From the NCBI RefSeq assembly GCF_022179465.1, contig NZ_BPQV01000006.1, positions 286,044 through 350,043 of the forward strand: 64,000 bases of DNA. Reading direction: 5' to 3'. Made by a program: the position numbers and the translations under genes. The notes under the pieces were generated by a model, which was not told the origin of the DNA, ran no database searches, and saw only the letters and a list, made by a program, of their open reading frames with translations. This document shows, piece by piece, positions 1 to 64,000 of this stretch (the first letter of the stretch is position 1; each line of letters starts with the position of its first letter). This DNA is from Methylobacterium organophilum. GTDB taxonomy: Bacteria; Pseudomonadota; Alphaproteobacteria; Rhizobiales; Beijerinckiaceae.

Positions 1-1
1 C

Positions 2-745
2 GCGGTCGGGAAGCTGCTCGCGACGCTGGCCGGCACCCACATGAAGCGGGTGACGATGGAGCTCGGCGGGCACGCTCCGGCGATCGTCTGCGCCGATGCC
101 GATCTCGAACGGGCGGTCGAGATCCTGGCCGCCAACAAGTTCCGCAATGCCGGCCAGGTCTGCGTCGCGCCGACGCGCTTCCTCGTCGAGCGGCCGGTCT
201 ACGAGGACTTCGTCGAGCGCTTCGCCGCGCGGGCGGCGGCGATCACGGTCGGCGACGGCCTCGCCGAGGCCACGCAGATGGGGCCGCTGATCCACGAGCG
301 CCGCCGCCGCGCCGTGGAGGAGCTGATCGCCGAGGCCGAGGCCGCCGGCGGCCGGATCGTGACCGGGGGCCGCCGCCCGCACAACCGGGGCTTCTTCCTG
401 GCCCCGACGGTGCTCACCGACGTGCCGGTGAGCGCCCGCATCCTGAACGAGGAGCCGTTCGGCCCGGTCGCGACGGTGGCGGCCTTCTCGGATCTGGACG
501 AGGCGCTGGCCGAGGCGAACCGTCTGCCGTTCGGGCTGGCGGCCTATGCCTATACCCGGTCGAGCCGGACGGCGTCGCGGCTGGGGTCCGGCCTCGCCTG
601 CGGCATGCTCGGCATCAACCATCACGGCCTGGGCCTGCCCGAGACGCCGTTCGGCGGGGTGGGCGATTCCGGCTACGGCAGCGAGGGCGGACCGGAGGCC
701 CTGGAAGGCTACCTCGCGACGAAGTTCATCACGATGGCAGCGTAG
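2..745 (+). CDS. NAD(P)-dependent aldehyde dehydrogenase, 3' part (succinate-semialdehyde dehydrogenase type), cut by window edge
   Basis: This is the C-terminal half of an aldehyde dehydrogenase; the 5' end lies before the window. The catalytic parts are visible: the LELGGHAP block carrying the general-base Glu and the GQVC block carrying the nucleophilic Cys, followed by the EEPFGPV and PFGG signatures. It matches the complete gene ending at 44435 without any indel over 744 bases, with about 15 base differences and 6 residue differences (A/D, V/L, R/S, R/Q, D/E, V/T). The homology stops at the stop codon. The family oxidises aldehydes (often succinate semialdehyde or glutarate semialdehyde) to acids in the cytoplasm. 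Whether the 5' part is intact cannot be seen. Confidence 0.9.
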   Translation, partial: AVGKLLATLAGTHMKRVTMELGGHAPAIVCADADLERAVEILAANKFRNAGQVCVAPTRFLVERPVYEDFVERFAARAAAITVGDGLAEATQMGPLIHERRRRAVEELIAEAEAAGGRIVTGGRRPHNRGFFLAPTVLTDVPVSARILNEEPFGPVATVAAFSDLDEALAEANRLPFGLAAYAYTRSSRTASRLGSGLACGMLGINHHGLGLPETPFGGVGDSGYGSEGGPEALEGYLATKFITMAA

Positions 746-945
746 GGCCGTTCGCTCTCGGTCCCTATATTGCCTACGACTTCGGAAGCTTCGCGATCTC
801 GGCCTGGTACGACCAGCATATCAGGACGCGGAATGCGGCGGCCGCCAACATCGCCTGGCTGAGGGTTTCGGTGCCTCTCGGCAATCCCTTCACCGCGGAG
901 CCTCAGGCTCCGCCGGTGACCCTGCCGGACCGAAAGGTTCCGTAG
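742..945 (+). pseudogene. C-terminal remnant of an SphA / MetA-pathway-type outer membrane protein
   Basis: Directly after the aldehyde dehydrogenase stop, an open frame from about 751 to the stop at 943-945 reads as the tail of a beta-barrel protein: GPYIAYDFG, then AISAWYDQHIRTRN, then AWLRVSVPLG. This alternation and wording match the last strands of the PF13557 family (phenol MetA-pathway / SphA proteins), which is recalled knowledge and was not searched. No start codon or N-terminal part is present, so the gene has lost most of its length. The junction with the duplicated aldehyde dehydrogenase suggests that recombination replaced the front of this gene. Confidence 0.5.
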
Positions 946-960
946 CAGACTTCATCCGCC

Positions 961-1002
961 TGGAGCATTTTCCGTGATCCGATGATCATGGGAAATGCTC
1001 CA
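961..1002. repeat. Intergenic palindrome, hairpin-forming
   Basis: The left arm TGGAGCATTTTCC pairs with the right arm GGAAATGCTCCA (one extra T on the left), and an inner GTGATC / GATCAT pairing extends the stem. It lies between the SphA remnant and the isochorismatase gene. It has no T-run, so it is either a dispersed palindromic repeat of the genome or a weak terminator. Confidence 0.5.
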
Positions 1003-1067
1003 GGCGCCCGCCGGCCCCGGCCGTCTCGCAGAGACGGGACGGCCGCAGCGGTTTGGGACAGCGATCC

Positions 1068-1103
1068 TTGACTTCTGGCCGATTCAGTTTGTATGTGTAC
1101 GAA
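1068..1103 (+). promoter_or_regulatory. Probable promoter and MarR-type operator of the isochorismatase-marR unit
   Basis: TTGACT at 1068-1073 and TATGTG at 1092-1097 (18-base spacing) resemble a sigma-70 promoter. Overlapping the -10 box is the near-palindrome TTTGTA-TGTG-TACGAA (1088-1103). Such a site over the promoter is typical of MarR-family repressors, and a marR gene is the second gene of the unit. The assignment to that regulator is inference. Confidence 0.45.
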
Positions 1104-1132
1104 CAATCTCAAGCCGCGCGGGGGAGTCTGCC

Positions 1133-1825
1133 TTGGTCGAGATGCGAGATGCCGAGCCGCTGTCGGACCAGGCCGGCTCCTCCTCGGATGTGTTCTCCGC
1201 CAACCGGTTGCGGGAGACCGTCCGCCTCGATGCGGCCCGGACGGCGGTGGTCGTGATCGACATGGTCAACGACTTCTGCAAGCCGGGCGGCGCGATGGTC
1301 CTGCCGGGATACGAGCGCCTCGTCGGCCCTCAACGCGCGATCATCGAAGCGGCCCGCTCCGTCGGTGCGCCGGTGGTCTGGGTGCACGATTCCCATCGCC
1401 GGAACCTGCGTCGGGACCGTGAGTGGCTGAAGCGCACGCCGCATTGCGTCGAGGGCACCTGGGGCGTCGAGGTCATCACGGATCTGAACGCCCGCGACGA
1501 CGAGATCCATGTCGTCAAGCATCGCTATTCGGCCTTCTTCAACACCGACCTCGATGTGACGATGAAGGACATGCTCGTGGACCAGCTGGTCGTGATGGGC
1601 GTGGTCACCAATATCTGCGTGCGCTCGACCGTCCATGACGGCTTCTTCCTCGGCTACGAGATCGTCGTGCCCGAGGATGCCTGCGCGGCCACCGGCCCGC
1701 GCGAGCAGGCAAGTTCCCTCTACGACATCGCGACCCATTTCGGCGTGGTGAGCGACGCTGCCAGCGTCGCGCACGCCCTGGTGAACGGAGCCGAGATCAG
1801 CAACCGCGCCGATCTCGGAGCCTGA
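1133..1825 (+). CDS. Isochorismatase / nicotinamidase-family cysteine hydrolase
   Basis: A 230-residue protein of the cysteine hydrolase family that splits amide or ureido bonds (nicotinamidase, maleamate amidase, N-carbamoylsarcosine amidase, RutB). The catalytic triad is visible as D43 (VVVIDMVNDF), K129 (VVKHRYSAF) and C162 (VTNICVRST). I chose the TTG start at 1133 because a GGGGAG ribosome site lies 6 bases before it; ATG at 1142 is the alternative. The stop lies directly in front of the marR gene, so the two are one transcription unit. The neighbouring enamidase-like gene suggests a shared amide-breaking pathway, but the true substrate cannot be read from the sequence. Confidence 0.88.
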   Translation: MVEMRDAEPLSDQAGSSSDVFSANRLRETVRLDAARTAVVVIDMVNDFCKPGGAMVLPGYERLVGPQRAIIEAARSVGAPVVWVHDSHRRNLRRDREWLKRTPHCVEGTWGVEVITDLNARDDEIHVVKHRYSAFFNTDLDVTMKDMLVDQLVVMGVVTNICVRSTVHDGFFLGYEIVVPEDACAATGPREQASSLYDIATHFGVVSDAASVAHALVNGAEISNRADLGA

Positions 1826-1826
1826 C

Positions 1827-2363
1827 ATGCGCCCCGATCACGCAGCGCACGACGCGTTGGCGAACGATCCGCGCTCCCAGGGGGCGGGCGAGCCTACCCG
1901 GCGCGAGGAGGCCTTGGCGGTCTTCGCGAAGGTCGGCTACGACTTGGAGCGCCATCCCGCGCATGTGATCCGCCGCGTCCATCAGCGGGCGACATCCTGC
2001 TTCCAGCAGGTCATGGCGGGGGAGACGCTGTCCCCGACGCAGTTCGCGGCGCTCGCCACGATCCTGAAGCACGGGGAAATCTCCCAGAACCATCTCGGCC
2101 GGCTGACGGCGATGGACCCGTCGACCACCAGCCTCGTGGTGCGCAAGCTCGTCAAGGACGGGCTGATCTCGCGCAGCACCTCCAAGGCAGATCAGCGGCT
2201 CACGATCATCCGGCTGACCGACGAGGGGCTGCGATACACCGCCAACCGCCTGGAGCGCAGCCTGGAGGTCGGCCGGCGGCTGCTCAGCCCCCTGAAGCCG
2301 AGCGAGCAGAAAGTCTTCCTCGCGTTGCTCGAACGCATCGCGAACGACGAGACCCCGCTTTGA
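1827..2363 (+). CDS. MarR-family transcriptional regulator
   Basis: A 178-residue regulator with a winged helix-turn-helix in the middle: TQFAALATILKHGEISQNHLGRLTAMDPSTTS, then a wing with KLVKDGLISR and DQRLTIIRLTDEG. N- and C-terminal helices would form the dimer interface. MarR proteins repress nearby catabolic or efflux genes and leave DNA when an aromatic or other small ligand binds. The ATG lies one base after the isochorismatase stop, with GGAG at 1817-1820. The likely operator is the palindrome at 1088-1103. It may also control the enamidase gene 80 bases downstream. Confidence 0.9.
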   Translation: MRPDHAAHDALANDPRSQGAGEPTRREEALAVFAKVGYDLERHPAHVIRRVHQRATSCFQQVMAGETLSPTQFAALATILKHGEISQNHLGRLTAMDPSTTSLVVRKLVKDGLISRSTSKADQRLTIIRLTDEGLRYTANRLERSLEVGRRLLSPLKPSEQKVFLALLERIANDETPL

Positions 2364-2443
2364 GCGCGCGCCGAAACGCCACCCCCTTCGGCGGAGAGCG
2401 CGCCATCGCGTCCCGCCCCTCTCGATGATCTGAAGGACGAGTC

Positions 2444-3661
2444 ATGGCTGCGCCCAGCGCGGAAATCCGGCAACAGGGCCAGATTGCGATCCGCAATATC
2501 GGCCTGCTTCTCAGCGGCGACATCTCCCGGCCGATCCTCGACGCCGATACGATCCTGATCGAGGACGGGCTCATCAAGGCGGTCGGCCGGGCCGATGCGA
2601 TCGATCTCGCCGCCGCCCATACCGTGACCGATGCCTGCGGTGCGGTCGTCACGCCGGGCCTCATCGACAACCACGTCCATACGACGGCAGGCGACTGGAC
2701 GCCGCGCCAGAACCAGCTCGGCTGGATCGAGGCGAGCATGCATGGCGGCGTCACCACCATGATTTCGGCGGGTGAGGCGCATTATCCCGGTCGGCCGCGC
2801 GATCGCGTGGGCATCAAGGCGCTGGCGATCGCCGCCCAGCGCAGCTACGTCAACTTCCGTCCCGGCGGCGTGAAGGTCATCGCCGGCGCGCCGGTGCTCG
2901 AGCCGGGCTTCACGGAGGCGGATTTCCGCGAGTTGGCCGAGGCGGGAGTCTCGCTCATCGGCGAAATCGGCCTCGGCGGCATCAATGACGGCCCCCGGGG
3001 ACGGCAGATGATCGCCTGGGCCCGCGCCCACGGCATGACCTCCATGACCCATACCGGCGGCCCGTCCATTCCCGGCTCCAGCCGGATCGGGGCCGACACG
3101 GTGATCGAGGTGGATGCCGACATCGCGGCCCACATCAATGGCGGGCCGACGGCGCTGCCCTTCGAGGAGCTCGACCGCATCGTCGACGAGAGCGATCAGG
3201 CGCTCGAGATCGTCCATAACGGCAATCTGCGGGCCGGTCTCCATGTGCTCGAGCGGGCGGCGCGGCGCGGTGCGCTCGACCGCATCCTCCTGGGCACGGA
3301 CGGCCCGGCGGGTTCGGGTGCGCAGCCCCTCGGCATCCTTCGGATGATCGTGATGTTGGCCTCGCTGAGCGAGATTCCCGTGGAGACGGTCTTCTGCTTC
3401 GCGACGGGCAATGTCGCCCGTGTGCGCAAGCTGTCCGACCGCGGCGTGATCGAGCCCGGCCGTGCCGCCGACCTGATCGTCATGGATCGCGCCGCGGGCG
3501 GCGCCGGGACGACGTTCCGGGAAAGCCTCGCGCTTGGAAACATCCCGGGCATCAGCATGGTGCTGATCGATGGCGTGACGCGAACCACGCGAAGCCGCAA
3601 CACCCCCCCGGCCGACAGAGTGCCGTCGACCACAATGCCCCTCGGGCCTGTCGTCGCCTGA
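2444..3661 (+). CDS. Enamidase-like metal-dependent amidohydrolase
   Basis: A 405-residue amidohydrolase-superfamily enzyme. The first metal-binding motif is H77-V-H79 (GLIDNHVHTT), then come a lysine/glutamate region (EIGLGGIND), histidines in HTGG and HNGN, and the catalytic aspartate in LLGTDGP. It resembles enamidase (6-oxo-1,4,5,6-tetrahydronicotinate amidohydrolase) of anaerobic nicotinate breakdown more than dihydroorotase or hydantoinase. That family assignment is from memory. AAGGA at 2433-2437 sits 6 bases before the ATG. It probably acts in the cytoplasm on a cyclic enamide or other amide, together with the isochorismatase-type hydrolase upstream. The last 30 residues are low-complexity and may be dispensable. 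Confidence 0.8.
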   Translation: MAAPSAEIRQQGQIAIRNIGLLLSGDISRPILDADTILIEDGLIKAVGRADAIDLAAAHTVTDACGAVVTPGLIDNHVHTTAGDWTPRQNQLGWIEASMHGGVTTMISAGEAHYPGRPRDRVGIKALAIAAQRSYVNFRPGGVKVIAGAPVLEPGFTEADFRELAEAGVSLIGEIGLGGINDGPRGRQMIAWARAHGMTSMTHTGGPSIPGSSRIGADTVIEVDADIAAHINGGPTALPFEELDRIVDESDQALEIVHNGNLRAGLHVLERAARRGALDRILLGTDGPAGSGAQPLGILRMIVMLASLSEIPVETVFCFATGNVARVRKLSDRGVIEPGRAADLIVMDRAAGGAGTTFRESLALGNIPGISMVLIDGVTRTTRSRNTPPADRVPSTTMPLGPVVA

Positions 3662-3770
3662 ATCGTTTGGCCGCCCACGCGTGTTGCCCCTCCGAGGCGG
3701 GAGGGACGATGCTGAGCGACACGGTCTGCGTTGGCTCGCCCATTCGTCTGGCGGCCGGTGATAGGCATCG

Positions 3771-4000
3771 CCCATGCTGATCACCTTCTCGGCCTATCCG
3801 GTGATGGCCTGGCCCGGGCGATCTTCGGCGGCTTCGCGCCGGCGGTGTACACCGACCTCATTCACGAGACCGGAAACCGGGCGATGCCGGGCCTGCGGCT
3901 CGCTTGCCCCGCCTTGTTCTCTATCACCGGGACACTGACGCTGTTCCGGAACACGAGCCTGTTCCGCAGGCCCTCGCCACCGACCTCCGCCGCGATCTGA
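3771..4000 (+). pseudogene. Decayed MHS-type MFS transporter fragment
   Basis: Two pieces in different frames recall the metabolite:H+ symporter subfamily of MFS carriers. One is ITFSAYPVMAW near 3779-3811, as in the inner TM segments. The other is AIFGGFAPAVYTDLIHETGNRAMPG followed by a hydrophobic stretch ending LFR, as in the last two TM segments. Between them the frame shifts and several hundred residues are missing; no start remains. The intact gene was probably the uptake system of the adjoining amide-degradation genes. The call rests on motif memory only, so a chance match of the first piece cannot be excluded. Confidence 0.45.
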
Positions 4001-4174
4001 GCGGCGGCTCCCACGTCGTTCCCCTCCGGGCGGCGCGGCCTGCCTCGGCGTGCTCCCGCGCTGAGCCATGCCGCACGTCCGTGTTTCGGCCGCTTCCGGC
4101 AACTAATTGCTCGCTGGCGTGACGCCCGCCGGGTCTAATCCGTCTGCCCTCTGGCACCCGTGGAGGACGGACCC

Positions 4175-4498
4175 ATGCAATTGCCCGATTCACCGCCTTT
4201 CGATCCCGACGCGGTTCCGACCGACGCGGTGCTCTCCCGCGGTGGGCGCGATCTGCGCCTGGTCTGGGGCAACGGCGAGGAGGCCGTGCTCCCGGCGGAG
4301 ACCCTGCGCCTGCGCTGCCGCTGCGCCTGGTGCACCCGCGACCGGATCGAGGGGCGCTTCCCCGCGGCCTTCGACGCGGTGGCCGTCACCAAGCTCGATC
4401 CGCTCGGCGGCTACGCCGTGCATATCGGTTTCTCCGACGGGCATGCCCGCGGGATCTTTCCCTGGATCTACCTGCGCGATCTCAGCCGCGCGGCCTGA
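4175..4498 (+). CDS. DUF971 / gamma-butyrobetaine hydroxylase-like N-terminal domain protein
   Basis: A 107-residue protein made only of the small zinc-binding GBBH-like N-terminal domain: LRLVWGNGEEAVLPAETLR, then the metal ligands in LRCRCAWC, and a closing GHARGIFPWIYLRDL. ATG at 4175 is chosen over 4160 because GGAGGA at 4162-4167 fits it with a 7-base gap. In other bacteria this domain appears alone beside iron-sulphur or ApbC/Mrp genes. Here it heads an operon with a flavoprotein and a ferredoxin, which fits an assembly or accessory role for the Fe-S enzyme. That role is inference. Confidence 0.85.
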   Translation: MQLPDSPPFDPDAVPTDAVLSRGGRDLRLVWGNGEEAVLPAETLRLRCRCAWCTRDRIEGRFPAAFDAVAVTKLDPLGGYAVHIGFSDGHARGIFPWIYLRDLSRAA

Positions 4499-4568
4499 GC
4501 GCCCCCTCCCCGTCCCTGCCGATTTCCGCGCGCGGCCCCGGCCTGCGCCCGACCAGCGAGTGCCCGTC

Positions 4569-6314
4569 ATGCGCGTCAGCAGCCCCGAGACCGAGATCAT
4601 CGAGACCGACCTGCTGGTCATCGGCGGCGGCACCGGCGGTCCGATGGCCGCGATCAAGGCCAAGGAAGCCGATCCGAAGCTCCGCGTCGTCCTGATGGAG
4701 AAGGCGAACGTGAAGCGCTCGGGCGCGATCAGCATGGGCATGGACGGGCTGAACAACGCCGTCGTGCCGGGCTACGCGACGCCGGAGCAATACGTGAAGG
4801 AGATCACGGTCGCCAATGACGGCATCGTGAACCAGAAGGCGGTGATGGCCTACGCCCAGGGCTCCTTCCCGATGATCCAGTACCTCGACAAGCTCGGGGT
4901 GAAATTCGAGAAGGACGGCTCCGGCGAATACAATATGCGCAAGGTCCACCATATGGGGACCTACGTGCTGCCGATGCCGGAAGGGCACAACGTCAAGAAG
5001 GTGCTCTACCGGCAATTGCGCCGCCTCCAGGTCGGCGTCACCAACCGCTACATGGCGACCCGCCTGCTCAAGGGGCCGGACGGGCGCATCGCCGGCGCGG
5101 TCGGCGTCAACACCCGCACCTCCGCGTTCCTGGTGGTGAAGGCCAAGGCCGTGGTGCTCGCCTGCGGCGCCGCCGGGCGGCTCGGCCTGCCGGCCTCCGG
5201 CTACCTGTTCGGCACCTACGAGAACGCGGCCAATTGCGGCGACGGCTACGCGATGGCCTACCACGCGGGCGCGCAGCTCGCGAACCTCGAATGCTACCAG
5301 ATCAACCCCTTGATCAAGGACTATAACGGCCCCTCCTGCGCCTACGTCACCGGTCCTTTCGGCGGATACACGGCCAACAACAAGGGCGAGCGCTTCATCG
5401 AGTGCGACTACTGGTCGGGTCAGATGATGCTCGAGTTCTGGCGCGAGCTGCAGGGCGGCAACGGCCCGGTCTTCCTCAAGATGGACCACCTGCGCGAGGA
5501 GACGATCTCGGAGATCGAGACCATCCTGCATACCAACGAGCGGCCCTCGCGCGGGCGCTTCCACGCGCGGCGGGGCACCGATTACCGGCATCGCCCGGTG
5601 GAGATGCACATCTCCGAGATCGGCTTCTGCTCCGGCCACTCCGCCTCGGGCGTCTTCGTCGACGAGAACGCCCGCACCACGGTGCCCGGCCTCTACGCCG
5701 TCGGCGACATGGCGAGCGTGCCGCACAACTACATGCTCGGCGCCTTCGTGAACGGCGGCATCGCCGGCGCGGACGCCGCCGCCTATTGCGCGGCGACAAG
5801 CCTCGCCGATTACGACGAGGGCGCCCTCCTCGCCGAGCAGGCGCGCGTGCTCGCCCCGACGCGCCGGGAGGACGGCCTCACCCCGCACGAGATGGAGTTC
5901 AAGACCCGCCGCCTCGTGAACGATTACCTGGAGCCGCCCAAGGTCACGGCCAAGATGGAGCTCGGCCAGCGCCGCTTCGCGGAGATCCGCGACGACCTCG
6001 ACCTGCTCTGCGCCCGCGACCCCCACGAGCTGCACCGGGCGCTGGAGATGCAGTCGATCCTCGACTGCGCCGACATGGCGGCGGCGGCCTCGCTCTACCG
6101 CACCGAGAGCCGCTGGGGCTTCTACCACCTGCGCACGGATTTTCCCGAAACCGACAACGCCAACTGGAACTGCCACACCGTCCTCTTCAAGGACGATACG
6201 GGCCGCATGGCGAGCGCCAAGCGCGCCGTCGATCCCTTCATCGTGCCCGTCGCCGAGGCGGAGATGAGCGCCTACCACCAGCTCCGCATCAAGACGCCGG
6301 TCGCCGCGGAATAA
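4569..6314 (+). CDS. AprA / fumarate reductase-type flavoprotein subunit
   Basis: A 581-residue FAD flavoprotein of the succinate dehydrogenase / fumarate reductase / adenylylsulfate reductase alpha superfamily. The dinucleotide-binding VIGGGTGGPMAAIKA lies at about residue 16, followed by the MEKANVKRSGAIS strand, VVLACGAAG, and a C-terminal FAD signature (GLYAVGDMASVPHNYM, FVNGGIAGADAA). The helical C-terminal domain ends in the expected position. Pairing with an 8-Cys ferredoxin (6340-6573) is the AprAB layout rather than the SdhAB layout. Sulphate-reduction partners (sat, qmo) are absent, so it is probably an AprA-like oxidoreductase of unknown substrate. A weak ribosome site precedes the ATG at 4569; earlier in-frame codons overlap the DUF971 gene and are not used. 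Confidence 0.85.
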   Translation: MRVSSPETEIIETDLLVIGGGTGGPMAAIKAKEADPKLRVVLMEKANVKRSGAISMGMDGLNNAVVPGYATPEQYVKEITVANDGIVNQKAVMAYAQGSFPMIQYLDKLGVKFEKDGSGEYNMRKVHHMGTYVLPMPEGHNVKKVLYRQLRRLQVGVTNRYMATRLLKGPDGRIAGAVGVNTRTSAFLVVKAKAVVLACGAAGRLGLPASGYLFGTYENAANCGDGYAMAYHAGAQLANLECYQINPLIKDYNGPSCAYVTGPFGGYTANNKGERFIECDYWSGQMMLEFWRELQGGNGPVFLKMDHLREETISEIETILHTNERPSRGRFHARRGTDYRHRPVEMHISEIGFCSGHSASGVFVDENARTTVPGLYAVGDMASVPHNYMLGAFVNGGIAGADAAAYCAATSLADYDEGALLAEQARVLAPTRREDGLTPHEMEFKTRRLVNDYLEPPKVTAKMELGQRRFAEIRDDLDLLCARDPHELHRALEMQSILDCADMAAAASLYRTESRWGFYHLRTDFPETDNANWNCHTVLFKDDTGRMASAKRAVDPFIVPVAEAEMSAYHQLRIKTPVAAE

Positions 6315-6339
6315 GTCGCTAGCTTATCCGGAGATTTCC

Positions 6340-6573
6340 ATGCCGATCATCACTCAGGCCAAGAGTGCCGCAGTCGTCATCGACGACGACAAGTGCATCG
6401 CCGAGAAGGGCTGCCGCGTCTGCGTCGATGTCTGCCCGCTCGACATCCTCGCCATCGATGAGGACAAGCAGAAGGCCTACATGAAGTACGACGAGTGCTG
6501 GTACTGCATGCCCTGCGAGGTCGACTGCCCGACGAACGCGGTGAAGGTCAACATTCCCTACCTGCTGCGTTGA
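6340..6573 (+). CDS. AprB-like ferredoxin, 2[4Fe-4S]
   Basis: A 77-residue iron-sulphur protein with two cysteine clusters. The first is C-x5-C-x2-C-x3-CP (KCIAEKGCRVCVDVCP) and the second is C-x2-C-x2-C-x3-CP (ECWYCMPCEVDCP). The tryptophan beside the second cluster and the unusual x5 spacing match the electron-carrying beta subunit of the adenylylsulfate reductase family. It would pass electrons to or from the flavoprotein encoded just upstream. GGAG at 6330-6333 gives a clear start. The stop overlaps the ribosome site of the HEAT-repeat gene, so translation is coupled. Confidence 0.9.
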   Translation: MPIITQAKSAAVVIDDDKCIAEKGCRVCVDVCPLDILAIDEDKQKAYMKYDECWYCMPCEVDCPTNAVKVNIPYLLR

Positions 6574-6581
6574 GGTCGACC

Positions 6582-7547
6582 ATGGCATCCCTGTTCGAAA
6601 GCTTCGATGACGACCTTGAGGATCTCGCCGAGCGCGCCGCCAGCCCCGATGCCGGCATCCGCCGCGTGGCGATGATGGAACTGGCCGAGGCGGTCGGCGC
6701 CGAGGCCAAGGTCCTGCTGCTCAAGGGGCTCGGCGACGACGATGCCACGGTGCGCGCCGCCGCCGCCAAGGCGCTGGACGAGCATGACGGGCCGGAGGTG
6801 GTGGAGGGGCTGGTGCGTTCCCTCGAGGATGCGGATGCCGAGGTGCGCCGCACCGCCGCCGAGACGCTCTCCGAGAAGAAGGAGCCCGCCTGCGGCCCGC
6901 TGCTGATCGCGCGCGCGGAGCATGCCGATCCCTTCGTCCAGGCCGCGGCCCTGCGGGCGCTGCGCGAGCTGGTCCTCCCCGATGCGCTCGCCGCCGCCCT
7001 GAAGGCCCTGCGCAGCCCGAGCCCGGAGGTGCGCCGCGAGGGGCTCGGCGTGATCGGCTACCTCAAGGCCGAGGAGGCGCTGCCCGCCCTGATCGCCACG
7101 GCGCGGGATCCCGACGCCGGCGTGCGCCGGGCCACGATGTCGGCCCTGGTCTTCCTGCGCTCCGGCGGCCCCGGTGTCACGACGCTTCTGGCCGGCCTGC
7201 AGGACGAGAATTGGCAGGTGCGCGAGGAGGCCGCCCTCTCCATCGCCAAGAGCCGGCTGTCCGAGGCCGTCGAGCCGCTGATCGCCGCCATGGCCGATCC
7301 GGTCTGGCCGGTGAAGACCAAGGCGGCCCATGCGCTGGGCCGGATCGGCGCCTCCGCCGCCGTCGACGTGCTCGGTCAGGCCCTGGCGTCCGATGTCAGC
7401 AACCTGCGCAAGGAGGCCGCCGCGGCGCTCGGCGAGATCGCCCATCCCCGGGCCCTCGCCTTCCTGGAGCGCGCGGCGGAGGATCCCGATCCCGACGTGC
7501 GCAAGCTGATCCGCTGGGCCATCGGCCGCTGCCAGGCAGAGGCCTGA
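6582..7547 (+). CDS. HEAT-repeat protein
   Basis: A 321-residue, almost entirely alpha-helical solenoid of about nine HEAT/PBS-lyase-type repeats of about 31 residues (for example EVRRTAAETLSEKKEP, GVRRATMSALVFL, NLRKEAAAALGEI). No catalytic residues or signal are seen. The family acts as a protein-binding scaffold, and the PBS-lyase-like subgroup often sits beside redox or metal-insertion genes. GAGG at 6572-6575 is 6 bases from the ATG and overlaps the ferredoxin stop, so it is the last gene of the DUF971-flavoprotein-ferredoxin operon. It may help assemble or tether that complex (inference). Confidence 0.88.
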   Translation: MASLFESFDDDLEDLAERAASPDAGIRRVAMMELAEAVGAEAKVLLLKGLGDDDATVRAAAAKALDEHDGPEVVEGLVRSLEDADAEVRRTAAETLSEKKEPACGPLLIARAEHADPFVQAAALRALRELVLPDALAAALKALRSPSPEVRREGLGVIGYLKAEEALPALIATARDPDAGVRRATMSALVFLRSGGPGVTTLLAGLQDENWQVREEAALSIAKSRLSEAVEPLIAAMADPVWPVKTKAAHALGRIGASAAVDVLGQALASDVSNLRKEAAAALGEIAHPRALAFLERAAEDPDPDVRKLIRWAIGRCQAEA

Positions 7548-7672
7548 GCCGGGCACGAGCCCGATCCGGCCAACTCGCCAGCATGATCCCTCTCGTCGGA
7601 TCGGCGCGTATCTCGGCGCGCGGGTCGCGCCGGCGCTGGCGCCCCTCGCGGCAGAGGGGCCCTGAAACGAAG

Positions 7673-7701
7673 CGGGACGGGGCTCTGCTAACCCCGTCCC
7701 G
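7673..7701. terminator. Hairpin terminator between converging operons
   Basis: CGGGACGGGG and CCCCGTCCCG form a perfect 10-base stem with a 9-base loop, between the end of the HEAT gene (+) and the end of the symporter gene (-). There is no long T-run, but the position between converging genes supports a two-way terminator. Confidence 0.6.
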
Positions 7702-7724
7702 TCATGCTGGGGAGCGTTTGAAGA

Positions 7725-9290
7725 TCAGCGTCCGGTCCGAGCCGCCGCCGCCCCGAACATGATCCTCAGGCGCATTTCCCGGAAGGCGCCCTCCGCCCCA
7801 TCCTCCTCGGTCAAGAGCGAGACGATGACCGCGACGAAGAAGGACAGGGGCATGCTGATGAGGGCCGGGTTCTTCATCGGAACGAACCACCAGGCTTGCG
7901 AGACCTCGGCGAGGCTCCGCCCGAGCACGTCCACTTGGATCGTGGGCGAGAGGCAGATCAGCAGCAGCGAGGAGAACGTCCCGACCAGGATGCTGGCGAC
8001 CGCCGCCGAGGTCGTGAACCGCTTCCAAGTGATGGACAGCAGCAGGGCGGGGAAGTTGGCCGCTGCGGCGACGGCGAAGGCCAGCCCGGCCATGAAGGCG
8101 ACGTTCTGGCCCTCGAACACGATTCCGAGGAACACGGCCAGGACGGCAATGGCGACCGTCGCGATCCGGGCGACGGTGAGTTGCTCGCGCTCCGGCGCAT
8201 GGCCGTTGCGGACGACGTTGACCCAGAGATCGTGGCAGACCGTGGCAACCCCGGAGAGCGTCAGCCCGGCGACGACCGCGAGCATCGTCGCGAAGGCGAC
8301 CGCGCAGATGAACCCGAAGAACCCGTTGCCGCCGACCGTGAGGGCGAGGAGCGGGGCCGCCATGTTGCCGCCGCCGCCGGCCTTGATCACGGTCTCGGGC
8401 CCGACGAGGACCATGGCCCCGAAGCCGATCACGAAGACCAGAAGGTGGAACGAGCCGATGATGCCGGTGGCGTAGAGGATCGACATCCGGGCTTCCTTCA
8501 CGTCGGGAACCGTGAAGGCGCGCATCAGGATGTGCGGCAGTGCCGCCGTTCCGAACATCAAGCCGACGCCCAGCGAGATCGCGTCCCATCCGCTTCCCGC
8601 GACCTTGGAGCCCGGCTGGAGCACGCGCTCGCCGTATTTGTCGGCGGCCGCCAAGAAGAGCCGCAGCGGATTCATGTCGAAATGGGCGAGCACCAGGAGC
8701 GCCAGGACGAGCCCACCGAGGGAGAGAAGCACGGCCTTGATGACCTGAACCCAGGTGGTCGCCAGCATGCCGCCGAAGATCACGTAGGTGAGCATCGCCG
8801 TGCCGACCACGATGACCGAGGCGACATAAGGCAGGCCGAAGAGGAGTTTGATCAGCGAGCCCGTCGCGACCATCTGCGCGATCAGGTAGAGCAGGATGAC
8901 GGTCAGCGTGCCGATGGCGGCGGCCATGCGCACCGGCCGCTGCCGCAGGCGGTAGGCGACGACGTCCGCAAAGGTGAACTTGCCCAGGTTGCGCAGCGGC
9001 TCGACGATCAGGAAGGAAATGATCGGCCAGCCGACGAGGAAGCCGATGGAATAGATCAACCCGTCGAAGCCGTTCGACGTGATGATGCCGGCGATTCCCA
9101 GGAGCGCGGCCGCGCTCAGGAAGTCCCCCGCGAGGGCCCAGCCGTTCTGCCACGCCGTAATCTGGCCCCCCGCGGCGAAGAACTGTTCCGTGGTGCGGGT
9201 TCGCCTGGCGGCCCAGTAGGTGATGCCGAGCGTCAGCGCCATGAAGACGAAGAAGAAGGTGACGGCCAGTGGATTGTTCGCTGCCTGCAT
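7725..9290 (-). CDS. actP: Cation/acetate-type symporter (SSS family, ActP-like)
   Basis: A 521-residue polytopic membrane protein with about 13 TM segments, of the sodium:solute symporter family. Features are GITYWAARRT near residue 24, the QNGWALAGDFLSAAALLGIAG signature in TM2, and VFGGMLATTWVQVIKAVLL-type motifs in the middle. ActP proteins take up acetate, pyruvate or other short monocarboxylates. The gene follows a DUF485 gene by 10 bases, with a GGAGG-type ribosome site in the gap, which is the classic yjcH-actP pairing. Because the operon begins with a nitrilase, the transported acid could be a nitrilase product or a related carboxylate. The substrate is not proved by the sequence. 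Confidence 0.88.
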   Translation of the reverse strand: MQAANNPLAVTFFFVFMALTLGITYWAARRTRTTEQFFAAGGQITAWQNGWALAGDFLSAAALLGIAGIITSNGFDGLIYSIGFLVGWPIISFLIVEPLRNLGKFTFADVVAYRLRQRPVRMAAAIGTLTVILLYLIAQMVATGSLIKLLFGLPYVASVIVVGTAMLTYVIFGGMLATTWVQVIKAVLLSLGGLVLALLVLAHFDMNPLRLFLAAADKYGERVLQPGSKVAGSGWDAISLGVGLMFGTAALPHILMRAFTVPDVKEARMSILYATGIIGSFHLLVFVIGFGAMVLVGPETVIKAGGGGNMAAPLLALTVGGNGFFGFICAVAFATMLAVVAGLTLSGVATVCHDLWVNVVRNGHAPEREQLTVARIATVAIAVLAVFLGIVFEGQNVAFMAGLAFAVAAAANFPALLLSITWKRFTTSAAVASILVGTFSSLLLICLSPTIQVDVLGRSLAEVSQAWWFVPMKNPALISMPLSFFVAVIVSLLTEEDGAEGAFREMRLRIMFGAAAARTGR

Positions 9291-9300
9291 GGTCCCCTCC

Positions 9301-9597
9301 TCAGTTCAGGATGCGGCGCACGGCCTGGTCGTAGAACCGGTTCGCCCAGACGACGTAGACGAGACAGAGCGCGAACGATCCGACGATGGTGCCCGCACCG
9401 AGCAGGATGCAGAGCGACAGGCCAGGCACCAGGATCGTCCCCATGATGGGCTTCGCGAACGCAAACATGCTCATGAAGCCAAAATACATCGCGATCATCA
9501 CAACGCTCAGAACGAGCGCGACGCGAGATCTTGTTCGCGAGAGTCTTGCGAATTCTTCGTCTTTTTCGTGCGGGGCTATTCTGTCCGGTGAAAGCAT
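9301..9597 (-). CDS. yjcH: DUF485 small membrane protein (YjcH-like)
   Basis: A 98-residue inner membrane protein with two TM helices (LVLSVVMIAMYFGFMSMFAF and ILVPGLSLCILLGAGTIVGS, then a polar NRFYDQ tail). This is the DUF485 pattern that nearly always precedes an ActP-type symporter. GGAGG six bases before the ATG supports the start. It lies in the nitrilase-DUF485-symporter operon. Its exact role is unknown; it is thought to help the symporter. Confidence 0.88.
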   Translation of the reverse strand: MLSPDRIAPHEKDEEFARLSRTRSRVALVLSVVMIAMYFGFMSMFAFAKPIMGTILVPGLSLCILLGAGTIVGSFALCLVYVVWANRFYDQAVRRILN

Positions 9598-9702
9598 GCT
9601 GCGCCTCCGTCAATCGGCGTATGGTCCGGCGAAACCCTTCCCGGAGACCGAAGCCTCCGAAGCCAGGGCGGCGTGTCTCGAAGACGGGTCGTGCCCGCGC
9701 CC

Positions 9703-10809
9703 TCAGTGGCCGCCGCGGCGATGCGGTTCGGCCGCCCGCTCTCCGAGGCCGGGTTGTGCTGTGCCGGCCCCCGGGCCGAAGGCGTCCGGACCGTCGCCGC
9801 TGTCGGCGCCGTAGCCCGAGGTCTGGACGGTCGCGTCGAAGCTGACCGGCTCCCGCGGCGTGCGGTCGACGTTGAGTTGGAAAATATCGAAGCGGTTGTA
9901 GTAGCCGACCACGTCGTGAAACTGCTTGGGTTCCACGCAGGCGGAGACGTCGATATCGGCATAGACGATGGCCTCATCGCCCTGATGCGGCTCCACGACA
10001 TGCGAGCCGGTGGGGTCCAAGACCATGGACACGCCCGCGGGAGTCCGCTCGACGATGTCGGCCAGCGATGTGTCACCGCCGCAGACCGTCTCCTTCGCCG
10101 CCGCGTCCAGGACTGCGGAGCAGACGATGTTGAACACCTTGGCCTCGAAGGCGTGGGCTCCGGCGCGGATCTCGATGGCCCGCTTCAGATCGTAGGCCGC
10201 GCTCTCTCCCGGCGGCCGGGTCGGCCAAGCTGGCGGATAGGTCGAGATATGGACCTGCTCGCCCTGCGCCATCAGCGCGTATCGGGCCAGCGGATTGGTG
10301 TTCTCCCCGCAGATGAGCATGCCGATCCGGCCGATCTCCGTGGGCGTCACCCGCAGACCTCGGGCATCTCCGTTTGCCCAGACGAGCTTCTCGTAGAAGG
10401 TCGGCACGAGCTTGCGGTGGTGATTGAGGATAGCGCCGTTTCGCCCGATCAGGACGTTCGCGTTCCACAGGCAGCCGACGCTGGCCTCGGTGCTCTCGCT
10501 GAAGCCGAGCGAGACAAGGACGCCATGGCGCCGGGCGGCCGCACGTACCGCGCCGATCTCCGGCCCGTCGAGGCGGACGGACTGGGCCGCCAGGCGCTTG
10601 AACAGGTCGTGGTTGTGGATCGGGGCCCGGAGGGCCACCCAGAGGGGGAAGCCCGGCATGTAGCCCTCGGGGAACACCACGAGACCGGCACCCGCACGCG
10701 CCGCCTCGCCGATCAGGGCCACCGCCTTCTCGGCCGTAGCAGCACTGTCCAAGAAGACCGGGGCAACGTGGCAGGCGGCAGCCTTGAACTGCGGATACGG
10801 TACGGACAT
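9703..10809 (-). CDS. Nitrilase (C-N hydrolase family)
   Basis: A 368-residue nitrilase with the complete catalytic triad: E48 (VVFPEGYMPGFP), K133 (HHRKLVPTF) and C167 (MLICGENTNPLARYAL). The CGENTNPLAR wording is that of true nitrilases that turn a nitrile into an acid plus ammonia, rather than amidases. The final 50 residues are Gly/Pro-rich and probably disordered, as is common in spiral-forming nitrilases. The start at 10809 follows a GGAG site by 8 bases; longer open sequence upstream overlaps the LysR gene. It is cotranscribed with the DUF485-symporter pair and probably controlled by the adjacent LysR protein. Confidence 0.9.
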   Translation of the reverse strand: MSVPYPQFKAAACHVAPVFLDSAATAEKAVALIGEAARAGAGLVVFPEGYMPGFPLWVALRAPIHNHDLFKRLAAQSVRLDGPEIGAVRAAARRHGVLVSLGFSESTEASVGCLWNANVLIGRNGAILNHHRKLVPTFYEKLVWANGDARGLRVTPTEIGRIGMLICGENTNPLARYALMAQGEQVHISTYPPAWPTRPPGESAAYDLKRAIEIRAGAHAFEAKVFNIVCSAVLDAAAKETVCGGDTSLADIVERTPAGVSMVLDPTGSHVVEPHQGDEAIVYADIDVSACVEPKQFHDVVGYYNRFDIFQLNVDRTPREPVSFDATVQTSGYGADSGDGPDAFGPGAGTAQPGLGERAAEPHRRGGH

Positions 10810-10910
10810 CGACGCGGCTCCAGATCGGGATGCCGCATTTGCAGCAGAGGCCGCCGAGGCCGCGAAGGCGGAAAATCCGCAACGGCCCCTGCAATCCTGC
10901 CGTCTCATGC

Positions 10911-11807
10911 TCAAAATCGGTTCAAGTAATCTGCCTCTTGCGTGAACAGGTCGGCCAGGAAGCGCGTCACCGCCCGGATACGCCCGACATGCTCGATGTC
11001 TTCGTGGACACCGAGATAAAGCTCGCGGCGTACGACGATATCCTCGGGCAAAACCGGTACGAGGGCCGGGTTGGTCTTTGCCGAGAAAAGCGGCAGCAGG
11101 GCGATTCCTGCCCCCGTCGCGACGGCGGTCTGCTGGGCCGCCATGCTGGTCGACCGGAAGACCACGTTCGTCGGCTTCAGGACCTCGAGCAGCCAATGCA
11201 CCGGCTCGATGGCGACGAGGTCGTCGACATAGTCCACGAAGTCGTGGTCTTGGAGGTCGGCGCGCGACGCGGGTCGGCCGCGTCGCGCGAGGTAGGGTTC
11301 CGAGGCGAACAGGGCCAGGCGAAACTCGCCGACCCGCCTTACCTTGAGCCGCGGACCCTGAGGAGGCACAAAGGACACCGAGATGTCGGCCTCGCGTTTG
11401 GTCAAATTGATCAGATGCCGCTCGGTGACGAGTTCGACGACGAGGCCCGGCATGGTCGCGGCGAACTCGGCGAACTTGGCCGACAGGTAGAACGCGGCGA
11501 TGCCTTCCATGCTGGCGACCCGCACCCGGCCGGCGGGCTGGGTGCTACCGGGCAGGCCGAGGGCCTCGGGCACGGAGAACATCTTCTGCTCGATGGCTTC
11601 CGCGATCACGAAGAGCTTGTGGCCGCCCTCGGTCAGCAGGAAGCCGTCCGAGCAGCGCTGGAAGAGCTTCGTGTCGAGGCTCCGTTCCAACTCGGCGATG
11701 CGACGGCTGACTGTCGTGTTGTCGACCTTGAGCCGGCGGGCGGCCGGCATCAGCCGGCCATGCCGTGCCAGCTCAAGGAAAAAGGTAAGGTCGTTCCAGT
11801 CGAACAT
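10911..11807 (-). CDS. LysR-family transcriptional regulator
   Basis: A 298-residue regulator. The N-terminal helix-turn-helix (residues 1-60) reads FDWNDLTFFLELARHGRLMPAARRL then VDNTTVSRRIAELERSL. The rest is the periplasmic-binding-protein-like sensor domain ending in EDIEHVGRIRAVTRFLADLF. The DWNDLTFFLEL opening is that of the subgroup with single-strand-type sensor domains common in Rhizobiales. It is transcribed in the same direction as the nitrilase gene 101 bases downstream, so it probably activates that operon. The start at 11807 is the first Met of the HTH; no clear ribosome site is seen. Confidence 0.88.
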   Translation of the reverse strand: MFDWNDLTFFLELARHGRLMPAARRLKVDNTTVSRRIAELERSLDTKLFQRCSDGFLLTEGGHKLFVIAEAIEQKMFSVPEALGLPGSTQPAGRVRVASMEGIAAFYLSAKFAEFAATMPGLVVELVTERHLINLTKREADISVSFVPPQGPRLKVRRVGEFRLALFASEPYLARRGRPASRADLQDHDFVDYVDDLVAIEPVHWLLEVLKPTNVVFRSTSMAAQQTAVATGAGIALLPLFSAKTNPALVPVLPEDIVVRRELYLGVHEDIEHVGRIRAVTRFLADLFTQEADYLNRF

Positions 11808-12256
11808 CGGGTGCGCCGGTGCGAAGCACGGCCAGAATCTATTCCCTCTGTTTCCACGGTGGAAGCAATGACTTGGCGGTGGGGAGCCACGAACCCCCTC
11901 CCCCTGCTGCCTGGAGGCGCGCGAGCGAGTTCCAGCGGGATGCTGCCGGATCACCCTGTCGCTCTGAGGAGCGGGACGGCCCATGCGCGCTGCGCGTCTT
12001 GGACCTCGTTCCGTCCGGCCTTGACCGATCCCAGACCTCCGGCGCCGGGTTTGATCGACAAAGCCCGCGACCCTTCGCGGCTGCGACAAGCATCCCAAAA
12101 GAGGTTCACGGCGTCCCAACACTCTTGTTGAGGGAGATCTGTTTCGCGCGCGGCATAGTCAGTCGCACGAATGGCTTTTAAGCGCTCGGCCTGAAGTATC
12201 GTCTCATCGTTGTGGAGGCTCTCTGCCGTTGAGGCGCGAACAGGCAGGGGGATCTG
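11808..12256. other. Intergenic region between divergent lysR and autotransporter gene
   Basis: About 450 bases without a convincing gene. It must carry the promoters of the LysR gene (-) and the subtilase autotransporter (+). The part from 12100 to 12230 is less GC-rich. I see no clear -35/-10 pair, operator or RNA gene. Confidence 0.5.
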
Positions 12257-15200
12257 GTGATCGCGAGGGGATATTTGCGCTTCGGGCTGCACGTCCTGCT
12301 GGCATCGATGATGCTCGCGGGCGTCCGCATCGCCCCGGCGAGCGCGCAGCAGGCGGGCGGCCTCGATCTCGCGACCTTTCCCTATTTTCCGCAGCGATCC
12401 TCTCCCGGGGCGCCGGTGGATCCTTACGGCTCTCTCATCGATCGTCCGTCCTTGGCGGCCGGCACGCCGAACGCCACCCGCCTCGAATTCAACGCGAACT
12501 GGGGCAACCGCGCCATCGGCCAGGGGGCCGCTCTCACCGCCACCGAGACGCGCAACGGCATGCCGGTCGACGGCCTCACCGGCCGCGGCGTCACCGTGGC
12601 CGTGATCGACTCGGGCATCGATGCCAGGTTTCAGACGGCCAACCCCGCCGATGGCTTCTCCAGCGTCCACCCCGAGTTTCTGAATCGCCTCGACATCCGC
12701 AGCAGGGCATTCATCGAGAACGAAGGGTCGTCGCTGGACATCTTCGACCGCGACGGACACGGCACCCATGTGGCCGGGACGGTCGGCGCGGCTCGCGACG
12801 GCGTCGGCATGATGGGCATCGCGCCGGAGGCGAACCTGCTGGTCCTGAAGGGGATCGGCGCCAAAACGGAGACGGCGTCCTTCGATTCGACGAGCGCCCT
12901 CGTCTACGCGGCGAGCCTTCCGGACGTCCGCGTCATCAACGGCAGCTACGGGCCGATGATTCCGAAGGGCTCGACCATCTGGAACACCGAGCAGGGTGGA
13001 GCGTCCCTCGATCGAGAGTACCGAGCGGTCTACGCCGCGTTGGCGGCGGGCAAGGTGCTCGTCTACGCGAACGGCAACGACGGCATCGACTCTCCGGTCC
13101 AGGCGCGCAATCCCTCCGGCGTGCCACTGTTTCCGTTCATCCGTCCCGCAAATGCGCGGTCAGGCGTCTACAACGACGCAGGCAAGAACTACGATTTCTC
13201 CGCGCTCGCGAGCCTCCCGGGCAGCATCGTGGCGGTCGCCAATCTCGATGCGAGTCTGACGATTTCTCCGAACTCGAACCGGTGCGGCGTCACGGCGCGC
13301 TGGTGCGTCTCGGCTCCGGGCGGTGGCGAGGGTTCGGGAGCCGAAGGCATCCTCTCGGCCTATCCGCGGACCCTTCCCGGCCTGCCGGGCCTGCCCGCCG
13401 GGACGAACTACGTCTACGAGGCCGGGACATCCATGGCCGCCCCGCATGTCGCCGGCGCGCTGGCGGTGCTGTTCCAGGCCTACCCGACCTACCTCGCCCT
13501 CGACATCGTAAGGCTGCTCTTCGCCACCGCCCAGGATCTCGGCGCGAAAGGCATCGACGATGTCTACGGGCATGGCCTGATCCGACTCGACCGCGCGCTG
13601 AGCGCGCCGCTGATCGATCCGAACGCCGCCGCGAACAGCGAGAGCCTCGGTGCGGGCGAGACGCGCTACTGGTCGGCACCGTTCACGGCGGCGGGCAGCC
13701 TCGTGGTGACGGGCGCGAGTCGCGAGCCGGGCACCGGCAGCGAACTGGTGGTCGCCGGCCGCACCACGGTGCGGGGCGCCGTGCGGGCCGAGAGCGTCGA
13801 TATCGAGGTCGACGGCACGCTGACCACCCCCCATCTCACGATCGCGACCAACGCCTCCCTCAGCGGCGAGGGCGACATCTTCGGCAATGTCGATGTTCGG
13901 GGCCTCTTCAGCCCTGGCTCCGGCAATTCCGGCGACCTTGTGATCCACGGCAACCTCAGCATGGCCCAGGGCTCCGCGTTCCTGGCCTTTCTCGACGGTT
14001 CGGACCACGAGGAGGCCGGGATCGGCTACAGCTTGGCGGTCGTCACCGGCATAGGCAACACCTTCACCGCCGGCGGCCACCTCGTGTTCGATATGGTCGG
14101 CATGCCGGCCGGCACCGTGGTCGTCCCGCTCGGAAGCAAGATCCCCGTCGTCCTGGCCGAGAACGGCGCACGCATTCTCGGCCGCTTCGAGAGCATCGAG
14201 GTCACGTCCGAGAACGGCGCGACCGGTCTTCCCGACGCCTCGCGCATCGATCTCCTGTATCGGCCTGACGCCATTGTCGGCGCGGTCACGCCGGCGGCCT
14301 ATGCACGCCTGGAAGCGAACGGCGTCGCGATGACCGGGCGCCAGCGGGCGGTCGGGGGGGCCCTCGACCGCGCCCGTGGTGCTCCGGGCGATCCGATGTC
14401 CGAACGGGCGCTCGACCTCTTCGATCCGCTGTTCGATCTCTCCGCGCAGGCGCTGCCGAGGGCCTTCGATCAGCTCTCGGGCGCGGGCAGCAGCGCTTCC
14501 GCGCAAGCGTCCGTGGAGGATGCCCGCCGGTTCGGCGGGGTCATCGGACAGCGCCTCGCCGCCGTGAGGGGCGGTACGGCGGGGGTGCAAGCGGGCTTCG
14601 CCCCCAATCTCGGCACCGTCGAGAGCGGGACCGGTGGCCTCTTCGTATCGCCGACGAACCTTCTTCCGACCCGCTTCGCGGCCCTCGACGGCGAGGCCGC
14701 CGCGGGCCTCGCCCCGATCCAGAGGGCCGGCGCGGGCGTCTGGGGGCTCGGGTTCGGCAGCGGCTTCCGGATCGGCCAGGATGCCTCGGGCCCCGGCCTG
14801 CGGGCGCAGGGTGGCGGCATCGCGTTGGGCGTCGATCGCGCCGTCGATGCGGAGTTCGTCCTCGGCGGAGCCTTCGGCTATGCGCGCTCCGGCGTGTCCT
14901 CAGCCGGCGTCAGGGGCAACGCAGACACCTATCTCGGCGCCGCCTATCTCGGCTTCCAGCGAGGCGGCCTCGAGGTCGATGCCAGCGCCGGCCTTGCCTA
15001 TGCGATCCTCGACACGGTCCGTACCTTCCAGCCCTTCGGCACGCCGCTGACGGCGCGCCAGAAGGCGGATGGGCTCGGCGCCCTCGCCTCGGTCGAAACG
15101 GGGTACCGTGTCGCGATCCCGACGTCGGCGGGGCGCCTCGACGTCAAGCCGCTCGTCGGCTTCGCCTATCACGACCTGCATCGGGGCGCCTTCACGGAGA

Positions 15201-15553
15201 CGGGCCGCTTCGGCCTCGGTTTCGCGGCCCAGACCTTCGGCCGGGCGACCACGCTCGTCGGCGCGAGGACCGGGCTCGACCTCGTCGGCGCGGATGGCCT
15301 CAGGTTTCGGCCGGAGCTTCGCATCGGCTGGACGCACGATCTCCTGCAAGCGTCTCCTTTCGGGACCGCGGCGCTGCTCGACCAACCTTTTCTCGCCCGT
15401 GACGCCCGGCCCGGCCGCGACGGGGCGCTGATCGAGGCGAGCCTCAGCGTCTGGTCGAGCGAGAGCGTGAGCGTTTTCGCCGGGTTCCGGGGCGAGTACC
15501 GGGCGCAGGGGGCCAGCCATCAGGGCCATGCGGGGCTGAGGCTCGCATGGTGA
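12257..15553 (+). CDS. Subtilisin-type serine protease autotransporter
   Basis: A 1098-residue type V secreted protein. A signal peptide covers residues 1-30 and ends ASA-QQ. The S8 protease domain carries D118 (VAVIDSGID), H168 (DGHGTHVAGT) and S392 (GTSMAAPHVAG), a complete triad. A beta-helical passenger follows (about 450-620: LVVAGRTTVRG, LTIATNASLSGEG, VDVRGLFSPGSGNSG). A C-terminal autotransporter barrel from about 830 ends in the aromatic LRLAW. GTG at 12257 follows AGGGGG by 5 bases. The protease would be shown on, or released from, the outer membrane. The family includes host- or self-processing enzymes; the target is unknown. It is transcribed away from lysR and alone. Confidence 0.93.
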   Translation: MIARGYLRFGLHVLLASMMLAGVRIAPASAQQAGGLDLATFPYFPQRSSPGAPVDPYGSLIDRPSLAAGTPNATRLEFNANWGNRAIGQGAALTATETRNGMPVDGLTGRGVTVAVIDSGIDARFQTANPADGFSSVHPEFLNRLDIRSRAFIENEGSSLDIFDRDGHGTHVAGTVGAARDGVGMMGIAPEANLLVLKGIGAKTETASFDSTSALVYAASLPDVRVINGSYGPMIPKGSTIWNTEQGGASLDREYRAVYAALAAGKVLVYANGNDGIDSPVQARNPSGVPLFPFIRPANARSGVYNDAGKNYDFSALASLPGSIVAVANLDASLTISPNSNRCGVTARWCVSAPGGGEGSGAEGILSAYPRTLPGLPGLPAGTNYVYEAGTSMAAPHVAGALAVLFQAYPTYLALDIVRLLFATAQDLGAKGIDDVYGHGLIRLDRALSAPLIDPNAAANSESLGAGETRYWSAPFTAAGSLVVTGASREPGTGSELVVAGRTTVRGAVRAESVDIEVDGTLTTPHLTIATNASLSGEGDIFGNVDVRGLFSPGSGNSGDLVIHGNLSMAQGSAFLAFLDGSDHEEAGIGYSLAVVTGIGNTFTAGGHLVFDMVGMPAGTVVVPLGSKIPVVLAENGARILGRFESIEVTSENGATGLPDASRIDLLYRPDAIVGAVTPAAYARLEANGVAMTGRQRAVGGALDRARGAPGDPMSERALDLFDPLFDLSAQALPRAFDQLSGAGSSASAQASVEDARRFGGVIGQRLAAVRGGTAGVQAGFAPNLGTVESGTGGLFVSPTNLLPTRFAALDGEAAAGLAPIQRAGAGVWGLGFGSGFRIGQDASGPGLRAQGGGIALGVDRAVDAEFVLGGAFGYARSGVSSAGVRGNADTYLGAAYLGFQRGGLEVDASAGLAYAILDTVRTFQPFGTPLTARQKADGLGALASVETGYRVAIPTSAGRLDVKPLVGFAYHDLHRGAFTETGRFGLGFAAQTFGRATTLVGARTGLDLVGADGLRFRPELRIGWTHDLLQASPFGTAALLDQPFLARDARPGRDGALIEASLSVWSSESVSVFAGFRGEYRAQGASHQGHAGLRLAW

Positions 15554-15572
15554 GAACGGCGATCTTGGCGGC

Positions 15573-15597
15573 GGGGCGGCGAACGCAAATCCGCCCC
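15573..15597. terminator. Hairpin between converging autotransporter and MCP-like gene
   Basis: GGGGCGG (15573-15579) pairs with CCGCCCC (15591-15597) around an 11-base loop. It sits between the end of the autotransporter gene (+) and the end of the MCP-like gene (-), so it can serve both. No T-run is present. Confidence 0.45.
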
Positions 15598-15631
15598 TCA
15601 AGACCCGCCGCGGATTCGCCGCGCGCGGCTG

Positions 15632-16969
15632 TCAAAACAGCTCGATCATCGATGTCTCGGTGTCCTGCAGCCGGGTACCGAGCGCTTTGGCGTCCGTCTC
15701 GCGCTGGACCTGTGACACGTAGCGGGCACGGACCGCCTCCAGCAGGCTATCCGGCTGGATCGGATGGGAGAGCTCGAAGCCTTCCAGCGACTGCCTGAGC
15801 GCGTCCAGCAGGCCGTGCAGCATGCGCACCGCCTCGCCCACCGCCTCGATCTGCTGCCGGACCACGTCTTGGAACTGGACTTGGCCGAAGACCATGAGCA
15901 CCTGCTCGCCGACCTGTCCGCTCAGCGCCTCGATTTCCGCGAACTCGGCCTGCGCCATGCCGGCGACGGCCCGCGTTGTGCGCTCGGCGATGCCGTTGAG
16001 ATCGGCCATCAGCGTCTGGATGCGCGTCTCTTCCGCCTGCGTGCGCTCGGCGTCGCGGGCCGCGACCACGACGCCTTCGATCGTCTGCTGGACGGCCGCG
16101 ACTTGGCGTCGTGCCTGCGCGATCGCCGCCTGAGAGCCCTGGGCCAGGGCCTGGAGTTCGCGGGCGATGACCTGAAAGCCGATGCCGTGGCTGCCGGCGC
16201 GGGTCGCCTCGATATTCGCGTTGAGGGCGAGCATGCGCGTGGAGGCGCCGACCTTCTCCAGACCCGCGGTCAGCGCATCGAGGCTGCGCATCTGCTCGCC
16301 GACGCTGCAGATGGAATCGCGCTCCGCGCGGGTGCTCTCGAGGCGGTCGCGCAGATAGGCATTAAGGGTGCCGGCAAGGGCACGCAGCGCCGCGTCGCCA
16401 TCCTCGGCGAGGCCGACCATGCCGTCGCGTGTCCGGGCGACGCAGGCGGCACTGCGGGCCTGCGCCGCGTCGAGGGTCTGAAGGGCCGCGATGATGTCGC
16501 CGGCCGCCGTTTCCGTCTGGGTGACGACGCTGTGCAACTGCTGCTCGGTCACGCTGAAGAAGGGATCGAGCTGCGCGAGCGTGGCGGCGGCCTCGGTCAT
16601 CCCGCCGGAAGGCGCGGTCGGAACCGTGGCGTCCCGTGCCGCCTCCGGTGGAGCGGAGGGAGCCGCCGGCGCTTCCTCGGCCCGCGGCGGCGCACGATCG
16701 TCACGCTGCAGAAGCCGCACGGCCAGGCCGCCGCAGCCCGCATAGGCCACCCCATGAAGAAGGTACCATGGCTGCACGACATCAAGGAGCGAGAGCACGG
16801 TGCCTGCGGCCATGCCTGCGGCCATGCCTGCGGCCCCTCCGAGCAGGAGCGCCTTCTGTTCGAACCGGTCCAGGGGGAGGATGTCTGCGATCTGCATCGG
16901 GGCATGAGCCATGGAAAGGGGAACTGGCGTGGCAGCCCGAGACGCCGATCCGAGCTTGCGGCGTTGCAT
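15632..16969 (-). CDS. Membrane MCP-like signalling protein
   Basis: A 445-residue protein with a hairpin of two TM helices (about 39-62 and 68-87) and almost no periplasmic part, then a long coiled coil. The middle (about 243-275) carries the receptor signalling tip in modified form: MLALNANIEATRAG and GFQVIARELQALA. The C-terminal part contains FGQVQFQDVVRQQIE, a motif also seen in CheZ-like and FrzCD-like proteins. There is no HAMP domain. It is the last gene of the chemosensory cluster, 30 bases after a CheY gene. It could be a receptor sensing the membrane or cytoplasm, or a signal terminator. TM1 contains a GMAA repeat encoded by a 12-base tandem repeat. An alternative start is Met20. 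Confidence 0.75.
   Translation of the reverse strand: MQRRKLGSASRAATPVPLSMAHAPMQIADILPLDRFEQKALLLGGAAGMAAGMAAGTVLSLLDVVQPWYLLHGVAYAGCGGLAVRLLQRDDRAPPRAEEAPAAPSAPPEAARDATVPTAPSGGMTEAAATLAQLDPFFSVTEQQLHSVVTQTETAAGDIIAALQTLDAAQARSAACVARTRDGMVGLAEDGDAALRALAGTLNAYLRDRLESTRAERDSICSVGEQMRSLDALTAGLEKVGASTRMLALNANIEATRAGSHGIGFQVIARELQALAQGSQAAIAQARRQVAAVQQTIEGVVVAARDAERTQAEETRIQTLMADLNGIAERTTRAVAGMAQAEFAEIEALSGQVGEQVLMVFGQVQFQDVVRQQIEAVGEAVRMLHGLLDALRQSLEGFELSHPIQPDSLLEAVRARYVSQVQRETDAKALGTRLQDTETSMIELF
16801..16835. repeat. 12-base tandem repeat inside MCP-like gene
   Basis: The unit TGCCTGCGGCCA occurs nearly three times in a row. It encodes the GMAA-GMAA-G part of the first TM helix of the MCP-like protein. 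Copy change would keep the frame and add or remove four residues of the helix. Confidence 0.8.
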
Positions 16970-16999
16970 GCGCCGGGTCCGAGGTGGCCCGGCGGGAAA

Positions 17000-17386
17000 T
17001 CAGGCGGCGCGTGGCTGGACGGCGGGCGCGACCTGCTTGATGACCTGCAGGAGCTTGTCGGGCTGGACGGGCTTCACCAGCCAGCCGGTCGCGCCGGCCT
17101 TGCGGGCCTCGTCGCGCTTCTCCTGCTGCGACTCCGTCGTCAGCACGAGCATCGGCACGAAGCGGGTGGGAGCGAGCTTGCGCAGCTCCTGGATCAGCTG
17201 CACGCCGTTGATGCCCGGCATGTGGAAGTCGGTGATGACGAGGCCGGGCACCAGGCCCGCCCGCACCTTGGCCAGCGCGGCCTCGCCATGGGCGGCCTGC
17301 TCCGTGGCGTAGCCGGACCGGGCGAGAATGCCGGCCATGCTCGACAGGATCGTCGGAGAATCATCGACAAGTAGGATCGTACTCAT
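17000..17386 (-). CDS. cheY: CheY-like single-domain response regulator
   Basis: A 128-residue receiver domain: acidic pair D8-D9, phospho-acceptor D53 (LVITDFHMPG), switch Thr (LVLTTES) and Lys (GWLVKPVQP). It has no output domain, so it works by protein contact, as CheY does at the flagellar motor or as a phosphate sink. I chose the ATG at 17386, which begins the receiver; longer open frames add a non-homologous leader. It stands 142 bases after parA and 30 bases before the MCP-like gene. An AT-rich gap with stem-loops in front suggests its own promoter. Confidence 0.9.
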   Translation of the reverse strand: MSTILLVDDSPTILSSMAGILARSGYATEQAAHGEAALAKVRAGLVPGLVITDFHMPGINGVQLIQELRKLAPTRFVPMLVLTTESQQEKRDEARKAGATGWLVKPVQPDKLLQVIKQVAPAVQPRAA

Positions 17387-17464
17387 AAGACTCAACCCCT
17401 GATCAGAATTCCGGAGGACGGCCCTTTTTCGTTGAGAGGGCAGATTCGACAGTGAGGTCGCGTA

Positions 17465-17521
17465 CAACGATGACTCAAACGAAGAATATGATTCTTTGGT
17501 AATCAGTTCGTTTCGTCGTTG
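17465..17521. other. Nested stem-loops between parA and cheY
   Basis: A perfect inner palindrome AAGAAT-ATG-ATTCTT lies at 17482-17496. It is flanked by outer arms CAACGA...AACGAA and TTCGTT...TCGTTG (17465-17521). The region is AT-rich against its surroundings. It may end the main che transcript or regulate the downstream cheY; there is no direct evidence for either. Confidence 0.35.
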
Positions 17522-17528
17522 TGTGCGG

Positions 17529-18299
17529 CTATTTTTTACTATAAGAGATAATCCTGCGGATCACATTTTCACAGAGTAGTTCAAAATCTTCAACAGAACG
17601 TGTTTTTGGTTTGAAATATTTGACGGGTCGCTGGTGTCCGAAGGCTTCGGCCAGGGCGATGTCGGACCGGATCCCGGCGAGCAGGCGCTCCCGGCCGAAC
17701 CGGGTGCCGAGCTGCTCCAGGACCTCCCGCTGCATAGTCACCCGCAGATCGAGCTGGACGGGCAGGATCGACAGGCCCTGGAGGTCGGCATTCAGAGTGG
17801 TAGCGACCTGGAAGAAGGAACGCGCGAACTGGCTGACGCCGTCGATGGCGAGGTGGTGCAGGGTGGTGGGGACGAGGACATGGTGCGCGCTGGCGAGCGC
17901 GCTCACGAGCAGCGCGTCGGCGGTGGGCGCGGTATCGATCAGGATCACCTGATACATCTCGGCGAGCGGCTGGAGCGCCAGGGCGAGGCAGAGGGGCGGG
18001 ATCGAGGCGGACACGCCCTCGAAGCCGCGATCGGCCGGCAGGATGTCGATGTTGGGATAGGCGGTCGTGCGGATACTTCCGGCAAGGGGCGCCCCGATGC
18101 CCCGGAACACGTCGTGCACCGTCGGCTGGCCGGGGGCCGCCTTCACGCCGAAGCCGAGACCGGCATGGCCCTGGCTGTCGAGATCGACCACGAGCACGCG
18201 GCAGCCACGATCACCGAGCGCGGCGGCGAGATTGACGGTGGTCGTCGTCTTCGCCGTCCCGCCCTTGCGGTTGGAGACGGCGATCACCCGCCCGCTCAT
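17529..18299 (-). CDS. ParA-family ATPase of the chemosensory cluster
   Basis: A 256-residue ParA/MinD-type ATPase. The deviant Walker A motif K12-GGTAK17-TT is followed by VVDLDSQGHAG and ILIDTAPTA (Walker A' and B). Its start overlaps the STAS gene stop by four bases (ATGA), so it is translated with the che operon rather than belonging to plasmid partition; no parB gene is near. In Rhodobacter (PpfA) and Vibrio (ParC), ParA relatives placed in che operons position and divide receptor arrays. The soluble receptor at the head of this operon is the natural partner (inference). Its C-terminal region, AFGHQRPVKYFKPKTRSVEDF, is lysine/arginine-rich. Confidence 0.9.
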   Translation of the reverse strand: MSGRVIAVSNRKGGTAKTTTTVNLAAALGDRGCRVLVVDLDSQGHAGLGFGVKAAPGQPTVHDVFRGIGAPLAGSIRTTAYPNIDILPADRGFEGVSASIPPLCLALALQPLAEMYQVILIDTAPTADALLVSALASAHHVLVPTTLHHLAIDGVSQFARSFFQVATTLNADLQGLSILPVQLDLRVTMQREVLEQLGTRFGRERLLAGIRSDIALAEAFGHQRPVKYFKPKTRSVEDFELLCENVIRRIISYSKK

Positions 18300-18559
18300 C
18301 CCACGCGCTCTCCCCTCGGTGCCTCCGCCCGCGGCAGCCCGTCCAGACAGGCCGCGGCCGCGGGATCGGCCGGGCAGCCGCGGATCGTGGGGGCGGCCGC
18401 CATCAGCACCTGGAGGACGGCGGTGTGGGCCTGTTCGAGGCCGGAGAGATCGACGACGGGATCCGCCGCCCCGCGCAAGACGTCGAGCAGCCGCTCGGCC
18501 TCCTCGATGGGGCAATGCCCGGTGAGCAGAACGCAATCGTCGCGAAGGTCGAGGGGCAT
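18296..18559 (-). CDS. STAS-domain protein
   Basis: An 87-residue protein with the fold pattern of a STAS domain (anti-sigma antagonist type): a strand CVLLTGHCPIEEAERLLDVL, then PVVDLSGLEQAHTAVLQVLMAA. The usual phosphorylated Ser in a D-S-S-G motif is replaced by A-H-T-A, so regulation by phosphorylation is uncertain. It overlaps the cheA stop by one base and the parA start by four, so it is fully embedded in the che operon. Small STAS proteins occur in several che clusters with unknown task, perhaps as adaptors. Confidence 0.7.
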   Translation of the reverse strand: MPLDLRDDCVLLTGHCPIEEAERLLDVLRGAADPVVDLSGLEQAHTAVLQVLMAAAPTIRGCPADPAAAACLDGLPRAEAPRGERVG

Positions 18560-21135
18560 CAGACGAGGTCCGGCAGGTTGAGGATGAGGAGGACGCGGCC
18601 ATCGCCGAGGAGCGCCGTGCCCGAGAAGCCCGAGAGCCCGGCGAGCAGCCCCTCCAGGGGGCGCACGATCACTTCCATCCGCTCGCGGAAGCCGTCGACG
18701 AGGATCCCGACCCGGTCCCGCCCGACCCGGACCACCATCACGGCCTCCTCCTCCGGCGGTTCGTCGTCCGCAGGCGGCAGGCCGAGGCTGTCGGCGAGCC
18801 GCACGAGGGGGATCACCGCGTCGCGCAGGACGAAGGTCTCACGCTGCTTGATGCGGTGGATCTGGGCATGGGGAACCTTCACCGTCTCGGCCACGGATTC
18901 CATGACCACCCCGAACTGCTGACCGCGCACCGCGATGGTCACGATGCGCGTCACGGCCATGGTGAGCGGCAGCTGCACGGTCACGCAGGTTCCCGCACCG
19001 ACCCGGCTGGTCAGCCAGACATCGCCGCCCGCCTTGCGCACGGCGGAGCGGACCACGTCCATGCCGACGCCCCGGCCCGACAGGTCCGAGACCTCCTCCT
19101 TGGTGGAGAAGCCGGCGGCGAAGACGAGGTTGATCGCCTCCTCCGGGCTCATCTGCGCCGCCTGCTCGGCGGAGATCAGGCCGCTGCGCAGGGCTTTCTC
19201 GCGCACCGCCTGCGGGTCGATGCCCCGGCCGTCGTCGGAGACCTCGATGATGACGTTGTCGTTCTCCTGGCGCGCGGTGAGGCGCAGGGTGCCCTGGGCC
19301 GGCTTGCCCGACGCCCGCCGAGCTTCGGGGGATTCGATGCCGTGGTCCAGGCTGTTGCGGACCATGTGGATGAGCGGGTCGGCCAGACTCTCCAGCACGG
19401 TCTTGTCGGCCTCGGTATCCTCGCCCTGGATGACGAGCGCGACCTCCTTGCCGAGTTTGCGCGAGATGTCCCGGACGAGCCGCGGGAAGCGCTGGAAGAC
19501 CTGGCTCACCGGCATCATGCGGATCGCCATCACGCCGACCTGCAGGCTTTGGGCGATGCGGTCGATGAAGGCGTATTGCTCCTTGATTTCCCGCCCGAGC
19601 TGGCGCGAGCCCGAGACCTGTTCGACCCGCTCGGCGAGATAGGCGAGGCCGTTCTTGGCCACCGTCAGCTCGGCGACGAAGTTCATCAGCGCATCGACCT
19701 TGCCCTGTTCCACCCGCAGCATGCGGGCCGGTGCCCGGCTCTCCTCGCCGGGCTTCGGCTCCGCCGGGCCGCGGGCGGGAGGCACGGGGTCCGCAGGCGG
19801 GCGTTCCGGTGCGGCGATGGCGATCGGCACCGGTGCAGACCGGTCGGCCTGCGCCTCGCGGGCGAGCAGGGCTTCGGCGAGCCGGGATCCGTCGCCGCCA
19901 TGCGCGGCGAGGGCTTGGCGCAGCTGCGTCGCCCGATCGGGGGCGAGATGCGGGAGGCAGCGTTCGACGACAAGACGAACGGCCTCGAGCCGGCCTTCCG
20001 CGACGCCGTCGTCGGTGATCACGCCGAGAAGTTCGGCCTGGGCGATCAGGATCTCCTCGGCCACCCGGCGCAGCCCCGAGGGTGCCCCCGCTCCGGGGGC
20101 GAGAGGCGGCACTGCGTCATCCTCTTCCGCCGGTATCGGGCGGCCGCCCGCGACCGCCTCGACGAGGCGCAGGAGAAGACCGGCTTCCTCCGAGGAGGCG
20201 AGAATGGCGATCCAGCGCAGGGCAGAGGCCTGCCGGCTGCCGGGTCCGACGATCCGCAGGAGCGCGGCGGCCGCGGCGGCGAGGCCGTCCCGATCGTCGG
20301 CGGCGAGGGAGCGCCGCGCCCCGGCGGCGAAGTCGCCGAAGACCTCGGATCCGTCCTGCGGTCCCGTCAGCGCGATCAGATCGCCCGGCCGGATGGTGGC
20401 CACGCTGGTCTGGTCGCTGACGTAGCGAAGGTGGTCGGCGACCGCCTCTGCGGGGGCCGTGGAGAGCGCCTCGAAGCGCAGGACGCACAGGAAGGGGTCG
20501 AAGGTCTCGATCGGCGGGAAAGGTTGGCGCGCCACCACGCGCAGACGGACCAATCCGGGCGAGAAGGAGACGAGATGGGCCGGGTCGTCGCCGCGGAAGA
20601 AGCAGGCCTCGTCCGGCTCGTAGCTCCAGGCGGTGAGCGCTCTGCCGGCCGCCGCGCGGTAGGCCTCGCGCAGCGATTCCTCCGGCCAGCCGGCGATCCA
20701 GGCCGGCGCCGCGGCCGGCCCGGCCTCGAGTCCCGCCTGTTGCGGGGCGGGGGCCTCGAGCCAGCGGCGCAGGACGGCGACGCGCTCCGCCATCACCCCC
20801 TCCGCGTCCTCCGGCAGCCGCTCGCGGCTCTCGAGGGCGTCGATCCAGTGGCCGACGAGGTCGAGGCTGTCGAGCAGCCCGTCGACGATCTCCGGCTCCA
20901 GGGCGAGGGCGCCGGCCCGGACCTCGACGAGCAGATCCTCCGCCGCGTGGACGAGGGCGGTGAGGGGGGCCACGTCGAACAGCCCGGAGGTGCCCTTCAG
21001 GGTGTGCACCGCCCGGAAGATGTCGTTCAGCGCGTCGGCGTCCTGCGCCTTCTCGAGCTGCAGCATGCCGCTGCCGGCGACCTCGAGGAGCTCCCGCGCC
21101 TCGGGGATGAACTGGGCGAGCAGGGCGTTCTTCAC
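18559..21135 (-). CDS. cheA: Chemotaxis histidine kinase CheA
   Basis: An 858-residue CheA. The P1 phosphotransfer domain has H44 (RAVHTLKGTSG). A long, poorly conserved linker (about 130-480) is far larger than in E. coli CheA. P3 dimerisation (VEQGKVDALMNFVAELTVAKNGL) follows, then the P4 kinase with HMVRNSLDHGIE (N box), VSDDGRGID (G1) and GRGVGMDVVR (G2), and a C-terminal CheW-like P5 ending LLILNLPDLV. It starts at GTG 21135, overlapping the cheY stop by four bases. It would phosphorylate the two CheY proteins and CheB of the cluster in response to the soluble receptor. Confidence 0.95.
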   Translation of the reverse strand: MKNALLAQFIPEARELLEVAGSGMLQLEKAQDADALNDIFRAVHTLKGTSGLFDVAPLTALVHAAEDLLVEVRAGALALEPEIVDGLLDSLDLVGHWIDALESRERLPEDAEGVMAERVAVLRRWLEAPAPQQAGLEAGPAAAPAWIAGWPEESLREAYRAAAGRALTAWSYEPDEACFFRGDDPAHLVSFSPGLVRLRVVARQPFPPIETFDPFLCVLRFEALSTAPAEAVADHLRYVSDQTSVATIRPGDLIALTGPQDGSEVFGDFAAGARRSLAADDRDGLAAAAAALLRIVGPGSRQASALRWIAILASSEEAGLLLRLVEAVAGGRPIPAEEDDAVPPLAPGAGAPSGLRRVAEEILIAQAELLGVITDDGVAEGRLEAVRLVVERCLPHLAPDRATQLRQALAAHGGDGSRLAEALLAREAQADRSAPVPIAIAAPERPPADPVPPARGPAEPKPGEESRAPARMLRVEQGKVDALMNFVAELTVAKNGLAYLAERVEQVSGSRQLGREIKEQYAFIDRIAQSLQVGVMAIRMMPVSQVFQRFPRLVRDISRKLGKEVALVIQGEDTEADKTVLESLADPLIHMVRNSLDHGIESPEARRASGKPAQGTLRLTARQENDNVIIEVSDDGRGIDPQAVREKALRSGLISAEQAAQMSPEEAINLVFAAGFSTKEEVSDLSGRGVGMDVVRSAVRKAGGDVWLTSRVGAGTCVTVQLPLTMAVTRIVTIAVRGQQFGVVMESVAETVKVPHAQIHRIKQRETFVLRDAVIPLVRLADSLGLPPADDEPPEEEAVMVVRVGRDRVGILVDGFRERMEVIVRPLEGLLAGLSGFSGTALLGDGRVLLILNLPDLV

Positions 21136-21503
21136 GACGCGGCTCCGGCCATCACGCGCGCGGCCTCCGCCAGCACCTGCGGCTGGACCGGCTTGACGAG
21201 GTAGAGATTGGCCCCGGCCGCGTAGGCGCGGGCCCGGTCCTGCGGCTCGCTCTCCGTCGAGATCATCAGGGCGGGCACGCCCCGCAGCTCGGGGGTGACG
21301 CGGCCCTGGCGCAGGAAGGCGTAGCCGTCCATCTTGGGCATGTTCACGTCGACCACGAGCAGGTCGAAGCTCTGCGCGATGGCCTTCTCCAGGCCCTCGA
21401 AGCCGTTCACCGCCTCCTCGACGGTGAAGCCCGCCTCTTCCAGGACGTCGCGGTAATACATGCGGACGGTCGTGGCATCGTCCACGACAAGGACACGCGC
21501 CAT
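21132..21503 (-). CDS. cheY: CheY-like response regulator
   Basis: A 123-residue receiver domain with D8-D9, phospho-acceptor D52 (LLVVDVNMPKMDG), Thr/Ser switch (LMISTES) and Lys in LVKPVQP. It lies between cheR (1 base apart) and cheA (4-base overlap), so it is the cognate receiver of this CheA. It has no DNA-binding output. The other CheY at 17000-17386 is clearly different in sequence, so the system has two outputs or one output and one sink. Confidence 0.93.
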   Translation of the reverse strand: MARVLVVDDATTVRMYYRDVLEEAGFTVEEAVNGFEGLEKAIAQSFDLLVVDVNMPKMDGYAFLRQGRVTPELRGVPALMISTESEPQDRARAYAAGANLYLVKPVQPQVLAEAARVMAGAAS

Positions 21504-21504
21504 C

Positions 21505-22368
21505 TCAGGCCTCCGCGTCGAAGGGTTTCTGGTAGACGATCGCCTCCGCGAACTTGCGGATGGCGAACAGCGACGAGATCCGGCTCATCGATTCCGAATG
21601 GCCGAGGCAGACGAAGCCGCCGGGCCTGAGGGCCTCGAAGATCGTCTGGGCGGCGTCGCGCCGCGAGGCGTCGTCGAAGTAGATGAGCAGGTTGCGGCAG
21701 AACACGACGTCGAAGCCGCGGAACTGCCGGGTCGACAGCGGGTCGGACAGGTTGACCTGGTGGAAGGCGATCGAGTCCCGGATGTCGGGGAGCACCTCGT
21801 AGGCGCCGCGCACCCGCCGGGTGAACCGGTCCAGCGTGGCCTTCGGCACGTGCTGCACGGCGCGCTCCCCGTAGAGGCCGCGCCGGGCCTGCTCGATCAC
21901 CGTGGTGTCGATGTCGGAGGCGACGATCTCGATGTCGTAGCGGTCGACCTCGGCCCAGTTGTCCAGCAGCTGGAAGGCGATGGAATAGGGCTCCTCCCCG
22001 GTGGAGCAGGGAACCGACCAGATCCGCACCGGCGCGCCCGGCCGCTTGGCGCGCACGACCTCGGGGAGGATCGAGCGGATCAGGCAGTGGAACTGGTATT
22101 CCTCGCGGTAGAAATAGGTCTCGTTGACCGTCATCAGGTTGACGAGCGCCTGGAACTCGGCGCCGCTCGCCTGGAAGCGGAGCGTGTTGAAGTAGTCGCG
22201 GAAGGCGACCTGCCCGGTCGCCAGCATCCGTTCCTGCAGGCGCTTGTCCACGAAGTAGCGCTTGTTGTCGCCGAACATGATGCCGGTCTTGCGGTAGAAG
22301 AAGTCGCGGAAGCGCGTGAAGTCGCTCTCGGAGACGTCGGGGTTGTGGGCGGCGGGCAGCGCGCTCAT
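21505..22368 (-). CDS. cheR: Chemoreceptor methyltransferase CheR
   Basis: A 287-residue CheR. The N-terminal helical domain (FTRFRDFFYRKTGI, KRLQERM) is followed by the SAM-dependent methyltransferase domain: TYFYREEYQF, the SAM loop IWSVPCSTGEEPYSIA, DIDTTVIEQARRG, and FCRNLLIYFD. It adds methyl groups to receptor glutamates, and CheB removes them. An ATG at 22368 is used; GTG at 22374 would add two residues. It lies between the HEAT gene and cheY in the same operon. Confidence 0.95.
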   Translation of the reverse strand: MSALPAAHNPDVSESDFTRFRDFFYRKTGIMFGDNKRYFVDKRLQERMLATGQVAFRDYFNTLRFQASGAEFQALVNLMTVNETYFYREEYQFHCLIRSILPEVVRAKRPGAPVRIWSVPCSTGEEPYSIAFQLLDNWAEVDRYDIEIVASDIDTTVIEQARRGLYGERAVQHVPKATLDRFTRRVRGAYEVLPDIRDSIAFHQVNLSDPLSTRQFRGFDVVFCRNLLIYFDDASRRDAAQTIFEALRPGGFVCLGHSESMSRISSLFAIRKFAEAIVYQKPFDAEA

Positions 22369-22382
22369 CGGCACCGGGCCCG

Positions 22383-22988
22383 TCAGGCGATGCGGCGCTG
22401 GGCGGCCTTGGCCGCGAAGCGCAGGAAGGGCTCGTCGGGGAAGCGCGCCACCACCGCCTCGATCTCCGGGATCATCTCCGGCGTGCCGATCTCGGCGAGG
22501 ACGTCGAGGGCGGCGGCGCAGACATTCACGTGCGGGTCGCGGGCGAGGGCGCGCAGGGCGAGGGTGGCCGCCTGCGGATGGCGCAGGGACACGAGCACGT
22601 TGACGGCGAAGATGCGCCGGTCGCTGTCGGGATGGTCGAGGCCGCGCTCCAGGGCGCCGAGCATCCCCGCCTCCATCATCTGCAGGGTCTCGATCGCGGC
22701 GTTGCGCAGCCAGACGTCCTCGCTGCCGAGCAGGCCGAACAGATGCTCGGCCGCCTCCGCCGTGCCGATCCGCCCGAGGGCGGCGAGGATCGCCTCGCGC
22801 ACGCTGGTCTCGGGCTCGCGGGCGAGCTGCGCGGCCAGGGCGTCGATGGCGCCGACGGTATCGGGATCGGCGGCGAGGCGGCGGGCGGCCTCGCGCCGCA
22901 CCGCCGCCGCGGGGGCGCCGAGGGCCGCGCGGGGATCCGGGAGGTCGTCCGCCGGAGCGGGGGCGGCGATGCGGCGGACAAGGGCCAT
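22383..22988 (-). CDS. HEAT-repeat protein of the chemosensory operon
   Basis: A 201-residue alpha-solenoid with five to six HEAT repeats (PAAAVRREAARRLAADPD, ETSVREAILAALGRIG, DVWLRNAAIETLQMM, HVNVCAAALDVLAEIG). It lies tightly between cheB and cheR. HEAT proteins are recurring members of non-flagellar-type che clusters, where they are thought to bind receptors or the kinase complex; the function is not established. It is not closely similar to the HEAT protein at 6582-7547 apart from the repeat type. Confidence 0.85.
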   Translation of the reverse strand: MALVRRIAAPAPADDLPDPRAALGAPAAAVRREAARRLAADPDTVGAIDALAAQLAREPETSVREAILAALGRIGTAEAAEHLFGLLGSEDVWLRNAAIETLQMMEAGMLGALERGLDHPDSDRRIFAVNVLVSLRHPQAATLALRALARDPHVNVCAAALDVLAEIGTPEMIPEIEAVVARFPDEPFLRFAAKAAQRRIA

Positions 22989-22995
22989 GGCGACC

Positions 22996-24042
22996 TCAGG
23001 ACACCCAGCTGACGAGCTGGGTCGGAATGGAACGGGCCGGGAGCGTGAGCGTCGCGCCCCCGCGGCGGATGAGCTCGGCCGGCATGCCGAACACGACGGC
23101 GCTCGATTCCGCCTCGGCGATGGTGCGGCCGCCGGCGGCGTGCAGCTCGCTCATCGCCGCGGCGCCGTCGTCGCCCATGCCGGTGAGCTCGACGGCGACG
23201 AGGCCCTGGGGGGGCAGCACCGCCAGGGCGGAGCGCACCAGGCGGTCGACGCTCGGATGCCAGCGCAGGGCCGGGTCGCTCGGCAGCGAGGCGACCACGA
23301 GCCGCCCGAGCCGGCGCTCGATCACCACGTCGGAATCGCCCTGGCCGATATAGACGTGGCCCGGGGCGAGGGGCACCGGCGTGGTCACCTCGCGGACGGT
23401 GAGGGCGCAGATCCGGTCGAGGCGCTGGGCGAAGGGGCCGGTGAAGGAGCCCGGCATGTGCTGGGCGATCACCACGGGCCAGGGCAGGTCCGCCGGCAGC
23501 TCGGGCAGGATGTCCTCCAGGGTGCGGGGCCCCCCGGTGGAGACGCCCATCAGGATGCAGCCCTCCGGCCGCCGGGCCGCCGGCGCGCGGCGCGGCTGGG
23601 CCTGCCGGGTGCGGCGCATGCGGTCGAGCAGCCCGTGGGCGCGCCGCGGCTTCGCCCGGGCGGCGACGCGGACCTTGTCCACCATCGCGTCGCGGATGGT
23701 GCCGATGTTGAGCGAGACCGTGCCCCCGGGCTTCTCGACATAATCGACCGCGCCGAGCTGCATCGCCTCCAGGGTCACCGCGGCGCTCTCGCTGGTCAGG
23801 GAGGAGACCATGACCACCGGACGGGGCGTCTCGGCCATGATCTCGCTGAGGCAGGTCAGGCCGTCCATCTCCGGCATGTTGATGTCGAGGGTGACGACGT
23901 CGGGATCGAACAGGGCGACCTGTTCGAGGGCGTCGCGCCCGTTGCGGGCGGTCCGCACCTCGGAGAAGCCGCTCTCCTCGAAGATCATGCGCAGGAATTT
24001 GCGCATCAGGGCCGAGTCGTCGACGATCAGGAGCTTGGTCAT
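22996..24042 (-). CDS. cheB: Chemotaxis methylesterase CheB
   Basis: A 348-residue two-domain CheB. The receiver has D8-D9 and phospho-acceptor D53 (VVTLDINMPEMDG). The C-terminal methylesterase/deamidase has S168 (GVSTGGPRTL), H195 (VIAQHMPGSFT) and D291 (TGMGDDGAAAM), the full Ser-His-Asp set. A basic Arg/Pro-rich linker joins them (about 130-160). It removes methyl groups from receptor glutamates once phosphorylated by CheA. It sits 7 bases before the HEAT gene and 76 bases after the triple-CheW gene. Confidence 0.95.
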   Translation of the reverse strand: MTKLLIVDDSALMRKFLRMIFEESGFSEVRTARNGRDALEQVALFDPDVVTLDINMPEMDGLTCLSEIMAETPRPVVMVSSLTSESAAVTLEAMQLGAVDYVEKPGGTVSLNIGTIRDAMVDKVRVAARAKPRRAHGLLDRMRRTRQAQPRRAPAARRPEGCILMGVSTGGPRTLEDILPELPADLPWPVVIAQHMPGSFTGPFAQRLDRICALTVREVTTPVPLAPGHVYIGQGDSDVVIERRLGRLVVASLPSDPALRWHPSVDRLVRSALAVLPPQGLVAVELTGMGDDGAAAMSELHAAGGRTIAEAESSAVVFGMPAELIRRGGATLTLPARSIPTQLVSWVS

Positions 24043-24118
24043 CGGGGCAACGGGGTCGGGTTGGCGTCCGGGTCCGGCCGCCGCGCCTCGCGGCGCGGCG
24101 GCCTCGGGGCACGCCGCC

Positions 24119-25675
24119 TCAGGCGGCGCGGCGCAGGTCGGCGACTTCGCGCCGGTTCAGGAGCCGGTCGACGTTCAGCATCAGGATGATGCGCTTGGCG
24201 TCGGCGAGGTTGGCGATGCGCTCGATGGCGCTGCCCTCGTCCTGGGCGAGGTCCGGCGCCGGGGCGATCGCCGAGCGGGGAATCCTCAGCACCTCCGAGA
24301 CCGAGTCGACGATGAAGCCCGTGCGCACGTTCTCGATCATGAACACCATGATCCGCTGGCGGTCGTTGCGCTCGGTGTCCGGCAGCTGGAAGCGGCGGCG
24401 CTGGTCCACCACCGGCAGCACCGCCCCGCGCAGGTTGACCACGCCCTCGATGAAGCGGGGCGTGCGCGGCACGCGGGTGAGCTGCTCGGGCACCCGCACG
24501 ATCTCGTGCACCGCGTCGATCGACACGCCGTATTCCTCGTCGGCGAGGCGGAAGACCACGAACTGTTCCTCCTCGTCGGCCGACACCGTCCCGTCCGTCC
24601 GCATGTCCCGCATCGTCTCCTCCTTCCCGGCCGTGTCGCCCATGGTCAGGGCCGCGCTGTCGAACAGGCGCTCCGCCGACAGGATCGAGACGAGGCGGCG
24701 GCCCTGGTCGATCCGGCAGATCGCCTCGATCTCGCGCAGGCCCCCCGAGCCCGAGAGCAGGTCCGGAAGCGGGTCCACGATCCCGCGGGCCACGCGCAGC
24801 ACCTCCTTGACCGTGTCGGTCACGATCCCGACCGAGCCGTCGGCGGCGCCGTTCCAGGACACCACGACGATGCGGCTCTGCTCGCTGAGGCCCGCCTCGG
24901 CGATGCCGAACAGCCGGCGCAGGCTGACCAGGGGCAGCAGGCGCTCGCGCAGGGTGATCACGCCGATGACGTGGCGCGGCGCGTTGGGCACGGCGCTCAC
25001 GATCTCCGGCACCTGCACGATCTCCTGAACGTGCTCGATCGGCAGGGCGTATTCCTGGCCCGCGAGCTCGAAGGACACGAGCTGAATCTCGTCGGAGGTG
25101 CCGCCGGCCTCGGCCTCGCCGCGGGAGCTGGAGAGCGGGCCGGCTTCCGCCAGCAGCTCCGCCCGCGGCCCGGCGACGACGGCGCGGGCGCCGCCGCTGC
25201 GCTGCAGCAGGCGGGCGGGGTCGATGATCATGACCATGCCGCTCTCGCGCTTGATCACCCCCGACAGCATGTCGGTGTCGACGCTGCCGCCGAGGCTCTC
25301 GGTGCCCTCGATCTCGCCGAGCTCGGCGGTGACCACGCTCGCCATGCGGTCGACGACGAAGCCGAAGGGCGTGCCCTGGCTGACGACGACGACGCGGGTG
25401 GCGTCGTCGTGCGGGCGGTCGGCCAGGGCGAACAGGCGGCGCAGGCTGGCGATGGGCAGGACCGAGCCGCGCAGGTTGGCGAGCCCGGCCAGGCAGGTGG
25501 GGGCGAGGGGCACGTCGACCATCTCGGGCAGCCGGATGATCTCCTGCACCTCGGCGAGCGGGACGGCGTAGGTCTCGCGCTCGATATGGAAGGTCACGAA
25601 TTGCCGGACGTTCTGGCCGGTCTGGGCCGCGGCGCCCTCGCGCTCCGCGGTCTCGGGCTGGGCTGAGCTGGACAT
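24119..25675 (-). CDS. cheW: Triple-domain CheW scaffold protein
   Basis: A 518-residue protein made of three consecutive CheW domains, at about residues 25-165 (QFVTFHIERETYAVPL), 200-340 (IQLVSFELAGQEYALPI) and 370-510 (QFVVFRLADEEYGVSI). Each carries the VQEIIRLP-type and LRGSVLPI / LRERLLPL / LRGAVLPV signatures. The start at 25675 (MSSSAQ) follows GAGGGA; the longer open frame is a Pro-rich leader. CheW links receptors to CheA, and a three-fold version could bridge several receptors or replace separate CheW copies, as no other cheW gene is present here. It is the second gene of the operon, after the soluble receptor. Confidence 0.93.
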   Translation of the reverse strand: MSSSAQPETAEREGAAAQTGQNVRQFVTFHIERETYAVPLAEVQEIIRLPEMVDVPLAPTCLAGLANLRGSVLPIASLRRLFALADRPHDDATRVVVVSQGTPFGFVVDRMASVVTAELGEIEGTESLGGSVDTDMLSGVIKRESGMVMIIDPARLLQRSGGARAVVAGPRAELLAEAGPLSSSRGEAEAGGTSDEIQLVSFELAGQEYALPIEHVQEIVQVPEIVSAVPNAPRHVIGVITLRERLLPLVSLRRLFGIAEAGLSEQSRIVVVSWNGAADGSVGIVTDTVKEVLRVARGIVDPLPDLLSGSGGLREIEAICRIDQGRRLVSILSAERLFDSAALTMGDTAGKEETMRDMRTDGTVSADEEEQFVVFRLADEEYGVSIDAVHEIVRVPEQLTRVPRTPRFIEGVVNLRGAVLPVVDQRRRFQLPDTERNDRQRIMVFMIENVRTGFIVDSVSEVLRIPRSAIAPAPDLAQDEGSAIERIANLADAKRIILMLNVDRLLNRREVADLRRAA

Positions 25676-25867
25676 CGGATTCCCTCGATCCCGCTGCGCG
25701 GTCCGCGGACCGGCCGGTGCTCGCTGTGACGGGGGTCCGAAGGCGGTGCCCGGGGCCACCGCCTTCTCGGATCGTCCCGGCCGGAGGGCGCGGGACGCGC
25801 GCGGTTCGCTGGCCGGGGGCGGGCGTGGCGGAGGCCGCGCCCGCGCCCCGCGCGGCGGGCGACCGGA

Positions 25868-27796
25868 TCAGTCCTGGTTCTGCAGCTCGTCGGCGAGCGA
25901 GGCGATCTCCTCGATCGCGGCCGCCAGCTCCTCGGCGCCCTTGGACTGCTCGCGGGCCGCCTGCTGCGCCTCGACCGCCGCCTGGCCCGCCTGCTTGGCC
26001 GCGGCGGCGATCTGGTCGACGCCGCGCTGGGCCTCCTGGACGTTGCGCAGGATCATGTCGGAGCCCTGGAGGATCTGCCGGTTGCCGTCGAGCACGATCA
26101 CCATGTCGTCGGCGGTGGTCCCGAGATCGCGGGTGATCGCCTTGTTCTTCTCGACCTCGGAGGCGGCGGCGGCGGAGATCTCCTCCAGGTCGCGGCGGAC
26201 GAAGACGATCTGGTCCTGGATCGCCTTGACGAGATCCTTGATCCGCTCGGCATTCTCCGAGGAATCCCGGGCGAGATTGCGGATGTCGGTGGAGACCACC
26301 ATGAAGCCCTTGCCGAACTCGCCGGCCCGGGCCGCCTCGATCGAGCCGTTGACGGCGAGCATGTTGGTCTGGATCGCCACGGTGGTGATGGCGTCGACGA
26401 TCTTGTCGATCTTCCGGCTCACCTGCTCCAGCGCGTTGATCTGCTCGCGGCTCTTGTTGGTCTCCTCCAGGGAGCGGGTGACGCCGACGACCAGGCCGTC
26501 CACCGCGGCCCGGTTCTCCTGGAGCTGGGCGGTGATCGCATCGCCGCGCTCCAGGGACTCGCGCGCCCGTTCCTGCGCCAGGGCGGCGCCCTTCTCGATC
26601 TGGGAGATCGCGGCGGCGGATTGCTGGGAGGCGGACGATTGCTGCTGGGCGCCGCGGTTGATCTGGTCGAGGGCGGTCATGATCTGGCTGGCGGCCCGGT
26701 TGATCTCCTCCACCGCCGAGGACAGCTCCTCGGCCGCGGAGGCGACCTCCTCCGCGCTCTTGCCGATATCGGTGGCGTTCTTCAGCTCGTCGGCCAGCGT
26801 CGAGAGCTCGGTGGCGGCCTGCTCGCTCTGCTCGAGCGCCGTGGTCTGCTGTTCGACCGTCTTGAGCGATTCCTGGCAGGCGGAGGATTGCTCCTCGGCC
26901 GCGGCGGCGATGGCCTCGGACCCCTTCTGGGCCTCGAGCGCCGCCTTCTCGGATTCGAGCGCGGCCCGGCGGATGTCGTCGCCCGCGCTCATGATCGCGA
27001 CCATCGCGGAGCGCACGCTCTCGAGCTGCGCCGTGACCATCTTGCCCTTCTCCACCTCCTGCCGGCTGCTCTCGGCGGCGCCGTTGATGCCGTCGGCGAT
27101 CACCTTCACGTCGCCCTGGATCCGGCCGATCAGCTCCTGGATCTCCTGGGCGCTCTTCTCGGAGGTCTCGGCCAGGGTGCGGACCTCGTCGGCCACCACC
27201 GCGAAGCCCTTGCCGTGCTGGCCGGCCCGGGCGGCCTCGATGGCGGCGTTGAGGGCGAGGAGGTTGGTCTGGTCGGCGATGCGGGCGACCGCGCGGACGA
27301 TGTCGCCGATATTGGCGGCCTGACGCTCGAGCTCGACGATGAGCTTGACCGATTCCGACTGGCGCTCGGCGGCCGTGGCGATCGAGACGATGCTGGCGGC
27401 GACCTGCTGGCTGACCCCGGCGATCAGGGTCTGCAGCGCGCCGCTCTTCTGGCTGGAGGTCTCGGCCTCGTTCCGCGAGGCGACGATCGCCTCCGTGACG
27501 CCGACCACCGCGCGCTGCGACTGCTCGGCGGCGCTCGCCGCCTGCTGCGCGCCGCTGGCGATCTGCTCCATGGCCTTGCGCAGCTCCTCGGCGGCCGAGG
27601 AGGCCTCCGTGACGCCGCTGGCGAGCTCGGTGGTGGCCGCGGCGATCCGCTCGGCGGCCTTCTGCTGCTTGGCGTAGGTGCGCGCCTTGCGGCGGTGCTC
27701 CTCGTTGAGACGGCCGAGCTGGTTGAGGGTGCTGTGCTCACTGCCGCGCGCGAGCGATTGCTGCCCGGAAAGGGCGGCCTTTTTGACGAGAGCCAT
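25868..27796 (-). CDS. Soluble methyl-accepting chemotaxis protein with two signalling tips
   Basis: A 642-residue receptor without TM segments, ligand domain or HAMP; it is almost entirely coiled coil. It carries the receptor hairpin tip twice: [19 protein letters not shown] with GFAVVADEVRTLA near residues 170-210, and AIQTNMLAVNGSIEAARAG with GFMVVSTDIRNLA near 472-512. The N-terminus MALVKKAALSGQQSLARG is short and basic. A cytoplasmic location and the operon's ParA gene fit the Rhodobacter TlpT/PpfA arrangement, in which the receptor N-terminus stimulates the ParA ATPase. The start at 27796 is favoured over an upstream non-homologous leader. It is first in the operon. Confidence 0.9.
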   Translation of the reverse strand: MALVKKAALSGQQSLARGSEHSTLNQLGRLNEEHRRKARTYAKQQKAAERIAAATTELASGVTEASSAAEELRKAMEQIASGAQQAASAAEQSQRAVVGVTEAIVASRNEAETSSQKSGALQTLIAGVSQQVAASIVSIATAAERQSESVKLIVELERQAANIGDIVRAVARIADQTNLLALNAAIEAARAGQHGKGFAVVADEVRTLAETSEKSAQEIQELIGRIQGDVKVIADGINGAAESSRQEVEKGKMVTAQLESVRSAMVAIMSAGDDIRRAALESEKAALEAQKGSEAIAAAAEEQSSACQESLKTVEQQTTALEQSEQAATELSTLADELKNATDIGKSAEEVASAAEELSSAVEEINRAASQIMTALDQINRGAQQQSSASQQSAAAISQIEKGAALAQERARESLERGDAITAQLQENRAAVDGLVVGVTRSLEETNKSREQINALEQVSRKIDKIVDAITTVAIQTNMLAVNGSIEAARAGEFGKGFMVVSTDIRNLARDSSENAERIKDLVKAIQDQIVFVRRDLEEISAAAASEVEKNKAITRDLGTTADDMVIVLDGNRQILQGSDMILRNVQEAQRGVDQIAAAAKQAGQAAVEAQQAAREQSKGAEELAAAIEEIASLADELQNQD

Positions 27797-28293
27797 GGAG
27801 ACGGTCCCTGGGCATGTGGCCAAGATTGCACGCCCCGGCACGGATCATGTCGATGATCCAGTCACCCGCGGAGCGGACGGATCATGGATAGTATTGCCTG
27901 GTTAATTTTTGGTAAATCTTGCGGCTATACGCGTAAATACGTCAAAATAAAATCACAAGTTGCAAATAAATATGAGTCATACTTTGGATAATAGCTACGC
28001 GAGGGCAAAAACGGCAAGACCATCGCAATTTTTGACGATTCCCATTCGAAGCGCCGGGTCGTAACGGCTTGCCCGCGTTGTCGGGTCGCTGGGAGAGCGG
28101 CCTCGTTTCGCGTCCCAGGCGATTCTTCCCTCGCGAAATAATCTTCTTTCAGGTTTGATCGTGCAACCTGAAGGCTATCTATAGCGCGCTGAGGGAGTGG
28201 GTATTGTACGGTGCAAGACTTTTGTTGGGTCGCGTCTGGGTTGTTGTGCCTCGCACCACTTGCGGATGTACCCACCCTCCCCTGTCGGAACGG
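27797..28293. other. AT-richer intergenic region in front of the che operon
   Basis: Nearly 500 bases with no supported gene, and the most AT-rich stretch of the first half of the window (27900-28030). It must hold the promoter of the minus-strand che operon and the 3' end region of the GGDEF-EAL gene. No convincing sigma-70 pair or sigma-28 site could be fixed by eye. Confidence 0.5.
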
Positions 28294-30249
28294 TCAGGCC
28301 GTTTCCCCGACGGTCAGAGGCGTGCGCGTCAGATAGGAGGCGATCGCTTCGGGCGGCATGGGCCGGGCGAAGTGATAGCCCTGGAAGACGGTGCAGCCGA
28401 TGGCCTTGAGATGTTCCAATTGCTCCGCCGTCTCGACGCCCTCGACGATGCAGATCAGGCTCATGTCGCGGCACAGGGCAATGAGGGATCTGACGATCTT
28501 GCTCGAATTGTTGTCGGTGCCCAGGTCTTTTACGAAGCTCTTGTCGATCTTGACCTTGTCGACCGGCAGGCAATTGAGATAGCTGATGCTCGAATATCCC
28601 GTGCCGAAATCGTCGATCGAGATCTGAATCCCGATCTTTTTGAGCATATTGACGTGTTCGACGGCGGTGTCCGCATTCGACATCATCGCGGTCTCGGTGA
28701 TCTCCATGTCGATGCGGCGCGGATCGAACCCGCTGGCGGCGATCACCGCCATGAGGGCACGGATGTTCTCGGCGCTGGCGACATCGTGAGCGGAGAGATT
28801 GAACGACAAGCGGATCGGGGGCGGCCAGGTCGTGGCGACTTGCAGGGCCTTGCGCAGGAGGATGGGCGTGAGCCCGGTGATGAGCCCGGCTCTTTCCGCC
28901 GCCGCGATGAAGGTCGCCGGTGCGACGGCCCCCAGCGTCGGGCTCGTCCAGCGCGCCAACCCCTCGAAGGCCAGGGGACGCCCCGTCGCCGCCTCGACGA
29001 TGGGCTGGAAGACGAGATGCAGTTCCTTCTCCAGATCGGCGGTCCGGAGCGCGGCCTCGATGGCAGCCTGTTCCTTGATGAGGTCTTCGTGACGTTGGCT
29101 CGACATCACGATCCGGCCGCGCCCCAGGCGCTTGGCATGATACAGGGCGTGGTCGGCCCGGTCGTAGAGCCGCTCGGGCGTCTGCTCCCGGTCCGTCAAC
29201 ACGGCGAAGCCGATCGAGCCGCTGACCGTCAGCACGACGTCGTCCAGTCGGATCGGTTGCCGCAAGGCGTGTAGGGCGCGCTCGCCGAGGGCCACGAGGA
29301 ACTCCTCGGAAAGGGCGCCCTGTACGATCAGGGCGAATTCATCGCCGCCGAGGCGACAGGCGATGGCGTCATCGCCGAGGGTCGCCCGCAGCCGCCGGCC
29401 GACTTCCCGCAGGACGCCGTCCCCGATTCGATGGCCGTGCAGATCGTTGATCTGCTTGAAGCCGTCGAGGTCGATGATCCCGATGGCAAGTTTCGGTTCG
29501 CCGGGCGCAAAGCCTTCGAAGAGGGTGGCGAGTTCGGAGAAGAAATGCCGTCGGTTCGGCAGATCCGTCAGCATGTCGATATTGGCCAGGCGCCGATTCT
29601 CGCGGCTCAGATGTTCCGTCTTCGCATGCTCGCGCGCGATCGAGTCCCTTGCCTCGACCAGGTTCGCGAACTCCCGCGTATAGCTCTGTGTCGCGAAGAC
29701 CATCGCGGCCGTGACGACGGTGATGTTACAGGCGATCGCCCAGGCGCTGCTCGTGTCCTGGCTGAGCAGCATGCACAAACAGGGGATCGTGATCAGGCAG
29801 ACCATGATCAGGGCCGCCGACCGCAGCTGCATCAGGCAGAAGAAACTGCACATCGCCGATGAAAGCATCGAAAGGATGAGCATCATCCTCGTGTCTTGAT
29901 CGCCGTAATGATAAAGCGCAAAATTTATCGCGATATAGATCGCGGTCATGCCGAAGAGCCACTTCTGGGCTCTTGCAAGAATGGCCGCGGCAGCCTCGGC
30001 CGTGAGATCGTCGTCGCGATGTTTGATCCACCATGCCGCGCGCAGGAGGCTTGCCGATGGTGCGAAAATGCCAAGGAGCAAGCACAGCCATCCCGGCGCT
30101 TGAGGCGAGAACACGTAAGCGATCGCCATCTTGCTGGCGCCGACGGACAGGTAGAGGGCGGGCATCTTGTGGGCGAAGGCACGGAACTGCGCGAGTGCCA
30201 AACTTGATGAGGTTATCTCCTGGCTGAATGTTGTATTGGCACCGGGCAT
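28294..30249 (-). CDS. Membrane GGDEF-EAL protein (cyclic-di-GMP turnover)
   Basis: A 651-residue protein with about five N-terminal TM helices (residues 25-195), a coiled coil, a GGDEF domain with an intact RLGGDEFALI motif near residue 300, and an EAL domain with the signature changed to EGL (AFEGLARW, about 424) but with FNLSAHD, EITETAMM and DDFGTGYSS preserved. No RxxD inhibitory site is seen before GGDEF. The protein could make and degrade cyclic-di-GMP; the intact catalytic residues suggest the EAL side is active. Its membrane domain is of the unclassified four-to-six-helix type found in Rhizobiales. It stands alone between the che operon and the GntR gene. Confidence 0.9.
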   Translation of the reverse strand: MPGANTTFSQEITSSSLALAQFRAFAHKMPALYLSVGASKMAIAYVFSPQAPGWLCLLLGIFAPSASLLRAAWWIKHRDDDLTAEAAAAILARAQKWLFGMTAIYIAINFALYHYGDQDTRMMLILSMLSSAMCSFFCLMQLRSAALIMVCLITIPCLCMLLSQDTSSAWAIACNITVVTAAMVFATQSYTREFANLVEARDSIAREHAKTEHLSRENRRLANIDMLTDLPNRRHFFSELATLFEGFAPGEPKLAIGIIDLDGFKQINDLHGHRIGDGVLREVGRRLRATLGDDAIACRLGGDEFALIVQGALSEEFLVALGERALHALRQPIRLDDVVLTVSGSIGFAVLTDREQTPERLYDRADHALYHAKRLGRGRIVMSSQRHEDLIKEQAAIEAALRTADLEKELHLVFQPIVEAATGRPLAFEGLARWTSPTLGAVAPATFIAAAERAGLITGLTPILLRKALQVATTWPPPIRLSFNLSAHDVASAENIRALMAVIAASGFDPRRIDMEITETAMMSNADTAVEHVNMLKKIGIQISIDDFGTGYSSISYLNCLPVDKVKIDKSFVKDLGTDNNSSKIVRSLIALCRDMSLICIVEGVETAEQLEHLKAIGCTVFQGYHFARPMPPEAIASYLTRTPLTVGETA

Positions 30250-30653
30250 TGATCGATGTGCCTTGGAAAGCAGTTTAGGCTTGGATCACCTCACGATCAT
30301 TTGAAGGTTTTCTCGAAAATCCGCATCTGTAGAGCTGGATTCCTGCAATTTTTGATGTGGATAATTCGGTAAAATCCAATGAAGCTCGCCCTTCGTGCGA
30401 GGATTTCGCGGCCTTGAGAGGGCGCGCGCCCGGGCACAGGGTGCAGATCTCTCCCGCGAAGCGCCGTCGGCTGCTTGTGAGGCGGCGTCGCCAGGAACAT
30501 CTGGCCTGGCCGCGGGCCTGCCTTCGTGGCGGGCCCTCCCCGCGCGGGCCAGCGACGGCTGCGGCGATCCGGACGCCACGCCGTCTGCTCCGGCGTGCCC
30601 GAACGGCCCTGATCGCGCGTCCCCGATCGTACGTCCTGCCCGGGCCTCCCGGC
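30250..30653. other. Intergenic region, no gene seen
   Basis: About 400 bases between the starts and ends of minus-strand genes. The first 130 bases are AT-rich and probably carry the GGDEF-EAL promoter. The rest is high-GC without a supported reading frame. Confidence 0.45.
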
Positions 30654-31325
30654 CTAGGTCGTGATCTCGGAAATCGCCAATGTCTCGGCGCGCTGGACAT
30701 GCGAGAGGCTGGCCTGGAAGGCGGTCTCGCCGTCGCGGGCCCGGATCGCGGCCACGATGCGCCGCATCTCCTCGGGGCCGTCCGTGGCGCGGCCGGGCGT
30801 GGCGATCGTGATCGAGCGCAGATGCGTGATGCGCATGTGCAGCGCCGACACGATGTCCCAGGCGATCTCCCGGCCGCTCGCCAGGAACATGCGCTCGTAG
30901 AACTCGGCGGTCGCTTCGAGGATCAGGGCGGCATCGTTGGTCGCGTAGCCATGGGCGATGCGGAGCAGCCGCGCGTCCAGCACGTCCGCCACCGCCGGCG
31001 CGTCCGGGCTCTCGGCGCAGCCCCGGGCGGCCAGCGCCTCCAGATAGCCGCGCACCTCGTAGATCTGGCGCGCCTGCGCGCGGGTGAGCACCGCGACGAT
31101 CGGGCCGCGATTGGGAACGATCTCGACGATGCCCTCCGCCTCGAGGTGCCGGAGCACCTCGCGGACGACGGAGCGGCTGACGGCGAGCTGGTCGCAGAGC
31201 TCGCGCTCGACCAGGCGGTCGCCGGGCTTGAAATGCTGGTCGAGGATCGCCCGGCGCATCTTGTCGAGCGTCATCTCGCGCAGCGACTTGGTTTCCCGCT
31301 CGACCCGTAAGATCCCCGCCACCAT
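30654..31325 (-). CDS. GntR-family regulator (FadR/FCD type)
   Basis: A 223-residue regulator. The winged helix-turn-helix (about 15-80: LDKMRRAILDQHFKPGDRLVERELCDQLAVSRSVVREVLRHLEAEGIVEIV) is followed by an all-helical FCD sensor domain with the metal/ligand-type residues in EVRGYLEALAARGC, EFYERM and HMRITHLR. It is divergent from the large catabolic operon starting at 31736. The palindrome CCGTAATACGG lies just before that operon and again before the porin gene, and is the probable operator. A weaker related sequence near 31402-31416 could allow self-regulation. FCD ligands are usually the pathway's organic acid. Confidence 0.9.
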   Translation of the reverse strand: MVAGILRVERETKSLREMTLDKMRRAILDQHFKPGDRLVERELCDQLAVSRSVVREVLRHLEAEGIVEIVPNRGPIVAVLTRAQARQIYEVRGYLEALAARGCAESPDAPAVADVLDARLLRIAHGYATNDAALILEATAEFYERMFLASGREIAWDIVSALHMRITHLRSITIATPGRATDGPEEMRRIVAAIRARDGETAFQASLSHVQRAETLAISEITT

Positions 31326-31681
31326 CGAAGCCCGCTTCCTGCCTCGCTCGCCCCCCGCGACGCCTCATGGCGAGGGCGCGGGCGGGTGCCCAGACGTCAC
31401 ATAGCATACCGAATCGGTGCGGCCCCGCCTGGTGTGCGGCAGACGGACCGCCCTGCCCGTTCCGATAGGCTGGGCGGTAGCCGGCCCGCAAGCGCTGACC
31501 TTCGGACCGGGCTCCGATCCGTGGGCGCTGCAAAAGTTTTGTGCATGGCAATAATTTCATCGGTCCGGCTTTGTGCCGAATGGACTGATTTATATTGCGG
31601 TTTCTTGAGAAATTTCTGCAGGGAACACTTTGTGCGCTGCAATGTGGATGAGAAATTGAGCAAAATGATGCGCAAAACGCC

Positions 31682-31710
31682 TTGCAGTCTTATGGTATAC
31701 CGTAATACGG
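31682..31710 (+). promoter_or_regulatory. Operator-like site 1 of the GntR regulon
   Basis: The site contains the palindrome GGTATACC overlapping CCGTAATACGG (31700-31710). A 29-base sequence here agrees with the sequence at 41172-41200 in 24 positions. It ends 25 bases before the first start codon of the catabolic operon, a place suited to repression. Assignment to the divergent GntR protein is inference. Confidence 0.65.
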
Positions 31711-31735
31711 CTACGCCCATCGCAGGGAGTTGCCC

Positions 31736-32320
31736 GTGTCGTCGATCCGCAAGCTCGTCGCTTATCAAGAGACCACCTTCATCGAGGGCGGACGCTCCGC
31801 CCCAAGGCCGCTCAAGCTGTTCGGCGTCGCCGCCGTCCTGAAGAATCCCTGGGCCGGCCGCGGCTTCGTCGAGGATCTCCGGCCCGAGATCCGCAGCATC
31901 GCGCCGGAACTCGGCGCCCTGCTGACCGCCGAGATCATCCGCGCCGTCGGGTCCGGCGAAGCGGTCGAGGGCTACGGCAAGGCCGCCGTCGTCGGCACGG
32001 ATGGCGAGGTCGAGCACGCCTCGGCCCTGATCCACACCCTGCGCTTCGGCAATCATTACCGGCAGGCGGTCGGGGCCAAGAGCTACCTGAGCTTCACCAA
32101 CACCCGCGGCGGGCCCGATTGCCCGATCGTGATCCCGCTCATGCACAAGCACGACGAGGGCATGCGCTCGCATTACCTGACCGTGCAGTTCTCGATCCTC
32201 GATGCGCCGGCTCCCGACGAGATCGTGGTCGCCCTCGGCGCCTCGGTCGGCGGCCGCCCGCATCACCGCATCGGCGACCGCTATCAGGACCTGCGCGAGA
32301 TCGAGGCGGGCGATGCCTGA
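31736..32320 (+). CDS. PF06684 (DUF1185, 'amino acid synthesis') family protein
   Basis: A 194-residue cytoplasmic protein of the PF06684 family: IRKLVAYQETTFIEGG, VAAVLKNPWAGRGFVEDL, VGTDGEVEHASALIH and HKHDEGMRSHYLT are family-like blocks. The family name comes from old genetic context; no reaction is established. GTG at 31736 is chosen because AGGGAG lies 6 bases before it; TTG at 31730 would leave no room. The stop overlaps the start of the next gene (ATGCCTGA), so it is the first gene of a tightly coupled operon with flavin-dependent enzymes. I infer that it handles an intermediate of the same pathway. Confidence 0.82.
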   Translation: MSSIRKLVAYQETTFIEGGRSAPRPLKLFGVAAVLKNPWAGRGFVEDLRPEIRSIAPELGALLTAEIIRAVGSGEAVEGYGKAAVVGTDGEVEHASALIHTLRFGNHYRQAVGAKSYLSFTNTRGGPDCPIVIPLMHKHDEGMRSHYLTVQFSILDAPAPDEIVVALGASVGGRPHHRIGDRYQDLREIEAGDA

Positions 32321-34076
32321 GGTCGCCTCCCGAAGCGTCCCGACCGGCGGCACGGGGCGGCGCACCCTGATCGTCTCCGCAGGCGCGGAGACGGGCGCGA
32401 CCCCGATCCTGTTCATCCACGGGGTCGGCCTCGACCATACCGTGTGGCGGCCGCAGATGGCGGCCTTCGCCGGACAGCGTCCGGTCCACGCCTACGACAT
32501 GATGGGGCATGGCGGCTCGGACGGCCCCGCGGGCAAGCCGGAGCTGGCGGATTACGCCGCCCAGCTCGTCGGCGTGCTCGATGCCTTGAAGATCGGGCGC
32601 GCCCACCTCGTCGGCCATTCCATGGGGGCGATGGTGGCGCTGGAAGCGGCTCTGTCGCATCCGGAGCGGGTGGGCAGCGTCACCGCCCTCAACGCCGTCT
32701 ATCGCCGCAGCGCCGAGCAGAGTCGGGCGGTCCTGCGCCGGGTCGAGGCTCTGGAGGCGGGCGAGGCCGGCCCCGGCGTCGAGACGACGCTGGCACGCTG
32801 GTTCGGCTCTCCGGTGCCGCCGTCTCTCGCCGAGGAGGCGGAACGGATGCGGGCCCTGCTGGAGCGGGCCGACGGGCGCGGCTACGCCCTGGCCTACCGG
32901 GTCTTCGCCACCGCCGACGCCGCCTATGCCGAGCGTCTCCCGGGCCTGTCGGTGCCGGCTCTGTTCATGACCGGCCAGCACGATCCCAACTCGACCCCGG
33001 ACATGACGCGGGCCATGGCCGCGGCGGTTCCCGGCGCCCGGGGGCTCGTCCTGTCGGGCGAGCGCCACATGATGCCCCTGGTCGGGGCAGCCCGGGTCAA
33101 TGCCGAGATCGCCCGTTTCCTCGCCGGCCTCGAGACGCAGGAGCCGGCCGCGGCCCCGAAGCGCTTCCGCAACGCGCTGGGCGCCTTCGCCACCGGCGTC
33201 ACCGTGGTGACGACGCTGCAGGAGGATGGCGAGCCGCGGGGATTCACCGCGAACTCGTTCAGCTCGGTCTCCCTCGATCCGCCGCTCGTCTCGATCTGCA
33301 TCGCCCGCACGGCGTCGAGCCATCCGGTGTTCAAGGCGGCGCCGCGCTTCGCCGTGAACATCCTGGCCCAGGATCAGCGCGACGTCTCCGGCGTCTTCGC
33401 CTCCAAGCGGCCCGACAAGTTCGAGCAGGTGGCCTGGGCCTCCGGCGCCACCGGCTCGCCGGTCCTGGAAGGCTGCGCGGCCTGGTTCGATTGCCGCCTG
33501 CATCAGGTGGTGGCGGCCGGCGACCACGACATCCTCATCGGCGAGGTGGTGGATTTCGACGGCAGCGGCCGGATGCCCCTCGGCTATTGCCGGGGAGCCT
33601 ATGTCGAGTTCGGCCTCGCCCAGGAGGCCGTGGCCGCGGCCGCGCGCTCCATCGAGGTCAAGGCGATCCTCGAAGCCGAGGGCGAGATCCTTCTGGTCGA
33701 GGCGGCCGACGGGACGCTGTCCCTGCCCGCCGCGCACCACCTGGAGCCGCTTTCGGATCCGACCAGCCTCCACGGCAAGCTCGCGGAGCTGGGCGTGGCG
33801 GCGGAGCTCGGCTTCCTGTTCGCGGTCTACGAGGATCCGGGTGCGCCCGGTGCGCCGACCTCAATCGTCTATCGCGGCGCCTTCTCCGGCACGCCGGGGC
33901 GCGGCACGCGGCTGTGGCCGGTGACGGAACTGGCCGATTGCCCCGTGCGGGATCCGGCGAGCCGGACGATGCTGGAGCGCTACGCCCGCGAAAGCCGGGA
34001 GAACGCCTTCGGCGTCTATTCGGGCAATGCCTCCGAGGGCCGGGTCTACGCCCTCCGGCACGATTCCGCAGCCTGA
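32313..34076 (+). CDS. Alpha/beta hydrolase - flavin reductase - Nudix-like C-terminal fusion
   Basis: A 587-residue fusion. Residues 1-275 are an alpha/beta hydrolase with oxyanion HG (FIHGVG), nucleophile S103 (GHSMGA), acid D224 (GQHDPN) and H252 (ERHMMP). Residues about 283-435 are a flavin reductase-like, FMN-binding domain (FRNALGAFATGVTVVTT, GFTANSFSSVSLDPPLVSICI, GCAAWFDC). Residues 440-587 look like a Nudix fold without the Nudix box (AILEAEGEILLVEAADG, SLPAAHHLEPL, TRLWPVTEL). The reductase half would supply reduced FMN to the LLM monooxygenase encoded next, and the hydrolase would cut the product. An 8-base overlap with the upstream gene shows coupling. The third-domain assignment is tentative. 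Confidence 0.85.
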   Translation: MPEVASRSVPTGGTGRRTLIVSAGAETGATPILFIHGVGLDHTVWRPQMAAFAGQRPVHAYDMMGHGGSDGPAGKPELADYAAQLVGVLDALKIGRAHLVGHSMGAMVALEAALSHPERVGSVTALNAVYRRSAEQSRAVLRRVEALEAGEAGPGVETTLARWFGSPVPPSLAEEAERMRALLERADGRGYALAYRVFATADAAYAERLPGLSVPALFMTGQHDPNSTPDMTRAMAAAVPGARGLVLSGERHMMPLVGAARVNAEIARFLAGLETQEPAAAPKRFRNALGAFATGVTVVTTLQEDGEPRGFTANSFSSVSLDPPLVSICIARTASSHPVFKAAPRFAVNILAQDQRDVSGVFASKRPDKFEQVAWASGATGSPVLEGCAAWFDCRLHQVVAAGDHDILIGEVVDFDGSGRMPLGYCRGAYVEFGLAQEAVAAAARSIEVKAILEAEGEILLVEAADGTLSLPAAHHLEPLSDPTSLHGKLAELGVAAELGFLFAVYEDPGAPGAPTSIVYRGAFSGTPGRGTRLWPVTELADCPVRDPASRTMLERYARESRENAFGVYSGNASEGRVYALRHDSAA

Positions 34077-34095
34077 GCCCGGCTGCCGCTCGCAA

Positions 34096-34120
34096 CGCCC
34101 CGCTCGCGAGGAGCGGGGCG
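34096..34120 (+). terminator. Perfect hairpin between fusion gene and LLM gene
   Basis: CGCCCCGCTC and GAGCGGGGCG form a 10-base perfect stem with a 5-base loop (GCGAG), with no T-run. Placed inside the operon, it may act as a partial terminator or protect the upstream message. Confidence 0.5.
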
Positions 34121-34190
34121 GACCAGAGATGACGAGACCCGGCCCTTACCGATCTGGGCATGGCTCTCGCGTTCCGAAGCCGAGGCCGAC

Positions 34191-35228
34191 ATGAAGTTCT
34201 CTCTCTTCGTCCATATGGAGCGCTTCGACGACGCGCAGCCCCATGCCGCGCTGTTCGACGAGCTGACCGATCTCGTGCAGACCGCCGAGCGGGGCGGCTT
34301 CGAGACGGCCTGGATCGGCGAGCACCACGGGATGGAGTTCACGATCGCTCCCAACCCCTTCATCAATCTCGCCTATCTCGGCGCGCGCACCGCGCGCATC
34401 CGCCTCGGGACCGGCACGGTGATCGCGCCGTTCTGGCACCCGATCCGGCTGGCCGGCGAGGCGGCGATGACCGATCTCGCCACCGGCGGCCGCCTCGATC
34501 TCGGCATCGCCCGCGGCGCCTACAGCTTCGAATACGAGCGCCTGATGCCCGGCCTCGATGCCTGGGGCGCCGGCCAGCGGATGCGCGAGATGATCCCGGC
34601 GCTGCGCGGCCTCTGGGCGGGCGATTACACCCACGAGGGCGAGTTCTGGCGCTTCCCGAAGACCACGTCCGCGCCCAAGCCGGTGCAGCGGCCGGAGATC
34701 CCGATCTGGGTCGCGGCGCGGGACCCGAACTCCCACGCCTTCGCCGTCGAGAACGGCTGCAACGTTCAGGTCACGCCCCTCGCCTCGGGCGACGGCGAGG
34801 TCGAGACCCTGATGGGCCGCTTCAACCAGGCCTGCGCCAACGCCCCCGCGGTGCCGCGCCCTCAGATCATGCTGCTGCAGCACACCTTCGTCTCGGACTC
34901 GCCCGAGGAGACCGCGCGGCTGAGCCAGGATCTGAGCCGGTTCTACTGCACCTTCGGCGCCCTGTTCCAGAACAAGCTTCCCATCGAGCAGGGCTTCCTG
35001 CGCGGGGTCGATGCCGCGGTACAGGCTTCCATGCCGCAATACGCGCCGGAGACCATCGCCCGGAACCTCGTCATCGGCGAGCCCGAGGCGGTCGTCACCC
35101 GCCTCAAGGCCTACGAGGCGATGGGCTACGACCAATACGCGGTCTGGATCGACAGCGGCATCGAGCACGCGCGCAAGAAGCGCTCGCTGGAGCTGTTCAT
35201 CCGCGACGTCATGCCGGCCTTCGCGTGA
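34191..35228 (+). CDS. LLM-class flavin-dependent monooxygenase
   Basis: A 345-residue luciferase-like monooxygenase: MKFSLFVHMERFDD at the first strand, then TAWIGEHHG, the TGTVIAPFWHPIRLAGEAAMTDLATGGRLDLGIARG block, and IWVAARDPNSHAFA. These are the FMNH2- and phosphate-binding parts of the bacterial luciferase fold. Such enzymes need a separate flavin reductase, encoded by the preceding fusion gene. They oxidise C-N, C-S or carbonyl compounds. GAGG at 34182-34185 precedes the ATG. Its stop overlaps the GTG of the aldehyde dehydrogenase gene by four bases. The product is probably an aldehyde handed to that enzyme (inference). Confidence 0.9.
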   Translation: MKFSLFVHMERFDDAQPHAALFDELTDLVQTAERGGFETAWIGEHHGMEFTIAPNPFINLAYLGARTARIRLGTGTVIAPFWHPIRLAGEAAMTDLATGGRLDLGIARGAYSFEYERLMPGLDAWGAGQRMREMIPALRGLWAGDYTHEGEFWRFPKTTSAPKPVQRPEIPIWVAARDPNSHAFAVENGCNVQVTPLASGDGEVETLMGRFNQACANAPAVPRPQIMLLQHTFVSDSPEETARLSQDLSRFYCTFGALFQNKLPIEQGFLRGVDAAVQASMPQYAPETIARNLVIGEPEAVVTRLKAYEAMGYDQYAVWIDSGIEHARKKRSLELFIRDVMPAFA

Positions 35229-36712
35229 GCACCCCCGCCATGCTGCCCACCTTCCGCGCCTATATCGACGGCGCCTTCCCCGAGCCGGCCGCGACCTTCG
35301 AGAGCCTCGATCCGGCGACCGGCCGCCCCTGGGCGCGGATGCCGGCGGCGAGCCCCGCCGATGTCGACGCAGCCGTGCGGGCCGCCGACCGGGCCCTGCG
35401 CGATCCGGCCTGGGCCGACCTCGTGCCGACCCGGCGCGGCGCGCTCCTGATGCGGCTCGCCGACCTCGTCGCCGCGCGGGCGAGCTATCTCGCCGGGCTC
35501 GAGACCCGCGACACCGGCAAGATCATCCGCGAGACCCGCAGCCAGATCGGCTACGTCGCGGAGTATTACCGCTATTTCGGCGGCCTCGCGGACAAGCTGC
35601 ACGGCGCCCACCTGCCGGTCGACAAGCCGGACATGGAGGTGTTCACCCGGCGGGAACCGATCGGCGTCGTCGCCGCGATCGTCCCCTGGAACTCCTCGCT
35701 GTTCCTCTCGGCGGTCAAGCTCGGGCCGGCCCTGGCGGCGGGCTGCACCGTGGTGCTGAAGGCCTCGGAAGAGGCGCCCGCCCCGCTGCTCGCCTTCGCC
35801 GAGCTGGTCCACGAGGCCGGATTCCCGCCGGGCGTGGTCAACATCGTGACCGGCGACGCGGCGGGCTGCGGCGCGCCGCTGACGCGCCATCCCCTCGTCG
35901 CCCGCGTCGCCTTCACCGGCGGCCCCGGCACCGCCCGCCACATCGTGCACAACACCGCCGACAACCTCGCGGCGACCTCGCTGGAGCTCGGCGGCAAGTC
36001 GCCGGTGCTCGTCTTCGCCGATGCCGACCTGGAGAGCGCCGCCAACGCGGTCGTCGCCGGCATCTTCGCCGCCGCCGGCCAGAGCTGCGTCGCCGGCTCG
36101 CGCCTGCTGGTCGAGCGCCGCGTGCACGACCGCTTCGTCGCGATCCTGGCCGAGAAGGCCCGGGCGATCCGCCTCGGCGTGCCGGAAGACCCCGAGACCG
36201 AGGTCGGCCCGCTCGCGACCGCGCGCCAGCGGGCGCATATCGAGACGGTGGTGGAGGCGAGCCTCGCGGCGGGCGGCCGCCTCGTCGTGGGCGGCGCGCG
36301 GCCGGAGGGCTTTTCGGAGGGCTTCTACTACCTGCCGACCATCATCGCCGACGCCCGGCCCGACACGCCCTGCGCCGCCGAGGAGCTGTTCGGTCCGGTC
36401 CTCACGGTCATTCCGTTCGAGGGCGAGGACGAGGCGGTCGCGCTCGCCAACGACTCGCCCTTCGGCCTCGCCTCGGGCGTGTTCACTGCGAACCTGACGC
36501 GGGCCCACCGCTGCATCCGGCGGCTGCGCGCGGGCATCGTCTGGGTCAACACCTATCGGGCGATCTCGCCGATCGTGCCGTTCGGCGGCTTCGGCCTCTC
36601 GGGGCTCGGACGCGAGGGCGGGCTCGAATCGATGCTCGACTACACCCGCACCAAGTCGGTCTGGATCCGCACCTCCGACGACCCGATCCCCGACCCGTTC
36701 GTGATGCGCTGA
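35225..36712 (+). CDS. NAD(P)-dependent aldehyde dehydrogenase
   Basis: A 495-residue aldehyde dehydrogenase, full length. Seen are the cofactor Asn motif in VPWNSSLF, VAFTGGPGTARH, general-base Glu in LELGGKSP, nucleophile Cys in AGQSCVAGSR, and EELFGPV and PFGGFG near the end. The family oxidises an aldehyde to the acid in the cytosol. The GTG start at 35225 overlaps the LLM stop (GTGA); ATG at 35240 is the alternative. It is only distantly similar to the two duplicated aldehyde dehydrogenases at 1-745 and 43002-44435. As third enzyme of the operon it should take the aldehyde released by monooxygenase and hydrolase. Confidence 0.93.
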   Translation: MSTPAMLPTFRAYIDGAFPEPAATFESLDPATGRPWARMPAASPADVDAAVRAADRALRDPAWADLVPTRRGALLMRLADLVAARASYLAGLETRDTGKIIRETRSQIGYVAEYYRYFGGLADKLHGAHLPVDKPDMEVFTRREPIGVVAAIVPWNSSLFLSAVKLGPALAAGCTVVLKASEEAPAPLLAFAELVHEAGFPPGVVNIVTGDAAGCGAPLTRHPLVARVAFTGGPGTARHIVHNTADNLAATSLELGGKSPVLVFADADLESAANAVVAGIFAAAGQSCVAGSRLLVERRVHDRFVAILAEKARAIRLGVPEDPETEVGPLATARQRAHIETVVEASLAAGGRLVVGGARPEGFSEGFYYLPTIIADARPDTPCAAEELFGPVLTVIPFEGEDEAVALANDSPFGLASGVFTANLTRAHRCIRRLRAGIVWVNTYRAISPIVPFGGFGLSGLGREGGLESMLDYTRTKSVWIRTSDDPIPDPFVMR

Positions 36713-36722
36713 GGAGGAGCCG

Positions 36723-37031
36723 GTGATCTACGAGATGCGGACCTACCGGCTCAAGACCGGCACCGTCCCCGCCTACCTCAAGCTCGTCGGCGAGGAGGGC
36801 ATCGCGATCCAGCGCGGCCATCTCGGCAACCTCGTCGGCTACTACGCGACCGAGATCGGTCCGCTCAACGAGATCGTCCATGTCTGGGGCTACCGGGACC
36901 TCGCCGACCGCGAGAGCCGCCGGGCCGCGCTCGCCGCCGATCCGGCCTGGACGGCCTTCCTGCCCAAGATCCAGGCGCTGATCGAGACGATGGAATCCAA
37001 GATCCTCCGGGCCGCTCCGTTCCACCCGTAG
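36723..37031 (+). CDS. NIPSNAP-family protein
   Basis: A 102-residue single-domain protein of the NIPSNAP family (ferredoxin-like dimeric alpha/beta barrel): IYEMRTYRLKTGTVPAYLKL, LVGYYATEIGPLNEIVHVWGYRDLADRE, FLPKIQALIETMESKIL. GTG at 36723 follows a strong AGGAGGAG. Bacterial NIPSNAP genes are often inside catabolic operons and may act as small monooxygenase-like or lyase-like enzymes, but no reaction is established. Here it sits between aldehyde dehydrogenase and the importer genes. Confidence 0.85.
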   Translation: MIYEMRTYRLKTGTVPAYLKLVGEEGIAIQRGHLGNLVGYYATEIGPLNEIVHVWGYRDLADRESRRAALAADPAWTAFLPKIQALIETMESKILRAAPFHP

Positions 37032-37113
37032 CCGGCCCGAACCCACCACGAAGACGAACCGCTCAGCCGGACACCGCAACCAGCCACACGCATCACAGCC
37101 AGAGGGGGCCAGT

Positions 37114-38160
37114 ATGAAGCGCAGGACCATCATCGGCATCGGCGCCGCACTCGGAGGCGTCGCCCTTGCGGCGCTGCCGGCCGCATCCCTGCTGCCGCCG
37201 GCCATGGCGGCGGCGGGCAGTCTGGTCTTCACGAGCTGGGGCGGCACCACCCAGGAGGCGCAGAAGACCGCCTGGGTCCGGCCCTTCACCAAGGCCAGCG
37301 GCGTCCGCGTGCAGATGGACGGCCCGACCGATTACGGGAAGCTCAAGGCCATGGTCGAGAGCGGCAATGTCGGCTGGGACGTCGTCGACGTCGAGTACGA
37401 CTTCGCCGCCCAAGCCGCCCGGGACGGGCTGCTGGAGCCGATCGATTTTGCGGTGGTCAAGCGCGACGCGCTCGATCCCCGCTTCGTGACCGATCACGCG
37501 GTCGGCAGCTTCTACTACGCCTTCGTCCTCGGCTACGGCACGAAGGCCGTGCCGGCGGCGCCGAAGGGCTGGGCCGACCTGTTCGACACCAAGACGTTCC
37601 CGGGCAAGCGCACCTTCTACAAATGGTCGGCGCCGGGCGCGCTGGAGATCGCGCTCCTGGCCGACGGCGTGGCGCCGGACAAGCTCTACCCGCTCGACCT
37701 CGACCGGGCCTTCGCCAAGCTCGACACCATCAAGTCCGAGATCATCTGGTGGTCGGGGGGCGCGCAGTCGCAGCAGCTCCTGGCCTCCGGCGAGGTGGCG
37801 CTGGGCCAGTTCTGGAACGGGCGCATCGCCGCCCTGGAGCAGGACAAGCAGCCGGTCGGGATCGCCTGGGAGCAGAACCTCACTACCGCCGACATGCTGG
37901 TGGTACCCAAGGGCAGCCGCAACAAGAAGGCGGCGATGGAGTTCCTCGCCGCCGCCACGGACGCGAAGGAACAGGCCGATTTCGCCGCCGCCACCCGCTA
38001 CGCCCCGATCAATCTCGGCTCGGCCAAGCTGATGGATCCCGCGATCGCCGAAACCCTGCCGGATCGGCACAAGGCGTCTCAGATCAACCTCAACATGGAA
38101 TACTGGGCCAAGAACCGCGAGGAGATCGGCAAGCGGTGGTACGCGTGGCAGGCCCGGTGA
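37114..38160 (+). CDS. PotD/F-type periplasmic substrate-binding protein
   Basis: A 348-residue extracytoplasmic solute-binding protein of the polyamine/opine group. The export signal with twin arginine (residues 1-33, MKRRT...AMAAAG) may use Tat. The mature part opens LVFTSWGGTTQEAQKTAW and has the hallmark VDVEYDF, LGYGTK and WWSGGAQSQQLLASGEVALGQ segments. It captures the substrate in the periplasm for the two permeases and the ATPase that follow. A GAGGGGG site precedes the ATG. The family takes spermidine, putrescine, opines or amino-acid-like cations, so a nitrogen-containing substrate for this operon is likely. Confidence 0.92.
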   Translation: MKRRTIIGIGAALGGVALAALPAASLLPPAMAAAGSLVFTSWGGTTQEAQKTAWVRPFTKASGVRVQMDGPTDYGKLKAMVESGNVGWDVVDVEYDFAAQAARDGLLEPIDFAVVKRDALDPRFVTDHAVGSFYYAFVLGYGTKAVPAAPKGWADLFDTKTFPGKRTFYKWSAPGALEIALLADGVAPDKLYPLDLDRAFAKLDTIKSEIIWWSGGAQSQQLLASGEVALGQFWNGRIAALEQDKQPVGIAWEQNLTTADMLVVPKGSRNKKAAMEFLAAATDAKEQADFAAATRYAPINLGSAKLMDPAIAETLPDRHKASQINLNMEYWAKNREEIGKRWYAWQAR

Positions 38161-39065
38161 TGGGCCCGATGCGAAACGGAGCCGCCACCATGACCCTGGC
38201 ACGGATGCAGCGGGCCCTGCCGTTGCCAGGGGCGCCCCCTGCCTGGACCCGGCGCCTGCGCGGTCTCGGCGCGGTCCTCCCCGCCCTCGCCCTCGTCGCC
38301 CTGCTGTTCGTCGTCCCGGTCTTCGGGCTGCTCCTGCGCAGCGTCACCGAGCCGGCGCCGGGCCTGGGCAACTACGCGACCTTCTTCGGCGGCACGACCT
38401 ACCTCAAGGTTCTGGGCAATACCTTCCTCGTCGCCGGCCTCGTCACCGCCGCGACCCTCGTCATCGGCTTCCCGACGGCGTGGTTCCTGGCCATCGCGCC
38501 GCGCCGGGTGGCGGGACTCCTCACCGGCATCGTCGTCCTGTCGATGTGGACCAACCTGCTGGCGCGGACCTATGCCTGGATGGTGCTGCTCCAGGGAACC
38601 GGCCTGATCAACCGGGCCCTGATGAGTCTCGGCCTGATCGCGGCGCCGCTCACCCTGACCAACAACCTCGTCGGCGTCACCATCGGCATGACCTACATCA
38701 TGCTGCCCTTCATGGTGCTGCCCCTGGCCTCGGCCCTGCGGGCGATCGATCCGAGCGTGCTCCAGGCCGCCTCCCTGTGCGGCGCCACCCGGTGGCAATG
38801 CCTGACCCGCATCCTGCTGCCCATGGCCTCGGGCGCCATCGCCTCCGGTGCGCTGATGGTGTTCGTGATGTCGCTCGGCTACTTCGTCACGCCCGCGCTG
38901 CTCGGCGGCACCGCCAACATGATGCTGCCCGAACTGATCGCGCAGCTCGTCCAGTCGCTGCTCGACTGGGGGCTGGCCAGCACCGCCGCGACCATCCTGC
39001 TGGTCCTCACCCTGATCCTCTACACGATCCAGATCCGGTTCTTCGGAACCCGCGGCGCGGCCTGA
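38160..39065 (+). CDS. PotB/H-type ABC permease
   Basis: A 301-residue inner membrane permease with six TM segments and the EAA loop (AASLCGATRWQCLTRILLP). The first TM is near residue 35-58 (GAVLPALALVALLFVVPVFGLLL). The ATG at 38160 overlaps the binding-protein stop by one base; an internal ATG at 38190 with ACGGAG nine bases upstream is an alternative and would shorten the cytoplasmic tail by ten residues. It pairs with the permease at 39076-39879. Confidence 0.92.
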   Translation: MGPMRNGAATMTLARMQRALPLPGAPPAWTRRLRGLGAVLPALALVALLFVVPVFGLLLRSVTEPAPGLGNYATFFGGTTYLKVLGNTFLVAGLVTAATLVIGFPTAWFLAIAPRRVAGLLTGIVVLSMWTNLLARTYAWMVLLQGTGLINRALMSLGLIAAPLTLTNNLVGVTIGMTYIMLPFMVLPLASALRAIDPSVLQAASLCGATRWQCLTRILLPMASGAIASGALMVFVMSLGYFVTPALLGGTANMMLPELIAQLVQSLLDWGLASTAATILLVLTLILYTIQIRFFGTRGAA

Positions 39066-39075
39066 GGAGGGACGG

Positions 39076-39879
39076 ATGCTTCTCACCTATTCCCGCCTCG
39101 GGTCCCTGCGCTTCGTGCTCGGCGGCATCGGCCTCGCGGTGGGGTTGTTCCTGCTCCTCCCGATCCTGGTGCTCGTCGCGCTGTCCTTCGGCGACTCGCA
39201 ATGGATGCAGTTCCCGCCGCCGGGCTGGACCCTGCGCTGGTACGCGGAATTGCTCGACGATCCGGACTGGATCTTCGCCTTCCTGACGAGCCTGCGGATC
39301 GCCGCCTGGGTCACGGTCCTGAGCGTGCTCCTCGGTCTCGCGGCCTCCTTCGGCCTCGTGCGCGGCCGCTTTCCCGGCCGGGAGGCGGTGCGGGCGCTGT
39401 TCCTGATGCCGATGATCCTGCCGGTCGTCGTTCTGGCGGTGGCGCTCTACGCCCTGTTCCTCAGGCTCCAGCTCAACGGGACGGAGACCGGCTTCGTCCT
39501 CGCCCACCTCCTCCTCGCCCTGCCCTTCTCGGTGATCGCGATCAGCGGCGCCCTGGAGCGCTTCGACCCGGCCATCGAGGATGCCGCCGTGCTGTGCGGC
39601 GCCTCGCCCCTCGAAGCCAAGCTCTGCGTCACCCTGCCGGGGATCATGCCGGGCATCGCCACCGCGGCGCTGTTCTCCTTCCTCGCCTCCTGGGACGAGG
39701 TCGTCGTCGCGATCTTCATGGCCAGCCCGGACATCCAGACGCTTCCGGTCCGGATCTGGGGCGTGCTGCGCCAGGATCTTTCCCCCGTCGTCGCCGCCGT
39801 CTCGACGCTGCTCGTCGCGCTCACGGCCGTGCTGATGCTGCTCTCCGCCGCGCTGAAGAAGAAGGACCTCCGCGCATGA
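39076..39879 (+). CDS. PotC/I-type ABC permease
   Basis: A 267-residue permease with six TM segments and an EAA-type loop (DAAVLCGASPLEAKLCVTLPG), the second half of the importer pore. It starts 10 bases after the first permease, with a GAGGAGG ribosome site, and ends overlapping the ATPase start by four bases (ATGA). The order binding protein, PotB-like, PotC-like, PotA-like is that of spermidine/putrescine-type importers, though the polyamine operons of E. coli begin with the ATPase. Confidence 0.92.
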   Translation: MLLTYSRLGSLRFVLGGIGLAVGLFLLLPILVLVALSFGDSQWMQFPPPGWTLRWYAELLDDPDWIFAFLTSLRIAAWVTVLSVLLGLAASFGLVRGRFPGREAVRALFLMPMILPVVVLAVALYALFLRLQLNGTETGFVLAHLLLALPFSVIAISGALERFDPAIEDAAVLCGASPLEAKLCVTLPGIMPGIATAALFSFLASWDEVVVAIFMASPDIQTLPVRIWGVLRQDLSPVVAAVSTLLVALTAVLMLLSAALKKKDLRA

Positions 39880-40970
39880 GCGCTTCCTCCGGCCATCCCT
39901 TCCTCGCCATCCGCGGAATCCGGCGCAGCTACGGCGCGGTGGTGGCGGTCGAGGCGGTCAGCCTCGACATCGCCCGCGGCGAGTTCGTGACCTTCCTCGG
40001 GCCCTCCGGCTCCGGCAAGAGCACGACGCTCTACGTCATCGCCGGCTTCCAGGAGCCGAATGCCGGCGACGTGCTGATCGAGGGGCGCTCGATCCTGAAC
40101 ACGCCCTCGAACAAGCGCAACATCGGCATGGTGTTCCAGCGCTACACCCTGTTCCCGCAGATGACGATCGCCGAGAATGTCGGCTTCCCGCTCAAGGTCC
40201 GGCGCTGGAGCCGCGCCGACATCGACGCGCGGGTCAAGGCGATGCTCAAGCTCGTGCATCTGGAGGCCTATGCCGACCGCAAGCCGGCGCAGCTCTCCGG
40301 CGGCCAGCAGCAGCGGGTCGCGCTGGCTCGGGCGCTCGCCTACGAGCCGCCGCTCCTGCTGATGGACGAGCCGCTCTCGGCCCTCGACAAGAGCCTGCGC
40401 GAGGAGCTCCAGCACGAGATCAAGCGGGTCCACCACGAGACCGGCGTGACCATCCTCTACGTGACCCACGATCAGGAGGAGGCCCTGCGCCTGTCCGACC
40501 GGATCGCCCTGTTCCGGCAGGGGCGGATCGAGCAGCTCGGCACCGGGCGCGATCTCTACGACGCGCCCTCCTCCCGCTTCGTCGCCGGCTTCATCGGGCA
40601 TTCGAACTTCATGCCCTGCCGCATCGACCGTCGGCTCGGCGGTGCGGGGGACGGGGCGATCCTCCTCGCGGACGGGACGTCGCTCGAAGGGCTGTCGCTG
40701 GCGGCGATGCCCGCGCAGTGCGAGGCCGGCGTGCTGATGGTCCGGCCCGACGCGATCCGGCTGCACGCTCCCGACAACGCCCCGGCGGGGGCGATCTTCG
40801 GGACCGTCGACGAGGCGAGCTTCTGCGGCGAGGCGATGCAGTACAGCGTCGCCACCGCCTGGGGCGACAGCGTCACGGTGCGCATTCCCTGCGATGCCGG
40901 CCGCGCACGGGTGGGCGAGCGGGTCGCCCTGGCCTGGCGGCCGGAGCAGGCGCAGATCTTCCCGAACTGA
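39876..40970 (+). CDS. PotA-type ABC transporter ATPase
   Basis: A 364-residue ATP-binding protein: Walker A GPSGSGKST near residue 45, Q-loop VFQRYTLFPQ, signature LSGGQQQRVALARAL, Walker B LLLMDEPLSALD, H-loop THDQEEAL. The C-terminal TOBE domain (about 270-364: MVRPDAIRL, VRIPCDAG, LAWRPEQAQIF) is usual for the polyamine importer group and can sense substrate. It is last in the operon, with a hairpin following at 40981. Confidence 0.93.
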   Translation: MSASSGHPFLAIRGIRRSYGAVVAVEAVSLDIARGEFVTFLGPSGSGKSTTLYVIAGFQEPNAGDVLIEGRSILNTPSNKRNIGMVFQRYTLFPQMTIAENVGFPLKVRRWSRADIDARVKAMLKLVHLEAYADRKPAQLSGGQQQRVALARALAYEPPLLLMDEPLSALDKSLREELQHEIKRVHHETGVTILYVTHDQEEALRLSDRIALFRQGRIEQLGTGRDLYDAPSSRFVAGFIGHSNFMPCRIDRRLGGAGDGAILLADGTSLEGLSLAAMPAQCEAGVLMVRPDAIRLHAPDNAPAGAIFGTVDEASFCGEAMQYSVATAWGDSVTVRIPCDAGRARVGERVALAWRPEQAQIFPN

Positions 40971-40980
40971 CCCGGTCTCG

Positions 40981-41012
40981 GGCCGGCCCGACCCCCCGCG
41001 GCCGGGCCGGCC
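40981..41012 (+). terminator. Terminator of the catabolic/transport operon
   Basis: GGCCGGCCCG and CGGGCCGGCC make a perfect 10-base stem with a 12-base loop, starting 11 bases after the ATPase stop. There is no long T-run, as is usual in this GC-rich genome. Confidence 0.6.
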
Positions 41013-41171
41013 GCCGCTGTTTCGGGACGAGGACGCGGGCACCGCGCCAGCGGGCGGGCCTTCGATGGGGCACGCACGCCTCCCGGCCTCTCTCATCTTG
41101 CGATCGGCACGTCGGATCCGGCGAATATTTGGCGAAATCTAACATTTCATCGAAATGCCTCTCGAATTGGC

Positions 41172-41206
41172 TTGCCATCTTACGGTCTTCCGTAATACGG
41201 TAAGAC
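41172..41206 (+). promoter_or_regulatory. Operator-like site 2 of the GntR regulon
   Basis: Contains the perfect palindrome CCGTAATACGG (41190-41200) inside a larger imperfect dyad whose ends are TCTTAC and GTAAGA. The 29 bases from 41172 match the site before the 31736 operon in 24 positions. It lies about 375 bases upstream of the porin gene, so a long leader or a distant promoter is implied. The region 40971-41576 holds no gene; 41140-41390 is AT-richer and should contain the promoter. Confidence 0.65.
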
Positions 41207-41576
41207 ATCGGAACAGAGGCAGGGATCCGCTCCCCCGCGCAGGGCAAGCGTCGATCCCGCCCGGCTTCAAGTATTTGCAAGATCATTTCAAATATTGATT
41301 GCAATCAAAGAATGCGCGGTCATGGCCGTGCATGGCAATTCGTGTGTCCGGCGCTGTTCGAAGCGACGATCCGCGTAGTGCCTGTTCAATGAATGCGAGA
41401 AACGCTCGATCCCTCCCGTGCGGCAACCTTTTCACGGTCTCCGCGCGGTGAGCGCAAGCCCGACGACGGGGCGTGCGCGGTCGGACCGAAGGCCGGGGTC
41501 ACCCCATTCATCCTCCGTGGGCCGACTCGGCCGCGACACGGATCCCGTCACCCGGACAGGCGAGAGGTAGCGCACC

Positions 41577-42893
41577 ATGAAGTCGATGAAGCTGGCAGCC
41601 GTTCTCGCTCTCTGTGCGGGCGCAGGCCCGTTCTGGGAGCATCCCGCCCGCGCCCAGGACCAGGGGACGCAGGAGATCGATGCCGAGCCGAGCCCGGTCA
41701 ATCGCGAGCAGCCGATCGCGGTGCCCGACCCGACGCCGAATCCCGAGCCGTCGACCGCGATCGGCAAGTTCACCTTCGGCGGCGCGTTCCGGATGCGCTA
41801 CGACATGCGCTTCGACGATGTCAGCCGGGGCGGCGTCCCCAAGACCTCGGAGCACTTCTCCTTCGATGCGCTGTCCCTGAAGGCGGTCTACGATTCCGAC
41901 ACGATTTTCGGCGCGGCGCAGTATCGCTTCTACGGCGGCAACTTCCTCTACGGGCCGCGCTTCGGTTACGACGGCCATCCGGGCGAGGTGAACTTCCCGA
42001 TGTGGGCCTATATCGGCCTCAAGCTGACGCCGGAGGACAGCCTCACTGTCGGCATGAATCAGGTGCCGTTCGGCCTGACCCCGTACTTCTCCAACACCTT
42101 CCTCGGCTCGCTCGGCTTCGTGATGGGCGTCGAGGAAGTCTACAATCTCGGGCTGAAATACGCCCATGTCGAGCCGGACTTCAATTACCAGCTCGGCTTC
42201 TATCCCGGCGCCAACCCCAACGCCTTCGGCCTGAGCCGCGACAGCGCGCGCTATTCGACGAACGTCGTGATCGCGGACAGCTACATCCCGTTCGGGACGC
42301 GCAACAACGAAGAGAACATGTTCATAGGCCGGGCGGAATACTTCCTCGTCAAGAACGAGGTTGCCTCGCTCGCGCTCGGTGCCTCGCTCTGGCATTCGAA
42401 CATCTACAATTTCGACACGCGCCAGACCGGCTCGAAGCAGCTCGAAAGCGTGCATCTCAACGCCACCCACGGCCCCTGGGGCTTCAAGGCCGTGTATGTC
42501 CGCCAGGACATCGATCCGAGGAACCCGATCCGCAACGACCTCCTGACCGTCGGCGGCTTCGACGTGTCGTACAACATGGCCACGCGCGGCAACTTCGTCT
42601 CGGCCGACATTTCCTACAAGGTCGCCGATCCGATCGGCCCGTTCACGATCGTGCCCTATCTGAACTATAGCGCCTACTTCAAGGACCGGGCCGATTTCAA
42701 GACGTCCGAGCGCTACACCCTCGGCACGATCTGGACACTGACGGCCGACCCGAGCCTCGTGATCTATACGGAAGGATTGTTCGGCCGGAACGATCCCTAT
42801 GTCGGCGCCGGGCAGTACACGAGCGGTCTCGCCATGGGCGGTGACAGCAAGTGGAAGAAGGCGATCTTCATCAATATCGGATATTACTTCTAA
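41577..42893 (+). CDS. Outer membrane porin-like beta-barrel protein
   Basis: A 438-residue exported protein: signal peptide to about residue 26 (HPARAQ), a Pro/Glu-rich spacer, then regular amphipathic beta-strands (FTFGGAFRMRYDMRF, IFGAAQYRFYGG, MWAYIGLKL, ESVHLNATHGPWGFKAVYV), ending in the barrel signal INIGYYF with terminal Phe. The length suggests a 16- to 18-strand substrate-specific porin of the OprP/OprD-like type. It probably brings the pathway substrate through the outer membrane for the PotD-type importer; the shared operator supports this. It is followed by an aldehyde dehydrogenase gene 108 bases later. Confidence 0.82.
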   Translation: MKSMKLAAVLALCAGAGPFWEHPARAQDQGTQEIDAEPSPVNREQPIAVPDPTPNPEPSTAIGKFTFGGAFRMRYDMRFDDVSRGGVPKTSEHFSFDALSLKAVYDSDTIFGAAQYRFYGGNFLYGPRFGYDGHPGEVNFPMWAYIGLKLTPEDSLTVGMNQVPFGLTPYFSNTFLGSLGFVMGVEEVYNLGLKYAHVEPDFNYQLGFYPGANPNAFGLSRDSARYSTNVVIADSYIPFGTRNNEENMFIGRAEYFLVKNEVASLALGASLWHSNIYNFDTRQTGSKQLESVHLNATHGPWGFKAVYVRQDIDPRNPIRNDLLTVGGFDVSYNMATRGNFVSADISYKVADPIGPFTIVPYLNYSAYFKDRADFKTSERYTLGTIWTLTADPSLVIYTEGLFGRNDPYVGAGQYTSGLAMGGDSKWKKAIFINIGYYF

Positions 42894-43001
42894 CAACACT
42901 CGCTCGCCCGCGCTGGATCGAAGACCGGCCGGGCGAGCCAGCTTTCAGGCCGTCGCCCGGCCGGTTCGTGAAACGGGCGCGTGACAAGGATCCGAGACTC
43001 C

Positions 43002-44435
43002 ATGGCCTATCCGAACACCGGACTGCAGATCGGGGGCACCTGGATCGCGGCGGAAGCCCGCGCGGCGCTCCCGGTCGTCAACCCGGCCACCGGCGCGGTG
43101 ATCGGGGCGGTCGCCAAGGCCACCGCCGACGATCTCGACCATGCGCTGGCCGCGGCCAAGCGCGGCTTCGCGGCCTGGCGGGCCGTCTCCGCCCTCGAAC
43201 GCGGGCTGATCCTGCGCCGGGCCGCCGAGCTGCTGCGCGCGCGCGTCGAGACGATCGCCCGGCTGATGACCCTGGAACAGGGCAAGCCCCTGCGCGAGGC
43301 GCGGGTCGAGACGCTGGCCGCCGCCGACACCCTGGACTGGTTCGCCGAGGAGGGCCGGCGCGCCTATGGCCGGGTGATCCCGGCGCGGGCCGAGGGCGTG
43401 ATGCAGACGGTGATCCGCGAGCCTGTCGGGCCGGTCGCCGCCTTCACGCCCTGGAACTTCCCGCTCAATCAGGCGGTGCGCAAGGTCGCCGCCGCTCTCT
43501 GCGTCGGCTGCAGCGTGATCCTGAAAGGGCCGGAGGACACGCCGGCGAGCTGCGCCGCGCTGGTGCAGGCGCTGCTCGATGCCGGCGTGCCGGGCGAGGC
43601 GCTCGGCCTGCTCTACGGCGATCCGGCCCCGATCTCGGCCTACCTGATTGCGGCGCCGGAGATCGCCAAGATCTCCTTCACCGGCTCGACGGCGGTCGGG
43701 AAGCTGCTCGCGACGCTGGCCGGCACCCACATGAAGCGGGTGACGATGGAGCTCGGCGGGCATGCCCCGGCGATCGTCTGCGCCGATGCCGATCTCGAAC
43801 GGGCGGTCGAGATCCTGGCCGCCAACAAGTTCCGCAATGCCGGCCAGGTCTGCGTCGCGCCGACGCGCTTCCTCGTCGAGCGGCCGGTCTACGAGGACTT
43901 CGTCGAGCGCTTCGCCGCGCGGGCGGCGGCGATCACGGTCGGCGACGGCCTCGACGAGGCCACGCAGATGGGTCCGCTGATCCACGAGCGCCGCCGCCGC
44001 GCCTTGGAGGAGCTGATCGCCGAGGCCGAGGCCGCCGGCGGCCGGATCGTGACCGGGGGCAGCCGCCCGCACAACCAGGGCTTCTTCCTGGCACCGACGG
44101 TGCTCACCGAGGTGCCGACGAGCGCCCGCATCCTCAACGAGGAGCCGTTCGGCCCGGTCGCGACGGTGGCGGCCTTCTCGGATCTGGACGAGGCGCTGGC
44201 CGAGGCGAACCGCCTGCCGTTCGGGCTGGCGGCCTATGCCTATACCCGGTCGAGCCGGACGGCGTCGCGGCTGGGGTCCGGCCTCGCCTGCGGCATGCTC
44301 GGCATCAACCATCACGGCCTGGGCCTGCCCGAGACGCCCTTCGGCGGGGTGGGCGATTCCGGCTACGGCAGCGAGGGCGGGCCGGAGGCCCTGGAAGGCT
44401 ACCTCGCGACGAAGTTCATCACGATGGCAGCGTAG
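43002..44435 (+). CDS. gabD: NAD(P)-dependent aldehyde dehydrogenase (succinate-semialdehyde dehydrogenase type), complete copy
   Basis: A 477-residue aldehyde dehydrogenase close to succinate/glutarate-semialdehyde dehydrogenases: GLQIGGTWI start, the TPWNFPLNQAVRKVA cofactor region, FTGSTAVGK, LELGGHAP (general base), NAGQVCVAPTR (nucleophile), PFGGVGDSGYG. The ATG at 43002 is chosen; AAGGA lies 11 bases upstream, and GTG at 42981 would add seven residues. The last 744 bases are 98 percent identical to 2-745, showing recent duplication or gene conversion. The gene follows the porin and probably shares its control by the GntR operator. The symbol is a family guess. Confidence 0.88.
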   Translation: MAYPNTGLQIGGTWIAAEARAALPVVNPATGAVIGAVAKATADDLDHALAAAKRGFAAWRAVSALERGLILRRAAELLRARVETIARLMTLEQGKPLREARVETLAAADTLDWFAEEGRRAYGRVIPARAEGVMQTVIREPVGPVAAFTPWNFPLNQAVRKVAAALCVGCSVILKGPEDTPASCAALVQALLDAGVPGEALGLLYGDPAPISAYLIAAPEIAKISFTGSTAVGKLLATLAGTHMKRVTMELGGHAPAIVCADADLERAVEILAANKFRNAGQVCVAPTRFLVERPVYEDFVERFAARAAAITVGDGLDEATQMGPLIHERRRRALEELIAEAEAAGGRIVTGGSRPHNQGFFLAPTVLTEVPTSARILNEEPFGPVATVAAFSDLDEALAEANRLPFGLAAYAYTRSSRTASRLGSGLACGMLGINHHGLGLPETPFGGVGDSGYGSEGGPEALEGYLATKFITMAA

Positions 44436-44490
44436 GGCTCTCCCCTCGCGACGGGATGCCCCTTGGCCGCCCTGCCGCGTCGACACCAAA

Positions 44491-44511
44491 ACCCCGCCCT
44501 TCGGGGCGGGG
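44491..44511 (-). terminator. Rho-independent terminator of the 46 kb chemoreceptor gene
   Basis: Reading the minus strand, CCCCGCCC and GGGCGGGG arms form a tight stem with a four-base loop, followed by TTTT. This is the best intrinsic terminator in the window, about 50 bases after the chemoreceptor stop. It may also stop the aldehyde dehydrogenase message from the other side. Confidence 0.75.
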
Positions 44512-44560
44512 TCGGGAAGCGTGCGATCGGGGTGGCTCCGAGCCGTCGTCGTGACGCACC

Positions 44561-46252
44561 CTAGGCGGCGCGCACCGTCGCCAGGAAGCGCTGAACCTCG
44601 GCGGACAGATGCTCGGATTGGCGTGAGAGTTCCGAGGCCGATACCAGCACCTGGCTGGCCGCCGCGCCGGTTTCCTCCGAGGCCTGGGCCACGCCGGTGA
44701 TGTTGTTCGTGACCTCCGTGGTGCCGTTCGAGGCCTCGGCCACGTTGCGCACGATCTCCTGCGTCGCGGAGCCCTGCTGCTCGACCGCGGCGGCAATGGT
44801 GGAGGCCACGGCGTTGATCTCCTGGATCCGTGCCGTGATCGCGCCGATCGCACTGACGGCCTGCCCGGTGGAGCCTTGCACCTCGCCGATCTGACGGGCG
44901 ATCTCGTCCGTGGCCTGGGCGGTCTGGTTGGCGAGTTCCTTGACCTCGGCGGCGACCACCGCGAAGCCGCGCCCCGCCTCGCCGGCCCGGGCCGCCTCGA
45001 TGGTGGCGTTCAGGGCGAGCAGGTTGGTCTGCCCCGCCACGGTCGAGATCAGCTGAACCACGTCCCCGATCTTCGCCACGGCCGTGCTCAGGTCATGCAC
45101 CAGGGAGGCGGTCTGATCGGCCTCGCCGACCGCCCGCCGGGCGAGATCCGACGAGCCGGAGACCTGCCGGCTGATCTCCTGCACCGAAGCGCCGAGTTCC
45201 TCGGCCGCCGACGCGACCGTGCTGACATTGGCCGAAGCCTCCTCGGCCGCCTCTGCGACGGTGCTCGACTGGCTGGCGGTCTGGGTCGCGGTCACGGTCA
45301 TCTGCTGCGCGGTGGCCTGCAGCTCGGTCGCCGCGGACGAGACCAGCCCGACGATGCCGCCCACGGCCCGCTCGAACTCGTCCGCGAGTTCCATCATCGC
45401 GCGCTTGCGCTCGGCCGCGGCCGCGGCCTCCGCGATCTGCTTGCGCTCGGCCTCTTCGGCGGCCCTCTCGGCGACCATCGCCTTGATGCCCTCGACGGCC
45501 CGGCCCACGTCTCCGATCTCGTCGCCGCGCGCGGCCTCCTTGATCTCGGCCTCGATCTCGCCCCTGGCCATGCGCTGGAGGACGCCGACCAGGCTCCCGA
45601 GCGGGCGCGTGATCCCGAGGACGGAGACGAGCGCGGCGGCGATCAGACCGATCATCAGTCCCAGGGCGCTGAAGATCATGAGGTTGTGGCGGGTGGCGTT
45701 CGTCTGCACGGTCAGGTCATCGGACGCCCGCTGCACGTAAGCGACGATCTGGTCGCTCAGCTTGCCGGTGTTCTTGGCAAGATCCAGGAAGATCGGATCG
45801 ACCGCGCGGTGCATGAGCGCCAGCGCGTCGCCGTTGCGCTGCAGGTTTGCCAGGCGGACCGCCTCGGAGGTTTCGAGGACGAAGGCCTCGATCCGCTTTT
45901 CGAGATCGGCGATGTCCGATCCGAACGTGGGTGCTTTCGCCTTCAGGTTCTCGAAGTCCTTGCGCAGCGCCGGCCGTGCCCTGTCGAAGCCGGCGCTGGC
46001 CCGTTTCATCTCCTCCGTGTCGGTCTCGGCAATGAGGCGGTAGATCCAGTAGTTCAGCTCGAAGAGGCGTCGATCGATACGCTGCGTCGTCGCCTCGGCA
46101 CGGGCGTCACGCTCGAGATACACCGTGTAGGCGTCGTCGATCCCCGTCATGCGCGTCTGCGCATACCAGATACAGGCGCCGACGGTCAGTCCGATCAGGA
46201 CAATAGCCAGCGAAAGCTTGGGAAGGATTCGAAACCGAGCCAGCAGCGGCAT
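44561..46252 (-). CDS. Membrane methyl-accepting chemotaxis protein
   Basis: A 563-residue classical receptor. TM1 is at about 10-30 ([21 protein letters not shown]). A helical periplasmic sensor of about 155 residues (four-helix-bundle type) follows, then TM2 at about 190-215 ([20 protein letters not shown]), a HAMP domain ([24 protein letters not shown]), and the signalling region with the tip [18 protein letters not shown] and [15 protein letters not shown]. No C-terminal CheR-binding pentapeptide is seen. Start at Met 46252 has GAGGT five bases upstream. It stands alone beside the catabolic unit and might sense its substrate; the ligand is unknown. Confidence 0.93.
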
Positions 46253-46267
46253 GCAGACCTCAATCAT

Positions 46268-46433
46268 GAGAGATCGTGGTCTGATACAATGGGTTCTTCA
46301 CTGGTCCCATTAATATGATCTGCTCAAATCTCCGTATTAACTCATGCCTAAATAGAAATTCCGCAAAATCACATGTAATAGTTGTTTTGGTGAAATGGTG
46401 CATGGTCGCGCCAGTGGCCGTTCGCGTACAGTC
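46268..46433. other. Promoter region of the chemoreceptor gene
   Basis: AT-rich stretch (46290-46400) in front of the minus-strand receptor gene. No gene is supported. I could not fix promoter boxes with confidence. Confidence 0.4.
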
Positions 46434-46817
46434 TCATGTGCGCAAGACTTCACCATCCCCGGCCGCAGAACCGCACCGGCTCCGATCGATCGCCTCCGGG
46501 AGGCAGCCCGGCGGGATCATGGGACGGCTCCTGCAGACCCGGTCGGGGGGCATGCGATGGTTCGCGCCTTTCGGCGGCCCTGCACGGCGGGCCGAAGCCT
46601 GTCCGTTCGAGGCCGCCAGGACGTCGAGCCTCACCGTGGCGCGATCGTCCTCGGCCGGGCCGTCCAGAGGCGCCACGGGCGAGCCCGCCTCTGCCGTCGC
46701 GGCAAGTGTGTGCAGGATCAGGTCTTCGAGGACGACCTCCATCGACAGGCCCGTCCTGCGGGCGTGCCGGGACAACAGCTCGTAGGCCGCGGCGGATGTG
46801 CGAATACGATGGGTCAT
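46434..46817 (-). CDS. Small hypothetical protein with ribbon-helix-helix-like start
   Basis: A possible 127-residue protein beginning MTHRIRTSAAAYELLSRHARR, then TGLSMEVVLEDLILHTLA. The first 45 residues have the strand-helix-helix pattern of CopG/Arc-type DNA-binding or antitoxin proteins. The rest is Arg/Pro-rich and without pattern, so the true stop or frame may differ. No good ribosome site is seen, and no toxin gene is adjacent. The antisense frames are equally open, so this call is weak. Confidence 0.3.
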   Translation of the reverse strand: MTHRIRTSAAAYELLSRHARRTGLSMEVVLEDLILHTLAATAEAGSPVAPLDGPAEDDRATVRLDVLAASNGQASARRAGPPKGANHRMPPDRVCRSRPMIPPGCLPEAIDRSRCGSAAGDGEVLRT

Positions 46818-47082
46818 GCGACGCGCCCCGAACCCTTGCCAGCGCAGGATGTGCGGGTGAACGGCCACGCTGGTGCTTGGCTCCGTCAAAGGGTCTCGCG
46901 CCTGCCGGGATGGGAAAGGAAACGTTGCGCAGCCAACCATCGGTCCGTGCCGTTCCGATATCGCGCCTGACGGCCAGGGTTCGGGGCGCTGCCGTCTCCG
47001 GCCGGAGGCCATCCTGCGTCGCGCAATCCTGCCTCCGCCGGCGCGCGGAGGATCCGAACCCGGCGAAGCCGTTCCCCGAGGC

Positions 47083-48099
47083 TCACCGCCAGCCGAGCGC
47101 CGGGGCGACCTGCGTCAGGATGGTCTCGATGACGTGGGCATTGTAGGCCACGCCCAGCTGGTTCGGCACCGTGAGGAGGAGCGTGTCGGCCTCGGCGATC
47201 GCCTCGTCGGCCCGGAGCGCCTCGACCAGGGCCTCCGGCTCCGCGGCGTAGGAGCGTCCGAAGACCGCCCGCATGTTGTCGATGATGCCGATCTGATCGC
47301 TGTTCTCGCCGCGCCCGAAATAGGCGCGGTCGAGGTCGCTCACGAGGGCGAAGATCGACCGGGAGACGGAGACCCGCGGCTCCCGTGCATGGCCCGCCGC
47401 CTTCCAGGCCTGCCGGTAGCGGCGGATCTGCTGGGCCTGCTGGATATGGAACGGCTCGCCGGTCTCGTCCGCCTTGAGGGTCGAGCTCTGCAGGTTCATC
47501 CCCTGCCCCGCCGCCCATATGGCGGTGGCGTCGGACGCGGAGCCCCACCAGATCCGCTCGCGCAAGCCTTCGGAGTGCGGTTCGAGGCGCAGCCGTCCCG
47601 GCGGGTTGGGAAACATCGGTCGCGGATGGGGTTGGGCGAAGCCCTCCCCCTTCAGCAGGTCGAGAAACACCTCGGCATGCCGGCGGCCCATCTCCGCGTC
47701 GCTCTCGCCCTCGGCCGGCGCGTAGCCGAAATGCCGCCAGCCCTCGACGACCTGCTCGGGGGAGCCCCGGCTGATGCCGAGCTGCAGGCGCCCGCCCGAG
47801 ATCAGATCCGCCGCGCCGGCATCCTCGGCCATGTAGAACGGATTCTCGTAGCGCATGTCGATGACGCCGGTGCCGATCTCGATGCGCCGTGTCCTGGCGC
47901 CGATCGCGGCGAGCAGCGGAAAGGGCGAGGCGAGCTGCCGGGCGAAATGATGGACCCGGAAATAGGCGCCGTCCGCTCCGAGTTCCTCGGCCGCCACGGC
48001 GAGGTCGATCGACTGCAACAGGGTGTCGCGCGCCGAACGCGTCGCCGAGGGCGATGTCGGCGACCAATGCCCGAAGGACAGGAACCCGATCTTCTTCAT
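47083..48099 (-). CDS. LLM-class flavin-dependent oxidoreductase
   Basis: A 338-residue luciferase-like enzyme: MKKIGFLSFGHW, AEELGADGAYFRVHHFARQLASPFPLLAAIGARTRRIEIGTGVIDM, LISGGRLQLGISRGSPEQ, ending HVIETILTQVAPALGW. It is full length and unlike the LLM protein at 34191-35228 in detail (ALSFG-type N-terminus). It probably uses FMN or F420-like flavin and a reductase from elsewhere. No operon partner is adjacent: both flanks carry intergenic DNA. The substrate is unknown. Confidence 0.88.
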   Translation of the reverse strand: MKKIGFLSFGHWSPTSPSATRSARDTLLQSIDLAVAAEELGADGAYFRVHHFARQLASPFPLLAAIGARTRRIEIGTGVIDMRYENPFYMAEDAGAADLISGGRLQLGISRGSPEQVVEGWRHFGYAPAEGESDAEMGRRHAEVFLDLLKGEGFAQPHPRPMFPNPPGRLRLEPHSEGLRERIWWGSASDATAIWAAGQGMNLQSSTLKADETGEPFHIQQAQQIRRYRQAWKAAGHAREPRVSVSRSIFALVSDLDRAYFGRGENSDQIGIIDNMRAVFGRSYAAEPEALVEALRADEAIAEADTLLLTVPNQLGVAYNAHVIETILTQVAPALGWR

Positions 48100-48281
48100 C
48101 GCTTCACTCGTTTCACGGCCCGGCGCGACTCCCTTACGCCACCGGCTCGGCCGCGCGAAATGAGCGGACTATCCCTATGAGCGGATGGTCTGCCTGCGCC
48201 GCAAGAGCTGCGCCATGACCGACCATCGATCCGCCGGATCCCGTCGGTGTTTCCTGGGAGGACTGCGCGGCGGCACGGCGA

Positions 48282-49676
48282 TTACGCCGGCAAGGTCAGG
48301 CGTGCTTCGAGCCCGCCGAATTCGGATGCCGCGAGCGCGACGGACCCGCCATAGAGCTCGGCCAGCTCCATGGCGATGGGCAGGCCGAACCCGTGGCCCG
48401 GCCGGCTCTCGTCGAGGCGGCGGCCTCGCATCATCGCCTCGGCTCTGGCGGCCTCGTCCAGGCCCGGCCCGTCATCCTCGACCCGGACGACGACAGCGCC
48501 GCCCTGGCGCGCCGCCCGGATCCGCACGCGCCCACGGCACCATTTGCACGCATTCTCGGTCAGATTTCCCAACATCTCGTCGAGATCCTGCGGGTCGCAC
48601 GCGACCGTGAGACCGTCGGGCACCGCGGTGACGACGTCGATGTCCTTGTCGGCATGGAGGCGTACCAGCGCCATCGACAGGTCGGCCACCTGCGCGGCGA
48701 GGTCGGCCCTGATCCGGGAGGGGCCGGCAATGGCGGCGGCCCGGGCACGGCGCAGGTGATGGCGGATGCGCCGGTCCATGCCCTCGACATGCCGCGCCAG
48801 GCCGAGATCGCGCTCGGAGCCGGTCTCGGCGAGCGCCATCGCCAGGGTCGCCAGCGGCGTCTTCAGGCCATGGGCCAGATTCGCGACATGGGCCCGGGCA
48901 TGCTCCAGATTGGCCGCGTTCTGGGCGAGCAGCGCGTTCATCTCGGCGACCAGGGGCCGGACCTCGGCCGGCTGCGGACCGGGCAGCCGGTCGAGCCCGC
49001 CGGCCCGCACCGCCGCGAGCTGGTCGCGCAGCCGGTGCAGCGGGCGCAACCCGAGGCGGATCTGGAAGACGACGCCGGCGAAGAGGAACAACCCGATCAG
49101 GCCGAGGCAGACGGCCAGCGTCCGCAAGGCCTCCAGGACCGGCCCGCGCAGGGCCGCGGCCGGGGCCGAGGCGGCGTAGACGGTCGGAGGCGCGCCGCCC
49201 TGACCCGGCACGGCCAGCACCCGCAGGATCAGGCTGTCGCCCCACGGGCCGATGCCGTCCGCGGATACCGGGGCATCGTCCTCCAGGCGCTCCGCTGGCA
49301 GCGCCGGAACGGCGAGAGCCCGGCTCTCCAGGGAATCGGAGCGCAGAACCGCCTCGCCGCGGCGCACCTGCCAGTACCAGCCGGAGCGGGGCCGGTCGAA
49401 GGGCGGTCCATCCCGGTCGCGCCCCAGGGACAAGCCGCCTTCGGCCGCCGGGCGCAGATCCGAGACCAGGGACAGAAGGCGGTCGTCGAGCCGGCCGTCG
49501 ACCTGCCCGCGGACGAAGCGGTGCAGGATGAAGCCGATGGACAGGCCGGCGGCGACGAGCGCGATTCCCAGGAACGCGCCCGCCGCCAGCAGGAGGCGGC
49601 GCTGAAGGGAGCCGGACCCGCCGAACGGCCGCAGCCGCGACGGCAACCAGGCGCGGGAGGGCGCCGGCGGATTCAC
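48282..49676 (-). CDS. Sensor histidine kinase (QseC/PhoQ-like)
   Basis: A 464-residue membrane kinase. TM1 is at about 30-52, followed by a periplasmic domain of about 125 residues, TM2 at about 180-200 (LAVCLGLIGLFLFAGVVFQI) and HAMP. H269 lies in NLAHGLKTPLATL, where the usual HELRTPL is changed to HGLKTPL, as in the PhoQ/QseC-like subgroup. NLTENACKW (N box), EDDGPGLDEAARAEAM (G1) and GHGFGLPIAMELAELYGG (G2) follow. The GTG start overlaps the regulator stop by four bases. It should phosphorylate the partner regulator and sense a periplasmic ion or stress. Confidence 0.92.
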   Translation of the reverse strand: MNPPAPSRAWLPSRLRPFGGSGSLQRRLLLAAGAFLGIALVAAGLSIGFILHRFVRGQVDGRLDDRLLSLVSDLRPAAEGGLSLGRDRDGPPFDRPRSGWYWQVRRGEAVLRSDSLESRALAVPALPAERLEDDAPVSADGIGPWGDSLILRVLAVPGQGGAPPTVYAASAPAAALRGPVLEALRTLAVCLGLIGLFLFAGVVFQIRLGLRPLHRLRDQLAAVRAGGLDRLPGPQPAEVRPLVAEMNALLAQNAANLEHARAHVANLAHGLKTPLATLAMALAETGSERDLGLARHVEGMDRRIRHHLRRARAAAIAGPSRIRADLAAQVADLSMALVRLHADKDIDVVTAVPDGLTVACDPQDLDEMLGNLTENACKWCRGRVRIRAARQGGAVVVRVEDDGPGLDEAARAEAMMRGRRLDESRPGHGFGLPIAMELAELYGGSVALAASEFGGLEARLTLPA

Positions 49677-50341
49677 GCGGCGCCCGCCGGCATCAGCCGG
49701 TAGCCGTACCCGCGCACGGTCTCGATCGCGGCCGGGGCGATCTTGCGGCGAAGCCGCGTGATGATGACCTCGACCGAGTTGGAATCGACCTCGGCGTCGC
49801 CGTCATAGACCCGCTCGATCAACTGCCCGCGGGGCACCACCGCCTCCTTGCGCAGGATGAGCGTGCACAGCACCCGCCATTCGAGCCCGGTCAGGCGCAG
49901 GGGCAACCCGTCATGCTCGAAGGTGCCGAGGCCGGCGTCGAAGGTGAGCGGGCCGCAGGCGACCCGGGCGGCGCCGTTGGCCTGGGCGCGGCGCATCAGG
50001 GCCCGCAGCCGCATCACGAGTTCCTCCACCCGGAACGGCTTGACGAGGTAGTCGTCGGCGCCGGCCTTGAAGCCCGCGACCTTGTCGCTCCAGCCGTCGC
50101 GCGCCGTGAGGACGAGGACCGGCATGGTACGCCCGGCGGCCCGCCAGCCCTGCAGCACCGAGACGCCGTCGCGCTGGGGCAGGCCGAGATCGAGCACGAC
50201 CGCATCGTAGGCCTCGGTCTCGCCCAGGTGCCCCGCATCCACGCCGTCCCGCGCCAGGTCGAGGGCGAAGCCTTCGGTGCGCAGAACCTTGGCGAGCTCT
50301 GCGGCGAGCGCCTCGTCGTCCTCGACCAGCAGGATCTTCAT
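49673..50341 (-). CDS. OmpR-family response regulator
   Basis: A 222-residue regulator: receiver with D8-D9, D51 (VVLDLGLPQRDG) and Lys in DYLVKPF, then the winged-helix DNA-binding domain (LTGLEWRVLCTLILRKEAVVPRGQLIERVYDGDAEVDSNSVEVIITRLRRKI). It is divergent from the gene at 50484, with a perfect inverted repeat at 50393-50412 between them that is a candidate binding site. It is the first gene of a two-gene operon with the kinase. Confidence 0.93.
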   Translation of the reverse strand: MKILLVEDDEALAAELAKVLRTEGFALDLARDGVDAGHLGETEAYDAVVLDLGLPQRDGVSVLQGWRAAGRTMPVLVLTARDGWSDKVAGFKAGADDYLVKPFRVEELVMRLRALMRRAQANGAARVACGPLTFDAGLGTFEHDGLPLRLTGLEWRVLCTLILRKEAVVPRGQLIERVYDGDAEVDSNSVEVIITRLRRKIAPAAIETVRGYGYRLMPAGAA

Positions 50342-50392
50342 CGCGACCCCTTCCCCCTTGATGGCGCCCCTATCGGTGGCCCTTTAACCGAA

Positions 50393-50412
50393 CCTGAACG
50401 AAGTGGTTCAGG
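50393..50412. promoter_or_regulatory. Inverted repeat in the divergent promoter region
   Basis: CCTGAAC - GAAGTG - GTTCAGG, perfect 7-base arms, lies between the response regulator start (50341, minus) and the membrane OB-fold protein start (50484, plus). A role as operator for the divergent promoters is inferred from place only. Confidence 0.5.
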
Positions 50413-50483
50413 GTGGGTTTCGGCCCCTGTCCTAGACGTTGGTCACCCGAGAGGGACGACAACGAACAGGAAAGCCAATCATC

Positions 50484-51155
50484 ATGAGCGACGACAAGAC
50501 TATCGAGGGTCAGGCGCAGGAGATGCCGCAGCAGGCGGCGTCCCCGGCCCGGCCCCATCGGAACCGGCGCGGTCTCGTGGTCGGTGCCATCGCCGCGCCG
50601 CTCGCCCTCGGCGCCATCGGCCTCTCCCTGGCCAAGCCCGGCCCGTCGGTGACGCCCACGCCGGTGGCACCGAGCGCGATCTCGGCGCTGGCCCCGTCCG
50701 GCGCCATCGCGGCCAGGGGCGAGGTCGCCGAGGTCTTCGGCAACAAGTTCGTCATCCAGGACGCCACCGGTCGCGCCCTGGTCGAGACCGGCCGCGACGG
50801 GGAGGACGGCAAGCTCGTCAAGAAGGGCGAGACCGTCACCGTCCAGGGCCGCTTCGAGAAGGGCTTCCTGCACGCCAAGCTGATCACCGGCGCGGACGGC
50901 AAGCAGACCGTCCTAGGCCGGCCCGGCGGCCCGCCGCCCGGGACCGCGGACTGGGCGAAGGACAGGCTCGGCCTCGGCCCCGCGCTCGACCTGCCCGGGC
51001 TGACCGCGGCGGTCGAGAAGGCCGGCTACGGCGATGTCCGGATCATCGGCCGCGGCCCCCGCCACCTGGAGGTCGCCGCCAAGGGCCCGGACGGCGGCGA
51101 GCGCCTGCTCCATGTCGACTTCGACGGCCGCATCCGCGAGCGGCCGCTGCTCTGA
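50484..51155 (+). CDS. Membrane-anchored OB-fold / PepSY-like protein
   Basis: A 223-residue protein with a cytoplasmic Gln/Pro-rich head, one TM helix at about 32-52 (GLVVGAIAAPLALGAIGLSL), a Pro-rich spacer, and two small domains. One, about 70-135, is a BOF/OB-like barrel (ARGEVAEVFGNKFVIQDATGRALVE, GETVTVQGRFEKGFLHAKLIT). The C-terminal one, about 165-223, is PepSY-like (LTAAVEKAGYGDVRIIGRGPRHLEVAAK). Such proteins are typical targets of PhoP/Q-like systems. The divergent two-component genes and the inverted repeat between them suggest direct control. AGGAAA precedes the ATG at 50484. Domain calls are by pattern, not search. Confidence 0.7.
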   Translation: MSDDKTIEGQAQEMPQQAASPARPHRNRRGLVVGAIAAPLALGAIGLSLAKPGPSVTPTPVAPSAISALAPSGAIAARGEVAEVFGNKFVIQDATGRALVETGRDGEDGKLVKKGETVTVQGRFEKGFLHAKLITGADGKQTVLGRPGGPPPGTADWAKDRLGLGPALDLPGLTAAVEKAGYGDVRIIGRGPRHLEVAAKGPDGGERLLHVDFDGRIRERPLL

Positions 51156-51189
51156 CGCCGCCCTACCCGGGCGCGCCGCGCGCGAAGGT

Positions 51190-51210
51190 GAGCCGACGAA
51201 CCGTCGGCTC
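51190..51210 (+). terminator. Hairpin after the OB-fold/PepSY-like gene
   Basis: GAGCCGACG - AAC - CGTCGGCTC is a perfect 9-base stem with a 3-base loop, 35 bases after the stop codon. No T-run follows. Confidence 0.5.
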
Positions 51211-51403
51211 GTCCTCGCGGAGAGGGCCTGCCGTCGCTCGCTGCGCCTCCGCAGGACGGGCCGAGGACAAGCCGGACGCGCCGAACCGCAGCGCGCTCAT
51301 GGTTGCGCATGGCAGAAAAGACCCTCGACGCCAGCTTTCTCGGAGAAAACAATCGAAGATCTCGATCGTGTTGCCGTAATAGCACAGTGTTATGCAACTA
51401 AAA

Positions 51404-51425
51404 AATGTGACTTGCATGTCACATT
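51404..51425. promoter_or_regulatory. Perfect palindrome upstream of the phosphatase autotransporter
   Basis: AATGTGAC - TTGCAT - GTCACATT, with 8-base perfect arms, 59 bases before the ATG at 51485, in an AT-rich stretch of the 330-base gap. It resembles CRP/FNR-family sites, but TGTGA and TCACA are 8 rather than 6 bases apart. It is likely an operator over or near the promoter. Confidence 0.5.
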
Positions 51426-51484
51426 CGCGTCATCCGCCAAGATTAATGCGCCCTCAAGGCCAATAGATAGGCCATGAGCGGGTC

Positions 51485-54400
51485 ATGACGAAGAAATTTA
51501 TTTCGCTTTTGCTCGCATCGACGGGTATGATTCCGATCGGTGCCCTCGCACAACAGGTGCCGACTGCGCCCGGCATCGGGTTCGCGAACAGCACCTCGGT
51601 CAATCCGGGAACCGTGATCCCGCGCCTCCTCGACGCCTATGTCGGGCTGATGGCCGGCAATCCTGCGGTCCTGACGCAGAACTATCAGACCGTCATTGCC
51701 ATGACCCAGGGCCGGACGGCGGATCAGACGCTGGCCGCGATCCATGACGACCGGACCGGCCAAGCCTACAGCATCCTGAACGGGCTCGGGCCGCTGACCT
51801 CCGCCTATCTCACCGGGGCAGGCGCCAGCTTCACCGGCACGAAGCCGAACGCCCTGACCCCGACGACCTACGCGACGACCAAGCTTTCGGATTACGCCGC
51901 CAACCTCAACGCCGGCTCCGACGCCAATGGCGGGAGCACGACCTTCGGCAACGGCAGCGCCACCCCTCTCGCTGCGGCGGTCGCCTTTATCGACAACACG
52001 GTCCGGGCCAACGCCTCCACCGAGCCTTCGAAGCGCGTCTTCGGGCGCTACCAGGGCGCCAACCCGGCGATCGATCCCCTGGATTCCCGCTTCAACACCT
52101 ACAACGCCGCGACGAACAGGCGGGGCCTGTCGGCCGCCGACACGGCCGGCATGGTCGTGCCGGGCTATCTGTCGAACTTCACGGTGCCGGCGGTCTACGG
52201 GACGACGGAACGCTGGGTGAAGGGCTTCACCGTCACCCAGGCGATGATCGACGCCAATGGCGGGCGTCCGCTCACGGCGCCCAATGTCGGGTCCTACGAT
52301 TCGACCGGCGCCTTCACGCCCACGACCTTCGGCGTCGGCGACTACGTCCCGGGCATCGGCACCTCCCCGCGCCCGTTCCGGGTCTCGACCAGCGTGGCCG
52401 TGCCGACGCTGCTGAACCCCCGGGTCAACGGCACCAACGCCTACGCGGATGGCGGCTTCCCGAGCGGCCACACCAATTCCGGCTATCTCCAGGCCCTGGG
52501 CGTCGGCTTCCTCGTGCCGCAGCGCTGGCAGGAGATGCTGACGCGGGCCTCCGAGCTCGGCAACAACCGCATCCTGGCCGGCATGCACTCGCCCCTCGAC
52601 GTGATGGGCGGCCGGATGCAGGCGACGGCCATCGCCGCCACCAACATCTATGCCGCGCTCTACGACGACCAGGGCAACCGGGTCGACTGGACGAACCCCG
52701 CCAACACCAAGGCCTATGCCGTCTACCAGGCCTACCAGCAGACCCAGGCCTATCTGGCGGCGAGCTGTGGCGCGGTGAGCGTCAATGCCTGCCTCGCCAA
52801 TGCCGCGGCCTCCGGTGCCGCCGATGCCTTCGGCGATGCCGCCCGGAACAAGGCCGATTACACCGCGCGCCTGACCTACGGCTTCCAGCCCGTCGGCCCG
52901 AGCGCGCCGATGACCGCGGCGGAGGTGCCGGTCCAGGCGCCGGTGCTGCTGCTGACCCGCTTCCCCTACCTGACCGACGCGCAGCGCCGGGAGGTGCTGG
53001 CGACGACGGGGCTGCCCTCGGGCTACCCGCTCCTGAGCGGCAACACCTATGACGGCTGGGGCCGGCTCAACCTCTACGCGGCCATGGACGGCTACGGCGC
53101 CTTCAACGGCACGGTCACCGTCACGATGGATGCGGCCCAGGGCGGCTACAGCGCCCTCGACACCTGGAAGAACGACATTTCCGGCAGCGGCGGCCTGACC
53201 AAGGCCGGCAGCGGCACGCTGATCCTGACCGGCCGGAACAGCTATGCCGGCGGCACCGCCGTGGCGGGCGGCACCCTGGTCGGCTCGGCAACGAGCTTCG
53301 GCTCCGGCGCCATCGTCGACAATGCCAGCCTGATCCTCGACCAGGCCGGCGACGCCGCCATGGCCAACCCGATCTCCGGCACGGGCAGCCTGACCAAGAT
53401 CGGGGCCGGCACGCTCAGCCTCACCGGCACGAGCACCTTCACCGGCGCGACCGGCGTGGCCCAGGGCCGTCTGGCGGTGAATGGCAGCCTCGCCGGCTCC
53501 CTCGTCACCGTCGGCTCCGGGGCCAGCCTCGGCGGCACCGGCACGGTCGGCGGCGTGGTCGCGACCTCCGGCGCCACCGTGGCCCCGGGCAATTCCATCG
53601 GCACCCTGAACGTCGCCGGCGCCGTGACCTTCGCGGCCGGTTCCGTCTACGGCGTCGAGGCCAACGCCTCCGGCCAGTCGGACCGGATCGCCGCCACCGG
53701 CAGCGCCACCCTCAACGGCGGCACCGTCCAGGTCACGGCGGCCGGCGGCACCTACGATCCGCGCACCCGCTATACCATCCTCACGGCGGCCGGCGGCGTG
53801 ACGGGGCAGTTCGCGAACGTCACCGCGAATCTCGCCTTCCTCTATCCGACGCTGACCTATTCGGCGGATGCGGTCGCCCTGAACCTGACGCGCAACGACA
53901 TCGCCTTCTCGACCATCGCCCAGAACCGGAACCAGGCCGGGGTGGCGGATGCGATCCAGGCCGGCGGCCCGAACACCGCCCCGTTCCAGCGCACCGTCGG
54001 CCTCACGGCCTCCGAGGCGCAGGCAGCCTTCCAGGCGCTCTCGGGCGACGTGCATGGCAGCACCGTCTCGACCTCCTACGCCACCGCCTTCTTCGTGCGC
54101 GAGGCCATCCTCGACCGCCTGCGCTGGGGCGCCACCCCCGGCACCGCCGAGGGCCTGAACTACGGCAGCCTGCCGGCGACCTACACCGCCGACCTGCCCG
54201 GTCGGGCGGCGCCGGTCGTCGCGATGCCCGCCCGCCTCCTCGACCCGCGGGTCTTCGGCCTCTGGGGCCAGGGCTTCGGCAGCTTCGGAACGGCGCGCTC
54301 GGACGGCAACGCGGCGGGCTTCGACCGCCAGATCTCGGGCTTCGCCCTCGGCGCCGATGTCAGGCTGGAGAACGGGATCAAGCTCGGCGTGGTCGGCGGC

Positions 54401-55132
54401 TACACCACCGCCAGCCTCGACACGACGGGCCGGCTGCAATCCGGCACGATCGAGGGCGCCTATGGCGGCGTCTATGGTGGCTACGAGGTCGGGCCGGTCT
54501 CGCTGCGGCTCGGCGCGACCTATGCCGATGACGGCATCCGCACCCGCCGCACCGTCGCGGTGGCGGGTCTCTCGGACTCGGCCAGCGCCCGCGCGGGCGG
54601 GGCGACGATCCAGGGCTTCGGCGAGATCGGCTACCGCTTCTTCCTCGGCGCGGAGGGGCCGGCGCCGCTCCTGTCGAAGGACGGCCCGGTGCCGGTCCAG
54701 GCCGGCGCCAGCTACATCGAGCCGTTCGTGGGCGGCTCCTATGTCGCGATCGGCCGCGACCGCTTCGTCGAGACCGGGGGCGTGGCGGCGCTGACGGGCT
54801 TTGCCCGCGACTACGACGTGGGCGCGGTCACCGCCGGCTTGCGCGGGCAGACCGCGCTCGGGTTCGAGGCCGGGGCGCCGCTCTCGGCCCACGGGCTGGT
54901 GGGCTACCGCCGCGCCTTCGGCGACGTGGTGCCGGCGGCCCTGCTGTCCTTCGGCAACGGCCCGACCTTCCTGAGCGCCGGCATCCCGATCGCCCGGGAC
55001 GCCCTCGTGGCCGAGGCCGGTCTCGACCTGCGGGTGGCGCCGAACGCGACCCTCGGCGTGGCCTATACCGGCCAGGTCGGCGACCGGATCCAGGACCATG
55101 CGGTGAAGGGCAATTTCACCTGGCAGTTCTGA
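51485..55132 (+). CDS. PAP2-type acid phosphatase autotransporter
   Basis: A 1215-residue type V secreted protein. Signal peptide about 1-22 (ALAQQ). The passenger contains a PAP2/vanadium-haloperoxidase-type phosphatase: PSGHT at 326-330 with H329, and R362-x5-H368-x3-D372 (NNRILAGMHSPLD). Together with the TSPRPF segment these give the three family motifs. Residues about 560-760 are autotransporter-associated beta-helix repeats (GSGGLTKAGSGTLILTGRNSYAGGT). The C-terminal barrel (about 930-1215) ends FTWQF. It would expose a phosphomonoesterase on the cell surface to release phosphate from organic esters. It is monocistronic, ending at a strong hairpin. Confidence 0.93.
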   Translation: MTKKFISLLLASTGMIPIGALAQQVPTAPGIGFANSTSVNPGTVIPRLLDAYVGLMAGNPAVLTQNYQTVIAMTQGRTADQTLAAIHDDRTGQAYSILNGLGPLTSAYLTGAGASFTGTKPNALTPTTYATTKLSDYAANLNAGSDANGGSTTFGNGSATPLAAAVAFIDNTVRANASTEPSKRVFGRYQGANPAIDPLDSRFNTYNAATNRRGLSAADTAGMVVPGYLSNFTVPAVYGTTERWVKGFTVTQAMIDANGGRPLTAPNVGSYDSTGAFTPTTFGVGDYVPGIGTSPRPFRVSTSVAVPTLLNPRVNGTNAYADGGFPSGHTNSGYLQALGVGFLVPQRWQEMLTRASELGNNRILAGMHSPLDVMGGRMQATAIAATNIYAALYDDQGNRVDWTNPANTKAYAVYQAYQQTQAYLAASCGAVSVNACLANAAASGAADAFGDAARNKADYTARLTYGFQPVGPSAPMTAAEVPVQAPVLLLTRFPYLTDAQRREVLATTGLPSGYPLLSGNTYDGWGRLNLYAAMDGYGAFNGTVTVTMDAAQGGYSALDTWKNDISGSGGLTKAGSGTLILTGRNSYAGGTAVAGGTLVGSATSFGSGAIVDNASLILDQAGDAAMANPISGTGSLTKIGAGTLSLTGTSTFTGATGVAQGRLAVNGSLAGSLVTVGSGASLGGTGTVGGVVATSGATVAPGNSIGTLNVAGAVTFAAGSVYGVEANASGQSDRIAATGSATLNGGTVQVTAAGGTYDPRTRYTILTAAGGVTGQFANVTANLAFLYPTLTYSADAVALNLTRNDIAFSTIAQNRNQAGVADAIQAGGPNTAPFQRTVGLTASEAQAAFQALSGDVHGSTVSTSYATAFFVREAILDRLRWGATPGTAEGLNYGSLPATYTADLPGRAAPVVAMPARLLDPRVFGLWGQGFGSFGTARSDGNAAGFDRQISGFALGADVRLENGIKLGVVGGYTTASLDTTGRLQSGTIEGAYGGVYGGYEVGPVSLRLGATYADDGIRTRRTVAVAGLSDSASARAGGATIQGFGEIGYRFFLGAEGPAPLLSKDGPVPVQAGASYIEPFVGGSYVAIGRDRFVETGGVAALTGFARDYDVGAVTAGLRGQTALGFEAGAPLSAHGLVGYRRAFGDVVPAALLSFGNGPTFLSAGIPIARDALVAEAGLDLRVAPNATLGVAYTGQVGDRIQDHAVKGNFTWQF

Positions 55133-55151
55133 CCTGCCGGCCTCCGGGCCG

Positions 55152-55195
55152 CGTCGCGACGGCCCCCGCGGATCGCGCGGGAGGCCGTCGCGGCG
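55152..55195. terminator. Long two-part hairpin between converging genes
   Basis: Outer arms CGTCGCGACGGCC and GGCCGTCGCGGCG (one G-T pair) and an inner stem CCCGCG / CGCGGG with loop GATCG form a 19-pair structure, followed by TCTCT. It serves the autotransporter (+) and the DsbA-like gene (-) from both sides. Confidence 0.7.
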
Positions 55196-55252
55196 TCTCT
55201 CGGGTTGTTGGGACGGCATTCCGGCGGACCGGGGGACGCTCCCGGACTGCGC

Positions 55253-55921
55253 TCAGCCCGAGGCGGCGCGGATGGCCTCGCCGAGGGCTTCGGCCGTCGC
55301 CGCCCCGTCATGGCGGGTGTCGTTCACGTAGAATGTCGGCGTCGCATGGACGCCGAGCACCGAGGCCGCCCGCGTCTGGACGAGGGTCACCGCCTCGTAG
55401 AGGGCCTGGTCGTTTAGGGTCGCCTCGAAGCGCTCCCGGCTGAATCCGGCCTGGCGCATCAGGTCGCGAAGCGCGTCGAGGGGCTCGGGCACGAATGCCC
55501 AGAGGGCCTGCTTCTCGAAAAGCAGGTCGGTGATCGCGTAGTAGTGGCGGTCGTCGCCCGCCCGGGCGAGCATGAAGCCGGCCGTGTCGAGCGGGCTCAG
55601 GGCGAAGCCGCGCAGGGCGAAGCGCAGCTGCCCGGTATCGACCCAGCGCGCCTTGAGGGCCGGCCAGGTCCGCGCGTGAAATGCCGCGCAATGCGTGCAG
55701 GTCACCGCGGCGTAGGCGATCAGCATGACCTTCGCCGGCGGCGCGCCGATCCAGACATCGCCGAGCGGACCGGCGAGGGCGGCGTCGCCGACGGAGGGGG
55801 CGGGCGCCGTCCGGGACCCTGTCACCGCGGCCAGGCCGAGGGGCGCGAGCCCGACGGCCGCGGCGGCGAGCGCGGCGCGGCGGGTGATCCGGGGCGGTGT
55901 CGATCGTGGGACGGGGGCCAT
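55253..55921 (-). CDS. DsbA-family thiol oxidoreductase, Tat-type signal
   Basis: A 222-residue periplasmic thioredoxin-fold protein. The twin-arginine signal (PRITRRAALAAAAVGLAPLGLAA) is followed by the active site CTHC (AYAAVTCTHCAAFHARTW), helical insertion, and the cis-Pro loop HATPTFYVND. The CxxC variant C-T-H-C is close to DsbA (CPHC), so it oxidises or isomerises protein thiols. It lies 6 bases after a small exported-protein gene and shares its promoter. The direct-repeat array at 56222-56257 is likely to control both. Confidence 0.88.
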   Translation of the reverse strand: MAPVPRSTPPRITRRAALAAAAVGLAPLGLAAVTGSRTAPAPSVGDAALAGPLGDVWIGAPPAKVMLIAYAAVTCTHCAAFHARTWPALKARWVDTGQLRFALRGFALSPLDTAGFMLARAGDDRHYYAITDLLFEKQALWAFVPEPLDALRDLMRQAGFSRERFEATLNDQALYEAVTLVQTRAASVLGVHATPTFYVNDTRHDGAATAEALGEAIRAASG

Positions 55922-55927
55922 CCGACG

Positions 55928-56140
55928 CTAGGCTCCGCGGGTGGGGGGCGCCGGGGCGAGGCGTCCGTGCCGGTCGCCGCGAGAGGCCGCGACCCCGGGA
56001 GGGGCCTGCCCCGTGGCCGCGTGCATGGCCCGCGGGGCCGCCCTGGCGCCGCCACCGTGGCCCGTCATCGACGCGAGCACGCCCATGGCGAGGGCCGTCG
56101 CGACCTGCCAGAGCGGCGATGAGAGGTTGGATGACGCCAT
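55928..56140 (-). CDS. Small exported or membrane protein, hypothetical
   Basis: A 70-residue protein: a hydrophobic helix at about 9-26 (LWQVATALAMGVLASMTG) followed by a Gly/His/Arg/Pro-rich tail (HGGGARAAPRAMHAATG). The ATG at 56140 has a strong GGAGGA site (56149-56154) eight bases upstream, which argues for a real gene. It directly precedes the DsbA-like gene and follows the response-regulator direct-repeat array by about 80 bases. No family is recognised. The tail may be periplasmic. Confidence 0.55.
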   Translation of the reverse strand: MASSNLSSPLWQVATALAMGVLASMTGHGGGARAAPRAMHAATGQAPPGVAASRGDRHGRLAPAPPTRGA

Positions 56141-56221
56141 CTGTCCGTTCCTCCGGCGTCGCGCCGCCCGTGACCGGTTCGTTCGACGGGGCGCATCGTC
56201 GGATCTTCGGAATTCCGCCGT

Positions 56222-56257
56222 GTGACCGGGCGTGAAGCCCGTGTAACGTTTTGTGAC
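56222..56257 (-). promoter_or_regulatory. Four-part direct-repeat array, probable response-regulator site A
   Basis: On the minus strand: GTCAC-AAAAC-GTTAC, then TTCAC and GTCAC, at 0, +10, +21 and +31. Pentamers on one helical face are typical for OmpR-family dimers in tandem. The array lies between the small-protein/dsbA operon and the response regulator gene, 51 bases before the latter. The same array with the same spacing occurs at 59803-59838. Confidence 0.65.
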
Positions 56258-56307
56258 AGCGGCCGCTTTCGCGTTGCCGGCGCGCGCGGGCCTCCTATGG
56301 TCGGTTC

Positions 56308-57039
56308 ATGCACGACGGCACCACCATCGCCATCGTCGAGGACGATCCCGACATCCGTTCGCTGCTAGCGGGCTTTCTGGAGGGCGAGGGGTTCCGCGTC
56401 GTGGGCTTCGACGGCGGCGCGAGCCTCGACCGGAGGCTCGCGGCGGGGCCGGTGCCGGACCTGATCGTGCTCGACTGGATGCTGCCCGGCGAGGACGGCC
56501 TCTCGATCTGCCGCCGCCTGCGCGAGGCGGGCGGCCCGCCGATCATCATGCTGACGGCCAAGGACGAGGATATCGACCGGGTGCTCGGCCTGGAGATGGG
56601 GGCCGACGACTACGTCTCGAAGCCCTTCAACCCCCGCGTGCTGCTCGCCCGCATCCGCGCGGTCTTGCGCCGCTCCCTCGTGAACAGCGCGCCGGCCTCC
56701 GAGGCCGAGCCCGAGCGGCTCGGCGTCGCCGATCTCGTCGTCGATCTCGCGGCGCGCCGGGTCACGAAGGGCGAGGCCGCCGAAGAGATCCTCCTCACGA
56801 GTGCGGAATACGACCTCCTGCATTGTTTCGTCACCCGCCCGCAGCGCGTGCTCTCGCGCGACCAGCTGCTCGACTGGACGCGCGGCCGGACCGCCGACGC
56901 CTTCGACCGCACCATCGACGTGCAGGTGAGCCGGCTGCGGCACAAGCTCGGCGCCGCCGGCAGCGGCGCGGCGGCCCTGCTCAAGACCGTGCGCAACGCC
57001 GGCTACATCCTGGCCGCCCCGGTGAAGCCCGCGCCATGA
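56308..57039 (+). CDS. OmpR-family response regulator
   Basis: A 243-residue regulator: receiver with acidic residues E11-D12-D13, D56 (LIVLDWMLPGEDG), Thr (IIMLTAKDED) and Lys (DYVSKPF), then a winged-helix domain (LLTSAEYDLLHCFVTRPQRVLSRDQLLDWTRGRTADAFDRTIDVQVSRLRHKL). The TRGR and RTIDVQ wording is that of the OmpR branch proper. It heads an operon with its kinase (ATGA overlap) and probably binds the direct-repeat arrays found before its own locus and before the gene at 59947. Confidence 0.93.
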   Translation: MHDGTTIAIVEDDPDIRSLLAGFLEGEGFRVVGFDGGASLDRRLAAGPVPDLIVLDWMLPGEDGLSICRRLREAGGPPIIMLTAKDEDIDRVLGLEMGADDYVSKPFNPRVLLARIRAVLRRSLVNSAPASEAEPERLGVADLVVDLAARRVTKGEAAEEILLTSAEYDLLHCFVTRPQRVLSRDQLLDWTRGRTADAFDRTIDVQVSRLRHKLGAAGSGAAALLKTVRNAGYILAAPVKPAP

Positions 57040-58412
57040 TGGCGCGGATCGGCCTGCTCGGCCGGATCATGCTGCTCCTGCTCGGGGCGCTCTCGCTGCT
57101 CGTGCTCGTCACGGTCACGATCGATCGCTGGCAGATCGCGCACCGGCCCTTCCCCTGGGACAGCGGCTTCCCGCGCGTCGATCAGGCCGCGCATATCATG
57201 ACCCTCCTGCGGGACACGGACCCCTCCCTGCGGCCGGCCATCCTGAGGGCGGTGAGCGGCGAGGCCTTGCGGGCCGAGATCGCCGACCAGCCCCCGCCGG
57301 AGGCCGCGCTGATCCGCGAGCCGCGCCTCGAGGCGCGGCTGCGGCGGCTGACGGGGGACACGGACGGCCGGATCGCGGCCTTCACCAGCAGCGCCCTGCT
57401 GCGCCGGGGCGTGGATGCGGCGGATGTCGGGGACCAGGACCGGCGCCGGCCGATCGGCAGCCTGTCGCTGGCGACCTACCGGCTCGCCGATGGCCGGATC
57501 CTCGTCATCTCCGCCATCGTCCGCCACCGCTCGCTCATGCCCTGGTTGCTCGGGCTGCCCGTGAGCCTCTGGGTGGCGATCCTGGGCGTGGCGGTGGCCG
57601 GTCTCGTCCTGGTCGGGGCGCGCCACGAACTCACGCCCCTGCGTCGCCTGACCGAAGCCGTGTCCCGGTTCGACGGCCGCGTGCCGGAGCCGGCCATCCC
57701 GCCCCAGGGCGCCCCGGAGATCCGGCATCTCGCCCGGGCCGTGCAGGCGATGCAGGAACGCATCGTCGGCCTGATGGCCGAGCGCTCGCTCCTGATCGGC
57801 GCCATCTCCCACGACCTCAAGACCTACCTGACGCGCCTGCGTCTGCGGGCCGAGGGCGTGTCGGAGCCGGAGCGGCGGGAGCGGCTGGTCGAGGACCTCG
57901 ATGCGATGACGGCCCTGATCGACACCTCCCTCGGCTTCGCCCGGGGCACCGCCATCGGCGTGGAACGCTCGGCGGTCGATCTCGCCGACCTGGTCGCGGT
58001 GGAGGTCGCCGAGCAGGCGGCGCAGGGAATCGCGATCCGGCTGATCGGCGAGGACGTGCAGGATGCGGTGACCGTGGGGGACGCGGTCGCCCTGCGGCGC
58101 GTCCTCGCCAACCTGATCGAGAACGCCGTCAAGTTCCGCCGCTCCACCGTCGCCGTCACCGTGCGCCGCACCGGCGCGGTCTGCGCCGTCGTCGTCGAGG
58201 ATGACGGGCCGGGCATTCCGGAGGCGGAGCGGCGGGCGGTGTTCAGCCCCTTCTATCGGGTCGAGCGCTCCCGGAGCCGGACGACCGGCGGCACCGGCCT
58301 CGGCCTCGCCATCGCGCGGCAGATCGCGGAGGCCCATGGCGGCACTGTCGCCGCCGAGGCCGGCGCCCTCGGCGGCGCGCGGCTCGTGCTCACCCTGCCC
58401 GCGCTCGCCTGA
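57036..58412 (+). CDS. Sensor histidine kinase (EnvZ-like)
   Basis: A 458-residue membrane kinase: TM1 at about 6-28, a periplasmic domain of about 130 residues, TM2 at about 172-192 (LWVAILGVAVAGLVLVGA), HAMP, H259 in the GAISHDLKTYLTRLRLRAE box (EnvZ-like HDLRTPLT changed to HDLKTYLT), N box NLIENAVKF, EDDGPGIPE, TGGTGLGLAIARQIAEAHGG. It overlaps the regulator gene by four bases. The EnvZ/OmpR-like pair suggests envelope or osmotic sensing; the sensed signal is not visible. Confidence 0.93.
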   Translation: MMARIGLLGRIMLLLLGALSLLVLVTVTIDRWQIAHRPFPWDSGFPRVDQAAHIMTLLRDTDPSLRPAILRAVSGEALRAEIADQPPPEAALIREPRLEARLRRLTGDTDGRIAAFTSSALLRRGVDAADVGDQDRRRPIGSLSLATYRLADGRILVISAIVRHRSLMPWLLGLPVSLWVAILGVAVAGLVLVGARHELTPLRRLTEAVSRFDGRVPEPAIPPQGAPEIRHLARAVQAMQERIVGLMAERSLLIGAISHDLKTYLTRLRLRAEGVSEPERRERLVEDLDAMTALIDTSLGFARGTAIGVERSAVDLADLVAVEVAEQAAQGIAIRLIGEDVQDAVTVGDAVALRRVLANLIENAVKFRRSTVAVTVRRTGAVCAVVVEDDGPGIPEAERRAVFSPFYRVERSRSRTTGGTGLGLAIARQIAEAHGGTVAAEAGALGGARLVLTLPALA

Positions 58413-58556
58413 GGCCGCCCTCGCCTCCCGCACCGACCGGGAAGCCGGATCCAGGTCGAGAGGATAGGGTTCGAGGCTCGACCCCGCGACCGTCCGCGGT
58501 TATCATTCTATGTTAATACGGCCATGCGAGGCTTGAGGCTCGCTGAAGGTCGTCTC

Positions 58557-59756
58557 ATGTCGCTGTTCCGTATCGTCGGTGCCGTGCTCGCGCTGGTCAG
58601 TCTCCTGCCCGCCGCCCTGGCGCAACCGGCGGAACCGACCTCCGTGGGATCCGGCGTCACCTATCAGTTCCTGGCACGCTGGGACGCCGACAGGCTCAAC
58701 CATATCCTGACGACGGACATCCCGGCCTTTTCCGGCATTCCGGTGAGCTACAGTCCGGCGCGCAACGCCGTGAAGCTCTACCGGGTGACGTATCCCTCGG
58801 TCGTGCCCGAGCGCGGCAACAAGAGGATCGTGGCGACAGGTCTGATCGCCGTGCCGGATACCGCCGAAACCGCCTTCCCGATGGTCTCGTATCAACACGG
58901 AACGGTCTACGGGAAGGAGCAGGTTCCCTCCTTTCCCGAGCAGTCGCCCGAGACGCAGCTCATGATCGCGCAATTCGCCGGTCAGGGTTATCTCCTGATC
59001 GGCGCCGACTACTTCGGTATGGGCTCGTCGACGGAGCCGGAGGGGTATCTCGTCAAGGGCAGCCACCAGCAGGCGACCTACGACATGCTGCTGGCCAGCC
59101 GCGCGGTGCTCGCCGACCTCAAGCTCTCGGACACCAAGCTGTTCCTGAGCGGCTGGTCGCAGGGCGGCTTCGTCACCCTCGCCATGCTCGAGAAGCTCGA
59201 AGCGAGCGGCCTGGCCGTCAAGGCCGCGACGACGGCCAGTGCCCCGGCGGATGCCGCCGCCGCCTTCCAAGGCTTCCTCGGCTTTCCTCGCAAGATCGAC
59301 GCGAGCTGGATCCCGACGATCTTCATCCTGACCGCCTTCTCCTACGAGAACTACTACGACGTGCCGGGCCTCGCGCAGAGCCTTCTCACCGAGGAGACCT
59401 ACGAGAACGCCCGCCGGGCTTATCTGCGCCTGCCCTTCGATCAGGCCGCCATTCCGACCAATCTGCACAAACTGATCCGACCCGAATATTTCAACCTGCA
59501 AGATTTCGCCAACTCTGCCTTCGGACGCCTTGTCGCGCAGACTCAGGCCTATCGCTGGGCCGTGAGGACGCCGGTGCGCACCTTCTACGGCCTGACGGAC
59601 GAGGCCATCCGGACCGAGATCGGTCGATTGCCGATGACCTGGCAGCAGGCCCTCGGCAATGACAAGATCGAAGCGGTATCGACCGGTGACACCACCCATC
59701 GCGGAACCTTCGCGAAGGCCGTCCCGCAGTGGAAGAGCTGGTTCGACGGGCTCTGA
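58557..59756 (+). CDS. Secreted alpha/beta hydrolase (lipase/esterase-like)
   Basis: A 399-residue exported hydrolase: signal peptide at about 1-22 (VLALVSLLPAALAQ), then an alpha/beta fold with the oxyanion-side QHGT, nucleophile elbow GWSQGG, a helical lid region (FSYENYYDVPGLAQ), a late Asp in YGLTDEA and His in GDTTHRGTF. It belongs with secretory lipases and tannase-like esterases by pattern. The ATG at 58557 has AAGG seven bases upstream; an earlier Met would add an 11-residue leader. It follows the kinase gene by 144 bases and is probably transcribed on its own. Confidence 0.8.
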   Translation: MSLFRIVGAVLALVSLLPAALAQPAEPTSVGSGVTYQFLARWDADRLNHILTTDIPAFSGIPVSYSPARNAVKLYRVTYPSVVPERGNKRIVATGLIAVPDTAETAFPMVSYQHGTVYGKEQVPSFPEQSPETQLMIAQFAGQGYLLIGADYFGMGSSTEPEGYLVKGSHQQATYDMLLASRAVLADLKLSDTKLFLSGWSQGGFVTLAMLEKLEASGLAVKAATTASAPADAAAAFQGFLGFPRKIDASWIPTIFILTAFSYENYYDVPGLAQSLLTEETYENARRAYLRLPFDQAAIPTNLHKLIRPEYFNLQDFANSAFGRLVAQTQAYRWAVRTPVRTFYGLTDEAIRTEIGRLPMTWQQALGNDKIEAVSTGDTTHRGTFAKAVPQWKSWFDGL

Positions 59757-59802
59757 ACAGCACGATCGCCGGCGCGCCGCCTCTCGGTACGCCCCAAGGC
59801 TC

Positions 59803-59838
59803 GTTACAAAACGTTACGCCTCGGCACGGGCCCGTCAC
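59803..59838 (+). promoter_or_regulatory. Direct-repeat array, probable response-regulator site B
   Basis: GTTAC-AAAAC-GTTAC, a degenerate GGCAC at +20 and GTCAC at +31, in the same layout as the array at 56222-56257 and oriented toward the gene at 59947, 108 bases downstream. It probably makes that small secreted protein a target of the adjacent OmpR-type regulator (inference). Confidence 0.62.
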
Positions 59839-59946
59839 ATCCGGGAAGAGGCCGAGGGCGAACCTTCGCTCACCCGTGGCGGCGTCCCTGCCGCCCGGGG
59901 CGGAGCCGGAAACCGGCTTGCCCATAGGAGCAGAAGGAATTCGTCG

Positions 59947-60213
59947 ATGGTGAAGGCCCTTGTCCCGGCCGCCCTCCTCGCCACCGTCCTCGCGGCCCCG
60001 GCCTCGGCCCTGCCGCTGGTCCAGGATGCCGTGTCCGCCGGAGGCGGTGAGGCGCGGATCATCCAGGTCTATGGCGGCTGCGGCCCCTACGCGCATCGCG
60101 GCCCCTATGGCGGCTGCCGGCCCGGCGGGCAGTGGGGCGGCTATGTCCGCGGCGTGTCCTGCCCGGCGGGCTTCCACATCGGTCCCTATGGCCGCCGCTG
60201 CTGGCCGAACTGA
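59947..60213 (+). CDS. Small secreted Gly/Cys-rich protein (GCG_CRPN type)
   Basis: An 88-residue exported protein: signal peptide (VPAALLATVLAAPASA), then a mature part with YGGCGPYAHRGPYGGC, GFHIGPYGRRCWPN. The GCG start and CRPN-like CWPN end are those of the small GCG_CRPN proteins common in Methylobacterium and relatives. Four cysteines would allow two disulphides, for which the DsbA-like protein encoded nearby is a candidate oxidant. Function is unknown; cell-surface or metal-related roles are possible. AAGGAA precedes the ATG. Confidence 0.8.
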   Translation: MVKALVPAALLATVLAAPASALPLVQDAVSAGGGEARIIQVYGGCGPYAHRGPYGGCRPGGQWGGYVRGVSCPAGFHIGPYGRRCWPN

Positions 60214-60259
60214 CCTCCCCGTCCACCCGGCCTCCGGCCGGACGCGCAAGGAGCCCGTC

Positions 60260-60553
60260 ATGATCCGCAAGCTCGCCCTGCCCTTCGCCCTCTCCCTGGG
60301 GCTTCTCGCCGCCGCCTCCGGCGCCGAGGCCCGGGACGGATGCGGCCCCGGCTTCCATCGCGGCTATTACGGTTGGTGCCGGCCGAATCTCGGCGTCCGC
60401 GCCTACGGCTACGGGCCGGTCTATCCCCGCTTCGGCTATCACCGCTGGCACTACGGCTATCGCTACCGCTGGCACCGCGGCTACGCTTGGCACCGCGGCG
60501 GTTACCGCCATGCCGGCTGGCACGGCGGGTGGGGCTGGCATCGCCGCTGGTAG
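60260..60553 (+). CDS. Small secreted Gly/Tyr/His/Trp-rich protein (GCG_CRPN type)
   Basis: A 97-residue exported protein: signal peptide (LALPFALSLGLLAAASGAEA), then DGCGPGFHRGYYGWCRPN, the exact GCG_CRPN prefix, then about 50 residues of low-complexity repeats of YG, RYRWHRGY, GWHGGWGWHRRW. The tail is very rich in His, Tyr and Trp, suited to metal or polymer binding in the envelope. AAGGAG at 60248-60253 gives a firm start. It lies 46 bases after the previous GCG_CRPN gene and is probably cotranscribed. Confidence 0.85.
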   Translation: MIRKLALPFALSLGLLAAASGAEARDGCGPGFHRGYYGWCRPNLGVRAYGYGPVYPRFGYHRWHYGYRYRWHRGYAWHRGGYRHAGWHGGWGWHRRW

Positions 60554-60670
60554 GCGAGCCCGCGACGAGGTCGGCTCGGGAAGATCCGGCGCCCGACCGG
60601 CCCTCCCCTCGCTTCCCGGAGGCGGACGGCCGCCTTTCCTGCTAGGAGGCTCGCTCGATTCTCCTTCCCG

Positions 60671-60698
60671 AACGAGCGGGCAAGAACGAGCGGGCAAG
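60671..60698. repeat. Exact 14-base tandem repeat before purC
   Basis: AACGAGCGGGCAAG occurs twice in direct succession, ending four bases before the purC start codon. It duplicates the region where the ribosome site should be; a recent slippage event is likely. Confidence 0.8.
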
Positions 60699-60702
60699 AC
60701 GG

Positions 60703-61704
60703 ATGAAGGCCATCGCTTCCCTCGCGCATTACGCGCATCACGTCCTGGACGATGCCGAGATCGCCGGGCTGCCGAACCGGTACCGGGGCAAGGTCCGCGA
60801 CAATTACGACCTCCCCGACGGCCGCCGGATCCTCATCGCCACCGACCGGATCAGCGCCTTCGATCGCCCGCTCGCCGCCATCCCCTTCAAGGGGCAGGTG
60901 CTGACCCAGACGGCGCGCTTCTGGTTCGAGCGGACCGCCGATCTCTGCCCGAACCACGTACTCGACTATCCGGACCCGAACGTCGTCGTCGGACGCCGCC
61001 TCGCGATCCTGCCGGTCGAGATCGTGGTGCGCGGCTACCTCGCGGGCACGACCTCGACCTCGATCCTGACCCGCTACCAGCGCGGCGAGCGCGCGATGTA
61101 CGGCCACCGCCTCCCCGACGGCCTGCGCCCGAACGAGCGCCTGGCGGAGCCGATCATCACGCCGACGACGAAGGCCGCGGACGGGGCGCATGACGAGCCC
61201 CTCACCGCGGCGGCGATCCTGGAGCAGGGGCTGCTCACCGCCGCGCAGTGGCGGACCGTGTCCGAAGCGGCCCTGGCCCTGTTCGCCCGCGGCCAGGCGC
61301 TCGCGGCCGAGCGCGGGCTCATCCTCGCCGACACCAAATACGAGTTCGGGACCGACCCGGAGGGACGGATCGTGCTCGCCGACGAGGTCCATACCCCGGA
61401 CAGCAGCCGCTACTGGTTCGCGGCGAGCTATCCCGAGCGGTTCGCGGCCGGGGCCGCCCCGGAGAGCTTCGACAAGGACTACATCCGCAGCTGGGTCGCG
61501 GCCCGCTGCGACCCCTACCGGGACCCGATCCCGGAGATCCCGCGCGCGGTCGTGCTGGAGGCCGCCGCGGTCTATATCCGCGCCTACGAGACCATCACCG
61601 GCGAGACCTTCGTCCTTCCCGATCCGGCCGAGCGTCCCCTCGACCGCATCCGGGACAACCTCGCGCGCTACCTCCGGGACGGCGCCACGGGCGGGGCGCG
61701 ATAG
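60703..61704 (+). CDS. purC: Phosphoribosylaminoimidazole-succinocarboxamide synthase
   Basis: A 333-residue SAICAR synthetase, which joins CAIR and aspartate with ATP in purine synthesis. Visible are [12 protein letters not shown] (ATP loop), [33 protein letters not shown] and [15 protein letters not shown], and [12 protein letters not shown]. The length is that of the long form (yeast ADE1-like, about 300 residues) rather than the 240- to 255-residue form that many Rhizobiales carry beside purS/purQ. It may therefore be a second or alternative PurC. No other purine genes adjoin it. The ribosome site is poor and lies in the 14-base tandem repeat. Confidence 0.95.
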
Positions 61705-61830
61705 GGGCTGAACGCAATCAGCGTAGCCTTATGAAGGGCTGCTTTGGGTGGCGAGCGGCCCTTGGCCTGGCCCACCAGCCCACTTCTTCTTCGCCTCCTC
61801 CTTGAGCTACATACTCTGTCCACTGACAAG

Positions 61831-62667
61831 CTAGGCGTTTAACTCCCTACCAGCTTCTTCGACCAACCTATGCAATTCTGCGCCAATCCGCATCGCCAGT
61901 ATTTGGTAGAAGAAGATTATCTCGGACAGATCCGTAGAACTGAACAGGATGGTGTCTCCTGCTCTGTAAATCTTCTCTCGCACCACAGCCTCGGCACTTA
62001 GAGTCGTGCCAATGTCCTCTTGGCGTACTTCGAAGGGGTGTTCACGCTGAAGAAGCTGCCGTTCGCCGCTATGTAATGTCTGATATATATCCTGACCGGG
62101 CCATCTGATTGGCATTGTGTCACCGTCAGTCAACCTGCGCTCTGTCACTAACCCGCTATCATGAGCCAGACAGTTTCGAGCGTTGCCGAGCGACCTAAGG
62201 TACCGAGACTCATCGAGATGGCTCTGGTCTGTGTGGCCGGCTGGCGAGTGAAATTGTTCATGAACTGTCCACGTGTTAGCCAAGTTAGGCTTATGAACAA
62301 GGCAAAGGGTTCGGTGCGTTTTGAAATGCTCCAAATCGGCTATTGTCTCGATGGACGATACTACAAAGCGTTGATAATTCTGGTCCAGTTCGATCAAAGC
62401 CTGCCCGATTACCCAATTGCGGAATTGTTGCTGATAAGCCGGCCGCTGTTCCTCCGGGATTGGGTCTGGAACACCTACTGAAAGTTCTATGGGAGCCTTA
62501 AGACGGACCGAACTCAAAGGCGTGCCTTCTGCCGCATTAACAGCGTAACCGAGGAATACGGCGGCCCGCTGTAGCGCGTCGCGCATCGGCCTCTCATGAG
62601 AGGCGAGATCTACGATGATCGACGGTTGTCCGGCGCTCGCGGAATTGTCTCTGATGGCTGATACCAC
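61831..62667 (-). CDS. Hypothetical protein with HEPN-type Rx4H motif, low GC
   Basis: A 278-residue soluble protein that I do not recognise as a named family. It is helix-rich and contains RNCLAH (R-x4-H) within LRSLGNARNCLAHDSGLV, the wording of HEPN-domain RNases and nucleotidyltransferase partners (Rx4-6H motif). Base composition is clearly less GC-rich than all neighbours, and codon use includes many A/T-ended codons, so transfer is likely. The start is GTG at 62667; Met28 is an alternative. No antitoxin or defence partner is adjacent. A role in phage defence or stress RNA cleavage is a hypothesis from the motif alone. Confidence 0.6.
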   Translation of the reverse strand: MVSAIRDNSASAGQPSIIVDLASHERPMRDALQRAAVFLGYAVNAAEGTPLSSVRLKAPIELSVGVPDPIPEEQRPAYQQQFRNWVIGQALIELDQNYQRFVVSSIETIADLEHFKTHRTLCLVHKPNLANTWTVHEQFHSPAGHTDQSHLDESRYLRSLGNARNCLAHDSGLVTERRLTDGDTMPIRWPGQDIYQTLHSGERQLLQREHPFEVRQEDIGTTLSAEAVVREKIYRAGDTILFSSTDLSEIIFFYQILAMRIGAELHRLVEEAGRELNA

Positions 62668-62948
62668 GGCAATTTCTTAATCAGTCAGTGATACGCTCTC
62701 TGTCCGGCGTCCGATAATGCCTCGGTCCGGACTTTAATGGCGAGCTCGGCTCAACGTCCGACATGAGTCGAAAGCGGTCACTAATAACGGCCAAGCTGAT
62801 TGAGTTCATACCATAGAGCAGTAATCCGGCCTAGCGACGTCGGGCCAGCGGGACTCTGCCGCGCGGCGCCTCGACCGCAGGTCGGCCCCGGACCCGTCCC
62901 GCCTCTCGCGCGGTTCCTGGCAGGAGCGAGCCTCTGCGCGGGACCGGA

Positions 62949-63614
62949 ATGCCGAAGAACAAGGGACCTCAGCCTGCCACCCCCCGGATCGATGGGGCGG
63001 CCCCGCCCCTCGATCCGGAAAGCGCCCTCGCCGACTCCCTTGCCGGTCGGGCGACCTGCGCCCCTCCCCTGATCCATGTCGCCCGCGACCGGCGCCGTCT
63101 CGACCGCATCGCCGCCGCCCTGCGGGCCTTCTTCCCGGGGATGTCCTATGCCCTGCTCCCGGAATGGGATTGCCTGCCCTTCGACCGGGTCTCGCCCTCG
63201 CGCGTGACGATGGGTCTGCGCACCGGCGTGCTGCGCTGGCTGACGGACAGGGCGAACCTGCCGCGGATCCTGCTGACGACCCCGCCCGCCCTGATCCAGC
63301 GCGTGCCGCCGCCGGGGACCTGGGCCGCGGCGCATCGAGAGTTCCGGGCGGGCGATGCCATCGTGCCCGTGATGCACCAGCCGATCCGCACCGGGCTGGC
63401 GCCCTTCGCCCCCGACACCGTGCGGGCCGCCCTGCGGTGCGAGCGCCGCCGGGGCGGGCGCAGCTTCGTGGTCTGCCGGGGCGACCGCCTGATCGCGACC
63501 GCGGCCGGTGGGGATCCGGCCGCCGGCCTCGACTGGGCCCGGACCTTCCTGGACGCGCTGGAGGCGCCGCCGGAGGGGGCCAGGGCGCGGTCGAGCGCGC
63601 GGGCGGCCGCATGA
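62949..63614 (+). CDS. Mfd-derived mini-protein with large internal deletion
   Basis: A 221-residue protein that looks like pieces of transcription-repair coupling factor Mfd (about 1150 residues). Residues 44-125 match the N-terminal UvrB-homology part (ALLPEWDCLPFDRVSPS, then ILLTTPPALIQRVPP). After FRAGDAIV the sequence jumps to the helicase-region block (MHQPIRTGLAPFAPDTVRAALRCERRRGGRSFVVC), normally several hundred residues later. The RNA-polymerase-binding domain and Walker motifs are missing. The frame is open, so it may still be made, perhaps as a UvrA-binding decoy, or it may be a pseudogene. The comparison is from memory of Mfd sequence. Confidence 0.6.
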   Translation: MPKNKGPQPATPRIDGAAPPLDPESALADSLAGRATCAPPLIHVARDRRRLDRIAAALRAFFPGMSYALLPEWDCLPFDRVSPSRVTMGLRTGVLRWLTDRANLPRILLTTPPALIQRVPPPGTWAAAHREFRAGDAIVPVMHQPIRTGLAPFAPDTVRAALRCERRRGGRSFVVCRGDRLIATAAGGDPAAGLDWARTFLDALEAPPEGARARSSARAAA

Positions 63615-63648
63615 GCGGGGCGGCGGGCTCTTGAAGGCGGGTGGAGCG

Positions 63649-63867
63649 ATGGGATTGCAGGACAGGGTCGGCTTCGACGCGATCCGGGAGCGCGCCTACG
63701 AATTGTGGGAGCGCCACCATCGGCCGGACGGCTGCGAGATGACGTTCTGGCTCATGGCCGAACGCCTGCTCGAGGCGGAGCGGGCGGCCATGTCGGTGGC
63801 GGCGCCCGAACCGGACGAGAGCGGGCCCAAGGGGGATGGCGGATCCGGCGCGAGCGACGCCGTGTAA
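63649..63867 (+). CDS. DUF2934 family protein
   Basis: A 72-residue cytoplasmic protein with the DUF2934 pattern IRERAYELWERHHRPDG ... TFWLMAERLLEAE in its first 47 residues, then a Gly/Asp/Ser-rich tail. The family is very common in Methylobacterium and other Rhizobiales, often in several copies, with no known function. GGAG lies a few bases before the ATG at 63649. It follows the Mfd-derived gene by 34 bases. Confidence 0.8.
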   Translation: MGLQDRVGFDAIRERAYELWERHHRPDGCEMTFWLMAERLLEAERAAMSVAAPEPDESGPKGDGGSGASDAV

Positions 63868-63912
63868 GCGCGGCGGCCGGTTTCGGGTTTCGGAGCCGGC
63901 TTGAGAAACGTG

Positions 63913-63941
63913 TTGACGTGCGGTGAGGGTGTGCCTATACC
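63913..63941 (+). promoter_or_regulatory. Strong sigma-70-type promoter at window end
   Basis: TTGACG (63913-63918) and TATACC (63936-63941) are exactly 17 bases apart, the best promoter-like pair seen in the window. It points toward a gene beginning near or beyond the right edge. Confidence 0.6.
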
Positions 63942-63966
63942 CGGCTCATCGGCGCCGGCCGCGGGA

Positions 63967-64000
63967 GTGGACCGGTTGCTGCGGCATCTTCTGGTGATGG
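63967..64000 (+). CDS. Possible start of a further gene, cut by window edge
   Basis: GTG at 63967 begins an open frame (VDRLLRHLLVM) with GCGGGA just upstream and a good promoter 26 bases before. Only eleven residues are inside the window, so no function can be given. Confidence 0.25.
   Translation, partial: MDRLLRHLLVM

Follow-up and report, generated by a model that had tools for sequence, protein, structure and literature searches.

The CpxRA envelope stress response links a two-component system to disulfide chemistry in the periplasm (DsbA). Three further systems are close to the one considered here, as described in the accessible parts of the cited papers: RstA/RstB of enterobacteria, with the RstA box TACATNTNGTTACA (PMC4117788); UzcRS of Caulobacter, with the UzcR motif CATTAC-N6-TTAA and a large regulon of 57 binding regions (PMC8963506); and CenKR of alphaproteobacteria, with the motif TGA-N8-TGA, which is conserved class-wide and reportedly essential in R. 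sphaeroides (PMC9275681). One CenKR target, srlA of S. meliloti, encodes a thioredoxin-fold protein with a predicted signal sequence (PMC9561847), and the accessible part of PMC12864828 gives no motif letters.

Here we analyze two copies of a four-part direct-repeat array in the window, a 64,000-nt stretch of Methylobacterium organophilum DNA. The array is very probably the operator of the adjacent OmpR/RstA-type regulator, which would control itself, small exported Cys proteins and a thiol oxidase. The evidence consists of conservation, spacing, gene order, co-occurrence and two settings of the dsbA gene. This small cell-envelope response is apparently undescribed so far.

Arrays and Genes in the Window

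The locus comprises the following features, p1 to p4 denoting the four pentamers of an array.

55253..55921, minus strand: DsbA-like thioredoxin-fold protein (PF13462; CTHC, cis-Pro TPT; Tat-like signal by eye)
55928..56140, minus strand: internally deleted remnant of the exported HExxH protein Y (alignment to Y)
56222..56257, minus strand: box A (p1 GTCAC 56253-56257, p2 GTTAC 56243-56247, weak p3 TTCAC 56232-56236, p4 GTCAC 56222-56226)
56274..56301, plus strand: predicted regulator promoter (TTGCCG-N16-TATGGT), ending 6 bp before the ATG
56308..57039, plus strand: OmpR-family response regulator (Response_reg and Trans_reg_C)
57036..58412, plus strand: cognate membrane histidine kinase, EnvZ/RstB-like (HAMP, H259 in ISHDLK, HATPase)
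59803..59838, plus strand: box B (p1 GTTAC 59803-59807, p2 GTTAC 59813-59817, weak p3 GGCAC 59823-59827, p4 GTCAC 59834-59838)
59947..60213, plus strand: GCG_CRPN protein 1, small, exported, 4 Cys (NF047412; same position in relatives)
60260..60553, plus strand: GCG_CRPN protein 2, small, exported, 2 Cys (NF047412; His/Tyr/Trp-rich tail)

The first-pass annotation had described two arrays sharing the spacing of p1, p2 and p4 and located about 80–110 bases from their targets, in complete agreement with our scan: GTYAC-N5-GTTAC-N16-GTCAC matches both boxes exactly, with identical offsets 0/10/31, box A being 82 bp from the ATG at 56140 and box B 109 bp from the ATG at 59947. The weak third pentamer starts at +21 in box A and at +20 in box B, and box B is directly followed by ATCCGGGA at 59839-59846. 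Not one of 100 dinucleotide shuffles of the window has two matches at two mismatches, and in the 5.06-Mb genome boxes A and B are the sole matches up to two mismatches. This single-genome count proves little alone, because the reversed control pattern also has two matches at two mismatches; the evidential weight is instead on the fact that both boxes are exact, 3.6 kb apart and conserved. Given the window shuffles and the genus-wide excess over the reversed control (see below), a chance origin is rejected, and both arrays are predicted to be functional signals.

The regulator scores above the Pfam cut-offs (PF00072, 93.9 bits; PF00486, 73.6 bits), and its residues D12, D13, D56, T83 and K105 are invariant across eight aligned sequences. 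It has the features of the OmpR/PhoB family, that is, a receiver with the conserved phospho-acceptor Asp, a Trans_reg_C winged helix, and direct-repeat half-sites approximately 10 bp apart upstream of the putatively controlled genes. None of the NCBIfam equivalog cut-offs tried is reached, neither by the regulator (OmpR, 233.7 vs. 331; RstA, 174.6 vs. 330) nor by the kinase (EnvZ, 166.8 vs. 415; RstB, its second-best score, 165.8 vs. 478). The DsbA-like protein (PF13462, Thioredoxin_4, 104.5 bits) has both the CXXC and the cis-Pro expected of a DsbA-like thiol oxidase and is predicted to be one, and both GCG_CRPN proteins exceed the curated NF047412 cut-off of 24 bits (36.6 and 44.1).

The 70-aa “small exported protein” of the first-pass annotation turned out not to be an intact gene. 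Its residues 1–57 align (42–49%) with the 236–246-aa exported protein Y, which relatives encode at this position, and its end has a weak similarity to Y residues ~189–201; therefore the middle of Y has been lost, and alignment rules out an intact 70-aa gene. Protein Y itself has only sub-threshold Pfam matches, and its HEYMH motif was recognized by eye.

Distribution in the Genus

Orthologues of the regulator (E up to 1e-90) are present in 42 of 112 genus genomes, these being related genomes and not independent events, and constitute 44 loci with the typical order box A–regulator–kinase–box B–GCG_CRPN genes. The kinase gene is 3' of the regulator in all 44, fragmented in the second locus of G118 and truncated by a contig end in G112. 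The array was expected to be conserved before orthologous genes in related strains, and this is what we observe. Box A is conserved at 44/44 and box B at 37/40 loci, while the full array (up to one mismatch) is found in 40/42 genomes with the regulator vs. 1/70 without it, the latter being a relict locus, and has 59 matches vs. one for the reversed control. The core box (p1–p2, up to one mismatch) has 88 matches vs. 16 for the control and is found in 40/42 genomes with the regulator vs. 9/70 without it, the last figure still including the GTCACAAACCGTTAC boxes (G020, G062, G072, G102, G133). These boxes form a separate recurrent site, located upstream of the same unrelated gene in the two inspected genomes, G020 and G133, and were not counted as support. 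The regulator-bearing G079 and G111 have no full array and no GCG_CRPN-1 alongside. Boxes in G104, G125, G094, G082 and G111:C206 have no convincing target.

The core of box A (up to two mismatches) is situated 51–53 bp upstream of the regulator gene in all 44 loci (51 bp in 38, as in the window, and 52 and 53 bp in three each). Across these loci p1 is GTYAC in 40, alternating between GTC and GTT, p2 is constantly GTTAC, and p4 is GTCAC in 12. Moreover, a GTTG-spacer-TATNNT pattern precedes the regulator in 44/44 loci, and the regulator mRNA is probably leaderless, judging from the presumed transcription start. Box A had been placed before the small exported protein and dsbA; this holds in the window, but the most conserved setting is upstream of the regulator ATG, and box A belongs primarily to the predicted promoter of the regulator itself. 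At box A, p4 is present in 8/8 loci with an intact divergent Y gene vs. 4/36 others (the window, counted among the loci without intact Y, and G014, G011 and G024). The regulator–kinase block is also found on plasmids, and the two named plasmid copies with Y both carry p4.

Box B (up to two mismatches) precedes 37 of the 40 in-locus GCG_CRPN-1 genes and is degraded in G082, G089 and the second locus of G101. GCG_CRPN-1 has 4 Cys in 49/52 matches and is followed by GCG_CRPN-2 in many, not all, relatives. At off-regulator GCG_CRPN-1-like copies, relict and moved copies apart, the box is absent (0/10 by script, 0/1 by eye); approximately 17 weaker GCG_CRPN-1 matches are left out of this count, and the second GCG_CRPN copy of G002, outside script scoring because of its strand, was read by eye. 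The moved GCG_CRPN-1 copy of G065 has no box. A third GCG_CRPN gene elsewhere in the genome (NF047412, 31.1 bits) has the box at four of seven homologues (core box in G010, G026 and G132, at three mismatches in G111) and none at the other three. Inspection by eye shows no such array at a two-component pair, paralogous and divergent, that neighbours GCG_CRPN-2-like genes in G031, G001 and G093.

If the core were merely autoregulatory, the GCG_CRPN genes and dsbA would be passengers, and box B, a leftover of duplication. The core of box A is indeed the most conserved element, and the two plasmid copies of the regulator–kinase block have no GCG_CRPN-1 or -2 match within the stretches fetched. Still, we regard this as improbable: at 40 aligned sites box B retains p1 and p2 (GTYAC) in 40 and p4 (GTCAC) in 39, plus a ATCCGGGA-like tail; the box is preserved at the moved GCG_CRPN-1 copy of G117 and at the relict locus of G093, while the inspected unlinked GCG_CRPN-1 copies lack it; p4 of box A tracks the divergent gene; and the core box is also found at the distant GCG_CRPN gene.

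The dsbA gene is found in two settings. In the window it is located at box A behind the deleted remnant, and in the loci of eight relatives, behind box B and the GCG_CRPN genes. The window DsbA belongs to a clade of 100/100 support that includes these eight, with 10 of the 11 tree members at an array and nine of those in the regulator locus or its relict. The tree rules out a mere housekeeping paralogue, and the claimed link with a thiol oxidase is real. The window dsbA may have relocated between the arrays. An off-locus dsbA in G120 has no array within three mismatches.

As the array is kept in relatives before genes of small exported Cys proteins and a disulfide enzyme, it is most likely the docking site of the regulator. 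The proposed small regulon of a two-component system, a thiol oxidase and small Cys surface proteins is thus supported by conservation, gene order and co-occurrence.

Regulator Homologues Outside the Genus

The order-level set contains 46 of 47 loci, the G339 locus at a contig edge being left out. Paired pentamers are significant upstream of 33 of these 46 regulator homologues and not significant at 13, while the same scoring yields significant upstream regions at 2/15 paralogues and 6/79 distant regulators. An initial scan of 80 named loci had box-like pairs at a few distant regulators, 6/79 being its scored version. Among the distant homologues, the pair score over spacings 6–15 peaks at 10 alone. 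For a further pentamer at offsets 16–39 the best position is +31, its mean being still negative (–11.7 vs. –17.2 to –24.4).

At 31 of the 46 homologues a divergent gene encodes a small exported protein with a Cys pair that belongs to another family, as counted by a crude script (pattern and hydropathy test) with correction by eye for L325, where the neighbour is SH3-like and not TGPxG, and L317, where it is a Cys-rich repeat protein (Pfam). For the TGPxG/Cys-pair family, one member was compared with the Pfam and NCBIfam models, none of which matched at E up to 0.01. With the signal also present before homologues elsewhere in the order, a genus-only trait is rejected, and the predicted system is wider than Methylobacterium, including other members of the order and other small exported proteins.

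These data bear on whether some other regulator, e.g., a paralogous OmpR-type or a UzcR/CenR-like global one, binds the arrays. Such binding would account for G123, which retains dsbA and an array variant and has only paralogues of at most ~53% identity, the regulator being absent, and for G075, where a core-like box precedes a GCG_CRPN-2-like gene and the orthologue is absent. This is, if anything, slightly more improbable than pure autoregulation: the array follows the regulator gene among the genomes, the paralogues' own promoters mostly have no signal, and the motifs of CenR (PMC9275681) and UzcR (PMC8963506), as given in the accessible parts of these papers, are unlike the array. The adjacent regulator is therefore the probable binder of both arrays. 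Finally, a dyad operator of a different repressor class or a structural DNA element, suggested by the self-complementary AACGTT within the core, is extremely unlikely, as the pentamers are direct and not inverted, p1 varies at box A while p2 is constant, p4 does not switch orientation at +31, and distant homologues show a clear preference for spacing 10.

Proposed Regulation

Under the preferred reading, an operator of the adjacent regulator, the membrane kinase would sense an envelope condition and phosphorylate the regulator, one dimer of which may bind p1–p2, where the GTYAC-N5-GTTAC spacing corresponds to one helical turn, and another, p3–p4. At the core of box A the regulator would act on its own leaderless promoter, with either sign, as the pentamers face away from its gene. 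In arrays that contain p4 and face a gene (box B, or box A with an exported gene), p4 would adjoin the presumed –35 of the target gene and RNA polymerase would be recruited, implying activation. The output would be the small exported Cys-bearing GCG_CRPN proteins and the DsbA-like oxidase, the latter most likely forming the disulfides of the former, its presumed substrates.

An order-wide generalization has about even chances in our estimation: an envelope response of Hyphomicrobiales in which the regulator and the four-part operator (~0/10/21/31) are kept and the targets exchanged. These targets would come from families that are not related to each other (TGPxG/Cys-pair, Cys-rich repeat, EF-hand and GCG_CRPN), their proteins being small, exported and for the most part Cys-bearing, and would occasionally be accompanied by a dedicated DsbA. 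The operator would be modular: its core would serve the regulator, and its distal pentamer would come and go along with the divergent target.

Comparison with Known Systems

The analysis provides a defined candidate regulator, operator and target set for small exported families of no known role (GCG_CRPN, TGPxG/Cys-pair), and ties these families to a thiol oxidase, so that experiments on their function become feasible in ordinary Methylobacterium strains and in rhizobia. A further yield is a natural operator series for studies of regulon evolution, in which the core is kept, the distal half-site is found or missing in step with the neighbour gene, and the oxidase lies at either array.

The Cpx box differs from the array motif, and, unlike those of CpxRA, the putative targets here are small Cys-bearing exported proteins next to the operon. 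UzcRS is likewise an alphaproteobacterial two-component system; it is set apart by its motif and large regulon, as far as the available part of its description goes. CenKR, as far as its accessible descriptions go, shares the predicted envelope role, the direct repeat and a thioredoxin-fold target with a predicted signal sequence, but has another motif and is conserved in the class, whereas the regulator studied here, present in 42/112 genus genomes, lacks the genus-wide presence expected of a core regulator such as CenR. The RstA/RstB system, to the extent described in the accessible text, is similar in having an OmpR/PhoB-family regulator and TACA half-sites repeated in tandem at a distance of one turn, the second being part of GTTACA. 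In contrast to the RstA box, the array has other letters between the half-sites and a further conserved half-site at +31; its predicted targets are Cys-bearing exported proteins with DsbA, and the scores of the regulator and kinase are far below the equivalog cut-offs.

Candidate arrays in the window and its genome

The window contains two copies of a direct-repeat array of pentamers p1 to p4 (GTYAC-N5-GTTAC-N16-GTCAC), whose core is the p1–p2 15-mer, with p4 at +31. A pattern search of the window finds both exactly where the first-pass annotation had placed them. The third pentamer is weak in both, at offset +21 in box A and +20 in box B. The locus is composed as follows.

51485-55132 (+), autotransporter with a PAP2 domain and PATR repeats in the passenger
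55253-55921 (–), DsbA-like gene
55928-56140 (–), internally deleted remnant of Y, an exported HExxH protein divergent from the regulator in relatives
56222-56257 (–), box A
56308-57039 (+), response regulator gene
57036-58412 (+), sensor kinase gene
58524-59756 (+), exported alpha/beta hydrolase
59803-59838 (+), box B
59947-60213 and 60260-60553, GCG_CRPN-1 and GCG_CRPN-2, small exported Cys-bearing proteins

Genome-wide, boxes A and B are the sole matches to the array pattern with up to two mismatches. The reversed pattern likewise yields two matches at this threshold, and hence the case rests on the exactness, mutual nearness and conservation of the arrays.

The regulator comprises receiver and winged-helix domains, and the kinase combines HAMP and ATPase domains with a phospho-acceptor His within ISHDLK. 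OmpR ranks highest among NCBIfam models for the regulator, and EnvZ followed by RstB for the kinase, all far under the equivalog cut-offs; both GCG_CRPN genes are above theirs. The best named relative is M. fujisawaense, with 86% identity of the regulator, which makes Methylobacterium as defined by GTDB the most likely genus. The kinase is 90% identical to those of two sampled genomes (G135 and G085), the regulators being only 84% and 82% identical, and this gap possibly reflects recombination inside the operon. The hydrolase gene, which separates the kinase gene from box B, looks like an insertion, as it has no match of at least 40 bits in the loci compared.

Distribution in Methylobacterium

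Regulator orthologs (E up to 1e-90) were identified in 42 of 112 genus genomes, at 44 loci. With at most one mismatch, the core occurs in 49 genomes, of which 40 are among the 42 that have the regulator and nine among the 70 that lack it (88 matches vs. 16 for the reversed control); for the full array, found in 41 genomes, the corresponding counts are 40 of 42 and one of 70 (59 matches vs. one). The two regulator genomes outside the 40 with the core (G065, G089) carry it at box A in a two-mismatch form. Two others (G079, G111) have the regulator and lack both the full array at this threshold and GCG_CRPN-1 beside the regulator. The sole array genome without a regulator ortholog, G093, retains a partial kinase (residues 86–457 aligned), box B, GCG_CRPN and dsbA. 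At three relict loci, L078 (G012), L263 (G074) and L261 (G093), the regulator and/or kinase are wholly or partly deleted, and boxes and target genes are retained.

Box A and the fourth pentamer

The core is present at box A, with at most two mismatches, in all 44 regulator loci, at 51 bp from the regulator ATG in 38 of them, 52 bp in three and 53 bp in three. Directly downstream of it lies a predicted GTTG-spacer-TATNNT promoter, whose end adjoins the ATG. Such a fixed core upstream of the predicted promoter is a mark of putative autoregulation. As the pentamers of box A point away from the regulator, such control could be of either sign.

The fourth pentamer is GTCAC at box A in only 12 of 44 loci. 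Intact divergent Y (218–265 aa, with HEYMH read by eye) is found in eight; p4 is present in all eight, vs. four of the 36 others, the window among these four (Fisher p = 2.8e-6, kinship of loci ignored). Plasmids pMaq22A_2p of M. aquaticum and pME152 of M. extorquens carry the regulator, kinase, Y and the array with p4, and the plasmid stretches examined contain no match to GCG_CRPN-1 or -2. Transposases or mobilization genes are located near these plasmid copies (L354, L355). The relict in G012 comprises the core box, Y and only residues 1–31 of the regulator; read by eye, its array has GTCAC at +32. Of Y, the window retains the beginning and a short segment of the end, followed by dsbA.

Box B, GCG_CRPN genes and DsbA

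Box B precedes 37 of 40 in-locus GCG_CRPN-1 genes, counting one split across two contigs (G112), and is degraded in G082, G089 and the second locus of G101. In the 40 aligned sites (37 in-locus, one moved copy in G117 and two relict loci, in G093 and the second locus of G074), p1 and p2 match GTYAC in all 40 and p4 matches GTCAC in 39; most have ATCCGGGA or a near variant 3' of p4. The moved GCG_CRPN-1 copy of G065 has no array, and 11 further GCG_CRPN-1-like copies distant from the regulator, a count leaving out about 17 weaker matches, have no box (10 by script, one by eye). In three loci, L283 (G031), L284 (G001) and L261 (G093), a GCG_CRPN-2-like gene is oriented divergently to a paralogous two-component pair, with no GTTAC array by eye; in L283 and L284 an EF-hand-like coding stretch (by eye) is ahead of the next GCG_CRPN-like gene.

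The DsbA of the window, a putative oxidase with conserved CXXC and cis-Pro, belongs to a clade of 11 (support 100/100) separate from housekeeping paralogs. Eight members are encoded behind box B and GCG_CRPN, and one more is that of the window. The G123 gene is by itself, preceded by a variant of the array in which GTCAC is found at +21 and +31; the G120 gene has no array within three mismatches. An off-locus dsbA in G115, with an in-frame stop and a degraded array, was left out of the tree. The dsbA gene thus accompanies the array in two arrangements, the simplest inference being that the copy in the window was once at box B and has shifted to box A.

Among further candidate targets is a 72-aa exported four-Cys protein, also of the GCG_CRPN type. 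A core box lies 116–134 bp upstream of its gene in G010, G026 and G132 and is present in a three-mismatch form in G111; none is found upstream in G116, G127 and G133. An array-like box also occurs at a DUF1835 gene in G120 and at a similar-looking gene in G117. A recurrent GTCACAAACCGTTAC site precedes one shared unrelated gene in the two loci whose downstream genes were read, L079 (G020) and L270 (G133); the same letters are present in G062, G072 and G102.

Regulator homologs in the order

Regulator homologs (E up to 1e-68) were identified in 50 of 397 order genomes, 46 of them outside the genus, and 46 of 47 order-level loci were covered. With a pentamer matrix whose training set was confined to Methylobacterium, upstream regions are significant (p below 0.02 vs. 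shuffles) in 33 of 46 loci (31 in the first run), vs. two of 15 genus paralogs and six of 79 distant named regulators; 28 of the 33 sites are 48–65 bp from the regulator start. Among spacings of 6–15, the pair score has a single peak at 10. The +31 position proposed in the first-pass annotation is that of the top further pentamer among offsets 16–39, its mean score still being negative.

A small exported protein is divergent from the regulator in 40 of 46 loci and was not found in six, one of these cut by a contig end. Assigned by script and amended by eye, the 40 comprise 31 TGPxG/Cys-pair, four Cys-rich-repeat and three EF-hand proteins, one SH3-like protein with Cys and one other. Rhizobium ruizarguesonis pRlX5 has a TGPxG-type hypothetical protein in this position and Roseibium aggregatum an SH3 gene; the array is weak by eye in both.

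Possible mechanism and comparison with known systems

The best-supported reading is that one regulator dimer would occupy p1–p2 and a second one p3–p4, with p4 required for the exported gene and dispensable for the regulator's own promoter; direct binding, the signal and the sign of regulation are what we infer. As multi-Cys exported proteins are paired with their own DsbA, the system suggests an answer to an envelope condition that needs oxidized small surface proteins, conjecturally metal or peptide stress, for example.

Among the matches listed from the open-licence literature, no paper deals with the regulator, the box or regulation of GCG_CRPN. The geometry of the array is that of OmpR/PhoB-family sites: the RstA box has tandem TACA half-sites (PMC4117788), and a 10-bp distance between half-sites is said to fit other regulators of this family (PMC9275681). 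The nearest described two-component systems differ in motif or distribution from the one studied here, UzcR in its motif.
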